41,813 bases of DNA from Bacteriovoracaceae bacterium (lineage in GTDB: Bacteria > Bdellovibrionota > Bacteriovoracia > Bacteriovoracales > Bacteriovoracaceae): the NCBI GenBank assembly GCA_029865945.1, contig JARXAH010000077.1, forward strand, positions 1 through 41,813. Direction: 5' to 3'. Positions 1 through 41,813 of the stretch are shown piece after piece. The notes beneath the pieces are model-generated. The model was not told the origin of the DNA, did no database searches, and saw nothing but the letters and a program-made list of their open reading frames with translations. A program made the translations under genes and the position numbers. The number at the start of each line of letters is the position of its first letter. Position 1 is the first letter of the stretch.

Positions 1-97
1 TCTCAAGCAGTTGTCTAGCGCCCTTTCTAATGACGTCAGTAAAAGCATCATCAAAAGACGATGGTTTTTGGGGAAAATCTTTGATAACTTTATTCAC
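1..97 (-). CDS. IS256-family (mutator-type) transposase, N-terminal fragment cut by window edge
   Basis: Only the first 32 codons are inside the window. They contain DVIRKGARQLLE, which resembles the conserved N-terminal segment of IS256/mutator-type transposases (typically a 'REGARxML' motif before the catalytic DDE domain). I chose the GTG at 97 because an AAGGAG sequence lies 6 bases upstream of it (complement of 104-109). An in-frame ATG at 115 is possible but has no such site. The catalytic domain and the far end of the element are outside the window, so I cannot say whether the element is intact. The family call rests on a short motif and is moderately sure. Confidence 0.55.
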   Translation of the reverse strand, partial: MNKVIKDFPQKPSSFDDAFTDVIRKGARQLLE

Positions 98-154
98 GGC
101 GTACTCCTTTTCCATTAAAAAATTTGATCGTTTTATAATGACAGCGTACGCCAC

Positions 155-394
155 TTAATTATTCAAACACAACTTTCGGTCATACCTCCAACCTATATTA
201 GCTTTGTTAGTTCATTGGTCTTTGTATTACATGCTGTTCTCGCAATCATTTTAACCGCTTATAAAGTTGGAGTTCCCAGTCTTGCTCAATTAGGAAAAAT
301 TGCGTTTGTTGTTGCATCTTTGTTTTTTATTATTGCAATAATTTTTAAAAAAAATAAAAATCTAGGGCCTCAAGAGAATGAATTTATAGTTTAA
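155..394 (+). pseudogene. C-terminal remnant of an inner-membrane protein, probably disrupted by the adjacent IS
   Basis: This reading frame is open from about 155 to a TAA at 392-394. It encodes two clearly hydrophobic segments (around FVSSLVFVLHAVLAIIL and IAFVVASLFFIIAIIF) and a charged tail, as expected for the end of a polytopic membrane protein. There is no plausible start codon with a ribosome binding site. The frame begins next to a stretch at about 141-156 (acagcgtacgccactt) that may be the IS end. I read it as a gene truncated by the insertion. I do not recognise the family, and the exact junction is not determined. Confidence 0.35.
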
Positions 395-630
395 ATCTCT
401 AATGATTTTCTATAAATGTCCAACTATAAAACATATTTCATCTCGAAATTTGGTGTCCACAATTTGAATACAAATCAGATGTAAATGAAAAAATATACCA
501 AACCTATTAAACAACCCTCATCGTTATTAGGCATCGGTATCACCGCTGCAACACTCAGGAGCACGTCTCTGTCGTTTCAACCTAATGAAGAGTAAGGCCT
601 TTCTAGGCATTGTATTAGTTTGAATTCCAT
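395..630. other. gene-poor gap with one weak 36-codon ORF
   Basis: No recognised gene lies here. The only notable frame is a 36-codon ORF on the plus strand at 485-595. Its product is Lys-rich at the start, has a small hydrophobic centre (LLGIGITAATL) and ends in two glutamates. It has no Shine-Dalgarno sequence, so it is not called as a gene. It converges on the downstream end of the exported ALDH/ATP-grasp gene. No terminator with a convincing T-run was seen. Confidence 0.4.
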
Positions 631-3600
631 TTATAGTCCAGCACCGGTTTTTAGTTTTTTTAAAGTGAAATCGATTGATGGATCATCATAATTTTGCTCA
701 AGTAATTTTGAGGCAAGCTGCCTCTGATTTTTATTTAAAAAATAATTTCTAAACCATTCAAGATACTCAATTTTTGATATTTCTTCTTCCTTCCACTTTA
801 TCCATAAAGGATTTCCCTGTTTTTTCGCTTTAACCATCAGAACAATCGCACTAAGGTCATTTGAAGCGATGGCCGCTTTGGCCATGGAATTAAGTTCCTT
901 AATGATGGGTGTGTCTTGCTTCAGTATATTACTAAACAATTGATTAGCAATTAAAGGAAAAAGTTCTGGGTGAAGAGTGCCTGAGTTTGGGCCAAAATTA
1001 AATTCAATCACTTTCCACTGCGGCCTATTTTTTCCTTGAATCTTTGCAATATCAACACCAGCACTTAGCATCTTAAATTCTGGAGGTAGTTTATCTAAGA
1101 AATTTCTCTGCAAAAATTGAGAGGCTTCTTCCATGTCTTTTGGAAGGTAATTAAATCCAAACCGATCGCGAATGGACACAATTTCACCGTAGATAATATC
1201 AATTCGAATTTCAAAAGGTGTTCCCGTGATTGTTTTTAATATTGTTTGCTCTGGTTGAAAAAAAATTGCGGAGGGTTCAAATAGCAAGTGCGATATAAAC
1301 TTAGTATAGGCCTCTGCGCCAACTTGATTCAGAGCTGTATCCCAATTTTGTTGATGAATTTGGCCCTTAGAATTTAAGAAACTTAAAACTCTTCGGTAAA
1401 ATTCTAGCGCCATAATCTTGGGATTAGACAAGGAAGTCGCCACCACATTCCCTAAATCTGCCGTTGCGTATTCTCCAAAACCTTTAAAATAGGTTCCCTG
1501 AGGAAATAACAATCTCGTTTGGTAAAATATTTCATTAATTAACGAGACGATAGTGCCAATAGTTTCTGTTTTATGCAAACTCCACCAATGATAATCATTT
1601 CTTTCTAATTTACTTACCAGATCATTTTTTATTTTTTCAATCTTTTTAAAATTTTCTTTTTTATAATCTTTAAGCGCATCTAAAAAATAGCTTTCAAGGT
1701 AAACATCAGGCGTATATTTATCTGCAAACGCTAATTCGTGACCTTTGTTTTTTAGCAATGCTAACCAGTAGCCATTTCCAGAGAGAAGGTCGCGAGCTCC
1801 AGGGCCAACGTCATTGAACATTTTTCCGCCGATGGATTTAGAAGACACGTGAAGAAGTGTTGAATTAAAGAAATTATTTACTTGTGTTCCTGAGCGATCA
1901 TAGAAAAATGTTTGACCAGGAAAGCCTAGAAATCTTTCTAAGTCTGGTAGTGCCTCTTCTTCTAAATGTTCTTTGGGTACCATTCCACCATCAAATATCA
2001 ACTTAAAGGTAGTGCCTGGTTTGATAAGTGGCTCCCCACTCGCGAGGGGATAGTTGGTGCGTGGAGTATTAAAGTTATTCCAATCATTAATTAGTCTGGG
2101 TGAGCTTGGATCTCTTTTCATATTTTCGAGGAGTTTGTTGGAATATAATTTTTGAATTTTTCTTAAATCGCTGAGTGAGGTCAAAGAAGGAGATGCAGAA
2201 TTTTTTGGTAGTAATCCGTTTGCGAGATCTTTGGAGATAAGTAGGGGGCGGTTGTGTGTTTCAGCAGGTTTATTTGGCCTAATGATGGTGTATTGACTGG
2301 CGTCTTCTGAATGACCTCCAAAGGGAATGGAACCAGATTCTCCTACGAAGATAGATTCTCCGGGTACGACTCCATAACCGTAAGACATTAAGAGATAAAT
2401 TAAGTTAGTTGTAGGAGAAGTCGCGTAGGGTTTTCCTATGACCGATGCGTACATGGCAATTCTTCTTAGATCTTCACGACCTAGCAATCTTTTAATTTGT
2501 GCGTAATCATCATAAAAGATGATGGGAAGAATGGGAGAGTACAATTCAGGAAAGTGAATATCATTATTTAAGACATCAGTTAGATTGAAGCCTAACACGG
2601 TAGGATGAATAATTCTTCTTTCACTATCTGGTGCACCGATCTGGAAAATTATATTCGCAGCGTGCTCATTTAAAAAGTCTATCGGTTTGTTAAGATTTTT
2701 TGACATGTTCAACGGGGTGTAGGTTAAAAGTTCATCGCTTGAATTTCCATCTTTTGAAAAATGAAATTTCCCAACTTCACTACGAACTTTTTCCAATAGG
2801 GCGCTTCGATGACTTTTTGGGGCAAGATAAAAGTTGGGAAAAATACAATCTTGCCCAGAATTAATTCCAAGGCTTTCGGTCATAATTTTAACTGCAAGAT
2901 TGATATCAACATCTTCTGACATGATGAGCGGATTTGAACCTACTCCAAAACTAAAAAAGTGTAATGGCTTTTCTAATTCTTTGTGATTCGAAAAGTGTTT
3001 AGAAATGCTATTGACGATGGTTTTACTTGTCTCAGGAGAGCCCGTGAAAACCACATAGTCAACAGGTGCCCGGGGTGCATTTTTAATCTTTCCTAAAACA
3101 TCCTCATTTAAAAAATTTTGGTAAACTGTATTTTCCGGTGAAAAAAGAATTCTTAAATTATCCACATTCCACCCAAGTTTTTTCATTTCAGCGGCGATTA
3201 AGTTGTATAAGTTTACATAAATTTCACGCGTTGCTTCTGGTGTTCTAAACCAAATTTGATCTGTATAACTTAGAGGAATAAAGCCATTAAGAAAGAGTGT
3301 GTAGAGGGGAATATTTGTCGCTGCGTAAACAGCTCCGTGTTCAATGGATTTTTGAGAATTCAAAAGACGTAAAATAGATCCACCTTCCATCCAATTAACT
3401 TGATCAAGTGTATCGATGACTTGCGTCCACTCATAATTTATTCCTGGAGACGTTTCAATTTTTGCTAACTCAGCTCGGATTTGACCTTCCACTTTGAGTA
3501 ATGACGACTTTAAATTTTCAAAATATTGAGCGAGCTTTTCAGTCATTTTGTTTTCTGGAATACTTTTTAAAACCTTGTAAGGTGAAGGGGAAGTTTCATA

Positions 3601-4167
3601 GATCTTCCCACCTTTGGGATCAACGATGGAAATTACTGGCCCATAATTTCCCGGCCTTTGTCCCGCCCACTGAGTTGACCAATCTTCTAAAGTTTTTAGT
3701 AATGTTTCATCTTTGGAGTTCGAAGTGAGGATGTACTGATTTCTTCCTTGGTTTGCTCTCAAGCCTAATGTGGCAGCGACTCTCTTAGGGTTTTTAGTAA
3801 AGAGTACGACAAATATCCCATCGTTTTTAAAAAAATTACTTTGTAATTTTTCTAGCGATTGAATCAAGGTTGCGTCTCCTCCCGCTTGAACTACAAATTT
3901 TTTAACAAACTCCAGGTCTTGTTGACTTAATTGATTTGCGAGTAAAACTTGGTAATCGATTCCATTAATCTCTACTTCAACCCCATTATTGGTCGAAAAC
4001 AAGGAGCACAAATTAAAATCATTTTCAGCAGACCATCCTAAAATGGGAAAGAGAAGAAGAGAAAAAAATAGAAAAACGTTGCGAAAAACGTTGCAAAAAA
4101 CGTTGCACGTGAAGGAGCACGGTGAACTTAACGGGTGACAATCAATCCTAGCAAAAGTTGCATGCAA
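631..4167 (-). CDS. exported protein with aldehyde-dehydrogenase-like and ATP-grasp-like domains
   Basis: A 1178-residue protein. Residues 1-47 form a long signal sequence with a hydrophobic core (FLFFSLLLFPILG) ending at WSA-EN. Residues 48-240 are unassigned. Residues about 245-650 resemble the ALDH superfamily: FTGSPETS at 374-381 matches the NAD-binding FTGS motif, SGQDC places the catalytic cysteine at 441, ELYSPILP at 541-548 matches the EiFGPvlp motif, and FGGHSEDAS follows at 617. The usual LELGG glutamate is replaced (FSFGVG, 405-410), so the general base appears to be missing. Residues about 780-1090 look ATP-grasp-like, with a lysine in TYFKGFGEY (892-900), RID (988-990) and a metal-site-like EFNFGPNSG (1055-1063). 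The substrate is unknown. Export of an ATP-grasp-like protein is odd because the periplasm lacks ATP. The ATG at 4167 has only a distant AAGGA. It lies 110 bases downstream of the GT4 gene on the same strand. The ALDH assignment is fairly firm; the ATP-grasp assignment is moderate. Confidence 0.75.
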   Translation of the reverse strand: MHATFARIDCHPLSSPCSFTCNVFCNVFRNVFLFFSLLLFPILGWSAENDFNLCSLFSTNNGVEVEINGIDYQVLLANQLSQQDLEFVKKFVVQAGGDATLIQSLEKLQSNFFKNDGIFVVLFTKNPKRVAATLGLRANQGRNQYILTSNSKDETLLKTLEDWSTQWAGQRPGNYGPVISIVDPKGGKIYETSPSPYKVLKSIPENKMTEKLAQYFENLKSSLLKVEGQIRAELAKIETSPGINYEWTQVIDTLDQVNWMEGGSILRLLNSQKSIEHGAVYAATNIPLYTLFLNGFIPLSYTDQIWFRTPEATREIYVNLYNLIAAEMKKLGWNVDNLRILFSPENTVYQNFLNEDVLGKIKNAPRAPVDYVVFTGSPETSKTIVNSISKHFSNHKELEKPLHFFSFGVGSNPLIMSEDVDINLAVKIMTESLGINSGQDCIFPNFYLAPKSHRSALLEKVRSEVGKFHFSKDGNSSDELLTYTPLNMSKNLNKPIDFLNEHAANIIFQIGAPDSERRIIHPTVLGFNLTDVLNNDIHFPELYSPILPIIFYDDYAQIKRLLGREDLRRIAMYASVIGKPYATSPTTNLIYLLMSYGYGVVPGESIFVGESGSIPFGGHSEDASQYTIIRPNKPAETHNRPLLISKDLANGLLPKNSASPSLTSLSDLRKIQKLYSNKLLENMKRDPSSPRLINDWNNFNTPRTNYPLASGEPLIKPGTTFKLIFDGGMVPKEHLEEEALPDLERFLGFPGQTFFYDRSGTQVNNFFNSTLLHVSSKSIGGKMFNDVGPGARDLLSGNGYWLALLKNKGHELAFADKYTPDVYLESYFLDALKDYKKENFKKIEKIKNDLVSKLERNDYHWWSLHKTETIGTIVSLINEIFYQTRLLFPQGTYFKGFGEYATADLGNVVATSLSNPKIMALEFYRRVLSFLNSKGQIHQQNWDTALNQVGAEAYTKFISHLLFEPSAIFFQPEQTILKTITGTPFEIRIDIIYGEIVSIRDRFGFNYLPKDMEEASQFLQRNFLDKLPPEFKMLSAGVDIAKIQGKNRPQWKVIEFNFGPNSGTLHPELFPLIANQLFSNILKQDTPIIKELNSMAKAAIASNDLSAIVLMVKAKKQGNPLWIKWKEEEISKIEYLEWFRNYFLNKNQRQLASKLLEQNYDDPSIDFTLKKLKTGAGL
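4071..4106. repeat. three 12-bp tandem repeats inside the signal-peptide coding region
   Basis: Three consecutive copies of gaaaaacgttgc (the third begins with a instead of g) occupy 4071-4082, 4083-4094 and 4095-4106. In the minus-strand gene they encode repeated N-V-F-C/R units just before the hydrophobic core of the signal peptide. The unit is four codons long, so gain or loss of a copy would keep the frame. Confidence 0.85.
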
Positions 4168-4277
4168 TAAATGATTCCTTCATAAAGAAGTTGCAATGAT
4201 TACTCTAACTCAAGTTTCATGCTCGACATAGAATGAGGAAAAATTTTCCTCTTAAATTTATGAATAATTTGCTGGCC

Positions 4278-5441
4278 TCAAAAGTATTGAAGAAAATGGG
4301 GAAGCACCAGCTGATAATCATACTTTGAAAGTAGGGAATGTATTTCGACGTTTTTTTGATCGTTTTTGTTTTTTATTTCCTTATAAATGGCCTCCCCCAA
4401 TGAAGCTTCATCATCTGCTTTAAACAGTATTCCGTATTTACCATCTCCAAGAATTTCTTTCGTTCCACCATCCGCGCATCCAATCACCGTTGTTCCAGAT
4501 GCCATTGCTTCAAGTGTCACCATTCCATAACTTTCTTTGGGAGTGGGCATAAGATAGTGGTCGAGGGATCGATAAAGAGATCTCAAATCCTCTTGGTGCC
4601 CAAGAAATTGTACGTAAGGAGTTAAATTATTTTTTGTTATATATTCCAACAAAGTTTCATAATAATGTTGAGATTTTTTTTCACCAACTGTCGTATTTCC
4701 TACAAAGAGTAATTTGGGTTTTAAATCTGTGAATTCTTTTCCTTTTTTTTGGAGTAAGTAATGAAACGCTTTCAAAGCAAGAAGCTGCCTTTTTCCTGGA
4801 TCAATTCTTCCAAAGAGGCCAACGATAAAACTGTTTTCCTCTAAATTGTAAATTTTTCTAGCTGTGGACTTTATATTTTTTTCCTGTGCCATTTGGAGTA
4901 GGGACGTATCTTGCCAATAACTTAAATCAATTGGAAGTGGATGAAGAAAAACTCTGCTCTTATCCATATTGGTATGAGTGAGGACTTGAGCTTTAAGCCA
5001 TTCAAGAGGTGAGATCCAAGTGTTAAGGAGTGAAAATTTCCAGTTAAAGTAAAAGTTTTTTTTCACCACTCCCAGCTGCATTTGCTGAACGTAAGTAATT
5101 TGCAATTCCGGGAAAAAAAATTTCGTCCAGCAAGCAAGATCAATATCTACGGTAGACGTAATAAGTAGTTTATCAATATTCTTCTGCTTTAAGATTTTCG
5201 ATAATTGATAGGCACAAATGAGATCTAGTTTTTTAAATCTTCGATGAATCTTTGAAACAGATAAATTTGGATAGTCGATAAACTTTTTTGAAAGCTCACT
5301 CTTTTCATTTACGATACATTCCACATCTACTTTTAAGCTTAAATTTTTTGACCAAAGGGACCACTTAAAAAAATTAATTTCAAGCCCTCCCCAAGAGTGA
5401 GAGGTACATAAAAAAGCGATAGAGGATGAAAACTGAGACAT
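4278..5441 (-). CDS. glycosyltransferase, GT4 (group 1) family
   Basis: A 387-residue retaining glycosyltransferase of the GT-B fold, expected to transfer a sugar from a nucleotide donor to a growing surface polysaccharide at the cytoplasmic membrane face. The C-terminal half carries the GT4 signature: VGLFGRIDPGKRQ begins the donor domain, followed by LLFVGN, VQFLGHQEDL and then the E-x7-E nucleotide-sugar motif in PKESYGMVTLEAMASG, followed by GGTKEILGDGKYG. The N-terminal half has SHSWGGLEINFFKW, the Gly-rich acceptor-domain loop usual in this family. It starts one base from the divergent flippase gene, and the pair suggests a polysaccharide locus. The ATG at 5441 has a weak AAGG upstream. 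Donor and acceptor cannot be predicted. Confidence 0.85.
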   Translation of the reverse strand: MSQFSSSIAFLCTSHSWGGLEINFFKWSLWSKNLSLKVDVECIVNEKSELSKKFIDYPNLSVSKIHRRFKKLDLICAYQLSKILKQKNIDKLLITSTVDIDLACWTKFFFPELQITYVQQMQLGVVKKNFYFNWKFSLLNTWISPLEWLKAQVLTHTNMDKSRVFLHPLPIDLSYWQDTSLLQMAQEKNIKSTARKIYNLEENSFIVGLFGRIDPGKRQLLALKAFHYLLQKKGKEFTDLKPKLLFVGNTTVGEKKSQHYYETLLEYITKNNLTPYVQFLGHQEDLRSLYRSLDHYLMPTPKESYGMVTLEAMASGTTVIGCADGGTKEILGDGKYGILFKADDEASLGEAIYKEIKNKNDQKNVEIHSLLSKYDYQLVLPHFLQYF

Positions 5442-6809
5442 TTGATCTTACCTTGTGAAATACTACTGAGATATTTATTAATTATTTTTAACAGTGATCA
5501 TAGTTTGGAAAAAAAGAAAAATCTTCAATTTTATCTCTTTGGCTCGGGAATTTTGGTTCTTGAGCGTGCTTTTCGCATCCTCACTGGCCTATTTATTCAG
5601 GGTTATTTGGCCCGATACTTAGGGCCCTCCAACTATGGTTATTTAAATTTTACCATAAATTTTATTAGCATTTTAAACACTGTCGTTTTGTTTGGCTTTG
5701 ACGAATTTGTGGCAAAAGAATTCATTCACGAAGAGGTTCACTCTCTTCGAACGCTCAATAAAGTCTTAGGTATTCGCTTTGTCTTAAGCCTCTTTTGTTA
5801 CGGCCTAGTGATTGTGTCGGCCAAAACGTATTACGGAAACGATGTCGACTTAGGTCATTACTTGATGATTTATGGCATCGTCTTGTTTTGCCAACCACTG
5901 CTTATTTACGAGGTGTTCCTGCTCACCCATGGACATGTGGTAGAAGTCTTTAAAGGACGTTTAGTTTCTGGAATCATTGCCAACTTATTTAGAGTTTTTG
6001 GTTTTATCCTTCAGGCAAAAGTACCTTACTTTTTAGTTGCGACTTACGCCGACGATATCGTGAATCGATTTATAAATCACCTCTCCCTTAAACGAAAATA
6101 TAAAAATTTTCGGTGGTCAAAATGGTTTCCTGTGAACAAGGGGCTTACCCGGGAAGGCTTTTTTGCTTTCTTATGCGCGATTTTCATTTTACTAGAACGA
6201 AGAGTTACCCTTCTTGTTATGGAGCGAGCTGGGAATTTTCACGAGCTGGGAATTTTCACATCTGCCTACAGCATCATCGAGTACTCTTTGTTAGTGCCGA
6301 TGATTTTGATGGGCGTTTTTTTCCCAGGAGTGCTCCATGATCATGGTGAAGGAAAGAGTGGTGCCAAGTACAAAAATTCAAAATCTGAATACTATCAAAT
6401 TATTATCTTTTTAGGGTTTTTGTGCGGTGGTGGTTTATTTGTATTGTCTGACGTGGTGGTGAAAATTATTTTTGGCGATACCTACGCCACTGCTGCTAAT
6501 TATTTACGCTTACTTTGTGGCACTATTCCTATTTATTATTTTGCACTCGCGAGACTAAAAATTGCTCTACTTGAAAAACAAATTCGTCCTTGGGCCTACT
6601 TAGGATTGATGACTTTAGTTCTCAATATAATCTTTCAATACATAATGATTAAGCATGACAGTGTGGCCAGCGGATTATTCGCGTTTTACGGAATATTTTT
6701 CGCATCCAATTTGGTTTTTAGTTTCTTTTCACCCTTTATTAGAGAATCGGTAGGGGAATTCTTTAAAAGTATTTATTTCCCGGTGACTTTTTTTAAAAAA
6801 TATTTTTAG
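5442..6809 (+). CDS. Wzx-type polysaccharide flippase (MOP superfamily)
   Basis: A polytopic membrane protein of up to 455 residues with about 12 hydrophobic segments. The N-terminal region reads RAFRILTGLFIQGYLARYLGPSNYGYLNF, followed by a 'DEFVAKE' loop. This is the standard start of O-antigen/polysaccharide flippases (YLGP..YG..NF). The mid-region LGIFTSAYSIIE matches the 'lGiYs.Ay' motif. It would move lipid-linked oligosaccharide across the inner membrane and fits the divergent GT4 gene. The frame opens with TTG at 5442, directly abutting the GT4 start. TTG at 5505 (LEKKKNLQF) would better suit the family's short N-terminus, but neither has a good ribosome site. Its 3' end overlaps convergent metF by 17 bases. 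Confidence 0.85.
   Translation: MILPCEILLRYLLIIFNSDHSLEKKKNLQFYLFGSGILVLERAFRILTGLFIQGYLARYLGPSNYGYLNFTINFISILNTVVLFGFDEFVAKEFIHEEVHSLRTLNKVLGIRFVLSLFCYGLVIVSAKTYYGNDVDLGHYLMIYGIVLFCQPLLIYEVFLLTHGHVVEVFKGRLVSGIIANLFRVFGFILQAKVPYFLVATYADDIVNRFINHLSLKRKYKNFRWSKWFPVNKGLTREGFFAFLCAIFILLERRVTLLVMERAGNFHELGIFTSAYSIIEYSLLVPMILMGVFFPGVLHDHGEGKSGAKYKNSKSEYYQIIIFLGFLCGGGLFVLSDVVVKIIFGDTYATAANYLRLLCGTIPIYYFALARLKIALLEKQIRPWAYLGLMTLVLNIIFQYIMIKHDSVASGLFAFYGIFFASNLVFSFFSPFIRESVGEFFKSIYFPVTFFKKYF
6225..6258 (+). repeat. perfect 17-bp tandem duplication read in two frames
   Basis: The unit cgagctgggaattttca occurs twice back to back (6225-6241 and 6242-6258) inside the flippase gene. Because 17 is not a multiple of three, the copies are translated in different frames, giving RAGNFH and then ELGIFT. 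The reading frame stays open and the second copy produces the expected family motif. Confidence 0.9.
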
Positions 6810-7752
6810 CAATTTCATAAATGGAATCAGATTTCCCCATGCTGTAGTAATGCAGACACGGTACTCCGGCCGCCTTGAGTTGCTTAGATTGTTCGATGCA
6901 CCACTCGATTCCGATGGATTTAACAGCGATGTCATCTTGGCAGTCTTCGATCGCAAGAGATAATTCCTCTGGGATGTCGACATGAAAAAGGCTTGGAATA
7001 ATTTTTAGTTGTCTGCGGTGAGTAAGTGGCTTGAGTCCAGGAATGATAGGAACATTGATGCCATGGGCCCTGCAATTTTCCACAAATGAAAAATATTTTT
7101 CATTTTCAAAAAACATTTGGGTTACAATATAGTCGGCCCCTAATTCAACCTTTCGCTTTAAATATTTAAAGTCACTTTGCATGTTGGGAGCTTCAAAATG
7201 TTTTTCTGGATAGCCCGCCACTCCAACACAAAAATTCGTTTTGGTTCCCTGGAGCAAATCTTCATCAAGATAAATTCCTCTGTTCATTCCCATAATTTGC
7301 TCGATCAAATCACAAGCATAGGCATGTCCACCAGGTTCTGGCTGAAATCTATTTTCAGATTTAATCGCATCACCCCTTAACGCAACCACATTGGTAATGC
7401 CGAGATAATGTAAATCAATAAGTGCATTTTCGGTTTCTTCTCTTGTGAAACCACCGCAAATAATGTGAGGCACCGTTTCCACATGAAACTTATGCATGAT
7501 CGCCGCACAGATCCCCACTGTTCCTGGGCGTTTTCTTGTCACACGTTTTTCGATCAGGCCACGCTCTCTTTGCTTATAAATATATTCTTCGCGGTGATAA
7601 GTAACATTAATAAATTTAGGTTTAAATTCCATGAGCGGACTCATGTGGCCAAAGAGAACGTTAATACTTTCTCCTTTCAGGGGGGGGAGAATTTCGTAAG
7701 AAAATAATGTTTCCTTAGAGTTGTCACGAAAAAATTCATTAATGTTGGTCAT
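6793..7752 (-). CDS. metF: 5,10-methylenetetrahydrofolate reductase
   Basis: A 319-residue flavoprotein that reduces 5,10-methylene-THF to 5-methyl-THF, the methyl donor used by MetH next door. Recognisable family segments are the start FSYEILPPLKGESI (catalytic Glu in the first strand), FINVTYHREEY, a mid-region TNVVALRGDA (FAD and folate contact), FCVGVAGYPEKH, and GADYIVTQMFFENEKYF followed by VPIIPGLKPL. Length is close to the usual 290-320 residues. It lies 17 bases downstream of metH on the same strand, so the two are almost certainly co-transcribed. The ATG at 7752 is used, with the GGT of 'acaggtaaa' about 10 bases upstream as a weak ribosome site. Its 3' end overlaps the convergent flippase gene. 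Confidence 0.95.
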   Translation of the reverse strand: MTNINEFFRDNSKETLFSYEILPPLKGESINVLFGHMSPLMEFKPKFINVTYHREEYIYKQRERGLIEKRVTRKRPGTVGICAAIMHKFHVETVPHIICGGFTREETENALIDLHYLGITNVVALRGDAIKSENRFQPEPGGHAYACDLIEQIMGMNRGIYLDEDLLQGTKTNFCVGVAGYPEKHFEAPNMQSDFKYLKRKVELGADYIVTQMFFENEKYFSFVENCRAHGINVPIIPGLKPLTHRRQLKIIPSLFHVDIPEELSLAIEDCQDDIAVKSIGIEWCIEQSKQLKAAGVPCLHYYSMGKSDSIYEIAKNIF

Positions 7753-7769
7753 TGATTTTTACCTGTATA

Positions 7770-10700
7770 TCATATGTTTTGTGATAGCCATTTTTTAGCA
7801 ACATCCAAATCCCATTTTTTTCTTTGGGCATAATCCTCAAGTTGATCATTTTGCACTTTACCTACATTGAAATATTTGGATTCCGGATGCGAAAAGTAAA
7901 GTCCACAAACGGATGCACCAGGATTCATCGCAAAACTTTCTGTAAGATTTACTTGTATGTTATCTTGTACGTTAAGCATTTTAAAAATGGTCTCTTTCTC
8001 AGTGTGATCCGGACAGGCCGAGTAACCGGGAGCTGGCCTAATTCCATGATACAATTCTGAAACTAATTCTTCGTTCGTTAAGGATTCGTTGTCCGCGTAA
8101 CCCCACCAATTTTTTCTCACCTCTAAATGCAAGTACTCTGCAAAGGCCTCTGCCAGACGATCTTCGACAGAGCTTAGTAAAATTTGGGAGTAGTCATCGT
8201 GTTCAGATTTTAATTTTATTAAGTACTCTTCTGCGCCGCTTCCACAGGAGACAGCAAACATGCCAATATAATCAGCATTGGGGGCAGCTGAAATAAAATC
8301 TGATAAACAATAGTTGGGAGTGGACGATGTTTTTCGTTGGTTTCTTAAAAAATATAGTGTCGTTTTTTGATCAGGTAAGTAGACATCATCGTTGGTAAGG
8401 GCCTGAGCTCTGAAAATTCCAAATACCCCTTTAGGACGAAAGGTATTTAAATTTTCTAAAACTCCTAGCATCTTTTGAGCATCATCAAATAATTTTTTCG
8501 CTTCCGCACCGCAGTCTGGATCTTGGAAAATTTCCGGATACTTTCCTCTGAGTCTCCAAGTCATGAAAAAGGGAGTCCAATCAATGTATTGCTTCAACTT
8601 TGAAACGCTCACCCGATCGATGACCTTCGTTCCAAGAAAATTAGGCGCCTTAACTTGATGGTTATCACTCAATTTAAATTTATTTTTTCTCGCATTAGCG
8701 AGTGACACCAACATCCGATCTTCTTGGGATTGTTCATGGGAAGTTCTTAAATGTTCGTAACTATCTTTCAGCTCAAGTAAATAATTTTTGGTATCTTCAG
8801 GATTCTTTGCAAAAAGTTTTCCGACGATCGCCACCGCCTTCGAGGCGTCGGGAACATAAATCACAGGGTAGTGATACTGTGGTGCGATTTTGATGGCCGT
8901 ATGAATTTTGGAAGTGGTCGCTCCACCAATAAAAAGGGGAATTTTTAATTTCTGCTCTTGCATGCGCGACGCCACATTCACCATTTCATCAAGTGACGGA
9001 GTGATAAGTCCACTTAAACCAATCGCATCGACTTGTTGCTTGAGGGCCTCTTCAAAAATTTTCTCCCAAGGAACCATCACTCCCAGATCAATGATTTCGT
9101 AGTTATTGCACTGAAGCACGACGCCAACAATATTTTTTCCAATGTCGTGAACGTCACCTTTCACCGTGGCCATGAGAATTTTTACTTTCTTTTTTTGATC
9201 AATCCTTTTTTCGCTCAGCATTTGTGCTTTTTCTAGAGACAAAATGAGTGGCTCTAAGATCGCCACTGATTTTTTCATGACCCTGGCACTTTTTACAACT
9301 TGCGGGAGAAACATTTTTCCTGCACCAAATAAATCTCCCACCTGATTCATGCCCTTCATGAGTGGCCCTTCAATAATGTCGAGGGGATGAGAAAAAATTT
9401 TAAGCGCTTCTTTCGTATCTTCTTCAATGAAAGCGTCTATGCCGCGCACCAAAGAAATAGCAAGTCGCTCCTCCACGGGAAGATTTCTCCACTCTAGGAG
9501 CAGGGCCGTTTGTTCATTGCGTGCTGTGGAAGTGGAATGGGAAGATGGCCCTTTGGGATTATTTTGCGCCCAACTAATAAGTGAATTAGTGGCCTCATTA
9601 TTTCGATTGAAAATCACGTCTTCGATTAAATTTCGTAAATCATGGGGGATGTCATCGTAAATGACATTTTGGTTGGGATTAACAATTCCCATATCCATCC
9701 CGGCAGCAATGGCGTGAAACAAAAAAATGGAATGCATAGAATCACGTAAATAATCATTTCCTCTAAAAGAAAAAGATAAATTGCTTACGCCTCCACTAAC
9801 TTTTACTCCAGGTAAGTTAGATTTAATCCATTTTGTGGCCTCAATGTAGTTGGCCGCATAATGGGCGTGCTCTTCAATTCCAGTTCCAATGGCCAAAATA
9901 TTGGGATCAAAAATAATATCGCACGCTGGCATCATTACTTTTTTTGTTAAGAGATCATAAGCTCGTGAGCAGATTTCAATTTTTCTCTCAAACGTATCCG
10001 CTTGGCCTTTTTCATCAAAGGCCATGACAACCACGGCCGCGCCATATTTTTTAATTTCGCGCGCCTGAGATAAAAAAGTCGCTTCCCCTTCTTTTAAAGA
10101 AATGGAATTGACGACTCCTTTTCCTTGCAGGCATTGAAGGCCCGCTTGCAAAATTTCCCATTTTGACGAATCAATCATCACGGGAATTTTAGAAATATCA
10201 GGTTCACTCGCCATGAGATTTAAAAATTTTGTCATCGCTTTGGGGCCGTCAATCATTCCTTCGTCCATATTGACGTCTATGATTTGTGCTCCGCCCTCTA
10301 CTTGATCGCGGGCCACACTTAAGGCCTCTGTATATTTATCTGCTTCAATCAATTTCCTAAATTTTGCGGATCCGGTTACGTTGGTGCGCTCGCCAATATT
10401 AATAAAATTACTTCGAGCAAAGGTAATGAGGGGTTCAAGACCAGAGAGGTTGAATTTTTCTTCAAAGTCGCTGGCGAATTTTACGGGGCGAGGACGATAT
10501 TTTTTGGAAGCTTCTGCCATGGCCTGAATGTGATCATATCCAGTACCACAACATCCGCCCAAAATATTGAGTCTATTTTTTTCTAAAAGCGGTGTAATCA
10601 TTTCCACCATGGTTTGTGGATCATGATCGTACTGCCCTAAGGAATTAGGAAGGCCTGCGTTCGCATACATACTAATCGCAAAAGGAGTCATGAGGTCTAG

Positions 10701-11480
10701 GGCCTCCACAAATGGCCGCATTAAATCAGCACCAAAAGCACAATTGAGCCCTAAGCTTAAGAGCGGAAAATGGGAAACAGAAATCACAAAAGCTTCTAGC
10801 GTTTGTCCCGATAGGGTTCTCCCACTGCGATCCGTAATTGTCACTGAAACCATGACCGGAACTTCCATCGAAGGATTTTTTTCAAAAAAATCAAAAATCG
10901 CCTTGAGGGCCGCCTTTGCATTCAGAGTATCAAAAATCGTTTCCACTATAAGTAAGTCGACCCCGCCATCTATGAGGCCTTGAGTTTGCTCATAATAGGC
11001 ATCGTATAATTGTTGAAACGTAATGGATCTGAGGGCAGGTTCTTCGACGCTGGGAGAGAGAGAAGCTGTTTTGTTAGTTGGCCCAATGGATCCAACTACA
11101 AACCTAGGTTGCGCAGGGTTTTTCTTCGTCATCTCCTGCGCTACTTGAGTCGCAATTTTTGCCGCTTCAAAATTGATACGATAGGCCAAATCTTCCATGT
11201 GATAATCTTGCATGGAAATAGAGGTCGCATTGAACGTGTTTGTTTCAATGATGTCTGCTCCGGCCTCTAAATACTTTTGGTGAATGGATTTAATAATTTC
11301 TGGTTGAGTGAGGCAAAGTAAATCGTTAAATCCCTTTAATGAATGAGGATGATCTTTGAACTCTACTCCTCTGAAATCCTCCTCGCTCAACTTATAGCGT
11401 TGAATGAGCGACCCCATGGCCCCATCAAGAATAAGAATTTTTTCTTTAAGCAAACTTCTAATTTTATTAGTCATCATCAT
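7770..11480 (-). CDS. metH: cobalamin-dependent methionine synthase
   Basis: A full-length 1236-residue MetH (E. coli 1227), which methylates homocysteine using 5-methyl-THF through methylcobalamin. Domains in order are: the homocysteine S-methyltransferase domain at the N-terminus with zinc ligands in GLNCAFG and GGCCGTG; the pterin-binding domain from about 350 ([24 protein letters not shown]); the cobalamin cap and B12 domain with the cobalt-ligand motif [11 protein letters not shown]; and the AdoMet reactivation domain at the C-terminus, including [14 protein letters not shown]. All domains appear intact. The start is one of three consecutive ATG codons immediately after the TAA of the upstream glycosyltransferase/aminotransferase gene, with no clear ribosome site, suggesting translational coupling. 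No B12 or SAM riboswitch was found in front of it. Confidence 0.97.
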
Positions 11481-13457
11481 TTAGATATTTTTCAAAACAG
11501 ATTGTGCGACTCGCTCAATTTCATGATCTTTCAAGTAAGGATGCATCGGTAAACAAATTACCTGAGACGCCGCTTTATCAGACAGTGGATAGTCTTCCGG
11601 GGCAATTTTTAATCCCTTGTAATAAGGCTGTTTATTTAAGGAGAGCGGGTAATGAACGGAAGTGGGAATTCCTTCGGCCTGCATTTTTTTGGCAAGGGCC
11701 TCTCGATCACTTACTTCGATAGTGTACTGAGCATAGATACAAGTTCGCTCTGGCATGACGGAAATATTTTTCACTTTACCGCCCAATAATTCATCATATT
11801 TTTTGGCAACCGCATGTCTCGCTTTTACTTCTTCAGGAAAAATGGCCAATTTCTCGAGGAGAATGGCGCATTGTAATGTGTCTAGCCTTCCATTAATTCC
11901 AAGACGAGTATGATAGTAGCGACGCTCTTGTCCGTGGACGCGAATCTCTTTCATCACATGGGCAAGTTGATCATCATTTGTAAAAATGGCGCCGCCGTCT
12001 CCGTAGCAACCAAGAGGCTTAGCAGGAAAAAAACTTGTTCCAGAAACTAAACTTAAATTTCCTGATTGCTTACCTTTATAAGTCGCACCAAAACTTTGTG
12101 CTGAATCTTCCATCACATGAATTCCGTGACTTTGCCCTATCGCATTGATCTGATCCATGTCGGCGGTTTGTCCATACAAACTAACCGGGATGATCGCTTT
12201 TGTTTTTTTCGTAATCTTCGCCTCAAGCAATTTATGATCCATGGTGTAGGTGAGGGGATCGATATCAACGAAAACCGGTTTAGCTCCTAAAAGAGAAATC
12301 ACTTCTGCTGATGCAAAAAAACTAAAGGCCGAAGTAATGACTTCATCTCCTGGTCCAATACCCAAGGCCATAAGGGGCACCATGAGTGCATCCGTTCCAT
12401 TGCTCATCGCAAGAGCGTGCTTACATCCCACATACTTAGCGAGGGCCGCTTCTAATTGATCATGCTCTGGGCCTAAAATGTATTGCCCGTGCTCTAATAC
12501 TTGCTCAATACGTTGCTGTATTTTTGGTTTAATTTTTTGATATTGAGTTTTTAAATCAATAAAAGGAAGACTGTCTTTTGGCGTTGCTGCTGTCGTCATA
12601 GAGAACTCCTTAAGAGATGAACTTGTCGTTTCTTTTTGGATAGATGGTTTATTAACGTCTGATAATAATTCGTAATATTTAGTATATTTTATAACATTAG
12701 CGTAGGCCGATGATAAGGACCAAATGAATCCTCGTAGGCCATCAAGAATTCCCAGTCTAAGAAAATAAATTTTAAAAAAAGTGATTTTAAAACGCAGTAA
12801 AAGAGTGAGGGCGTTGGGGGGATTCTTTGCCCCATTTTGCACAAGTAATTTTTTTGCCATCGCGTCGCTGTAATGATTCATGCGATTAAGGTAGTCACTA
12901 AGGGAGTGATAACTTCGGTGCATCATTTCTCCCTGAAGACTTCCTATCAGACTTCCCATCGACTTAAGGCCAAGGTTCTGCGTAAAAGGAAGAACTTCTT
13001 CATGAACTAGGGCATGATTGAAATTAGCAAAGGATTTGTGAAAAAAACGTACCACTGGTCTTTTGTTCTCGCCGCTAAAATTTAAGGGATGATTTAAGAA
13101 AATGAGGGTTCGAGGCACTGAATAAATTTTTAGAACAAAAGTTTTTGTTTCCAGCGCAAATTTTTTTAATTCGCTTTGAAGCTCGTCAGAGCACCACTCA
13201 TCTGCATCGATGGAAAAGATCCAATCATTTGACGATTTAGATACTGCCAATTGTTTTTGCGGCCCATAGCCAATAAAGGGAGCTTCAAAAAATTTCACTG
13301 ATGGGTAGGATAAAGAAATTTCTTTCGTTTTATCTGTACTGAAGGAGTCGACAATTATAATTTCGTTACAAAAAGATAATGAATCTAAACAGCGCGCGAT
13401 ATTGCGCTCTTCGTTCTTAGTTATCAGAACTGCTGAGATTTGGTAATTTAATGACAT
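11481..13457 (-). CDS. GT2 glycosyltransferase fused to DegT/DnrJ/EryC1 aminotransferase
   Basis: A 658-residue protein made of two complete enzymes. Residues 1 to about 260 are a GT2 transferase of the WaaE/KdtX type: ISAVLITKNEERNIARCLDSL, IIIVDSFSTDKT, the DxD-like FSIDADEWC, and a HEEV/H-rich acceptor region. These usually add a hexose to the LPS core. From residue 287, MTTAATPKDSLPFIDLKTQY begins a 372-residue PLP sugar aminotransferase, the normal length for that family. It has MSNGTDAL (PLP phosphate), EDSAQ (Asp stacking on PLP) and the Schiff-base lysine in FFPAKPLGCYGDGGA (residue 480 of the fusion). The junction methionine is in frame and has a strong ribosome site, so the second half may also be made alone. 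It sits upstream of metH and diverges from GT9 17 bases away. Confidence 0.9.
   Translation of the reverse strand: MSLNYQISAVLITKNEERNIARCLDSLSFCNEIIIVDSFSTDKTKEISLSYPSVKFFEAPFIGYGPQKQLAVSKSSNDWIFSIDADEWCSDELQSELKKFALETKTFVLKIYSVPRTLIFLNHPLNFSGENKRPVVRFFHKSFANFNHALVHEEVLPFTQNLGLKSMGSLIGSLQGEMMHRSYHSLSDYLNRMNHYSDAMAKKLLVQNGAKNPPNALTLLLRFKITFFKIYFLRLGILDGLRGFIWSLSSAYANVIKYTKYYELLSDVNKPSIQKETTSSSLKEFSMTTAATPKDSLPFIDLKTQYQKIKPKIQQRIEQVLEHGQYILGPEHDQLEAALAKYVGCKHALAMSNGTDALMVPLMALGIGPGDEVITSAFSFFASAEVISLLGAKPVFVDIDPLTYTMDHKLLEAKITKKTKAIIPVSLYGQTADMDQINAIGQSHGIHVMEDSAQSFGATYKGKQSGNLSLVSGTSFFPAKPLGCYGDGGAIFTNDDQLAHVMKEIRVHGQERRYYHTRLGINGRLDTLQCAILLEKLAIFPEEVKARHAVAKKYDELLGGKVKNISVMPERTCIYAQYTIEVSDREALAKKMQAEGIPTSVHYPLSLNKQPYYKGLKIAPEDYPLSDKAASQVICLPMHPYLKDHEIERVAQSVLKNI
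12597..12611 (-). promoter_or_regulatory. internal Shine-Dalgarno and in-frame ATG at the fusion junction
   Basis: On the minus strand AAGGAG (complement of 12606-12611) lies 6 bases before an ATG at 12599-12597. That ATG is codon 287 of the fused reading frame and is exactly where an independent DegT-type aminotransferase would begin. Spacing and sequence are close to ideal, better than for most genes in the window. Confidence 0.75.
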
Positions 13458-13474
13458 AGTATTTTATATCACAA

Positions 13475-14536
13475 GTGAAAGAAATGGGCGACTCAAACAT
13501 GAAAAACATGAAGAACATGGAAAACCTAAAGCATGTATTAATTTCAAGAACCGACAATTTGGGGGATGTGATTTTAACACTCCCAATAGCGTACTTTATA
13601 AAACAACAGTATCCAGAAGTTAAGATCAGTTTTCTGGGGAAAACTTACACAAAACCGATACTCGATCTCTGTCCGTTCATTGATCAGGTGCTCTTGTGGG
13701 ATGAATGGGAGAAAATGGATAATGGGCCGCTCCTTAATTTAGTTGAGTCCTTGCAATTTAATGTTGTCTTGCACGTTTTTCCAAGAAAACGATTGGCCAC
13801 CATTATGCAGATGGCAAAAATTCCTCTTCGCATCGGAACGGCCAAGAGGCTTTTCCATTGGCCATTAAAATGTAACCGGAAATTGTTTTTTTCAAGAAAG
13901 CGATCTGATTTGCATGAAGCGATGCTTAATATAAAGTTGCTCGCTCCAATCATGAATACAGATTTCATTTCTCGGGACTTAATGGATGAAATTACTTCTC
14001 AATTAATTCGTAAGCAAGACTTGAAAGCAACCCTACGAAAATATATCTCGGACTCAAAAATTAATCTTATCTTACATCCGAAATCGATGGGCAGTGCCCA
14101 GGAGTGGGGATTAGAAAATTTTGCAAAACTCATTAATCATGTTTCGCTCAAGGATGCGTTTCAAATTTGTATCACTGGCTCTTCCAAAGAGTTAGCGGAA
14201 ATTAAGAAGAACATGTATCCGCTCTTAACGGAAATATCCAAAGCTAAATTAATCAATACTTGCGGATTATTCTCACTAGAGGAATTAATCAATTTTATTT
14301 CCCATGCTCAAATTTTTGTGGCCAACAGCACAGGCCCGCTACACGTGGCAAGTTTGTATGGCCTCAAAACCATAGGACTATTTCCACCCCACGAAAAAAA
14401 ACCCATGCATGCTGGAAGGTGGTCGCCCCTTGGAAATAGCGTTTTCATTGTGGCACCGAGTGAAGGAAAACTGCTTAATGAAGTTTCCTGGGAAGAGGTT
14501 GCAAAAGTGATAAGTAAAAATTTCAATTTATTTTGA
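13475..14536 (+). CDS. glycosyltransferase family 9 (heptosyltransferase-like, LPS core)
   Basis: A protein of up to 353 residues with the GT9 layout: an N-terminal HVLISRTDNLGDVILTLPIAY, in which RTDNLGDVIL is the hallmark of ADP-heptose:LPS heptosyltransferases, and a C-terminal donor domain with HPKSMGSAQEWGLENFAKL, ICITGSSKE and the D/N-x-GPxH motif as ANSTGPLHVASLYG. It would add heptose or a related sugar to the LPS inner core on the cytoplasmic side. The start is uncertain: GTG 13475 opens the frame, but ATGs at 13484, 13499, 13508 and 13517 follow, and the N-K-M repeats before NLKHVLIS are probably not part of the fold. No clear ribosome site distinguishes them. It diverges from the GT2/aminotransferase gene and shares its envelope role. 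Confidence 0.85.
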   Translation: MKEMGDSNMKNMKNMENLKHVLISRTDNLGDVILTLPIAYFIKQQYPEVKISFLGKTYTKPILDLCPFIDQVLLWDEWEKMDNGPLLNLVESLQFNVVLHVFPRKRLATIMQMAKIPLRIGTAKRLFHWPLKCNRKLFFSRKRSDLHEAMLNIKLLAPIMNTDFISRDLMDEITSQLIRKQDLKATLRKYISDSKINLILHPKSMGSAQEWGLENFAKLINHVSLKDAFQICITGSSKELAEIKKNMYPLLTEISKAKLINTCGLFSLEELINFISHAQIFVANSTGPLHVASLYGLKTIGLFPPHEKKPMHAGRWSPLGNSVFIVAPSEGKLLNEVSWEEVAKVISKNFNLF

Positions 14537-14617
14537 AGAGTCTGTAACTTATTCACTCGCCTTGAAATTAATCTTGTCTCCATCATAAAGTATAATTCTA
14601 TTAGAAAGGAAAACTTT

Positions 14618-15067
14618 ATGAAATTTTATCTCTTTATTGAATTTTTATTTTTATCAATTTTGATACAAAATACTTTTGCTCAAAATTCAGTTGGTTCAAA
14701 CTTCTATACCAAAGAGCGACAAGTAAGCGGAAATACTGAAACTATCAAATTAAAAATTATTAACAATGAATCTGGAGATCAATTAGTAGATTTATACAGG
14801 ACCAACACCTACAAAAGATTTTCTAAATATCTTTCGATCGGTGGCAAATTAGATGAAAATAACCACCTATTTGACGAATATCAGTTTCAGGAGCTAGCTA
14901 GAAATTTTGGTTTTAGTTTTGCTCGTATAGACTATGATAAAAATACTATTTTTAATAACTTTTCATCTGCTCTCAATAGTAGAGATGAAAAAGAAAATGA
15001 AGATGTTTTCATATTAGTTATTGGAGATCGCTACTACTACGTAAATGCCGTTTATTTTATTCGTTAA
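14618..15067 (+). CDS. small exported protein of unknown function
   Basis: A 149-residue protein starting at ATG 14618 with a good ribosome site (agaaagga, 8 bases upstream). Residues 1-21 are a signal peptide (FLFLSILIQNTFA-QN). The mature part is polar and rich in Asn, Asp and aromatic residues, with no cysteines and no motif I recognise. It is followed 51 bases later by another exported protein on the same strand, and the two may form an operon. Codon use is as AT-rich as, or more AT-rich than, the neighbouring housekeeping genes. I do not propose a function. Confidence 0.7.
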   Translation: MKFYLFIEFLFLSILIQNTFAQNSVGSNFYTKERQVSGNTETIKLKIINNESGDQLVDLYRTNTYKRFSKYLSIGGKLDENNHLFDEYQFQELARNFGFSFARIDYDKNTIFNNFSSALNSRDEKENEDVFILVIGDRYYYVNAVYFIR

Positions 15068-15117
15068 CTTGTTTCTATTTTCTTTTCAATCTAAGTTACT
15101 TACTCTAAATTTCTTGG

Positions 15118-16503
15118 ATGAAAAAAAATCATTCTGTTTTTGGTTTTGTTGCCATTTTATTTTTTATTCATCCACTCGCTTTTTCTCAGTATATTTATCC
15201 TGTCGATTTTCATGAACAAGATATTTACTACCGAACTATAACTGTTATTCCTGATGACCCGAGCCTCGTGGAAACAGCTATTCCAGTGAGTTTTTGGACG
15301 CAATCTAAAAATTATTTTTTTTTTGAAAGCTATAAAACTCGTGCGATGGAACAAGCAAACAAATTACTAGCAAACAATAATAATTCCAATATTCATCTTT
15401 ATTATTATGAATCAAACCTTGGGGTTCGGCCTCATTGTGATGATAAGTATGGACCTAGGCATTTCTCAAAGTTTCTATCCGATACTACAATTGATCGAGA
15501 GGGTAGAGGAATTCAAAATAGCAATCTTCCTCTTAGTGATTTTTTTATTCGTGCAAGCGAATATCAAATTAAATGTATCAAAACTGATAAAGGTTTTTTA
15601 GGTGTGAATGGAGGTTTTGCACTGCTTCGATGGTTTGATTCATCCATAGGAGAAATCAGAGAAAGTGTTTTTAGAAGTTATTCCAATAAGGGGACTTTCT
15701 TAATTTCTGATTTATTTACCCAAGAAGATTTTGATTCGATCTACCAAGTGAGTAAACACAATTTTGTCGATCAATTTGGCGTCCCCATTCCCATCTATGA
15801 GGATTTGGCCGTCGCCGTCATCGATGGCCCTAGCATCGGTGGAGGAACTAATTTCGCTAAGAAAGGTGTTCAATTGGTTGTGCGAGCAGGTGGAGGTCGA
15901 GGTAGTATTCGTCCCTTAGTAAATGGCCTGGAAGCGTTAGATATAGTTGTTAAAAAATTGGATAATTTTGTTTATTTAGCGAATAAATTTCGCTTTCCGC
16001 CTCATGCCATAGAGTGGGTGACTGGATTTAAACTTCCTATTAATTTTAAAAAGCATGTTGGATCTTTCAAAGTATTTTGGCACGAAGGTGGCTTTACTAT
16101 TAATGGTGCTCATACCGAAGAAGCTTTTTTTCAGGGCATAAATGCACTTAGAAAAGAAGCGCAAATTGCTCAAGTGGTCGTTTCAGAAAAGACACCTTTG
16201 AAAGGTTTCATTTTTGAAGGGAAGCTATTTGCCTATCGGCAAGAATATGTTGTGAAAGATATTTACGGAAATTCTATCAAGCGAGTTAAGACGTATTTTG
16301 ATACCAATGTTATGCCAATTAGTGATATCCATGATCTTCTTTCTATCGCCGCTAATTCTGTTTACAAGAGGGCGATTGAGATTTCTGCGAAAGTTGACGA
16401 TGTTATCAATATAAGGATCGGCGAGCTTAAGTTTAGAGGCGTTATTGGTAAATCAGAGGGAACAACTGGGCCGATATTATCTACCATTTTTCCTGTTGAG
16501 TAG
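15118..16503 (+). CDS. exported protein of unknown function, 461 residues
   Basis: A signal peptide occupies residues 1-23 (FGFVAILFFIHPLAFS-QY). The mature protein has many aromatic residues in its first 200 positions. A Gly-rich stretch, VIDGPSIGGGTNFAKKG followed by VVRAGGGRGSIRP, lies near residues 235-265, and a charged alpha/beta-looking region follows. Only two cysteines appear, in the first half (near residues 108 and 154), which could form a periplasmic disulfide. No known family is recognised. The ATG at 15118 has no convincing ribosome site, so translation may be coupled to the gene 51 bases upstream. It is convergent with the SNF2 helicase gene, with 14 bases between stop codons. 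Confidence 0.7.
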   Translation: MKKNHSVFGFVAILFFIHPLAFSQYIYPVDFHEQDIYYRTITVIPDDPSLVETAIPVSFWTQSKNYFFFESYKTRAMEQANKLLANNNNSNIHLYYYESNLGVRPHCDDKYGPRHFSKFLSDTTIDREGRGIQNSNLPLSDFFIRASEYQIKCIKTDKGFLGVNGGFALLRWFDSSIGEIRESVFRSYSNKGTFLISDLFTQEDFDSIYQVSKHNFVDQFGVPIPIYEDLAVAVIDGPSIGGGTNFAKKGVQLVVRAGGGRGSIRPLVNGLEALDIVVKKLDNFVYLANKFRFPPHAIEWVTGFKLPINFKKHVGSFKVFWHEGGFTINGAHTEEAFFQGINALRKEAQIAQVVVSEKTPLKGFIFEGKLFAYRQEYVVKDIYGNSIKRVKTYFDTNVMPISDIHDLLSIAANSVYKRAIEISAKVDDVINIRIGELKFRGVIGKSEGTTGPILSTIFPVE

Positions 16504-16517
16504 GCTTAATTCAGTTA

Positions 16518-19500
16518 TTAAGATAGTAAGTATCTAAAATCTTCGTAAGTTAACCTGCCAGAAAACACGTCATCACTTCCGTCTCCCTGCCCAAGTAAAT
16601 CATTGAATAACTCACGTTTACTTTTTTGTAATTCTAAGACTCTTTCTTCCACTGAATTTTTAATGATGGGCCTATAAATCGTAACGGGATTTTCTTGTCC
16701 AATGCGGTGTGTACGATCAATGGCCTGCTGTTCAACAACAGGATTCCACCAGGGATCCATAATGAATACGTAGCTCGCCTTAGTTAAATTTAATCCTGTG
16801 CCACCGGCCTTAAGAGAAATTAAAAATAAAGGACATTCTCCATTTTGAAAACGGTTCACTTCATTTTGCCTCTTGCCAGGCAACATGCTTCCATCGAGAC
16901 GACAGAAATTCCAATTGCGTTTAGCGAACGCCTTTCCGATGTGATCTAAGTAAGTCGTAAACTGAGAAAATATTAAACACGAATGATTTTCTTCTAATAT
17001 TTGTTCTAGTTGTTCCATCAAATATTTTATCTTTGTGGATTGAAATTGATTCGTGTGTTGCCACAAACAAAGTAGCCTCAACTCGAGGAGCTGAGTTAAG
17101 ATATTATTTTTCCCTTTCTCCTGAGAATTTAATTCTTCTTGGATCGAAATTAATTTTTGTCGATACTTAAGCTCCTCTTCTTCAGAAAAACTTAAGAAAA
17201 TATTTTGTTCCGTTTTGGGAGGCAATTCTTTTAAGACTTGCTCTTTTGTTCGTCTTAGCAAAAAGGGACGTGCCATTTGTCTAGCAAAACTTCGTCCTTC
17301 AGATCCTTGTTGCGAAATTTCCGCACCTAAATTGGGCCCCCATACTCCGGGAACTGCAAGGTCCAAAATATTTGTAAATTCTGAAATGTCATTTTCAACT
17401 GGCGTACCAGTTAAACAAAGCCGAAATTTGGATTGAATTTTGCGTGCGACGGCCGCACCCAAAGATTTAGAGTTTTTCAAATTTTGAACTTCATCCATGA
17501 CAAAAATATCCCAAACTTTTTGGGAAAAGAGTGAGGCGTAATCTCGTCTCAAGATCCCGTAGGAGGAAAGTACGATTCCTTCGCTGGGAAAGGATTGAGC
17601 ACGCTCATTTCCGTAAAACAAAAAAGGAGAAAGGGAGGAGAATTTTTTAAATTCCATCATCCAGTTGTGGAGAAGAGAAACGGGGCAAACAATAAGTACC
17701 AATTTTCCTTTTAGGTCGCAGGATTCTAAGAACATGATGGTTTGAAGTGTCTTACCAAGACCCATGTCATCGGCCAAACAAGCACCTAGTTGTGATTCAA
17801 AAAGGAAACGAATCCAACGCTGTCCTTCAATTTGATAATCTCTTGCAATCGCTTTCCATTTATCTGCAACAGGAAATTCCGGTAGTGATTTTAAATTTAA
17901 TAATTTATGACAAAGCTCCATTTCCGCTGGAGTGAGGATATCGAGGTGGCCCATTTTATAGAGCGCAAAAATTTCAAATATTCGAGATTTTGCGATTTTA
18001 ACTTCAATTAAGGCAGAATCACTAACGTCAGGATTTTCTAGCTCCGTAAAGTTTTGTTCTTTTATCAATTGAAAGATGGATTGTTTTTCTGAATCCAGGA
18101 CCACTAGGCCTTTATCAGAAAAAATGACTCCCGATTCCGATTTCATCTTCTTTAATAAAATTAAATCTTCAGGAGTAATCGAAACTTGGAATTCAAACCA
18201 GTTAATCTCAGAAGTCTTTCTTGTTACTTGAATATTGGGATTCCACTTTCTGACTAATCTATCTTGGTAGTAGATAGGAATTTCTAAAAGTTGAAAGTCG
18301 TGGAAGATGTAGCTTAATACGGAAAATAATTGTTTGCGAGTGATCACAAATTTAAGAGTCGATTTATTGAGGTCGATGGAGCTTCTAAAAACATTATTTA
18401 AGTTTAAGTGTTTTACGAGACTTGCCCATAGCTTAAGGACTTTTTTCGTTTCCCATTGATAGAGAGTGTCTGTTTTTAAATCATAGGAAAGAATTTTTTC
18501 TTGTCCTAAAACTAATGAAATAATTCTTTTTAATTGGCCGGAGCGATCGTAAGTATTGAGTGGCAAGGATTGAATGATTTCATTTTTTTTATTCGATTCT
18601 AAAGGGACGTGGTTAGCGTCTTCATTGATGACGTTTTGAATGAGTAAGTAAATTTTCTTTAAAAATTCTTGCAACTCTAACCTAGAGTGAAACCGCTCCA
18701 GTATTGGCCCTTCAGTGACAAAAAATTGCCAAATCCAAGGAGGACTCATCAATATGTCTTCTGTTTGCTCGGCCTTTACTTGAACGTCTACCGGTACTTC
18801 CCCCGCTTCTTTTTGGGAGAAGAAAAAATCAAATTCTAGGTAATTATCATAATGAGATTTCGTGATCGACGAGCGGATTTTAATTTCTTTGGGTTCATAT
18901 TTTCCGCAAACACTTAGGCCTTGTTCACACTTCGATACTTCTAATGATGGCCACGCATTGATGACGTCATCGATTTGAAATTCTTTGGGGTGGTTTAAAA
19001 TATCTTTGACAAAAGTTTTTAAGGCCTCGGGCTGTTCAAAGTGATTCCCGTTGCTCCAATCAAAGACTGATTGATCGGCGAATAAAGAGATCGTGGATTT
19101 TTCACCTGCTTCACTTGAAAAACTAAACGTAGGAAAAATTTGTTGATGTTCAAAACGTACATGCAAGTAAAGCGGCAAATGTTCAGGCCAGGGAGTAGCG
19201 GGTTGATAAATTTTGGTTGTTCCATCAAGAAGCTGATAGCTCAATTGATGAAAGCGATCAGTAACTCTGGTATTCAATAATGCCGTGGCGGCCGCAATAT
19301 GAGTGCCGTACTCTAGTGGCCTTACGCCATGAGTAAAGGAAGGCACGTGAGCTTGCGCTGAGAAGAATTTCTTATCCCAAAGACTTTGTCCGAGAGATCT
19401 CGATTCTTGCAAAATAAATTCATAAAAAAGAGCAACAGAGTGTTCACAAGGAAGCTCTTTTTTTCCTAAGACACAGTTGCATTGATAATGAAGATCAAAA

Positions 19501-19727
19501 TCTTTTCCCGGCCCTTGAGGAAGCCACTGAAATTTTATTTTTGATAAAATTTTAGGATTAGTGATGTAAACGCCAGAACACGTAAAACCATTTAAACCAC
19601 TTCCTTTCATGAAAGAGATGGAAATTTGTCCGCGCTCTACTATCACTAGTGATTGGTCAAATAATCTATGGTCGCCCTGGAAAAAGGGCGACAGGGTTTG
19701 CTTAAAATGCTCAACATTAATTTTCAA
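16518..19727 (-). CDS. SWIM-domain SNF2-family DNA helicase / ATPase
   Basis: A 1069-residue Swi2/Snf2 ATPase that would translocate on duplex DNA and remodel bound proteins. The N-terminus holds a SWIM zinc finger (C83-N-C85 ... C94-E-H96). The C-terminal half contains the helicase motifs: GLGKTLQT (Walker A) in DDMGLGKT, FVMDEVQNLKN (motif II as DEVQ rather than DEAH), CLTGTPVEND (III), CLIFSQFTTYLDHIG (IV), LDGSMLPGKR, GGTGLNLTKAS (V) and QAIDRTHRIGQ (VI). The start is TTG 19727 with AAGGA about 10 bases upstream. It follows rpoD by 30 bases on the same strand and probably shares the trmB-dnaG-rpoD transcript. The middle 500 residues have no recognisable motif. Confidence 0.92.
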   Translation of the reverse strand: MKINVEHFKQTLSPFFQGDHRLFDQSLVIVERGQISISFMKGSGLNGFTCSGVYITNPKILSKIKFQWLPQGPGKDFDLHYQCNCVLGKKELPCEHSVALFYEFILQESRSLGQSLWDKKFFSAQAHVPSFTHGVRPLEYGTHIAAATALLNTRVTDRFHQLSYQLLDGTTKIYQPATPWPEHLPLYLHVRFEHQQIFPTFSFSSEAGEKSTISLFADQSVFDWSNGNHFEQPEALKTFVKDILNHPKEFQIDDVINAWPSLEVSKCEQGLSVCGKYEPKEIKIRSSITKSHYDNYLEFDFFFSQKEAGEVPVDVQVKAEQTEDILMSPPWIWQFFVTEGPILERFHSRLELQEFLKKIYLLIQNVINEDANHVPLESNKKNEIIQSLPLNTYDRSGQLKRIISLVLGQEKILSYDLKTDTLYQWETKKVLKLWASLVKHLNLNNVFRSSIDLNKSTLKFVITRKQLFSVLSYIFHDFQLLEIPIYYQDRLVRKWNPNIQVTRKTSEINWFEFQVSITPEDLILLKKMKSESGVIFSDKGLVVLDSEKQSIFQLIKEQNFTELENPDVSDSALIEVKIAKSRIFEIFALYKMGHLDILTPAEMELCHKLLNLKSLPEFPVADKWKAIARDYQIEGQRWIRFLFESQLGACLADDMGLGKTLQTIMFLESCDLKGKLVLIVCPVSLLHNWMMEFKKFSSLSPFLFYGNERAQSFPSEGIVLSSYGILRRDYASLFSQKVWDIFVMDEVQNLKNSKSLGAAVARKIQSKFRLCLTGTPVENDISEFTNILDLAVPGVWGPNLGAEISQQGSEGRSFARQMARPFLLRRTKEQVLKELPPKTEQNIFLSFSEEEELKYRQKLISIQEELNSQEKGKNNILTQLLELRLLCLWQHTNQFQSTKIKYLMEQLEQILEENHSCLIFSQFTTYLDHIGKAFAKRNWNFCRLDGSMLPGKRQNEVNRFQNGECPLFLISLKAGGTGLNLTKASYVFIMDPWWNPVVEQQAIDRTHRIGQENPVTIYRPIIKNSVEERVLELQKSKRELFNDLLGQGDGSDDVFSGRLTYEDFRYLLS

Positions 19728-19757
19728 AAGATATCATCCTTAAGCCGGTGAAGTAGC

Positions 19758-21506
19758 TCAGTTATCGAGATAGGACTTAAGTAATTTTGCTCTGCTCGGG
19801 TGTCTCAATTTTCTTAAGGCCTTGGCCTCAATTTGTCTAATACGCTCTCTGGTCACAAAGAAGTCTTGCCCCACTTCTTCAAGTGTGTGGTCAGATTTTT
19901 CTCCAATCCCAAAACGCATTCTTAAAACTTTTTCTTCTCTCGGTGTAAGTGTTGAGAGAATGGCCCGAGTTTGCTCCGCTAACGTCACACTCATGACAGC
20001 ATCTTGTGGGGAGATAATTTTTTTATCTTCAATGAAATCACCAAGTGTGCTGTCCTCTTCTTCTCCAATCGGAGTTTCAAGGGAGATGGGCTCTTTACTG
20101 ATTTTGAAAACTTTTTTCACCTTATCAACGGATAAATCCATTTTCACGGCAATTTCTTCAGGTGTGGGTTCGCGCCCCAATTCTTGAAGTAATTGTCTTG
20201 ATGTTCTTGCGAGCTTATTGATCGTTTCAATCATGTGAACAGGTATACGAATCGTACGTCCTTGATCGGCAATGGCCCGCGTAATCGCTTGCCTAATCCA
20301 CCAAGTCGCATAGGTTGAAAATTTATACCCGCGGCGGTATTCAAATTTATCTACTGCTTTCATAAGACCAATATTTCCTTCTTGAATCAAATCCAAGAAT
20401 TGAAGGCCTCGATTGGTATATTTTTTAGAAATGGAAACTACGAGTCGCAAGTTGGCCTCAACCAATTGGGCCTTCGCTTTATCGGCCTTTTCTTCGCCCT
20501 TACCAATAATTTGATAAACATTATTTAAATCATCATAAGACATCCCTGCATCCATGGAGAGTCTTCGCAATTTACGAATAATATCTTCTTGATTACGAAT
20601 AAGTTGTTCGATCTTAGCATCAGTCGTAAATAAATTTCTTGCTAAGTTGCGCTTGAAATTATTGTCTTCCATGATTTTGTTATAGAGGTCGCGGTACTCA
20701 TCATCGTTATTAATTTCTAAGAATTTATAAATACGATCTTGTTGCTCGTATAAGTCTTTAAACTGCAAATAGTAATTTTTTACAGGTTCTACAAAACTAT
20801 TAATTATTTTTCGGTTGAACGTTAAGTCAATTAATTCATCCGACATTTTTTTAAATTCAATTTCGTGGGCCTTATCTAATTTCTTTAGTGTTCCATCTTC
20901 GTTCACGATTTCTGAAAGCAACGTATCAAGTCTGATACAAAGTTTTAAAATGCGTTCACGCACTCGATCGATTTCCTCTTTTGGTGATTCATCATCGAGA
21001 CCTCGAACTAAGTCTTTGACAAATTCGTCTTGTAATTCAGCGGAATTAATTTTGTCTTTTAGGCGAACAATTTCTCTTAGTGCGTGGGCAGAAGACAAAC
21101 AAGAAAGGACAATTTCTTTTTCCCCTTCCTCAATTTCTTTAGCAATCTTCACTTCCCCTTCACGGGTAAGAAGGGCGACTGATCCCATTTTCTTTAAGTA
21201 TAGCTTAACTGGGTCAGTGGAAGAGCTTCTTAGTTCTTCTCTCTCTTCTGCTGACAAGGCCTCTTCGATTAATTCGGCCTGAGTCATTGTTTCTTCTTCT
21301 TCGTCTTCTTTTTCTACGAATTGAATGTTGATGCGAAGATCTTCAAGCTTTGAGAGGATGTGATTTAAATCCTGGGTATCAACAATATTTGCGGGAATGG
21401 AATCATTGATTTCATCAACTGAGAGATGGCCCTGATCCTTTCCTCTTAGGCAAATTTTTTGGAATTCTTTAGAACTTAAAAAAGCAGAAACTAAGTTCGA
21501 AACCAT
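19758..21506 (-). CDS. rpoD: primary RNA polymerase sigma factor (sigma-70)
   Basis: A 582-residue RpoD. After a short degenerate region 1.1 and an acidic stretch ([14 protein letters not shown]), region 1.2 reads [22 protein letters not shown]. Region 2 has [41 protein letters not shown] and the -10-reading helix [10 protein letters not shown]. Region 3 follows, then region 4 with [30 protein letters not shown] (the -35 helix-turn-helix). The frame opens at 21542, but ATG 21506 is chosen because AAGGGAG lies at a good distance before it and the longer form would overlap dnaG. It starts 19 bases after the dnaG stop, the classic dnaG-rpoD arrangement. Confidence 0.97.
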
Positions 21507-21525
21507 GTTAAGACTCCCTTGCTCA

Positions 21526-23487
21526 CTAACTATCTTGAACACCTGCAGATGTTTCAGAAGTTAAACGAAGCGGTGATTTTTTTAGTTGATTCATTAATTC
21601 ATTAACTGATATTTTTAACTTAAATATATTTTCGTAAATGAGGTCTAGTTCCTTTTTTTCTAAAGGGGCCTTGCCCTTCAATTGGAGCTCTTCGATTTCA
21701 TGCTGCCAAATAACTAACTTCCAGCGCATAAGTAAGTCAGTCGATGCTCTCGCCAACCCTCTTTCGGTTAAGGTCTGTGGGCGGCAGGAAAAAATAATGT
21801 CAGATATCCTGTTTTTCCACGGCGCTAGCTCTTCATGTTGTTCCAGATAATCCATAACAGTTTGATGAAACGACTCGTTCTCACCTGGAATCTCAGCGGT
21901 TTGCGTAAAAATAAATTTTAGTTTTATTAAAAATGCCCTAAACGGTTCATTATAGACGAGCTTAAGTATTTCTGCAAAACAGTTTGTAGAAAATATTCCA
22001 GGATAAGTAAAAATTTGCTTAAAAAGAAAATTTGCACCTTCGGGCCATGGAATTAAGGCCATTTTTTCAGGATTTTCGATTTCTTTGATCATTTGAGGAA
22101 GTGCTGGTGGAAGTTCAATGGCGACTTCGGGCGCTTTTGCTTGCTGGTTTTTCCAATTTTCTCTTTGAGCAGCAACACTATCCTTACCTTTTAGAAATTG
22201 TTGATAGGACTCAATAATAAAAGAGGCGTCAGAGTTAAGGCCCAACAACCGGGAGTGTTCGATGATTCTCTCTGTGGCCTCAAGCTCTACTCCCATGGGA
22301 GCGGTAAGAGCGTAAATTTCTCGCAATTTTTGCAGTTTAAGATCACGGTTATCGCCCGTATGTTGAGACGAAATCTGGGTTAATTTTTCATCAATCCAGT
22401 ACTTCGCTTGGACAATTCTTTGTTGCATTTCCATCGCCCCAAATCGGTTTAAAAACTCGTCCGGATCCTTGGCGGGATCAAGATCTAATCTTTTTACTAG
22501 CAACTTTTGTGCCAAAAACATGGGAGCAATTCGGCCCATCGCCATTTGTCCGGCCTGATCTTGATCTAAGGAGAGATAAATAGAAACCTTGAGAGCGGCC
22601 ATCATCTGAATTAAATCTTGGGAAAAGGCAGTTCCCATGGAGGCCACCGCGTTGCCAAGCCCATGCTTGTGCATCGTAATCGTGTCCATATAGCCTTCCG
22701 TAATGATGATGCTTTGATTTTCTCGAATCGAAGTTTTCGCCTTGTGAAATCCGTAGAGGATTTTCCTTTTATTAAAAATTTTTGATTCGGCAGAATTTAA
22801 ATATTTGGGTATTTGATCTTTGTGGACGGCGCGCGATCCAAATCCCACTAATCTTCCCGCATGGTTTCTAATGGGAAAGAGAATGCGGTTTCTAAAAGTG
22901 TCCCGCCATTCGCCTTGTTCTGTTTCCTTAACTAAAGACAATTCTTTCGCAATAGCAATAGAGCGATCAAATTCATCTTTGGGCAATTGAGAGAGGGAGT
23001 GAACGAGAAGTGAGTTCCTGGGAGCAAAGGTGAGTTCAAAATTTTTTACTAAATCTTCATCAATGGATCTTTCTTTTAAAAATTGAGACCACTCCAAAGG
23101 GTTGTGTTCTTCGGTATAGCTTGTGTAAAGCGCCAATACCCTCTCCAGAAATTGATAATAGGGGAGCAATTCCAGTTCTTGTTTTTGGGGGCGATTCACA
23201 CCTGAAACGTCTAGTTGAAACATGGAGCCGAGTTGTGTCAGTGCCGTTTTAAAATCCCATTTTTTAAATTCCATGGCAAAAGTGAGACTGTCTCCCACTT
23301 TTCCACACACAAAACATTTGAAAAGATTTTTTTGATCATTAATTTTTAGGGAAGGGTGATGATCGGGGTGAAAAGGACAAATTCCCTCGTAATTTAGGCC
23401 TTTTTTTTGGATCGAAATAAATTGTCCCACCACTTGCGAAATGGGGATTTGGCGCAGTGATAATTTTAGATCGTCAATGGAACTCAT
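21526..23487 (-). CDS. dnaG: DNA primase
   Basis: A 653-residue DnaG that makes RNA primers at the replication fork. The N-terminal zinc-binding domain is complete (C37, H40, C58, C61 in CPFH ... KCFVCG). The polymerase core contains [20 protein letters not shown] and the TOPRIM motifs IIITEGYMD and LSLDQDQAG, with the metal-binding acidic residues present. The C-terminal 200 residues should be the DnaB helicase-binding region and are poorly conserved, as usual. It starts at ATG 23487, overlapping the trmB stop by 4 bases (ATGA), and ends 19 bases before rpoD. This implies one trmB-dnaG-rpoD operon. Confidence 0.96.
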
Positions 23488-24167
23488 ATTTTTACAATAC
23501 CTAGGGCCTTGATGGTTTTAGATTGCTCTAAAAACAGTTTTTCAAACTTTGTGGGGAATTGACATAGAAAATTTCTTTCTTCTATAAAGTGAGATTCCTG
23601 ATAAATATTTTCCGTTTGAAAAAAAATTTTAAATATTTCATTAGACTTTTGGACTTCATCAAGCATCCATTGATAATAGGAGTCGTCGTCTGTTTTTACC
23701 CAAACTTTTGCGCCCTCCCTCAGTAAGGGGTGCAAGTTCATTAAGAATTTTTTTTGGAACAACCGCCTTCGGTGGTGACGCTTCTTGGGCCACGGGTCTG
23801 GAAAAAAATAAAAAACTTCTGAAATTTCTTGAGGCCCAAAATACTGGTTTAAATTTTCTGCGTTAACCACAAGAAAACGAAAATCAAAATAGGGGAGTGA
23901 GTCATTTTTTAAGCTTTCTAATTTTTTGGCGAGGAAAAAACTGCGCTTGATTCTAAAATCTAGGCCAATAAAATTACAATGATCGTAATTCTTGGAGTAG
24001 GACATCATGAAGTCCCCGTATCCTGAACCAATTTCCAACTTTATTGGGTTTGTATTTTTGAAAATTTTTTCATTCCAATTCCCTTGATAAAGAGAGGATT
24101 GATCGTGAGTAAAAACAAAATCTTGAAAATCCAAAATTTTGGATTTGTAGGGGTTTTCAAAGGGCAT
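23484..24167 (-). CDS. trmB: tRNA (guanine-N7-)-methyltransferase
   Basis: A 227-residue SAM-dependent enzyme that methylates G46 of tRNA. Motifs present are KLEIGSGYGDFM (SAM-binding loop), FIGLDFRIKRSF, the family signature FYFFPDPWPKKRHHRRRL, and VWVKTDDDSYYQWML. The frame also opens at GTG 24197, but that codon lies inside the flagellin terminator hairpin (24184-24214). I therefore choose ATG 24167 (MPFENPYKSK), which has no Shine-Dalgarno and only a 17-base gap after the terminator's T-run. It overlaps dnaG by 4 bases. Readthrough of the terminator or a start very close to the ATG must supply its mRNA. Confidence 0.93.
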   Translation of the reverse strand: MPFENPYKSKILDFQDFVFTHDQSSLYQGNWNEKIFKNTNPIKLEIGSGYGDFMMSYSKNYDHCNFIGLDFRIKRSFFLAKKLESLKNDSLPYFDFRFLVVNAENLNQYFGPQEISEVFYFFPDPWPKKRHHRRRLFQKKFLMNLHPLLREGAKVWVKTDDDSYYQWMLDEVQKSNEIFKIFFQTENIYQESHFIEERNFLCQFPTKFEKLFLEQSKTIKALGIVKI

Positions 24168-24183
24168 AGGGAGCGAATCTAGC

Positions 24184-24214
24184 AAAAAAGGGCCCACAAG
24201 ACAAATGTGGGCCC
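24184..24214 (-). terminator. rho-independent terminator of the flagellin gene
   Basis: On the minus strand a perfect 9-bp stem (gggcccaca / tgtgggccc in plus orientation, 24190-24198 and 24206-24214) with a 7-base loop is followed directly by six T's (complement of 24184-24189). It lies 31 bases after the flagellin stop codon. Confidence 0.92.
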
Positions 24215-24245
24215 GAAGAATTTCAAATTTAGATGCAGATTTAGA

Positions 24246-25079
24246 TTAAGCTAAAAGTTTCAATGCTGACTGCGGTGACATGTTGGCCTGGGCGAGTACT
24301 GAAGTTCCTGCCGCTTCCAAAATGTTCAGTCTTGCGGAGTTCGAAGACTCAACCGCATAATCTAAGTCGCGAATTCGGCTGTTACTTGAGGACATATTTT
24401 CAATCGATGTCTCTAAGTTATTGGTTGTTGATACCAACCGATTTTGCAAGGCGCCTAATTCTGAGCGTGAACCAGAAACTCGCGTGATCGCCTTATCAAT
24501 ATTTTCAAGTGACTCCTGAGCTCCCACTTTGCTTGAAACATCAATATCATGAATGCCAAGTGTTTCTAGCTTTGCATTAACTTTGCTAGATTCGTAAGAG
24601 ATGCGGTCCGTTTTCTCTCCGTTGAAAATTCCCACTTGGAAATCTAGTTTTCCACCTTGGCCATCAAGAAGTCTCACTCCGTTAAACGTCGTAACTTCTG
24701 CGATACGGTCTACCTCTTGTTTTAGCTGCTGATACTCAGTATTGATAAATCCTCTTTCCGATTCACCCACAGTATCAGAGGCCGACTGGACAGATAATTC
24801 ACGCAACCTAGTTAAAATTCCTTGAACTTCATTTAGGCCACCTTCAGCAACTTGCACATAGCTAATACCATCATTCGCATTTCTATTAGCTTGTTGTGAA
24901 GACCTGATGTGTGATTTCAATTTTTCAGAGATCGCGAGTCCTGCTGAGTCATCAGCTGCTCTTGTGATTCTCTCACCCGAACTCATCTTGGAAGTGGAAA
25001 TCCCCTTATCGCGGGATACCATTTTCAGTGATCGTTGTGCTCCAATGGATGCAACGTTAGTGTTAATTCTCATTCCCAT
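24246..25079 (-). CDS. fliC: flagellin
   Basis: A 277-residue filament protein. The N-terminal D0/D1 region starts MGMRINTNVASIGAQRSL and contains MSSGERITRAADDSAGLAIS, ANDGISYVQVAEGGLNEVQ and LRELSVQSASDT. The C-terminal D1/D0 region has ARLNILEAAGTSVLAQANMSPQSALKLLA. The central part is short, so domains D2/D3 are essentially absent, as in many small-flagellin bacteria. It is exported by the flagellar type III apparatus and has no signal peptide. ATG 25079 is preceded by gaggagg at good spacing. A second aaggagg lies about 20 bases farther upstream, and a hairpin lies above that. It has its own terminator and is probably monocistronic. The organism may encode more flagellins elsewhere. Confidence 0.96.
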   Translation of the reverse strand: MGMRINTNVASIGAQRSLKMVSRDKGISTSKMSSGERITRAADDSAGLAISEKLKSHIRSSQQANRNANDGISYVQVAEGGLNEVQGILTRLRELSVQSASDTVGESERGFINTEYQQLKQEVDRIAEVTTFNGVRLLDGQGGKLDFQVGIFNGEKTDRISYESSKVNAKLETLGIHDIDVSSKVGAQESLENIDKAITRVSGSRSELGALQNRLVSTTNNLETSIENMSSSNSRIRDLDYAVESSNSARLNILEAAGTSVLAQANMSPQSALKLLA

Positions 25080-25083
25080 ACTA

Positions 25084-25134
25084 TCCTCCTCGGATCAGTA
25101 TTCCTCCTTAAATTTTTATACACGGCCAGTGTAT
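25084..25134 (-). promoter_or_regulatory. flagellin leader with two Shine-Dalgarno sequences and a small hairpin
   Basis: Reading towards the flagellin ATG, a perfect inverted repeat atacac-N5-gtgtat (25118-25134) comes first, then aaggagg (near 25103-25109), then gaggagg (near 25085-25091), 5-6 bases before the ATG. The second ribosome site should drive translation. The first and the hairpin could act as a ribosome standby or mRNA-stability element; this role is inferred. Confidence 0.5.
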
Positions 25135-25215
25135 CCTCATACCCATTTCCTTAGGCACGAAGTGTTGTTATTGTTAGATAACCGCTGCCAGGCGATGTAT
25201 CTTTTGTTGAATACT

Positions 25216-25242
25216 GGATCGGAGAATTTTGATTTTACTTGA
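25216..25242 (-). promoter_or_regulatory. possible sigma-28 type flagellin promoter
   Basis: On the minus strand TCAA (25242-25239), a 15-base spacer and TCCGATCC (25223-25216) resemble the FliA consensus TAAA-N15-GCCGATAA, with the core CCGAT conserved. It lies about 140 bases upstream of the flagellin ATG and overlaps the end of the preceding small gene. The match is partial, so confidence is low. Confidence 0.35.
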
Positions 25243-25423
25243 GCGAACTAACTTTATTTTTAAAATTATTTTCGTAATTATTTTGTGATGAATTTTTGTT
25301 GAGTATTTCAGTCAAGATGGCGGCAGATTTTTTTCCACCATCAATCTCGATTAAGGCCTTGATTTTTTTCACAAGGTCCTCAATGTCCGACTTGTCTTGT
25401 AAGTTTTTAGGCCGCATTTTCAT
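25235..25423 (-). CDS. small protein of unknown function (62 residues)
   Basis: A basic, mostly helical-looking small protein starting MKMRPKNLQDKSDIEDLVKKIKAL and containing IDGGKKSAAILTEILNK, followed by an Asn-rich tail. The start is at 25423 (or ATG 25417, two codons on). It overlaps the end of the upstream 81-residue gene by 17 bases in another frame, which suggests translational coupling. The position just before the flagellin gene hints at a flagellar or regulatory role, but nothing in the sequence proves it. There are no membrane segments or cysteines. Confidence 0.55.
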   Translation of the reverse strand: MKMRPKNLQDKSDIEDLVKKIKALIEIDGGKKSAAILTEILNKNSSQNNYENNFKNKVSSLK

Positions 25424-25652
25424 TGGACTTCGCGGGACTTCTTCTACGTAAATTATCTAAATGTTCTTCGATAATTTCATATAATTCCAGCTTAGTTGTC
25501 CTTGGATCCATGCCTTCGGGCATAGCGGAATAAATAATTTCATTGTCCAAATCTGAGAATACATACCAAGTATTTCCCAATTTTTGAAAGAGGACATTGT
25601 GTTGTTTTGCATTCGCATTCTTAGTTGATTTTTTTGCACTGACTGGAGTCAT
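25407..25652 (-). CDS. small protein of unknown function (81 residues)
   Basis: Starts at ATG 25652 with a strong ribosome site (gggaggt, 6 bases upstream). After a basic, low-complexity N-terminus (KKSTKNANAK) there is a compact folded-looking segment, FQKLGNTWYVFSDLDNEIIYSAMPEGMDPRTTKLELYEIIEEHL, with several aromatic residues and an amphipathic C-terminal helix. It looks like a conserved domain but I cannot name it. It overlaps the next small gene, and both lead into the flagellin gene on the same strand. Confidence 0.65.
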   Translation of the reverse strand: MTPVSAKKSTKNANAKQHNVLFQKLGNTWYVFSDLDNEIIYSAMPEGMDPRTTKLELYEIIEEHLDNLRRRSPAKSNENAA

Positions 25653-25785
25653 CCATTACCTCCCAAGGGTTATTCCATCATTACTTTCCTTTCGGATGTC
25701 TTAAATGGTTAACTGAAATTTTGTTTTATTTTTTTTCAAACGGAAAAGAATTCCAGGCTAGATTTTTTAAATCTTAGGTCGTTTC

Positions 25786-26118
25786 TTATTTTTTATTCCA
25801 AAGAATTTTAGTGGCCTCTACCTCGCGTTCATCATTGTAGTAAACTTCCACATCTTCCACGGAAACATAGGCCAATCTTCCGTTGCGATCAAATGTTTGG
25901 TAGTAGGGATGTTCATTTTTTAGAGTGTAAATTTCCGCTAGATTGGACGGCAACATGTGGTTATCATAGAGAACTAAAGTTTCACCTTTGATACGAAATT
26001 CTACTATGCTTTCTTCATTATCTTTTTCAAGATACAGCGGAGTTTGAGTTTTAATGACCACCGCCTGAGGTGCGCTCGCCACCAAATCAAAACTAAAGAG
26101 CAACAAGGCCAATCGCAA
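25786..26118 (-). CDS. small exported protein of unknown function
   Basis: The signal peptide LRLALLLFSFDLVASA-PQ is followed by about 95 residues of likely beta structure (VVIKTQTPLYLEKDN, ESIVEFRIKGETLVLYDNH, YVSVEDVEVYYNDE), reminiscent of bacterial SH3-like domains, but the match is not specific. I prefer the TTG at 26118, which begins directly at the signal peptide and overlaps the upstream Nudix gene by 26 bases. The frame is open to an ATG at 26199, which would overlap it by 107 bases. None of the candidate starts has a good ribosome site, which is consistent with coupling to the Nudix gene. Confidence 0.6.
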   Translation of the reverse strand: MRLALLLFSFDLVASAPQAVVIKTQTPLYLEKDNEESIVEFRIKGETLVLYDNHMLPSNLAEIYTLKNEHPYYQTFDRNGRLAYVSVEDVEVYYNDEREVEATKILWNKK

Positions 26119-26536
26119 GCTTACTTGCTTTGAAATTGAGAGGATGTTTGTAGTCGGCCTTTTTAATTTTCTCAATTGTCTTCCACTCATATAAATCATG
26201 TTCTTTTGAATCTATTTTTATTTTATCCCCATTTACGATGGCCACAAAACATTTCTCTAAAATAGGCATTCCTTGCTTGGAAAAATACTTGTATTCAAAT
26301 TTTAAACTGGTGCATTTTAGTACAGCTTTGTTCTTGATATTTGTCTCTTCACGCAATTCTCTTAGCGCGCCTTGCCTAAAAGATTTATCAAAAACCTCGA
26401 TGCTTCCCGTCACGTTTTGCCAAAATCGACCGCGTTTTTTATTTGTTCTTAAGCGCAAAATAAACCATTGATCCATCAATTTATCGTAACGAACGACAAC
26501 GACTTGTACTTTTTTCTTCGTAGGAGAAATTTTCAT
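26093..26536 (-). CDS. Nudix hydrolase, NudB-like
   Basis: A 147-residue Nudix-fold pyrophosphatase. FWQNVTGSIE followed by GALRELREETNI closely follows the pattern of NudB (dihydroneopterin triphosphate pyrophosphatase of folate synthesis), including the catalytic REL.EE core. The box is irregular: there is one extra residue between the GSIE start and REL, and the usual first Glu is replaced (VFDK). The start at ATG 26536 is preceded by 'aggaga'. The C-terminal end overlaps the exported protein gene downstream. NudB activity would supply folate, but generic nucleotide house-cleaning is also possible. Confidence 0.8.
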   Translation of the reverse strand: MKISPTKKKVQVVVVRYDKLMDQWFILRLRTNKKRGRFWQNVTGSIEVFDKSFRQGALRELREETNIKNKAVLKCTSLKFEYKYFSKQGMPILEKCFVAIVNGDKIKIDSKEHDLYEWKTIEKIKKADYKHPLNFKASKLAIGLVAL

Positions 26537-26659
26537 TTAAAAACCAAATCCTTTTTTACTTAAAACTCTTAAGTAGATAGAATGAACAGACGGCCTTGAA
26601 CGAGATGTTCATAGTTTCTTATTATTGCTTAGGATCTTCAAATTTGGTAGGTTGCCCTT

Positions 26660-27334
26660 ATGGATGCCCAAAATATTATTTATAACATTGCACTCTCAGC
26701 GCCAGGGTTTTTGATGGCCGTGGTGTTTCATGAAGCGGCCCACGCTTATGTTGCCCATCGTTTTGGTGATGATACGGCCATGCGACAGGGACGGATGTCA
26801 CTCAATCCCATGGTGCACATCGACATGATGGGAACCGTGATTTTCCCTCTTATTGGAATTATTGCCGGCTTTATGGCCATTGGTTGGGCCACGCCCGTTC
26901 CCATTGAGAGCCGAAATTTTAAAAATTTTAAGTCGGGTATGTTTTGGGTGAGTTTTGCTGGGCCGCTTTCCAATATTTTACTGGGAACTTTCAGTAGTTT
27001 TTTAATGGTGCTCCTCGCGCTCCATTTTTCTGCATTTTCTTATACTCAACCCGTTACCCAAATTTTAAGTTATAGCGCTTCCATCAATTTTTTATTGGCG
27101 GCCTTTAATTTACTTCCTATCCCACCGCTTGATGGGGCAAGGATGATTTCTAGTTTTTTAAACTATCGGCAAATGAAGGTCTACGAATCCTTTGCCCAAT
27201 ATACCCCTTACATTTTTTTATTTTTGATGGCCTTGAGTTTTATGGGTGTCCATTTACTGGGTTATTTAATGCAGCCCGTTCAAGGAATCGGTGACCTCGT
27301 AACTATTATATTTTTTAAATTGCTAGGAAGCTAA
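26660..27334 (+). CDS. M50-family membrane metalloprotease (site-2 protease-like)
   Basis: A 224-residue integral membrane zinc protease. The zinc motif HEAAH (24-28) lies in the first hydrophobic segment, and the second ligand motif is NLLPIPPLDGARM near residue 150, the NPDG-type loop of the family. There are about five hydrophobic segments and no PDZ domain, matching the compact YwhC/SpoIVFB-like subgroup rather than RseP. It cleaves transmembrane substrates, but the target is unknown. It starts four bases' gap upstream of scpA, a gene order seen in many bacteria (M50 peptidase-scpA-scpB-pseudouridine synthase). Confidence 0.9.
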   Translation: MDAQNIIYNIALSAPGFLMAVVFHEAAHAYVAHRFGDDTAMRQGRMSLNPMVHIDMMGTVIFPLIGIIAGFMAIGWATPVPIESRNFKNFKSGMFWVSFAGPLSNILLGTFSSFLMVLLALHFSAFSYTQPVTQILSYSASINFLLAAFNLLPIPPLDGARMISSFLNYRQMKVYESFAQYTPYIFLFLMALSFMGVHLLGYLMQPVQGIGDLVTIIFFKLLGS

Positions 27335-27337
27335 ACT

Positions 27338-28201
27338 ATGTTGAATACGGAAATTCTCGTAAATTTAGAAGATTTTGATGGGCCACTTTCGCTACTTCTT
27401 CATCTTATTCAAAAAAAAGAAATGAATTTAGATGACCTGGATTTGTGCGAAATCACTCAGCAATACTTAAATTATTTGAAACTCATGCAAGATTATAATT
27501 TTGATGTGGCCGGAGAGTTTCTTTATATGGCGACGACGCTCGTCTATTTGAAGTCGCAGCGAAGTGTGGAGGAGGGAACGGATAGATTAATCGATGAGCA
27601 AATTAATGAGGCGATCGGTGGCCTTGAGGAAATTAAAAATAAAGAAGATCTGATTTCAAAATTGAAATGGCTTGAAAAATTTCAAGAAATCGGTCAACAA
27701 CTTTCCAAAGTTCCCAAATTGGGGGAAGACATTTTTACCAGGCCCAAGTGGGATAAAAAAGAATTTCACCTCACCCCCACAACTACGATGACGATTAATG
27801 ATCTCACCATGGCGATGGTAGATTGGATAAGGAAAGATAAACGCAAGTTTGCGCTCATGAAAAAAGATCGCACCTCTATTAAAGACAAGCTGGTTTACCT
27901 TAAAGATAAACTTATCGTTGGGGCACAAATTTTCTTTCATGATATTTTGCAAAAATCTGATGATATTTCAGACATCGTGGTTACTTTTATTTCTTTGCTT
28001 GAGTTATCTCGTTTAGGGCGTGTATCGATCATGCAAAATCAAGATAATGGTTATATAACGATCAACACGTTAAATGAACTTTCTCAACTTGATATAGAAT
28101 CGGCCAATGGTTTTGATCGACCAAGTGATGTCCCCGCCGAAAAGTTAGATTCGGATGTTGACTTGACTAGCGCAATCCCTGAAACGACTACATTACAATA
28201 A
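27338..28201 (+). CDS. scpA: segregation and condensation protein A (kleisin)
   Basis: A 287-residue kleisin that bridges SMC heads and binds ScpB. The N-terminal signature VNLEDFDGPLSLLLHLIQKKEMNLDDLDL is the SMC-neck-binding helix of the family, followed by ITQQYLNYLKL and FLYMATTLVYLKSQ. The C-terminal winged-helix part contains VVTFISLLELSRLGRVSI. A roughly 40-residue acidic tail ends the protein. The start is ATG 27338, three bases after the M50 gene stop, so it is probably translationally coupled. Confidence 0.95.
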   Translation: MLNTEILVNLEDFDGPLSLLLHLIQKKEMNLDDLDLCEITQQYLNYLKLMQDYNFDVAGEFLYMATTLVYLKSQRSVEEGTDRLIDEQINEAIGGLEEIKNKEDLISKLKWLEKFQEIGQQLSKVPKLGEDIFTRPKWDKKEFHLTPTTTMTINDLTMAMVDWIRKDKRKFALMKKDRTSIKDKLVYLKDKLIVGAQIFFHDILQKSDDISDIVVTFISLLELSRLGRVSIMQNQDNGYITINTLNELSQLDIESANGFDRPSDVPAEKLDSDVDLTSAIPETTTLQ

Positions 28202-28221
28202 ATGAGTTAGGAGGACTTCTT

Positions 28222-29349
28222 ATGAATATCAATGAAGAAAATGAAAACAATGATACGGTTTTAGTAAATGAAGTTCCTCCCCAATTACCTGATAATATCG
28301 AAGTCGCGAGTGAAAAAGAATCAGAAATTGAAAATGAAGGACAAACCGACTTAGATCGAATCCATTATATTGGTTTAAATTCTGAAACGTTAACCGCGGC
28401 CATTGAAACCATTATTTTTTTATCAGAGAAACCCATCAGCACAAATAAAATTAGAGATGCCATTGATCCCACATTGAGTTTGCGAATCATTCATTCTTCC
28501 ATCCAGATTCTTCAAAAAGAGTTCGAGCTTCAACATCATGGAATTAGACTTTATGAAGTGGCCGATGGATGGCAATTTAGAACGAAGGCCTACTATAGCA
28601 AGTTCATCAAAGAGCACGTGAAAATCGCTCCTCTCCAATTAACACCACTAAGTTTGGAATTACTTTCCATGATTGCGTTTAAGCAGCCAATTACGAAAGT
28701 AGAAGTGGATCGATTGCGCGGCGTAGATAGCGGTCACCTTCTTCGGGGACTAATGGATAAGAAGTTAATTAAGATTGTAGGTAAAACAGATGATGCTATC
28801 AAATCGACTCAATACGCGACGACTCAAGATTTCTTAGAAATTTTTAATTTCAATAAAGTGGAAGATTTGCCTTCTTATACGGAGCTAGAAGAATTGGCGC
28901 AGGGAAATACTGTTGGCGAAATTCAGGATATCAAGGCCATTATTGAGAACAAAGATAAAGATAAGTTTGTATTTGATGAACTTTCTGAATTAGATCAATT
29001 AAGTGAAAATATTAAAAATATTTCTGTCAATACTGAATTTACGAGTTTGTTTAATAAGAAAAGTTCTGATACTAATGGCGTCGTGGCCCCTGCCGTTGGA
29101 CTTTCCGATTTGTTAGAATCGTACTTGTCTCAAAAAGAATTGAAAGAAGAAAATCAACGCTCTTCCCAATCCCCTTACCCTATTGATTCGGCAGAATCCA
29201 ACATTCCTAACGTGCCTAACGTGGAATCTGAAACAATAGTATTGAATGAAAAAACAGTATCCATCGAAGAATCTCCTGATACGGAGATAGATTTTTTATC
29301 AAAAGAACTAGATCATGCGTTTGAACGCATGCGTGAAAAGGATTTATGA
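28222..29349 (+). CDS. scpB: segregation and condensation protein B, with long acidic C-terminal extension
   Basis: A 375-residue protein, much longer than typical ScpB (about 180-220). Residues about 55-220 hold the two winged helices: LTAAIETIIFLSEKPIS, GIRLYEVADGWQFRTK, LELLSMIAFKQPITKVEVDRLRGVDSG and LLRGLMDKKLIKIVGK. The first 50 residues and the last 150 are acidic, polar and probably disordered. The start has an excellent ribosome site (taggagg). Its stop overlaps the start of the next gene (ATGA). With ScpA it forms the SMC condensin complex. Confidence 0.93.
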   Translation: MNINEENENNDTVLVNEVPPQLPDNIEVASEKESEIENEGQTDLDRIHYIGLNSETLTAAIETIIFLSEKPISTNKIRDAIDPTLSLRIIHSSIQILQKEFELQHHGIRLYEVADGWQFRTKAYYSKFIKEHVKIAPLQLTPLSLELLSMIAFKQPITKVEVDRLRGVDSGHLLRGLMDKKLIKIVGKTDDAIKSTQYATTQDFLEIFNFNKVEDLPSYTELEELAQGNTVGEIQDIKAIIENKDKDKFVFDELSELDQLSENIKNISVNTEFTSLFNKKSSDTNGVVAPAVGLSDLLESYLSQKELKEENQRSSQSPYPIDSAESNIPNVPNVESETIVLNEKTVSIEESPDTEIDFLSKELDHAFERMREKDL

Positions 29350-30302
29350 TACGTTTACAGAAATTTTTAGCAGATTGTGGCGTTGCCTCCCGCCGAAAAT
29401 CAGAGTCTCTCATTCGTGAAGGTTTAGTGAGAGTGAATGGAGAAATTATCAAGGAAATGGGACACAAAGTTGATCCTCAAAAAGATATCGTACAAGTGGA
29501 AGAAAAATTTGTTCATTTTCACGATAAAGAAAAACTTTATTTTGTTTTAAATAAACCAAGAGGTGTCATCACCTCTGTTACAGATCCAGAGGGACGAAAA
29601 ACGGTTATGGATTTTATTCCTCCTCTTAAAGATCGACTCTTTCCCGTTGGCCGATTGGACTACCTATCTGAGGGGCTAATCATCATTACCAATGACGGCG
29701 ATATGGCCCATGAAATTATGCATCCCAGTCACGAAGTTACTAAGGTGTACGAAGTAAAAGTTTTTGGAATTGTCACGAAAGAGATATTACAAAAATTGAA
29801 AGATGGGATTAAGGTGGGGCGCGATTTTCTTAAACCGACCAGCGTGCGTGTGATTGGAGTACTGCAAAATAAAAGTTGGTTGGAATTTAAATTACAGGAA
29901 GGAAAAAATCGCGAAATTAGAAAGCTTTGTGAGGAAGTGGGATTAACGATTGATAAGCTTAAGCGAGTAGCGATCGCAGGTTTGAGCATTGGTCATTTGA
30001 AGCCTGGTGATTTTCAACTCTACACCAAAAAAGAGTTAGAAAAGGCGCTCAAGGAAGGGGATAAAATTCCGCTCAAAGTGTTGAAGAAAACTCCCATGAA
30101 AAAAACGGTAAATATTGCTGATACCTCTTCTCTAAAGACGGCCAGCTATTCTAAATCGGCTGACGACCCCACCTACCGAAGTTATCGAAAAACGGCCTAC
30201 AATCTCACCATGCAACGGCGCAAAGAAGATCCTTTTGATGTGAAAGACAAGCGCGCGAATGTGAAAAAGAAATTGGCGCAGAAGCGTAGGGCCAGAAACT
30301 AG
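29346..30302 (+). CDS. rluB: 23S rRNA pseudouridine synthase, RsuA/RluB family
   Basis: A 318-residue enzyme. It has an N-terminal S4 RNA-binding domain (IRLQKFLADCGVASRRKSESLI, VRVNGEI), then the catalytic domain with the active-site aspartate in GRLDYLSEGLIIITNDGD, and KVYEVKV and EGKNREIRKL motifs. The last 70 residues are a Lys/Arg-rich tail (KKTPMKKT ... KKKLAQKRRARN) that could bind rRNA. RluB modifies U2605 of 23S rRNA in E. coli. RluE or RsuA specificity cannot be excluded from sequence alone. It overlaps scpB by 4 bases. Confidence 0.9.
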   Translation: MIRLQKFLADCGVASRRKSESLIREGLVRVNGEIIKEMGHKVDPQKDIVQVEEKFVHFHDKEKLYFVLNKPRGVITSVTDPEGRKTVMDFIPPLKDRLFPVGRLDYLSEGLIIITNDGDMAHEIMHPSHEVTKVYEVKVFGIVTKEILQKLKDGIKVGRDFLKPTSVRVIGVLQNKSWLEFKLQEGKNREIRKLCEEVGLTIDKLKRVAIAGLSIGHLKPGDFQLYTKKELEKALKEGDKIPLKVLKKTPMKKTVNIADTSSLKTASYSKSADDPTYRSYRKTAYNLTMQRRKEDPFDVKDKRANVKKKLAQKRRARN

Positions 30303-30306
30303 AGAA

Positions 30307-30624
30307 CTAATTATCGAAGTTGACTAAGTTTTTTGAATAGAGATGATCGTGTAGCCAATCGGTCGCAAGTTCTAAGGCCTGTTCGGCATAGGGAATTTCA
30401 GATCCGCCTTTTTCTTGTTCTTTCACAAATTGTGATTGTTTCAACACTGAAGCGAGCATCTTGAGAATTTCTTGAGTTTGTTCAAAAAATTCTTTTTCTT
30501 GCTTAGTGGTGCTAAGGTTTAAAATTAGTCCCGTCATGGTCTTTAAATTTCGTTCCTGCTGCGCCGAGAGCTTATTATTGTTCACCAAAGAAAATTCAAT
30601 ATTAAGTCTTGTTACACCGTTCAT
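30307..30624 (-). CDS. small protein of unknown function (105 residues)
   Basis: A helical, charged soluble protein with a likely coiled-coil stretch in the middle (KQEKEFFEQTQEILKMLASVLKQ) and a C-terminal EQALELATDWLHDHLYSK. It has no signal peptide, cysteines or motif that I recognise. The start at ATG 30624 is supported by gaggaga at good spacing. It is convergent with rluB (4 bases between stops) and divergent from the initiator tRNA gene, so it has its own promoter in the 106-base gap. Confidence 0.7.
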   Translation of the reverse strand: MNGVTRLNIEFSLVNNNKLSAQQERNLKTMTGLILNLSTTKQEKEFFEQTQEILKMLASVLKQSQFVKEQEKGGSEIPYAEQALELATDWLHDHLYSKNLVNFDN

Positions 30625-30680
30625 AATAATCTCCTCTAATCATCCTATCGGAAGTTTTAGATAGAACTAGACAGGCCGTT

Positions 30681-30714
30681 TTGACTCTGATAAGTTGACC
30701 TAACTTGTTAGAAT
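30681..30714 (+). promoter_or_regulatory. possible promoter of the initiator tRNA gene
   Basis: TTGACT (30681-30686) is followed after 18 bases by TTGTTA and, overlapping it, TAGAAT (30709-30714). The position, about 17-20 bases before the tRNA, fits a sigma-70 promoter, but the -10 choice and spacing are not ideal. Confidence 0.3.
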
Positions 30715-30730
30715 TTTTTCTCCATGTTGT

Positions 30731-30807
<77 letters not shown>

Positions 30808-30890
30808 ATTTACTCAATTAGAAATAAATCCCCTCAAATTTTTCAACCTCCTTGGATTGTGTCAAAATTATATTCACCAGGAGGAATTGT

Positions 30891-31340
30891 TTGAAAACTT
30901 TAAATCAGTGGATGGACGTCTATGCAGAGTCACATCAAAACCCCACCAACATTAAAATTCATACCATCGCTGTTCCCCTTATTTTTTTTGCGTCAGTTGG
31001 GATGTTGTGGTTAATTCCTAATCCGGAATTTATGGGAGGACAGAAGATAAGAATTTTCCATTTAATCTTAGGCCTTGCCTTAACTTTTTATATGAGGCTC
31101 GGGAAAAAAATATTTAATACGATGCTTGTCTTTTTTTTACTTACGATCCTCATTCATTATTTAGGTTACTGGATTTTTTTTAATAATTATATTTGGGTGT
31201 TAGTTTCAATTTTTATTCTTGCTTGGGTGGCACAATTTCATGGCCACAACGTGGAAGGAAAAAAACCTAGCTTTTTTACTGATCTTCAATTTTTATTAAT
31301 TGGCCCAGTATGGGTTTTAAAAAAAATGCGCCTAGTCTAA
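30891..31340 (+). CDS. Mpo1-like / DUF962 membrane protein
   Basis: A 149-residue protein with about four hydrophobic segments. The N-terminal WMDVYAESHQNPTNIKIHTIAVPLI and the C-terminal VAQFHGHNVEGKKPSFFTDLQFLLIGPVWVL carry the conserved His residues (H-x-N near 20 and H-x-H-N-x-EGKxP) of the YGL010w/Mpo1 family. The yeast member is an Fe(II) dioxygenase for 2-hydroxy fatty acids; bacterial function is not established. The frame extends upstream to 30852, but TTG 30891 is chosen because aggagg lies 6-7 bases before it and the product begins where the family does. It stands alone between two tRNA genes. Confidence 0.85.
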   Translation: MKTLNQWMDVYAESHQNPTNIKIHTIAVPLIFFASVGMLWLIPNPEFMGGQKIRIFHLILGLALTFYMRLGKKIFNTMLVFFLLTILIHYLGYWIFFNNYIWVLVSIFILAWVAQFHGHNVEGKKPSFFTDLQFLLIGPVWVLKKMRLV

Positions 31341-31357
31341 TTTACACAAAATAAAAA

Positions 31358-31387
31358 TTGCATTGAATTAATAGTCTAAGTTAGGTA
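31358..31387 (+). promoter_or_regulatory. possible promoter of tRNA-Arg
   Basis: TTGCAT (31358-31363) and, after 17-18 bases, TTAGGT/TAGGTA (31381-31387) resemble a sigma-70 promoter placed about 20 bases before the tRNA. The -10 match is modest. Confidence 0.3.
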
Positions 31388-31405
31388 AATTTGGGAACAC
31401 ATCAC

Positions 31406-31482
31406 GCAGCCGTAGCTTAGTTGGATAGAGCACCTGACTACGAATCAGGAGGTCGTACGTTCGAATCGTACCGGTTGCGCCA
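31406..31482 (+). tRNA. tRNA-Arg (ACG), CCA encoded
   Basis: A 77-nt cloverleaf: acceptor gcagccg/cggttgc with one G-U, D-arm gtagcttagttggatagagc, anticodon stem cctga/tcagg, anticodon ACG at 31440-31442, T-loop gttcgaat, discriminator G and encoded CCA. It decodes CGN arginine codons, with A34 expected to be edited to inosine by TadA. Confidence 0.96.
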
Positions 31483-31596
31483 TTTCAAGAAAAATCAAAA
31501 ACAAGTTGTATCGACTTAAACCATAATGGCAAAATTTTCCTATCAATCAGACCAAGAATAATTTCCAACTAATGAAGTCTTAAGAATTTGACGATC

Positions 31597-31624
31597 TTGA
31601 TATCAATATAAATATCGATATCAA
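31597..31624. promoter_or_regulatory. 8-bp palindromic arms upstream of the Gly-rich protein gene
   Basis: TTGATATC (31597-31604) and its exact reverse complement GATATCAA (31617-31624) are separated by 12 A/T-rich bases, 27 bases before the ATG of the next gene. The centre-to-centre distance of 20 bases (about two helical turns) fits a dimeric regulator, though the AT-rich context makes chance more likely. Confidence 0.4.
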
Positions 31625-31650
31625 TTCAAAAATTTACATGTGGAACATTT

Positions 31651-34600
31651 ATGAGATTAATTTTTTATTTCTTTGTTTGCCTTTTTTCCATTTCTCAACT
31701 TTATGCTCAGCCTGTGATTTCGTCACAACCGGATTCTCCTAAAAAGCCTCCAAATGGTCAGAATGGAGATTCACCTGGAGATAAAGGAGGAAACGCCAAC
31801 CCTCCAGAGGACGCTAAATCTTCAGGAAATATTGACGTTTATGTCAAAAGAGTTCCAAGAGGCAATGAATTTCTCTACGAATTTAAAATTATTAAAATAG
31901 ATCCGTATACGGGCGCACCAAACGAATCTACTTATCAGTTTTCCGAAGACGGAAAAGAGATGATTGTGATTAAGGCCGAAGGAGTGGAAGGAGCGAATGC
32001 AGGAGATGGAGGCGACGGTGCAAAAGGTGCAGATGGTGACCCAGGCATTCCAGCTACTCCCTATTCTATTGGGACAGATGGGGAAGATGGGAAAAAGGGT
32101 GGGGATGGTGGACTTTCAACGAATGGAGGCAAAGGTGGGAACGCAGGACGAGTGAAAATTCATCTAAACTTAGAAGATCTCTCTGCTCTCAACCTCTTCA
32201 ATGAACAAATATCCAAAGGTTTGCTTGACGGAGTTATTCCCGGTGGCCTTGGGGGAAATTTTGGTCGCCATGGCCGTGGTGGTCGTGGAGGCGAGGGAGG
32301 AGATGGTGGTTCGGAGTACAATGGTTCAAGAACGAAAACCGTGAGGGATCAAGACGGAAATGAACGTGATGAAACAGAATCCTATACCATTCAAGGTGGT
32401 GAAGACGGAGATCCAGGTAAGGACGGAAATACGCCCACCGATCCTTTGAGCCCTGGAGAAAAGGGAAAAGATAATACATTTGAAATTCATGTTACTAACA
32501 CAGACGGTTCGGTTGATATTTTCACGAAAGGAAAGTTTCAGTATCAAGTAGAGTTTGTTAGCGTAACTTCTGGTGAGCCTTGGAAAGCTGGTAAGGGCGG
32601 GAACTTTGAACCCGGAGAAAAATTAATAATCAAATTAATTGTAGAAAATGTTGGAAACATGCTAACTCCGCCAGGTCAAAAAGTGATATTGAGAGTTGAT
32701 CTTCCAAGTAGTTTAAATATTGAAGGAGGGCCTAACCAAGTTTTAGAAGTGGCCCTTAATCAATCTCTTAAACCCAATGAAAAGGTTGTCATCGAGCAGC
32801 CCATCGAAGTTAAAATCAAACCAGCATCAGGTCCAATTATAGATAATCAAGACCCGACAAATCCATTTACAGTTGCGGTTGAAACTTTTCAGTTCAGGCC
32901 CGGATCAAAAAAATTTCTAACGTCTGGTACCTATGCACCCGCAGTTGAGATTCACGCAGTGGTTGGATCCCGTACCTTAAAGCCTGGTCAATCGACTAAA
33001 GTTCGCTTCAACATTAAAAATATTTCGCCTGTGGACTTCGGGTCGGACAGTGAAACTGGACGTATTTTACAAATAAATATTCAACAAATGTTAGACCCAC
33101 ATAACTCAAATCCCAATCGTGATTTAGATTTGGGTGATGTTAAGTTTGTAGGCACGAATGGAGTTGAGATTCCACTGAGTGAAGTGTTTGCTGAAAAAAT
33201 AAAGGATCTTAAAGCTGGTGAACAAAGGGTAGTGGAGGGAAAAATAATTCTTGCTTCCAATGTGAAAGCTTACCAACAAGGTAATGTGGTTTTTGATTTG
33301 TATTTAGGAAACTTGGGAAATTTAAAATTACCTGATCTCATTTGGAAAAGAGGTTTTAAGGTACAAGTTGGACGAAAGTTTGAATTGTCCAAAGATTCTA
33401 ATAACCCCACCAAGCTAGTTGTCGTCACCAATAATAGAACGAGTAATTCAGAGCTTTTATTTTATCAAAATTTTGCGGATAAACTTGGCATTCATATGGC
33501 CGACTATAATTTGTCACTTTATGGAAAAATTGATTGGAAGCTTTTCAATGATCTTCAGGGTTCTATTGTTGTTTTTTTAAATAATGAATTTGATCCTCGA
33601 TCTTCTCAATCATCTAATAATCCATGGCCTGCGGAATTTTTATCTATCAAAGACACGTTTGCACAATTTTATAATCACAATCAAAAAAACAATTTTCTCT
33701 TTGTGGGCCCACATGAATGGGGAGTAGAAATGGGAAAAAGAATCACTCCTTTAGTGAATACTACTCAGTCAACAAATTTTGAATCCCCCGAAGAATTATT
33801 AAACGCAATGCTAAAGGAGTCAGCGGCCACGGGAGTTATGGGTTTTGAAACTTCAGATATTGTTGAAATCAAAGCAGGTGTATTTGGAGAGAGTAGCGAA
33901 GACGCTTTGGAACAAAAGGCCAGAGAAATGGCGGAAAATTTGAAAAAAGCGCATCCCGAAAAACGGTTTTTTGTCACTTACGAGTATGATCCAAAAACAA
34001 AAAAAGGATTTTTTGGCATAATGAATAAAAAATCTTTGGGACAACTCATTGTCTATCGAAGCTTCGATCGCAGTGCCTCGCATTTTGGTTATTTTTGCAC
34101 CGATGCTGGCCTAAGTTCCGATTCAGATTTGAATCTAGAGGCCCATTATTTTAGTTTATTTAAAATGATGAAAGTAGATGATGTTCTCAATTTTCTACTG
34201 ACTCGCCCAGACGATCTTTTTGATTTAAATAGTGCTTTTGGCCGTGGAATGCAGGGCGCTCTTTTATCTCAGTTTGCCAGTGAGTTATTATATGGAGTTG
34301 AATCTCAAGCAACTGATATAAATAAACTTTTTCCTTCCTTTCAGCGGTTAAAATCATTTTCCTCAAACCAAAACTTTTCTGAGGCGAAGAAACGTTTCAT
34401 GAATGAATTGTTCGCTCATTTAGAATTTATGATTAAACCAGACAATTCGGCTTGGGCGAATACCGCAAGTTTCGTAACGAGCATTTTCATTGTAAGCACG
34501 TATCAAGATAATTTAAAAAAATTATTAGCGATTGTTCAAAATGCTCACTTAGCAGGGGAAGAGGATTATATAAAAGCAAAATTAGCAGAATTGCGGAAAA

Positions 34601-34881
34601 TTTATGCGGCAAGTGGAATGGATCTAAGGACTTTAATGCTGTCGTATATCAACGTAGGAGGCTACCAAGCTTTTAAAAGTATGCATGATGTCTTCCCCGA
34701 TAATCCGGTTCTTCCTACTGGAGAGATGGCAAATACAGCTGCTGCAAACGCTGAATTGGATGCTAAAGCTCAAAAGCTGGGGGAAGACGAAGTGGCCTTG
34801 CGAACAGGAGATACAGGTGGGCAGTTAACTGAGGAACAAAGAAAAATTTGTGAAGAAAATGTTTTGCCTAAGGTGAAATAA
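31651..34881 (+). CDS. large exported protein with Gly-rich collagen-like region
   Basis: A 1076-residue protein. Residues 1-19 are a signal peptide (FFVCLFSISQLYA-QP). Residues about 25-55 are Pro/Gly/Asp-rich. Residues about 110-175 and 195-275 carry irregular G-x-x and GG repeats (NAGDGGDGAKGADGDPG, GRHGRGGRGGEGGDGG, GEDGDPGKDGNTP). Residues about 285-560 look like tandem beta-sandwich domains of the CARDB/NEW3 type (LIIKLIVENVGNMLTPPGQKV, TKVRFNIKNISPVDFG). The remaining 500 residues are alpha/beta and unassigned. The protein is probably periplasmic or surface-exposed, and adhesion or structural roles are guesses. ATG 31651 has only a weak GGA upstream. It precedes the exported redoxin gene by 85 bases. 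Confidence 0.8.
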   Translation: MRLIFYFFVCLFSISQLYAQPVISSQPDSPKKPPNGQNGDSPGDKGGNANPPEDAKSSGNIDVYVKRVPRGNEFLYEFKIIKIDPYTGAPNESTYQFSEDGKEMIVIKAEGVEGANAGDGGDGAKGADGDPGIPATPYSIGTDGEDGKKGGDGGLSTNGGKGGNAGRVKIHLNLEDLSALNLFNEQISKGLLDGVIPGGLGGNFGRHGRGGRGGEGGDGGSEYNGSRTKTVRDQDGNERDETESYTIQGGEDGDPGKDGNTPTDPLSPGEKGKDNTFEIHVTNTDGSVDIFTKGKFQYQVEFVSVTSGEPWKAGKGGNFEPGEKLIIKLIVENVGNMLTPPGQKVILRVDLPSSLNIEGGPNQVLEVALNQSLKPNEKVVIEQPIEVKIKPASGPIIDNQDPTNPFTVAVETFQFRPGSKKFLTSGTYAPAVEIHAVVGSRTLKPGQSTKVRFNIKNISPVDFGSDSETGRILQINIQQMLDPHNSNPNRDLDLGDVKFVGTNGVEIPLSEVFAEKIKDLKAGEQRVVEGKIILASNVKAYQQGNVVFDLYLGNLGNLKLPDLIWKRGFKVQVGRKFELSKDSNNPTKLVVVTNNRTSNSELLFYQNFADKLGIHMADYNLSLYGKIDWKLFNDLQGSIVVFLNNEFDPRSSQSSNNPWPAEFLSIKDTFAQFYNHNQKNNFLFVGPHEWGVEMGKRITPLVNTTQSTNFESPEELLNAMLKESAATGVMGFETSDIVEIKAGVFGESSEDALEQKAREMAENLKKAHPEKRFFVTYEYDPKTKKGFFGIMNKKSLGQLIVYRSFDRSASHFGYFCTDAGLSSDSDLNLEAHYFSLFKMMKVDDVLNFLLTRPDDLFDLNSAFGRGMQGALLSQFASELLYGVESQATDINKLFPSFQRLKSFSSNQNFSEAKKRFMNELFAHLEFMIKPDNSAWANTASFVTSIFIVSTYQDNLKKLLAIVQNAHLAGEEDYIKAKLAELRKIYAASGMDLRTLMLSYINVGGYQAFKSMHDVFPDNPVLPTGEMANTAAANAELDAKAQKLGEDEVALRTGDTGGQLTEEQRKICEENVLPKVK

Positions 34882-34966
34882 ATTTCAAAAATGAAGCTAA
34901 GAAACTAAAAAAACTTGGGTGTCGTAAAAATTTCTGATAGTGTAAATTACACCGAGGAGATTTTTT

Positions 34967-35593
34967 ATGAAGAAACAACTTATGTTTTTGTCACTTTCAC
35001 TTTTTTTTGTGACCTCTACTTTTGCATCACTAAAAATTAATACACCCGTTATCTTAAATGAACCTTTGTTTGATACTCTTTCAGGCAAGCCCATTAAGCT
35101 TTCGGACTTTAAAGGAAAAACAGTTGTGCTCGAGTGGTTTAATTCCGAATGTCCTTTTGTTAAAAAACACTATGATCTTTCCAAAAAAAATATGCAAAAA
35201 CTTCAGGAATTGGCCCATACAAAAGGAGTTGAATGGATAACAATAAATTCTTCTGGAGAAGGCAAAGAAGGATATCTAAAGGACAGAGAGGCCGCATTTA
35301 AAGTTATTAATAAATATGAAATGAAGCCTTCCCATTTTGTGCTAGATCACAAAGGTATAATAGGAAAATTTTTTGGCGCCAAAGTAACTCCCCATATGTT
35401 CATCATTAATGGCCAAGGCAAGTTGGCGTATATGGGGGCGATTGATTCCATTAAATCAACGGACGTCAAAGATGTTGATAAAATCGATGTGAAGCGTTTA
35501 TTTGCCGATTCACTTAATGAAGTGGTTGCTGGAAAAGCACCTAAAGTTGCCGTATCAGAAGAATATGGTTGTGGCGTGAAATACTCCAATTAG
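34967..35593 (+). CDS. exported thioredoxin-fold redoxin (CPFVKKHY type)
   Basis: A 208-residue protein. Residues 1-20 are a signal peptide (SLSLFFVTSTFA-SL). A redoxin/AhpC-TSA fold follows: LSDFKGKTVVLEWFNSECPFVKKHY with the single active-site Cys62, ITINSSGEG, FGAKVTPHMFIIN (cis-Pro loop) and GAIDS. A second cysteine, C202 in YGCGVKYSN near the C-terminus, could be a resolving residue. This subgroup lacks the CxxC of classical thioredoxins, so a peroxidase-like or thiol-transfer role in the periplasm is more likely than disulfide reduction. The start ATG 34967 is preceded by gaggaga. No partner reductase is adjacent. Confidence 0.88.
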   Translation: MKKQLMFLSLSLFFVTSTFASLKINTPVILNEPLFDTLSGKPIKLSDFKGKTVVLEWFNSECPFVKKHYDLSKKNMQKLQELAHTKGVEWITINSSGEGKEGYLKDREAAFKVINKYEMKPSHFVLDHKGIIGKFFGAKVTPHMFIINGQGKLAYMGAIDSIKSTDVKDVDKIDVKRLFADSLNEVVAGKAPKVAVSEEYGCGVKYSN

Positions 35594-35973
35594 TAATTTA
35601 CTTATTTAATTGCCTTGATCCTCAACTAGCAGGATTAATTAGAAATGTTGAACTAGATTGACGGTTAGTCATCATCATTGTTGATGACTAACTTAAGATA
35701 AAACTTACAGTAGTTGGAAAAATCTTAGTAAAAGCTATCATTTCTCGTGCTCCTGTGATAAGATGCAGGAACCTGGGAAGAATTTTTTTTATTTTTCTAA
35801 CCTTGTTTATATATTAAATTGATATTGTCTCTAACTCTTGGAAACGGTCTTGTTAAGTATTAGAAAAAGCTACGATTGTTCATATTTTCCGGTCACCCTT
35901 TTTAGCATCTCTGTTAAATTCTTGATGTTCCCTAAAAATGTTGGCCTTTATTTTCACCCCCTGAGGAGGATCC
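35594..35973. other. 380-base intergenic region with a perfect 11-bp hairpin and a long leader before the RRM gene
   Basis: No ORF of interest is present. A perfect 11-bp inverted repeat (gttagtcatca / tgatgactaac, 35664-35692, 7-base loop) lies 71 bases after the redoxin stop. It lacks a T-run, so it is a weak terminator candidate. A smaller tcctg/cagga hairpin near 35754-35773 is followed by a T-rich stretch. The remaining 200 bases lead to the RRM gene and probably hold its promoter and a long 5' UTR. I could not pick a convincing -10/-35 pair. Confidence 0.6.
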
Positions 35974-36354
35974 ATGGGTAAGAAACTGTATGTTGGTAAT
36001 TTACCATTTTCTGTTCGCGAGCAAGAGCTTCAAGACATGTTTGCTCAAGTTGGGCAAGTTGAGTCTGCGAAAGTGATCACTGATCGTGACACAGGAAGAA
36101 GCAAAGGGTTTGGCTTTGTTGAGATGGCCAGCGAAGACGAAGCAAACGCAGCAATTGCAAAATTCAACGGAAATGACTTTCAAGGTCGTCCATTGAATGT
36201 AACTGAAGCGAAGCCACAAGCTCCTAGAGAGCGTGGAAGTTTTGATCGAGGCGGCTTCGGCGGCCCACGTCAAGATCGTGGCGGTAGCGGCGGCGGTGGT
36301 GGTGGCGGTTTCCGTGGTGGAAATCGTGATGGCTTCTCTAAAAGAGGCTTTTAG
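35974..36354 (+). CDS. RRM-type RNA-binding protein with Gly/Arg-rich tail
   Basis: A 126-residue protein with a single RRM (residues about 3-81) carrying RNP2 (LYVGNL, 5-10) and RNP1 (KGFGFVEM, 44-51) with the RNA-stacking aromatic residues, followed by an RGG-like tail (GGFGGPRQDRGGSGGGG ... GGNRDGFSKRGF). Such proteins occur in cyanobacteria, where several are cold-induced, and in Bdellovibrio-like bacteria; they bind single-stranded RNA. The start ATG 35974 has a strong gaggagg. The long leader and strong terminator suggest a highly expressed monocistronic gene. Cold regulation is an inference. Confidence 0.95.
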   Translation: MGKKLYVGNLPFSVREQELQDMFAQVGQVESAKVITDRDTGRSKGFGFVEMASEDEANAAIAKFNGNDFQGRPLNVTEAKPQAPRERGSFDRGGFGGPRQDRGGSGGGGGGGFRGGNRDGFSKRGF

Positions 36355-36411
36355 TTAGACCCCCACACGTTATATTGAAAATTTTAATGTAATTTTTGAG
36401 ATATAACTGGG

Positions 36412-36462
36412 CCCGGGATATAAAATGATATTAATTATCGTTTTGTGTCCCGGGTTTTTTTT
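36412..36462 (+). terminator. strong rho-independent terminator of the RRM gene
   Basis: Left arm 36412-36429 (cccgggatataaaatgat) pairs over 18 positions with 36437-36454 (atcgttttgtgtcccggg), using three G-U pairs that form only in the plus-strand RNA, with a 7-base loop. Eight T's follow (36455-36462). The strand-specific wobble pairs show it acts on the plus strand. Confidence 0.93.
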
Positions 36463-36488
36463 GGCATTTTTTAATTTGACTTGATCGC

Positions 36489-36722
36489 CTAGTCCCCATC
36501 ATTTCCGATGGCCTCAACTGGACAACCAGTTAAGGCATTTTCACATTCTTCGATTTCTTTTTCAGTGATCGGTTGTTTCTTAACGTAGGCCCTTCCTTCT
36601 TTGTCATTCATGGCAAAAAATTTGGGAGCTTCAACGACGCAAGCATCACAGGCAATGCATTGATCATCTACAAAATATTTTCCAAGAACGTTCTCGGAAT
36701 TTCTTTTATGTTTATCGGCCAT
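36489..36722 (-). CDS. single [4Fe-4S] ferredoxin
   Basis: A 77-residue electron carrier. Cluster ligands are C22, C25 and C28 (CIACDAC) and C67 in the TGCPVEAI motif; C60 is extra. The middle AMNDKEGRAYVKK and the pattern match small one-cluster ferredoxins of the Fer4_13/Desulfovibrio type. The frame opens at 36752, but ATG 36722 is chosen because tgaggt lies 8-9 bases before it and the longer form adds an unlikely N-terminus. The redox partner is not in the neighbourhood. The candidate structured RNA lies 53 bases upstream. Confidence 0.92.
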   Translation of the reverse strand: MADKHKRNSENVLGKYFVDDQCIACDACVVEAPKFFAMNDKEGRAYVKKQPITEKEIEECENALTGCPVEAIGNDGD

Positions 36723-36774
36723 CTTAATCAACCTCAGCTCGGTGAAAAACATCAGAACTGTATTGCTGGAAAAC

Positions 36775-36923
36775 CCTGAGTCGGCAAATCCGAGGTATGC
36801 AAGGGGAGAAAATGCATAGGCATTTTCGAGTAAACGTGACCGACTTAGGCTTGGTTGATACCAAGCCGCAGGGAAGGGAGCGGTTCTTGCGACACAGCAG
36901 ACCGACGGATTTCCCGACTCAGG
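36775..36923. ncRNA. candidate structured RNA, about 150 nt, family not identified
   Basis: A perfect 10-bp stem (36775-36784 with 36914-36923, cctgagtcgg/ccgactcagg), one mismatch, and then 7 more pairs (36786-36792 with 36906-36912) enclose the element. Inside are a hairpin aaaatgc-atag-gcatttt (36808-36825) and an 8-bp hairpin ggcttggt-tgat-accaagcc (36848-36867). It is markedly GC-richer than its surroundings and has no ORF. The direction is unresolved: it could be an independent sRNA (6S-like in its long closing rod) or part of the leader of the ferredoxin mRNA on the minus strand. I found no match to the motifs of c-di-GMP, cobalamin, SAM or TPP riboswitches, SRP RNA, RNase P or tmRNA. 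Confidence 0.6.
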
Positions 36924-36927
36924 TTAA

Positions 36928-38478
36928 TTAAAGCATATCTTTATTGATATTAATTCTCGCATGCTCTCTCAATCTTTTTAATATTTGTTCTCTTTGAGCT
37001 TGAACATATTTTTGAGACAGATCATCTGCGGAGGGAGTGGTAATTTCTTTTTTTGGATCTTCATCTGCAACCACTGTGACAGGTTTCTCGCTCATGTCGA
37101 CGGGAATAACATTTTCAATTTTAACCACTAAAGTTTCAGTAGGATTATCAAACGTTAATACATCCCCCGGTTTTGGTGAAGTAAAAATTTTTTCAAATTG
37201 ACTTGTTTCAAGATTGATAGGGCCAATTTGTTTTTCAATCGGACTTAAGATGGATTTCTTCTCAAAGGTAAAAGAATACTGTTTTTGTATTTTTTCAATC
37301 TTTGCTATGTCCCCAGCTTTAAGTAGTTCTTTTAAGTTATCCACTGTTTCTTTTACTAACGCCTTAAGTTCTTTGGATTTTAAATTTCTAATTTGTTCTT
37401 CCGCAAGTTCATGACTTACATCATTTAACGTTTTCTTGGTTTCTACTTTTTCATCATCAACTAAGAGCAATAAAAATGACTGTTCGGTTTTAATTGGGCC
37501 AAGAATAGATCCTTTAAGGGGTGCGTTTACCTCATCTTTAGGAAACAAAGCGCCTTCAATTTCTGGAGGCAATCTTCCAGCAGAAACCCACCCTACATTG
37601 CCATTTTTCTTATCAAATTTAGGATTTTTAATAAAATTTGCGGCGTTTAAAGTTTTCTTTAATTCTTGAGATTCTTTTTCTGCCGCAGCAAGTGTTTCTG
37701 GGGTGTAGTCAACAGAGATAATCTTAATATTTTTCGAGGCCGGCGTTTCAAAGCGATATTTATTGCGAGTAAAGGAATTTTCAAGGACAGATTTATTCTT
37801 AGGGTCTTTAACAAATTTTATAATTTCATCAGCTGAAATATTTAAACCTGACTTCATATTATTATGAGTGACACGAATCGCGTTGACCTCGATGCCGGAT
37901 TTTTTAATTTGGGAAATTAAATTTTTACTTTTGTTCGATACGGGATAAACGTTTAGTAAATCAATCATTTTTCTTTGTGCGAGGTCTTGCATCATTTCAT
38001 TTTCATATTGACCAGGACTCAACTCAGCATTTCTTAAAACGATTTTATATTTGTTAACATCAAATTTTTTGTCTGTTTGAAAATATTCTTGTTCTTTAAT
38101 CGTTTCTTTCACTTCGTCAGGTGATGGCCAAATTTTTTGGTCTTTTGCGAGATGGATAATTAGCTTGCTGTTAATTAATTCATCTAAAATTTTTTGTCCG
38201 AAATTAAATTGCTTTCGTTGGGCAGGCGTCATTTCTCCCATACCCAACATTTGTTCGTATCGCTTTGAAGCACTCGCATATTGTTTGTATCCAATGTCCT
38301 CGCCATCAACACTGGCGATCGCTGTTTGGCTTGTGAGTTGCACTCGATCGCAAGTACTAAGCGCAAAACCGACTCCGATTAAGGCAAGAATAACTCCAAC
38401 GAAGATTCTACTTTTGTGGGCCTCTTTGTCGTTTGGTTTACTCGGGTTTGGACTAAGGAGCGAGTGTGAACTTTTCAT
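36928..38478 (-). CDS. PpiD/SurA-like membrane-anchored peptidyl-prolyl isomerase / chaperone
   Basis: A 516-residue protein with one N-terminal transmembrane anchor (residues about 24-42, RIFVGVILALIGVGFALS). A SurA-N-like chaperone domain follows (ASVDGEDIGYKQYASASKRYEQ, GQKILDELINSKLIIHLA). The parvulin-like region is NGNVGWVSAGRLPPEIEGALF, LKGSILGPIKTEQSFLLLLVDD, at about 290-345. The topology resembles PpiD, which helps newly exported proteins fold at the inner membrane. The start ATG 38478 is preceded by aaaaggt. It diverges from mreC with 157 bases between starts. Confidence 0.85.
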   Translation of the reverse strand: MKSSHSLLSPNPSKPNDKEAHKSRIFVGVILALIGVGFALSTCDRVQLTSQTAIASVDGEDIGYKQYASASKRYEQMLGMGEMTPAQRKQFNFGQKILDELINSKLIIHLAKDQKIWPSPDEVKETIKEQEYFQTDKKFDVNKYKIVLRNAELSPGQYENEMMQDLAQRKMIDLLNVYPVSNKSKNLISQIKKSGIEVNAIRVTHNNMKSGLNISADEIIKFVKDPKNKSVLENSFTRNKYRFETPASKNIKIISVDYTPETLAAAEKESQELKKTLNAANFIKNPKFDKKNGNVGWVSAGRLPPEIEGALFPKDEVNAPLKGSILGPIKTEQSFLLLLVDDEKVETKKTLNDVSHELAEEQIRNLKSKELKALVKETVDNLKELLKAGDIAKIEKIQKQYSFTFEKKSILSPIEKQIGPINLETSQFEKIFTSPKPGDVLTFDNPTETLVVKIENVIPVDMSEKPVTVVADEDPKKEITTPSADDLSQKYVQAQREQILKRLREHARININKDML

Positions 38479-38635
38479 GAAAATACCTTTTTGAATTATT
38501 TATCTATAGGATTCGAAATTTTACCTTAAAAAGTTGGTTTCTGAAAGAGCTTGTTGTCGGACATATTTCTTTTCGATACCCTAAACTGGTACCCAATATT
38601 ATCAAAATTTCTGACTCAAAAACATTTGGTAAGAC

Positions 38636-39559
38636 ATGAAAATAGGCCTCGATCAAACGACCAAAAATAAGGCAATGAGCTATATCCTCGTTACGATTTT
38701 GTCGTTTAGCGTCTTTATTACTTCTTCTGAAAAAATGGAAGGCCCTTCATTTATCAAAAAATTGATCGTTGAATCCATCGGCCCATTACAAGGCGGAACC
38801 GCCACCATCAAACGACAATTTTGGGAATTTGTAGACAACTACCTCAATATTGTCGATACGCGCAAGGAAAACGAATTTTTACGTTACAAAATTTCCGAGT
38901 TGAGCCAAGAAAATTTTTCCTTAAAAAGTTTATCAAAAGAAAATGACCGCTTAAAAAGCTTGCTCGCTTTTGGTGACCAGATAAAATATCAAAAAATTCT
39001 TTCACAGGTGATTGGCTGGAATTCCACAGCGGAGTTTAAGGTTTTAAGGATTGATAAAGGCTCTAATCAAGGCATAGTGCCGAGAAGCGCAGTTATAACG
39101 TCAGAGGGTTTGGTGGGATACACTTATGTTGTCTACCCGAATTATACTGATATTTTAACTATTTTGGATCCGAATAACCGCGTTGACGTAGTTGTGGAAC
39201 GAACCAGAACTCACGCTATCTTGGAAGGTTTTTCAGATCAATTTTGTCGAATGAAATTTGTTCCGAGGACCGAGGCCTTGGTGGTTGGTGATTTAGTTAT
39301 TTCCGCGGGTTTTGGAAAGTTGTATCCCAAAGGAATTAAGACCGGTACGGTGGAAGTTGCAGAGCACGACTCAGTAGGAATAACCCAAAAAATTAAAGTT
39401 CGTCCTGCCGTTGATTTTGAAAAACTAGAAGAAGTGGTGATTTTAATTAGGCCTGCCTTGCCTGATGAAAGTACGGCTGCGGCGAATGCTAGTGCGAATG
39501 CGAATTCGAATTCGAGTGCGAGCACAATTAATAACATGACGGAAAAAACAAAATTATGA
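38636..39559 (+). CDS. mreC: rod-shape-determining protein MreC
   Basis: A 307-residue bitopic protein of the elongasome. One transmembrane segment lies near residues 14-33, then a coiled coil (NIVDTRKENEFLRYKISELSQ, SKENDRLKSLLAF), then the beta-rich periplasmic core with VIGWNSTAEFKVLRIDKGSNQGI, VITSEGLVGYTYVV and GDLVISAGFGKLYPKGIKTGTV. A low-complexity Ala/Asn/Ser tail ends it. It links MreB to PBP2. It overlaps mreD by 4 bases (ATGA). mreB, usually just upstream, is not here: a divergent PpiD-like gene takes that place. Confidence 0.95.
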   Translation: MKIGLDQTTKNKAMSYILVTILSFSVFITSSEKMEGPSFIKKLIVESIGPLQGGTATIKRQFWEFVDNYLNIVDTRKENEFLRYKISELSQENFSLKSLSKENDRLKSLLAFGDQIKYQKILSQVIGWNSTAEFKVLRIDKGSNQGIVPRSAVITSEGLVGYTYVVYPNYTDILTILDPNNRVDVVVERTRTHAILEGFSDQFCRMKFVPRTEALVVGDLVISAGFGKLYPKGIKTGTVEVAEHDSVGITQKIKVRPAVDFEKLEEVVILIRPALPDESTAAANASANANSNSSASTINNMTEKTKL

Positions 39560-40089
39560 TGAATTCAAGGCATTCTTCCCCACTCATGTGCATGATGAAA
39601 ACAGTTTTAATCTGTGTGTTTTTTGATTTGTTTTTTATGATATTTTTTCCGCTCATTTCTCTTAAATGGGTCGCCGTCTCGGTTACTCAAGTGGCGATTA
39701 TTTTTTTATCATTTACGGTAGGATTTGCATGGTTGCCCTGGGGAATTTTAACTCTTCAATTATTCCATAGTTTGTTTTCGCTAGAAGGCTGGGCGTTAGG
39801 AACGCTCATTGGAGTTATTATTTGCGTTGTTATGTCTCGTCTGAAGGCGATGATTCAGCTCACTGGGCCTCTGTCGATTATTATGACAACTTATTTTTTA
39901 CAATTTGCTTGGTGCTTAATGGCAGGAATTTTAACATCCCTTAGAAATCACGATTGGAAATTTTTTCAATTATTTGTCAATCAAGGACTGACTTACGGAT
40001 TAGTGACCGCCGCATTATCTCCCTTGCTCTTTTTTATTTTTCGCAACATTTGGTTGGTTCCTACCAATCCCTTTGATCATGAGAGCTAG
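39556..40089 (+). CDS. mreD: rod-shape-determining protein MreD
   Basis: A 177-residue polytopic membrane protein with five or six hydrophobic segments (VLICVFFDLFFMIFFP, AIIFLSFTVGFAWLPWGIL, LGTLIGVIICVVM and later ones). The sequence itself is poorly conserved, as is usual for MreD. The call rests mainly on length, topology and its position between mreC (4-base overlap) and mrdA (2-base gap). It interacts with MreC and PBP2 in side-wall synthesis. Confidence 0.85.
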   Translation: MMNSRHSSPLMCMMKTVLICVFFDLFFMIFFPLISLKWVAVSVTQVAIIFLSFTVGFAWLPWGILTLQLFHSLFSLEGWALGTLIGVIICVVMSRLKAMIQLTGPLSIIMTTYFLQFAWCLMAGILTSLRNHDWKFFQLFVNQGLTYGLVTAALSPLLFFIFRNIWLVPTNPFDHES

Positions 40090-40091
40090 AC

Positions 40092-41813
40092 ATGTTTGGT
40101 GAAGATGATATTGTCAGGCTTCATGAAGAGCGTGCCAACCTTATATTAGTGATCATTATCTTTTCTATGATGCTCATCTTGCTGAGGCTTGCTTACCTTC
40201 AGCTCTATAAAGGTGATGTGTTGCTTCAATACTCACTCGAGAATCGTCTCAGGGAAGAAGTGATCTATGCACCAAGAGGTGTGATTTATGGGAGAAGCGG
40301 TGAAATTTTAGTTGATAACAATCCCAGATTTGATGCCATTTTAACGAGACAATACGTAAAGAATAAAGAAGAAACTCTCAAGCGATTATCGCAAATTTTA
40401 GTAATCCCAAAAGAAACTATTCAACGAATTATTCAAAAAAATTCTTTTCAAGCTGCATACCGTCCCATCGTCATTAAAAAAAATATTTCGATGGTTGAAG
40501 TGGCGATGATTGAAACGGAAAATGAAAATTTGCCGGGTGTGAGTGTCGATGTTTTTATTAGTCGAGAATATCTTGATGAAGAAGTTGGCTCCCATGTGCT
40601 CGGTTACATTTCTGAAATTACTCAAGATCAAATTAATTTGTATAAAATGCGAGATCAATCCAACTACAAGTTGGGGGATTTTATTGGCCAGTTTGGGCTC
40701 GAAAAAGAATATGACAAAGTTTTGAGAGGAGTAAATGGAAGGGAATACGTAGAGGTTGATGCTCACGGAAGAAAGCGAAAATATATCAATACTGATAATT
40801 TATTTAAAGGCGTGGAAGATATACCATCAGTTCCAGGAAATAATTTAGTCTTAACTCTTGATAGAGATATGCAACTTGCTGCTTATCAGGGATTTAAAGA
40901 TAAGGCCGGAAGTTTAGTGGCCATGGATGTAGAAAACGGAGAAATCTATGCCATGGTTTCTGCGCCGGCCTTTCAGCCGTCAGGATTTACGAGAGGAATT
41001 GATAAAGATTATTGGGAGTCATTAGTTAATAATACGCAACGGCCCCTTAGAGACCGAGTGATTCAAGAACATTATTCTCCTGGTTCAACGTTTAAACCCT
41101 TTACTGCCATGGCCCTACTTGATCAAAAAGTATACGAGCCGAAAACTGAAATTAGTTGCACTGGTGGACTTACGCTGGGAAATAAAACTTACCACTGTTG
41201 GAAAAAGGGCGGGCATGGCTCAGTAAATTTACTTCGTGCTATTCGTGAATCGTGTAATTCCTATTTTCAAAAAGCTTCCCTGAAATTAGATATTGATGAT
41301 ATTGCAAAATTTGCAAAAATGTTTGGAATGGGATCACGCACTGGAATTGAATTGCCGAGAGAAACATCTGGTTTGATTCCCACAAAAGATTGGAAAATGA
41401 AACGAAATGGAAGAGAGTGGCAAAAAGGGGAAACACTGTCTTGCGCCATTGGACAATCTTATGTTCTTGCTACGCCTCTTCAAATGGCAGTGGCCTATGC
41501 AGGAATTGCGAATCAAGGGAAAATTTTGCGGCCTCACTTGGTTAAAGAAATTAAAAATAATAAAGGGCAGCTGTTGCGATCGTCGAGTGTGGAGCTACTT
41601 TCCCAGGCAGTGGTGCCAGAATCATTTTTAGAAATCATCAGACAAGGATTGTATGAAGTCGTGAATTCGCCCACAGGAACGGCCTTTTATCACCGTGGCT
41701 CAGGATTGGAAATGGCAGGAAAAACGGGAACGTCTCAAGTCATTGGTGCAAGTGCTGATAAGGTTTATCAAAAATGTGAAGAGATGCCATATGATAAACG
41801 ACATCACGGTTTA
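40092..41813 (+). CDS. mrdA: penicillin-binding protein 2 (MrdA), truncated by window edge
   Basis: 574 codons are present and the 3' end lies outside the window. Order: an N-terminal transmembrane anchor (residues about 17-38, LILVIIIFSMMLILLRLAYLQL), a pedestal domain with APRGVIYGRSGEILVDN (56-76), then the transpeptidase domain with the active-site serine in SPGSTFKPF (S332, K335), the SCN motif (387-389) and KTGTSQ (544-549). The cysteine pair and GHG near 356-376 match the PBP2 insert. It crosslinks lateral-wall peptidoglycan with RodA. The ATG at 40092 follows mreD by two bases, with 'gagag' upstream. rodA may follow outside the window. Confidence 0.96.
   Translation, partial: MFGEDDIVRLHEERANLILVIIIFSMMLILLRLAYLQLYKGDVLLQYSLENRLREEVIYAPRGVIYGRSGEILVDNNPRFDAILTRQYVKNKEETLKRLSQILVIPKETIQRIIQKNSFQAAYRPIVIKKNISMVEVAMIETENENLPGVSVDVFISREYLDEEVGSHVLGYISEITQDQINLYKMRDQSNYKLGDFIGQFGLEKEYDKVLRGVNGREYVEVDAHGRKRKYINTDNLFKGVEDIPSVPGNNLVLTLDRDMQLAAYQGFKDKAGSLVAMDVENGEIYAMVSAPAFQPSGFTRGIDKDYWESLVNNTQRPLRDRVIQEHYSPGSTFKPFTAMALLDQKVYEPKTEISCTGGLTLGNKTYHCWKKGGHGSVNLLRAIRESCNSYFQKASLKLDIDDIAKFAKMFGMGSRTGIELPRETSGLIPTKDWKMKRNGREWQKGETLSCAIGQSYVLATPLQMAVAYAGIANQGKILRPHLVKEIKNNKGQLLRSSSVELLSQAVVPESFLEIIRQGLYEVVNSPTGTAFYHRGSGLEMAGKTGTSQVIGASADKVYQKCEEMPYDKRHHGL

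What the first reader, a model, noticed from the sequence alone, without database searches (positions are those of the whole stretch)
631..4167. Exported fusion of an ALDH-like domain and an ATP-grasp-like domain
The sequence shows a signal peptide, an unassigned N-terminal domain, an ALDH-type domain with its catalytic-type Cys441 but without the usual LELGG glutamate, and a C-terminal domain with ATP-grasp-like RID and EFNFGPNSG motifs. From established knowledge, ALDH/acyl-CoA-reductase domains make or use thioester/aldehyde intermediates and ATP-grasp enzymes activate carboxylates, so a relay between the two domains is conceivable. I know of no described family with this architecture plus a signal peptide. 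Export to an ATP-free compartment is puzzling unless the protein acts inside another cell, for example a prey cytoplasm (inference), or the ATP-grasp fold has lost its activity.
Basis: partly seen in the sequence, partly recalled or inferred. Interest (0 to 1): 0.75.

Follow-up and report, generated by a model that had tools for sequence, protein, structure and literature searches.

The report
Exported ALDH-like/ATP-grasp fusion enzyme
A bacterium of a phylum known for predators makes an exported protein that joins two normally cytoplasmic enzyme folds, one needing NAD(P) and one needing ATP; relatives in the phylum share it, which suggests these bacteria deploy such enzymes outside their own cytoplasm, possibly inside prey.

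Summary
The 1,178-codon gene (634-4167, minus) encodes a signal peptide, an orphan N-terminal segment, a complete ALDH fold and a complete ATP-grasp module. The TTG start is supported by an AAGGA site and by coding signal in codons 48-207. Five relatives in Bdellovibrionota have the same fusion (one cut by its contig end), all with signal peptides. The ALDH part belongs to a distinct clade (100/100 with Streptomyces cluster enzymes) that keeps the catalytic Cys but replaces the general-base Glu, as acylating ALDHs do. The C-terminal part is ATP-grasp by Pfam R2K hits in relatives, by fold search (D-Ala-D-Ala ligases) and by invariant K/R/D/ExN. dN/dS is 0.058 in the ALDH part of a close pair. 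Not foreseen: 20 of 21 readable ORFs with this ATP-grasp type in the phylum carry a signal peptide or lipobox, including Amidoligase_2+ATP-grasp fusions. Most likely it is an exported carboxylate-activating enzyme whose acyl group passes to the Cys of the ALDH-like domain, used where ATP and NAD(P)H exist outside the producer, possibly in prey. Export is a well-supported prediction; the relay and the prey site are inference.

The parts
4176..4180 (-). Shine-Dalgarno-like AAGGA, 8 nt before the TTG start
634..4167 (-). exported ALDH-like/ATP-grasp fusion, 1,178 aa (stop codon 631-633)
4030..4167 (-). signal peptide, residues 1-46 (long n-region with a CNVF/CNVF/RNVF repeat, core VFLFFSLLLFPILG, WSA|EN)
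   Evidence: rule-based, no SignalP available
3547..4029 (-). N-terminal segment, residues 47-207; coding, without convincing relatives
2203..3546 (-). Glu-less ALDH-like domain, about residues 208-655
2950..2952 (-). S406 at the place of the ALDH general-base Glu
2845..2847 (-). C441, catalytic-type Cys (QDC)
   Evidence: present in all 23 sequences compared
733..2100 (-). ATP-grasp module, about residues 690-1145 (region before 800 is poorly modelled in the window protein)
1483..1485 (-). K895, invariant Lys of the ATP-grasp
1204..1206 (-). [quoted passage not shown]
1051..1053 (-). D1039, invariant acidic residue
997..1005 (-). E1055-F-N1057, ExN metal/ATP motif
4235..4251 (-). hairpin between the upstream glycosyltransferase gene and this gene, terminator-like
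   Evidence: 2 found over both strands, 0.2 expected

Best explanation
An exported two-domain enzyme. Shown by computation: signal peptide, complete ALDH fold with catalytic Cys but no general base, complete ATP-grasp with its catalytic residues, the same architecture in five further Bdellovibrionota genomes, and purifying selection in a related pair. Inferred: the ATP-grasp domain turns a carboxylate into an acyl phosphate; because the ALDH-like domain has lost the base that hydrolyses the acyl-enzyme, its Cys accepts the activated acyl group and NAD(P)H reduces it to an aldehyde (or the acyl group is passed on to another acceptor), by the same logic as the kinase/reductase pair ProB-ProA or the fused P5CS. 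Inferred with less support: since ATP and NAD(P)H are not held in the producer's own periplasm, the enzyme works outside the producer where they exist, such as the contents of an invaded or lysed prey cell. The organism's lifestyle is not known.
For: Relatives with the same order of parts and signal peptides: G018/L040, G062/L043, G024/L044, G257/L041, and G256/L042 cut by a contig end. ALDH clade: fusion plus Streptomyces 100/100 apart from 14 ordinary ALDHs; E in 14/14 ordinary, S/R/Q/K/G/T in 9/9 of the clade, Cys in all, coenzyme-site residues kept as N285, R308, G376, E541. Acylating ALDHs lack this Glu (PMC4762007). Streptomyces members lie in operons with an adenylate-forming enzyme and a ThDP enzyme. 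ATP-grasp: with negative control 112. dN/dS 0.058 in the ALDH part of L041/L042, 0.85 in the signal region. Export is a family trait: 20 of 21 readable ORFs, against 13 ordinary ALDHs without a convincing signal peptide. Exported Amidoligase_2+ATP-grasp fusions. R2K CDC123 proteins are predicted T6SS/T4SS effectors (PMC4431377), and two Legionella effectors have ATP-grasp folds (PMC11696984), so ATP-grasp proteins used in another cell have precedent.
Against: No biochemical data for any member. Signal peptides were judged by simple rules, not SignalP; the window's own site (W at -3) is not a typical cleavage site. No gene for a substrate or product was recognised; neighbourhoods are not conserved between the fusions. 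The relay is not the only reason for two domains to be fused. The fusion is in only 6 of 369 genomes of the phylum, so it is not core to any lifestyle. Predation by this organism was not tested.
Confidence: 0.42

Rival explanations
1. Exported amide/peptide ligase with an accessory ALDH-like domain: the ATP-grasp domain joins an amine to a carboxylate (as R2K and D-Ala-D-Ala ligases are thought or known to do), modifying proteins or cell-wall peptides, and the ALDH-like domain does a separate step or only binds.
For: R988 is the Arg typical of the amide-forming ATP-grasp clade (PMC4431377); the same exported ATP-grasp type is fused to Amidoligase_2 in relatives; best structural matches are D-Ala-D-Ala ligases.
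Against: The catalytic Cys and coenzyme-site residues of the ALDH-like domain are kept and that domain is under strong purifying selection, so it is hardly just a binder.
Confidence: 0.3
2. It acts in the producer's own envelope or at its surface, with ATP and NAD(P)H supplied from lysed cells or by leakage.
For: Relatives have plain Sec-type signal peptides or, in one case, a lipobox, which take a protein to the envelope; no link to an injection system was seen next to the genes.
Against: Two cofactors not held in the periplasm would be needed at once (established knowledge).
Confidence: 0.18
3. Cytoplasmic enzyme: the start is downstream (ATG at codon 208) or the hydrophobic segment is misread.
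For: Codon 208 is the first ATG, near the start of the ALDH fold.
Against: Codons 48-207 are coding, ATG-208 has no clear ribosome site, TTG-1 has one, and relatives carry signal peptides, four of them directly before the ALDH part.
Confidence: 0.05
4. Degenerate, non-catalytic exported protein that only binds.
For: The ALDH Glu is lost, and the window protein is the most diverged of the set (25-27% identity).
Against: K, R, D, ExN and the ALDH Cys are invariant; dN/dS 0.058 in a related pair.
Confidence: 0.05

Closest known systems
R2K clade of ATP-grasp enzymes (CDC123/R2K.1, R2K.2, R2K.3; PF14243, PF18299)
   Same: Pfam R2K_3 and R2K_2 match relatives of the fusion; conserved K, R, D, ExN; Cdc123 structure among the matches; predicted use in other cells for some CDC123 proteins (PMC4431377).
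   Different: Exported by a Sec-type signal peptide and fused to an ALDH-like domain; the clade's second loop Lys/Arg is not conserved; ExN, not the ExGD of R2K.3.
Aldehyde dehydrogenase superfamily (PF00171), acylating/Glu-less enzymes
   Same: Fold, catalytic Cys, coenzyme-site residues.
   Different: No general-base Glu, one extra residue in FGxGxNP in place of LGGKxP, QDC in place of Q(T/V)C, exported and fused.
Streptomyces cluster 'aldehyde dehydrogenase family protein' beside ThDP and adenylate-forming enzymes (L032, L033, L141)
   Same: One clade with the fusion's ALDH part (100/100), shared FGxGxNP, QDC, PFGG and RPLLxS motifs.
   Different: Single-domain, no signal peptide; neighbouring ATP-grasps are L-amino acid ligase type, not R2K.
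ProB-ProA / P5CS (kinase plus Glu-less ALDH-type reductase)
   Same: Works-like comparison: ATP-dependent acyl phosphate made, then reduced at an ALDH-fold Cys (established knowledge, not tested here).
   Different: The kinase fold is not ATP-grasp; cytoplasmic.
RloABC / RimK-RimB systems (PMC12239564)
   Same: ATP-grasp enzyme tied to an envelope function.
   Different: There the ATP-grasp protein RloC stays in the cytoplasm and a protease is exported; here the ATP-grasp itself is exported.

Membership tests
ATP-grasp superfamily | ATP-grasp fold | tested here: met
   AF2 of orthologue C-terminus pLDDT 79.7, pTM 0.81; Foldseek top hits D-Ala-D-Ala ligases, E 2.8e-4
ATP-grasp superfamily | Lys in RAGNYA strand 2, acidic residue, ExN | tested here: met
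   K895, D1039, E1055/N1057 invariant in 7 of 7
R2K clade | profile match to R2K Pfam models | tested here: met
   6 of 7 relatives (best 6.8e-9), though not the window sequence itself
R2K clade | second conserved Lys/Arg in the loop just after the strand-2 Lys | tested here: not met
   loop reads KGFGEYATADLG / KNYGESTTGDLG, no conserved K/R (definition in PMC4431377)
R2K.3 family | ExGD motif | tested here: not met
   EFNFG / ELNTG
ALDH superfamily | ALDH fold and catalytic Cys | tested here: met
hydrolytic ALDHs | general-base Glu (Glu268 type) | tested here: not met
   S406; S/R/Q/K/G/T in the clade, E in 14 of 14 ordinary ALDHs
CoA-acylating ALDHs | use of CoA as acyl acceptor | not testable with these tools
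   no assay; absence of Glu alone fits but does not show it
exported proteins (Sec) | n-region, hydrophobic core, cleavage site | tested here: met
   rule-based scan, relatives agree; the window's own cleavage site is atypical; no SignalP
Amidoligase_2 (PF12224) | profile match in this protein or genome | tested here: not met
   none in the window's genome; the gene downstream of the G257 fusion does not match an amidoligase profile either

The most novel reading that the evidence does not exclude
Predatory bacteria of this phylum export a set of ATP-dependent ligases and reductases (ATP-grasp, amidoligase+ATP-grasp, ALDH-like+ATP-grasp) that run on the ATP and NAD(P)H of the cell they invade; the fusion here is a carboxylic acid reductase of a new type, ATP-grasp activation followed by ALDH-fold reduction, acting on prey molecules.
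Probability: 0.15. Interest if true: 0.85.

Novelty: new variant of a known kind. Interest (0 to 1): 0.6.

Why it matters
ATP-dependent ligases are not expected outside the cytoplasm. A phylum in which 20 of 21 readable proteins with this ATP-grasp type carry an export signal points either to enzymes that work inside another cell or to an unrecognised supply of ATP outside. Both are directly testable, and the fusion suggests a route from carboxylate to aldehyde by ATP-grasp plus ALDH fold that was not found described in the papers searched.

Tried and rejected
A single-sequence scan of genome contigs and scans of viral contigs found no relatives; phage records gave only ordinary ALDHs. Plasmids: only the ALDH part, in Streptomyces, and ordinary ALDHs; none for the ATP-grasp part. 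The Streptomyces ATP-grasp neighbours are L-amino acid ligase type, so they are not a split-gene version of the fusion partner. I suspected that the exported gene overlapping the G257 fusion (L041 10873-12945) was an amidoligase from its 'GLEAEINI'; Pfam and hhalign (0.2%) gave no support, so this was dropped. A match of residues 27-97 to G010 was not reproduced when the N-terminal segment was searched alone. The full-length AF2 model is poor (pLDDT 53) and says nothing about how the domains pack.

Full report
The gene. ORF 634-4167 on the minus strand (stop 631-633) reads 1,178 codons from TTG. The TTG has AAGGA 8 nt upstream; codons 48-207 have the same in-frame coding score as the rest (+0.20; other frames -0.27 and -0.39; upstream -0.38); the next in-frame starts, TTG-53 and TTG-56, and ATG-208 have no clear ribosome site. 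So translation starts before the hydrophobic segment. A hairpin at 4235-4251 separates it from an upstream GT4 glycosyltransferase; nothing ties the two genes together.

Where it occurs. A search of relatives found the full fusion in three other genomes of the same family, G018, G062 and G024, and, with a profile, in G256 and G257 of another family of the phylum. A scan of GTDB contigs gave five loci, named in GenBank as Oligoflexia or Bdellovibrionia bacteria (lineage of the latter). In G256 the gene is cut by a contig end. All six begin with a hydrophobic signal segment, and in four relatives the ALDH part follows it closely. The 160-residue N-terminal segment of the window protein is coding but has no convincing relatives.

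ALDH part. Pfam finds 369-561, but the fold starts near residue 208: the full-length AF2 model, though poor overall (pLDDT 53), matches ALDH structures at 1e-12 over 420-510 columns, and Streptomyces ALDHs align from residue 202 to 647. At the general-base position the fusion and Streptomyces proteins have S, R, Q, K, G or T, the 14 ordinary ALDHs all E; the Cys is in all; N285, R308, G376 and E541 sit at coenzyme and oxyanion positions (roles of these positions from established knowledge of ALDHs). A maximum-likelihood tree puts the six fusions and three Streptomyces proteins together at 100/100, apart from 14 ordinary ALDHs, with a warning of long branches. Acylating ALDHs lack the same Glu (PMC4762007). 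In Streptomyces these genes are followed by a ThDP enzyme and an adenylate-forming enzyme, which fits an enzyme fed with activated acyl groups. Between the close pair L041/L042 the ALDH part has dN/dS 0.058, the signal region 0.85.

ATP-grasp part. The window's own sequence has no Pfam match there, but six of seven relatives match R2K_3 and R2K_2. An AF2 model of the L040 C-terminus is good (pLDDT 79.7, pTM 0.81) and its best PDB matches are D-Ala-D-Ala ligases, with biotin carboxylases and, at rank 48, human Cdc123, a member of the R2K clade. E-values are modest (2.8e-4), but the listed hits are all ATP-grasp proteins. K895, R988, D1039 and E1055/N1057 are invariant in seven proteins, two of them without an ALDH part. 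Two features that define R2K or its third family were tested and not met: the second loop Lys/Arg and ExGD. I therefore call it R2K-like ATP-grasp, not an R2K member.

The pattern around it. The C-terminal profile found 21 of 369 genomes. Reading the ORFs: ALDH fusions (six), ATP-grasp proteins without a second recognised domain (seven: L063, L064, L093, L094, L095, L102, L104), and fusions with Amidoligase_2 (seven: L097-L101, L103, L131; Pfam E 1e-14 to 1e-21), one of them with two ATP-grasp-like parts and a lipobox. Of 21 ORFs with a readable N-terminus 20 have a signal peptide or lipobox; L106 has none. Thirteen ordinary ALDHs from the same phylum, read in the same way, show none that is convincing. 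hhalign ties the two groups of ATP-grasps (99.3%, 3.8e-20; control 1.1%). Amidoligase_2 itself occurs in 47 of 358 genomes, in short forms without and other forms with signal peptides. This pattern makes chance or a mis-called start in the window very unlikely.

How it probably works. Step 1, export, is well supported as a prediction. Step 2, ATP-dependent activation of a carboxylate, follows from the fold and residues. Step 3, transfer to C441 and reduction, is inferred from the lost Glu, kept coenzyme site, and the fusion itself; it is like ProB-ProA in logic. Step 4, the place of action, is the least sure. ATP and NAD(P)H are not held in the periplasm (established knowledge), so a foreign cytoplasm or its released contents is the simplest place, in a phylum with known invasive predators. 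ATP-grasp proteins sent into other cells are predicted for CDC123 in T6SS loci and Legionella (PMC4431377; PMC11696984), and secreted toxins aimed at prey have been proposed for Bdellovibrionota (PMC12419801). No injection system was found next to the genes here, and the organism's lifestyle is unknown.

Novelty. No paper held describes an ALDH/ATP-grasp fusion or the exported group; most subscription journals are missing from that library. Both folds are known; the architecture and the exported family were not found described, so I file it as a new variant of a known kind.

Noticed in passing
L098, L099, L100, L101, L103, L131, L097 (G349, G208, G254, G355, G367, G043): Exported Amidoligase_2 + ATP-grasp fusion proteins across Bdellovibrionota; L097 is a predicted lipoprotein with an ATP-grasp-like part, an amidoligase and a second ATP-grasp domain.
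   Followed up: partly
L037 3473-5014 (+), G024: Protein with a signal peptide and a protein-kinase domain (HLDIKPQN, DLD; Pfam 2e-9), 2.5 kb from the G024 fusion: another ATP-dependent enzyme that looks exported.
   Followed up: no
L036 3270-4295 (-), G062: ParBc_2 (ParB-like) protein with an N-terminal signal-like segment, about 4.4 kb from the G062 fusion.
   Followed up: no
L041 10873-12945 (+), G257: Exported 690-aa protein of unknown family overlapping the end of the fusion gene by 14 nt; not an amidoligase by profile.
   Followed up: partly
L040 protein C572/C592, L043 protein C794/C814, L044 protein C642/C662: Two Cys in the region before the ATP-grasp core are present together in three fusions and absent together in the window, G257 and G363 proteins: a possible disulfide, which would fit export.
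   Followed up: no
window 4071-4107 (minus): Tandem repeat of about 12 nt (GCAACGTTTTT) three times inside the n-region of the signal peptide (CNVF CNVF RNVF).
   Followed up: no
window 1-108 (minus): Open frame at the contig end (VNKVIKDFPQKPSSFDDAFTDVIRKGARQLLE) that looks, from memory, like the start of an IS256-type transposase; the assembly probably breaks in an insertion element.
   Followed up: no
window 11481-13457 (-): One ORF joins a GT2 glycosyltransferase to a DegT-type sugar aminotransferase.
   Followed up: no
window 31651-34881 (+): 1,076-aa protein with only a weak DUF7932 match.
   Followed up: no
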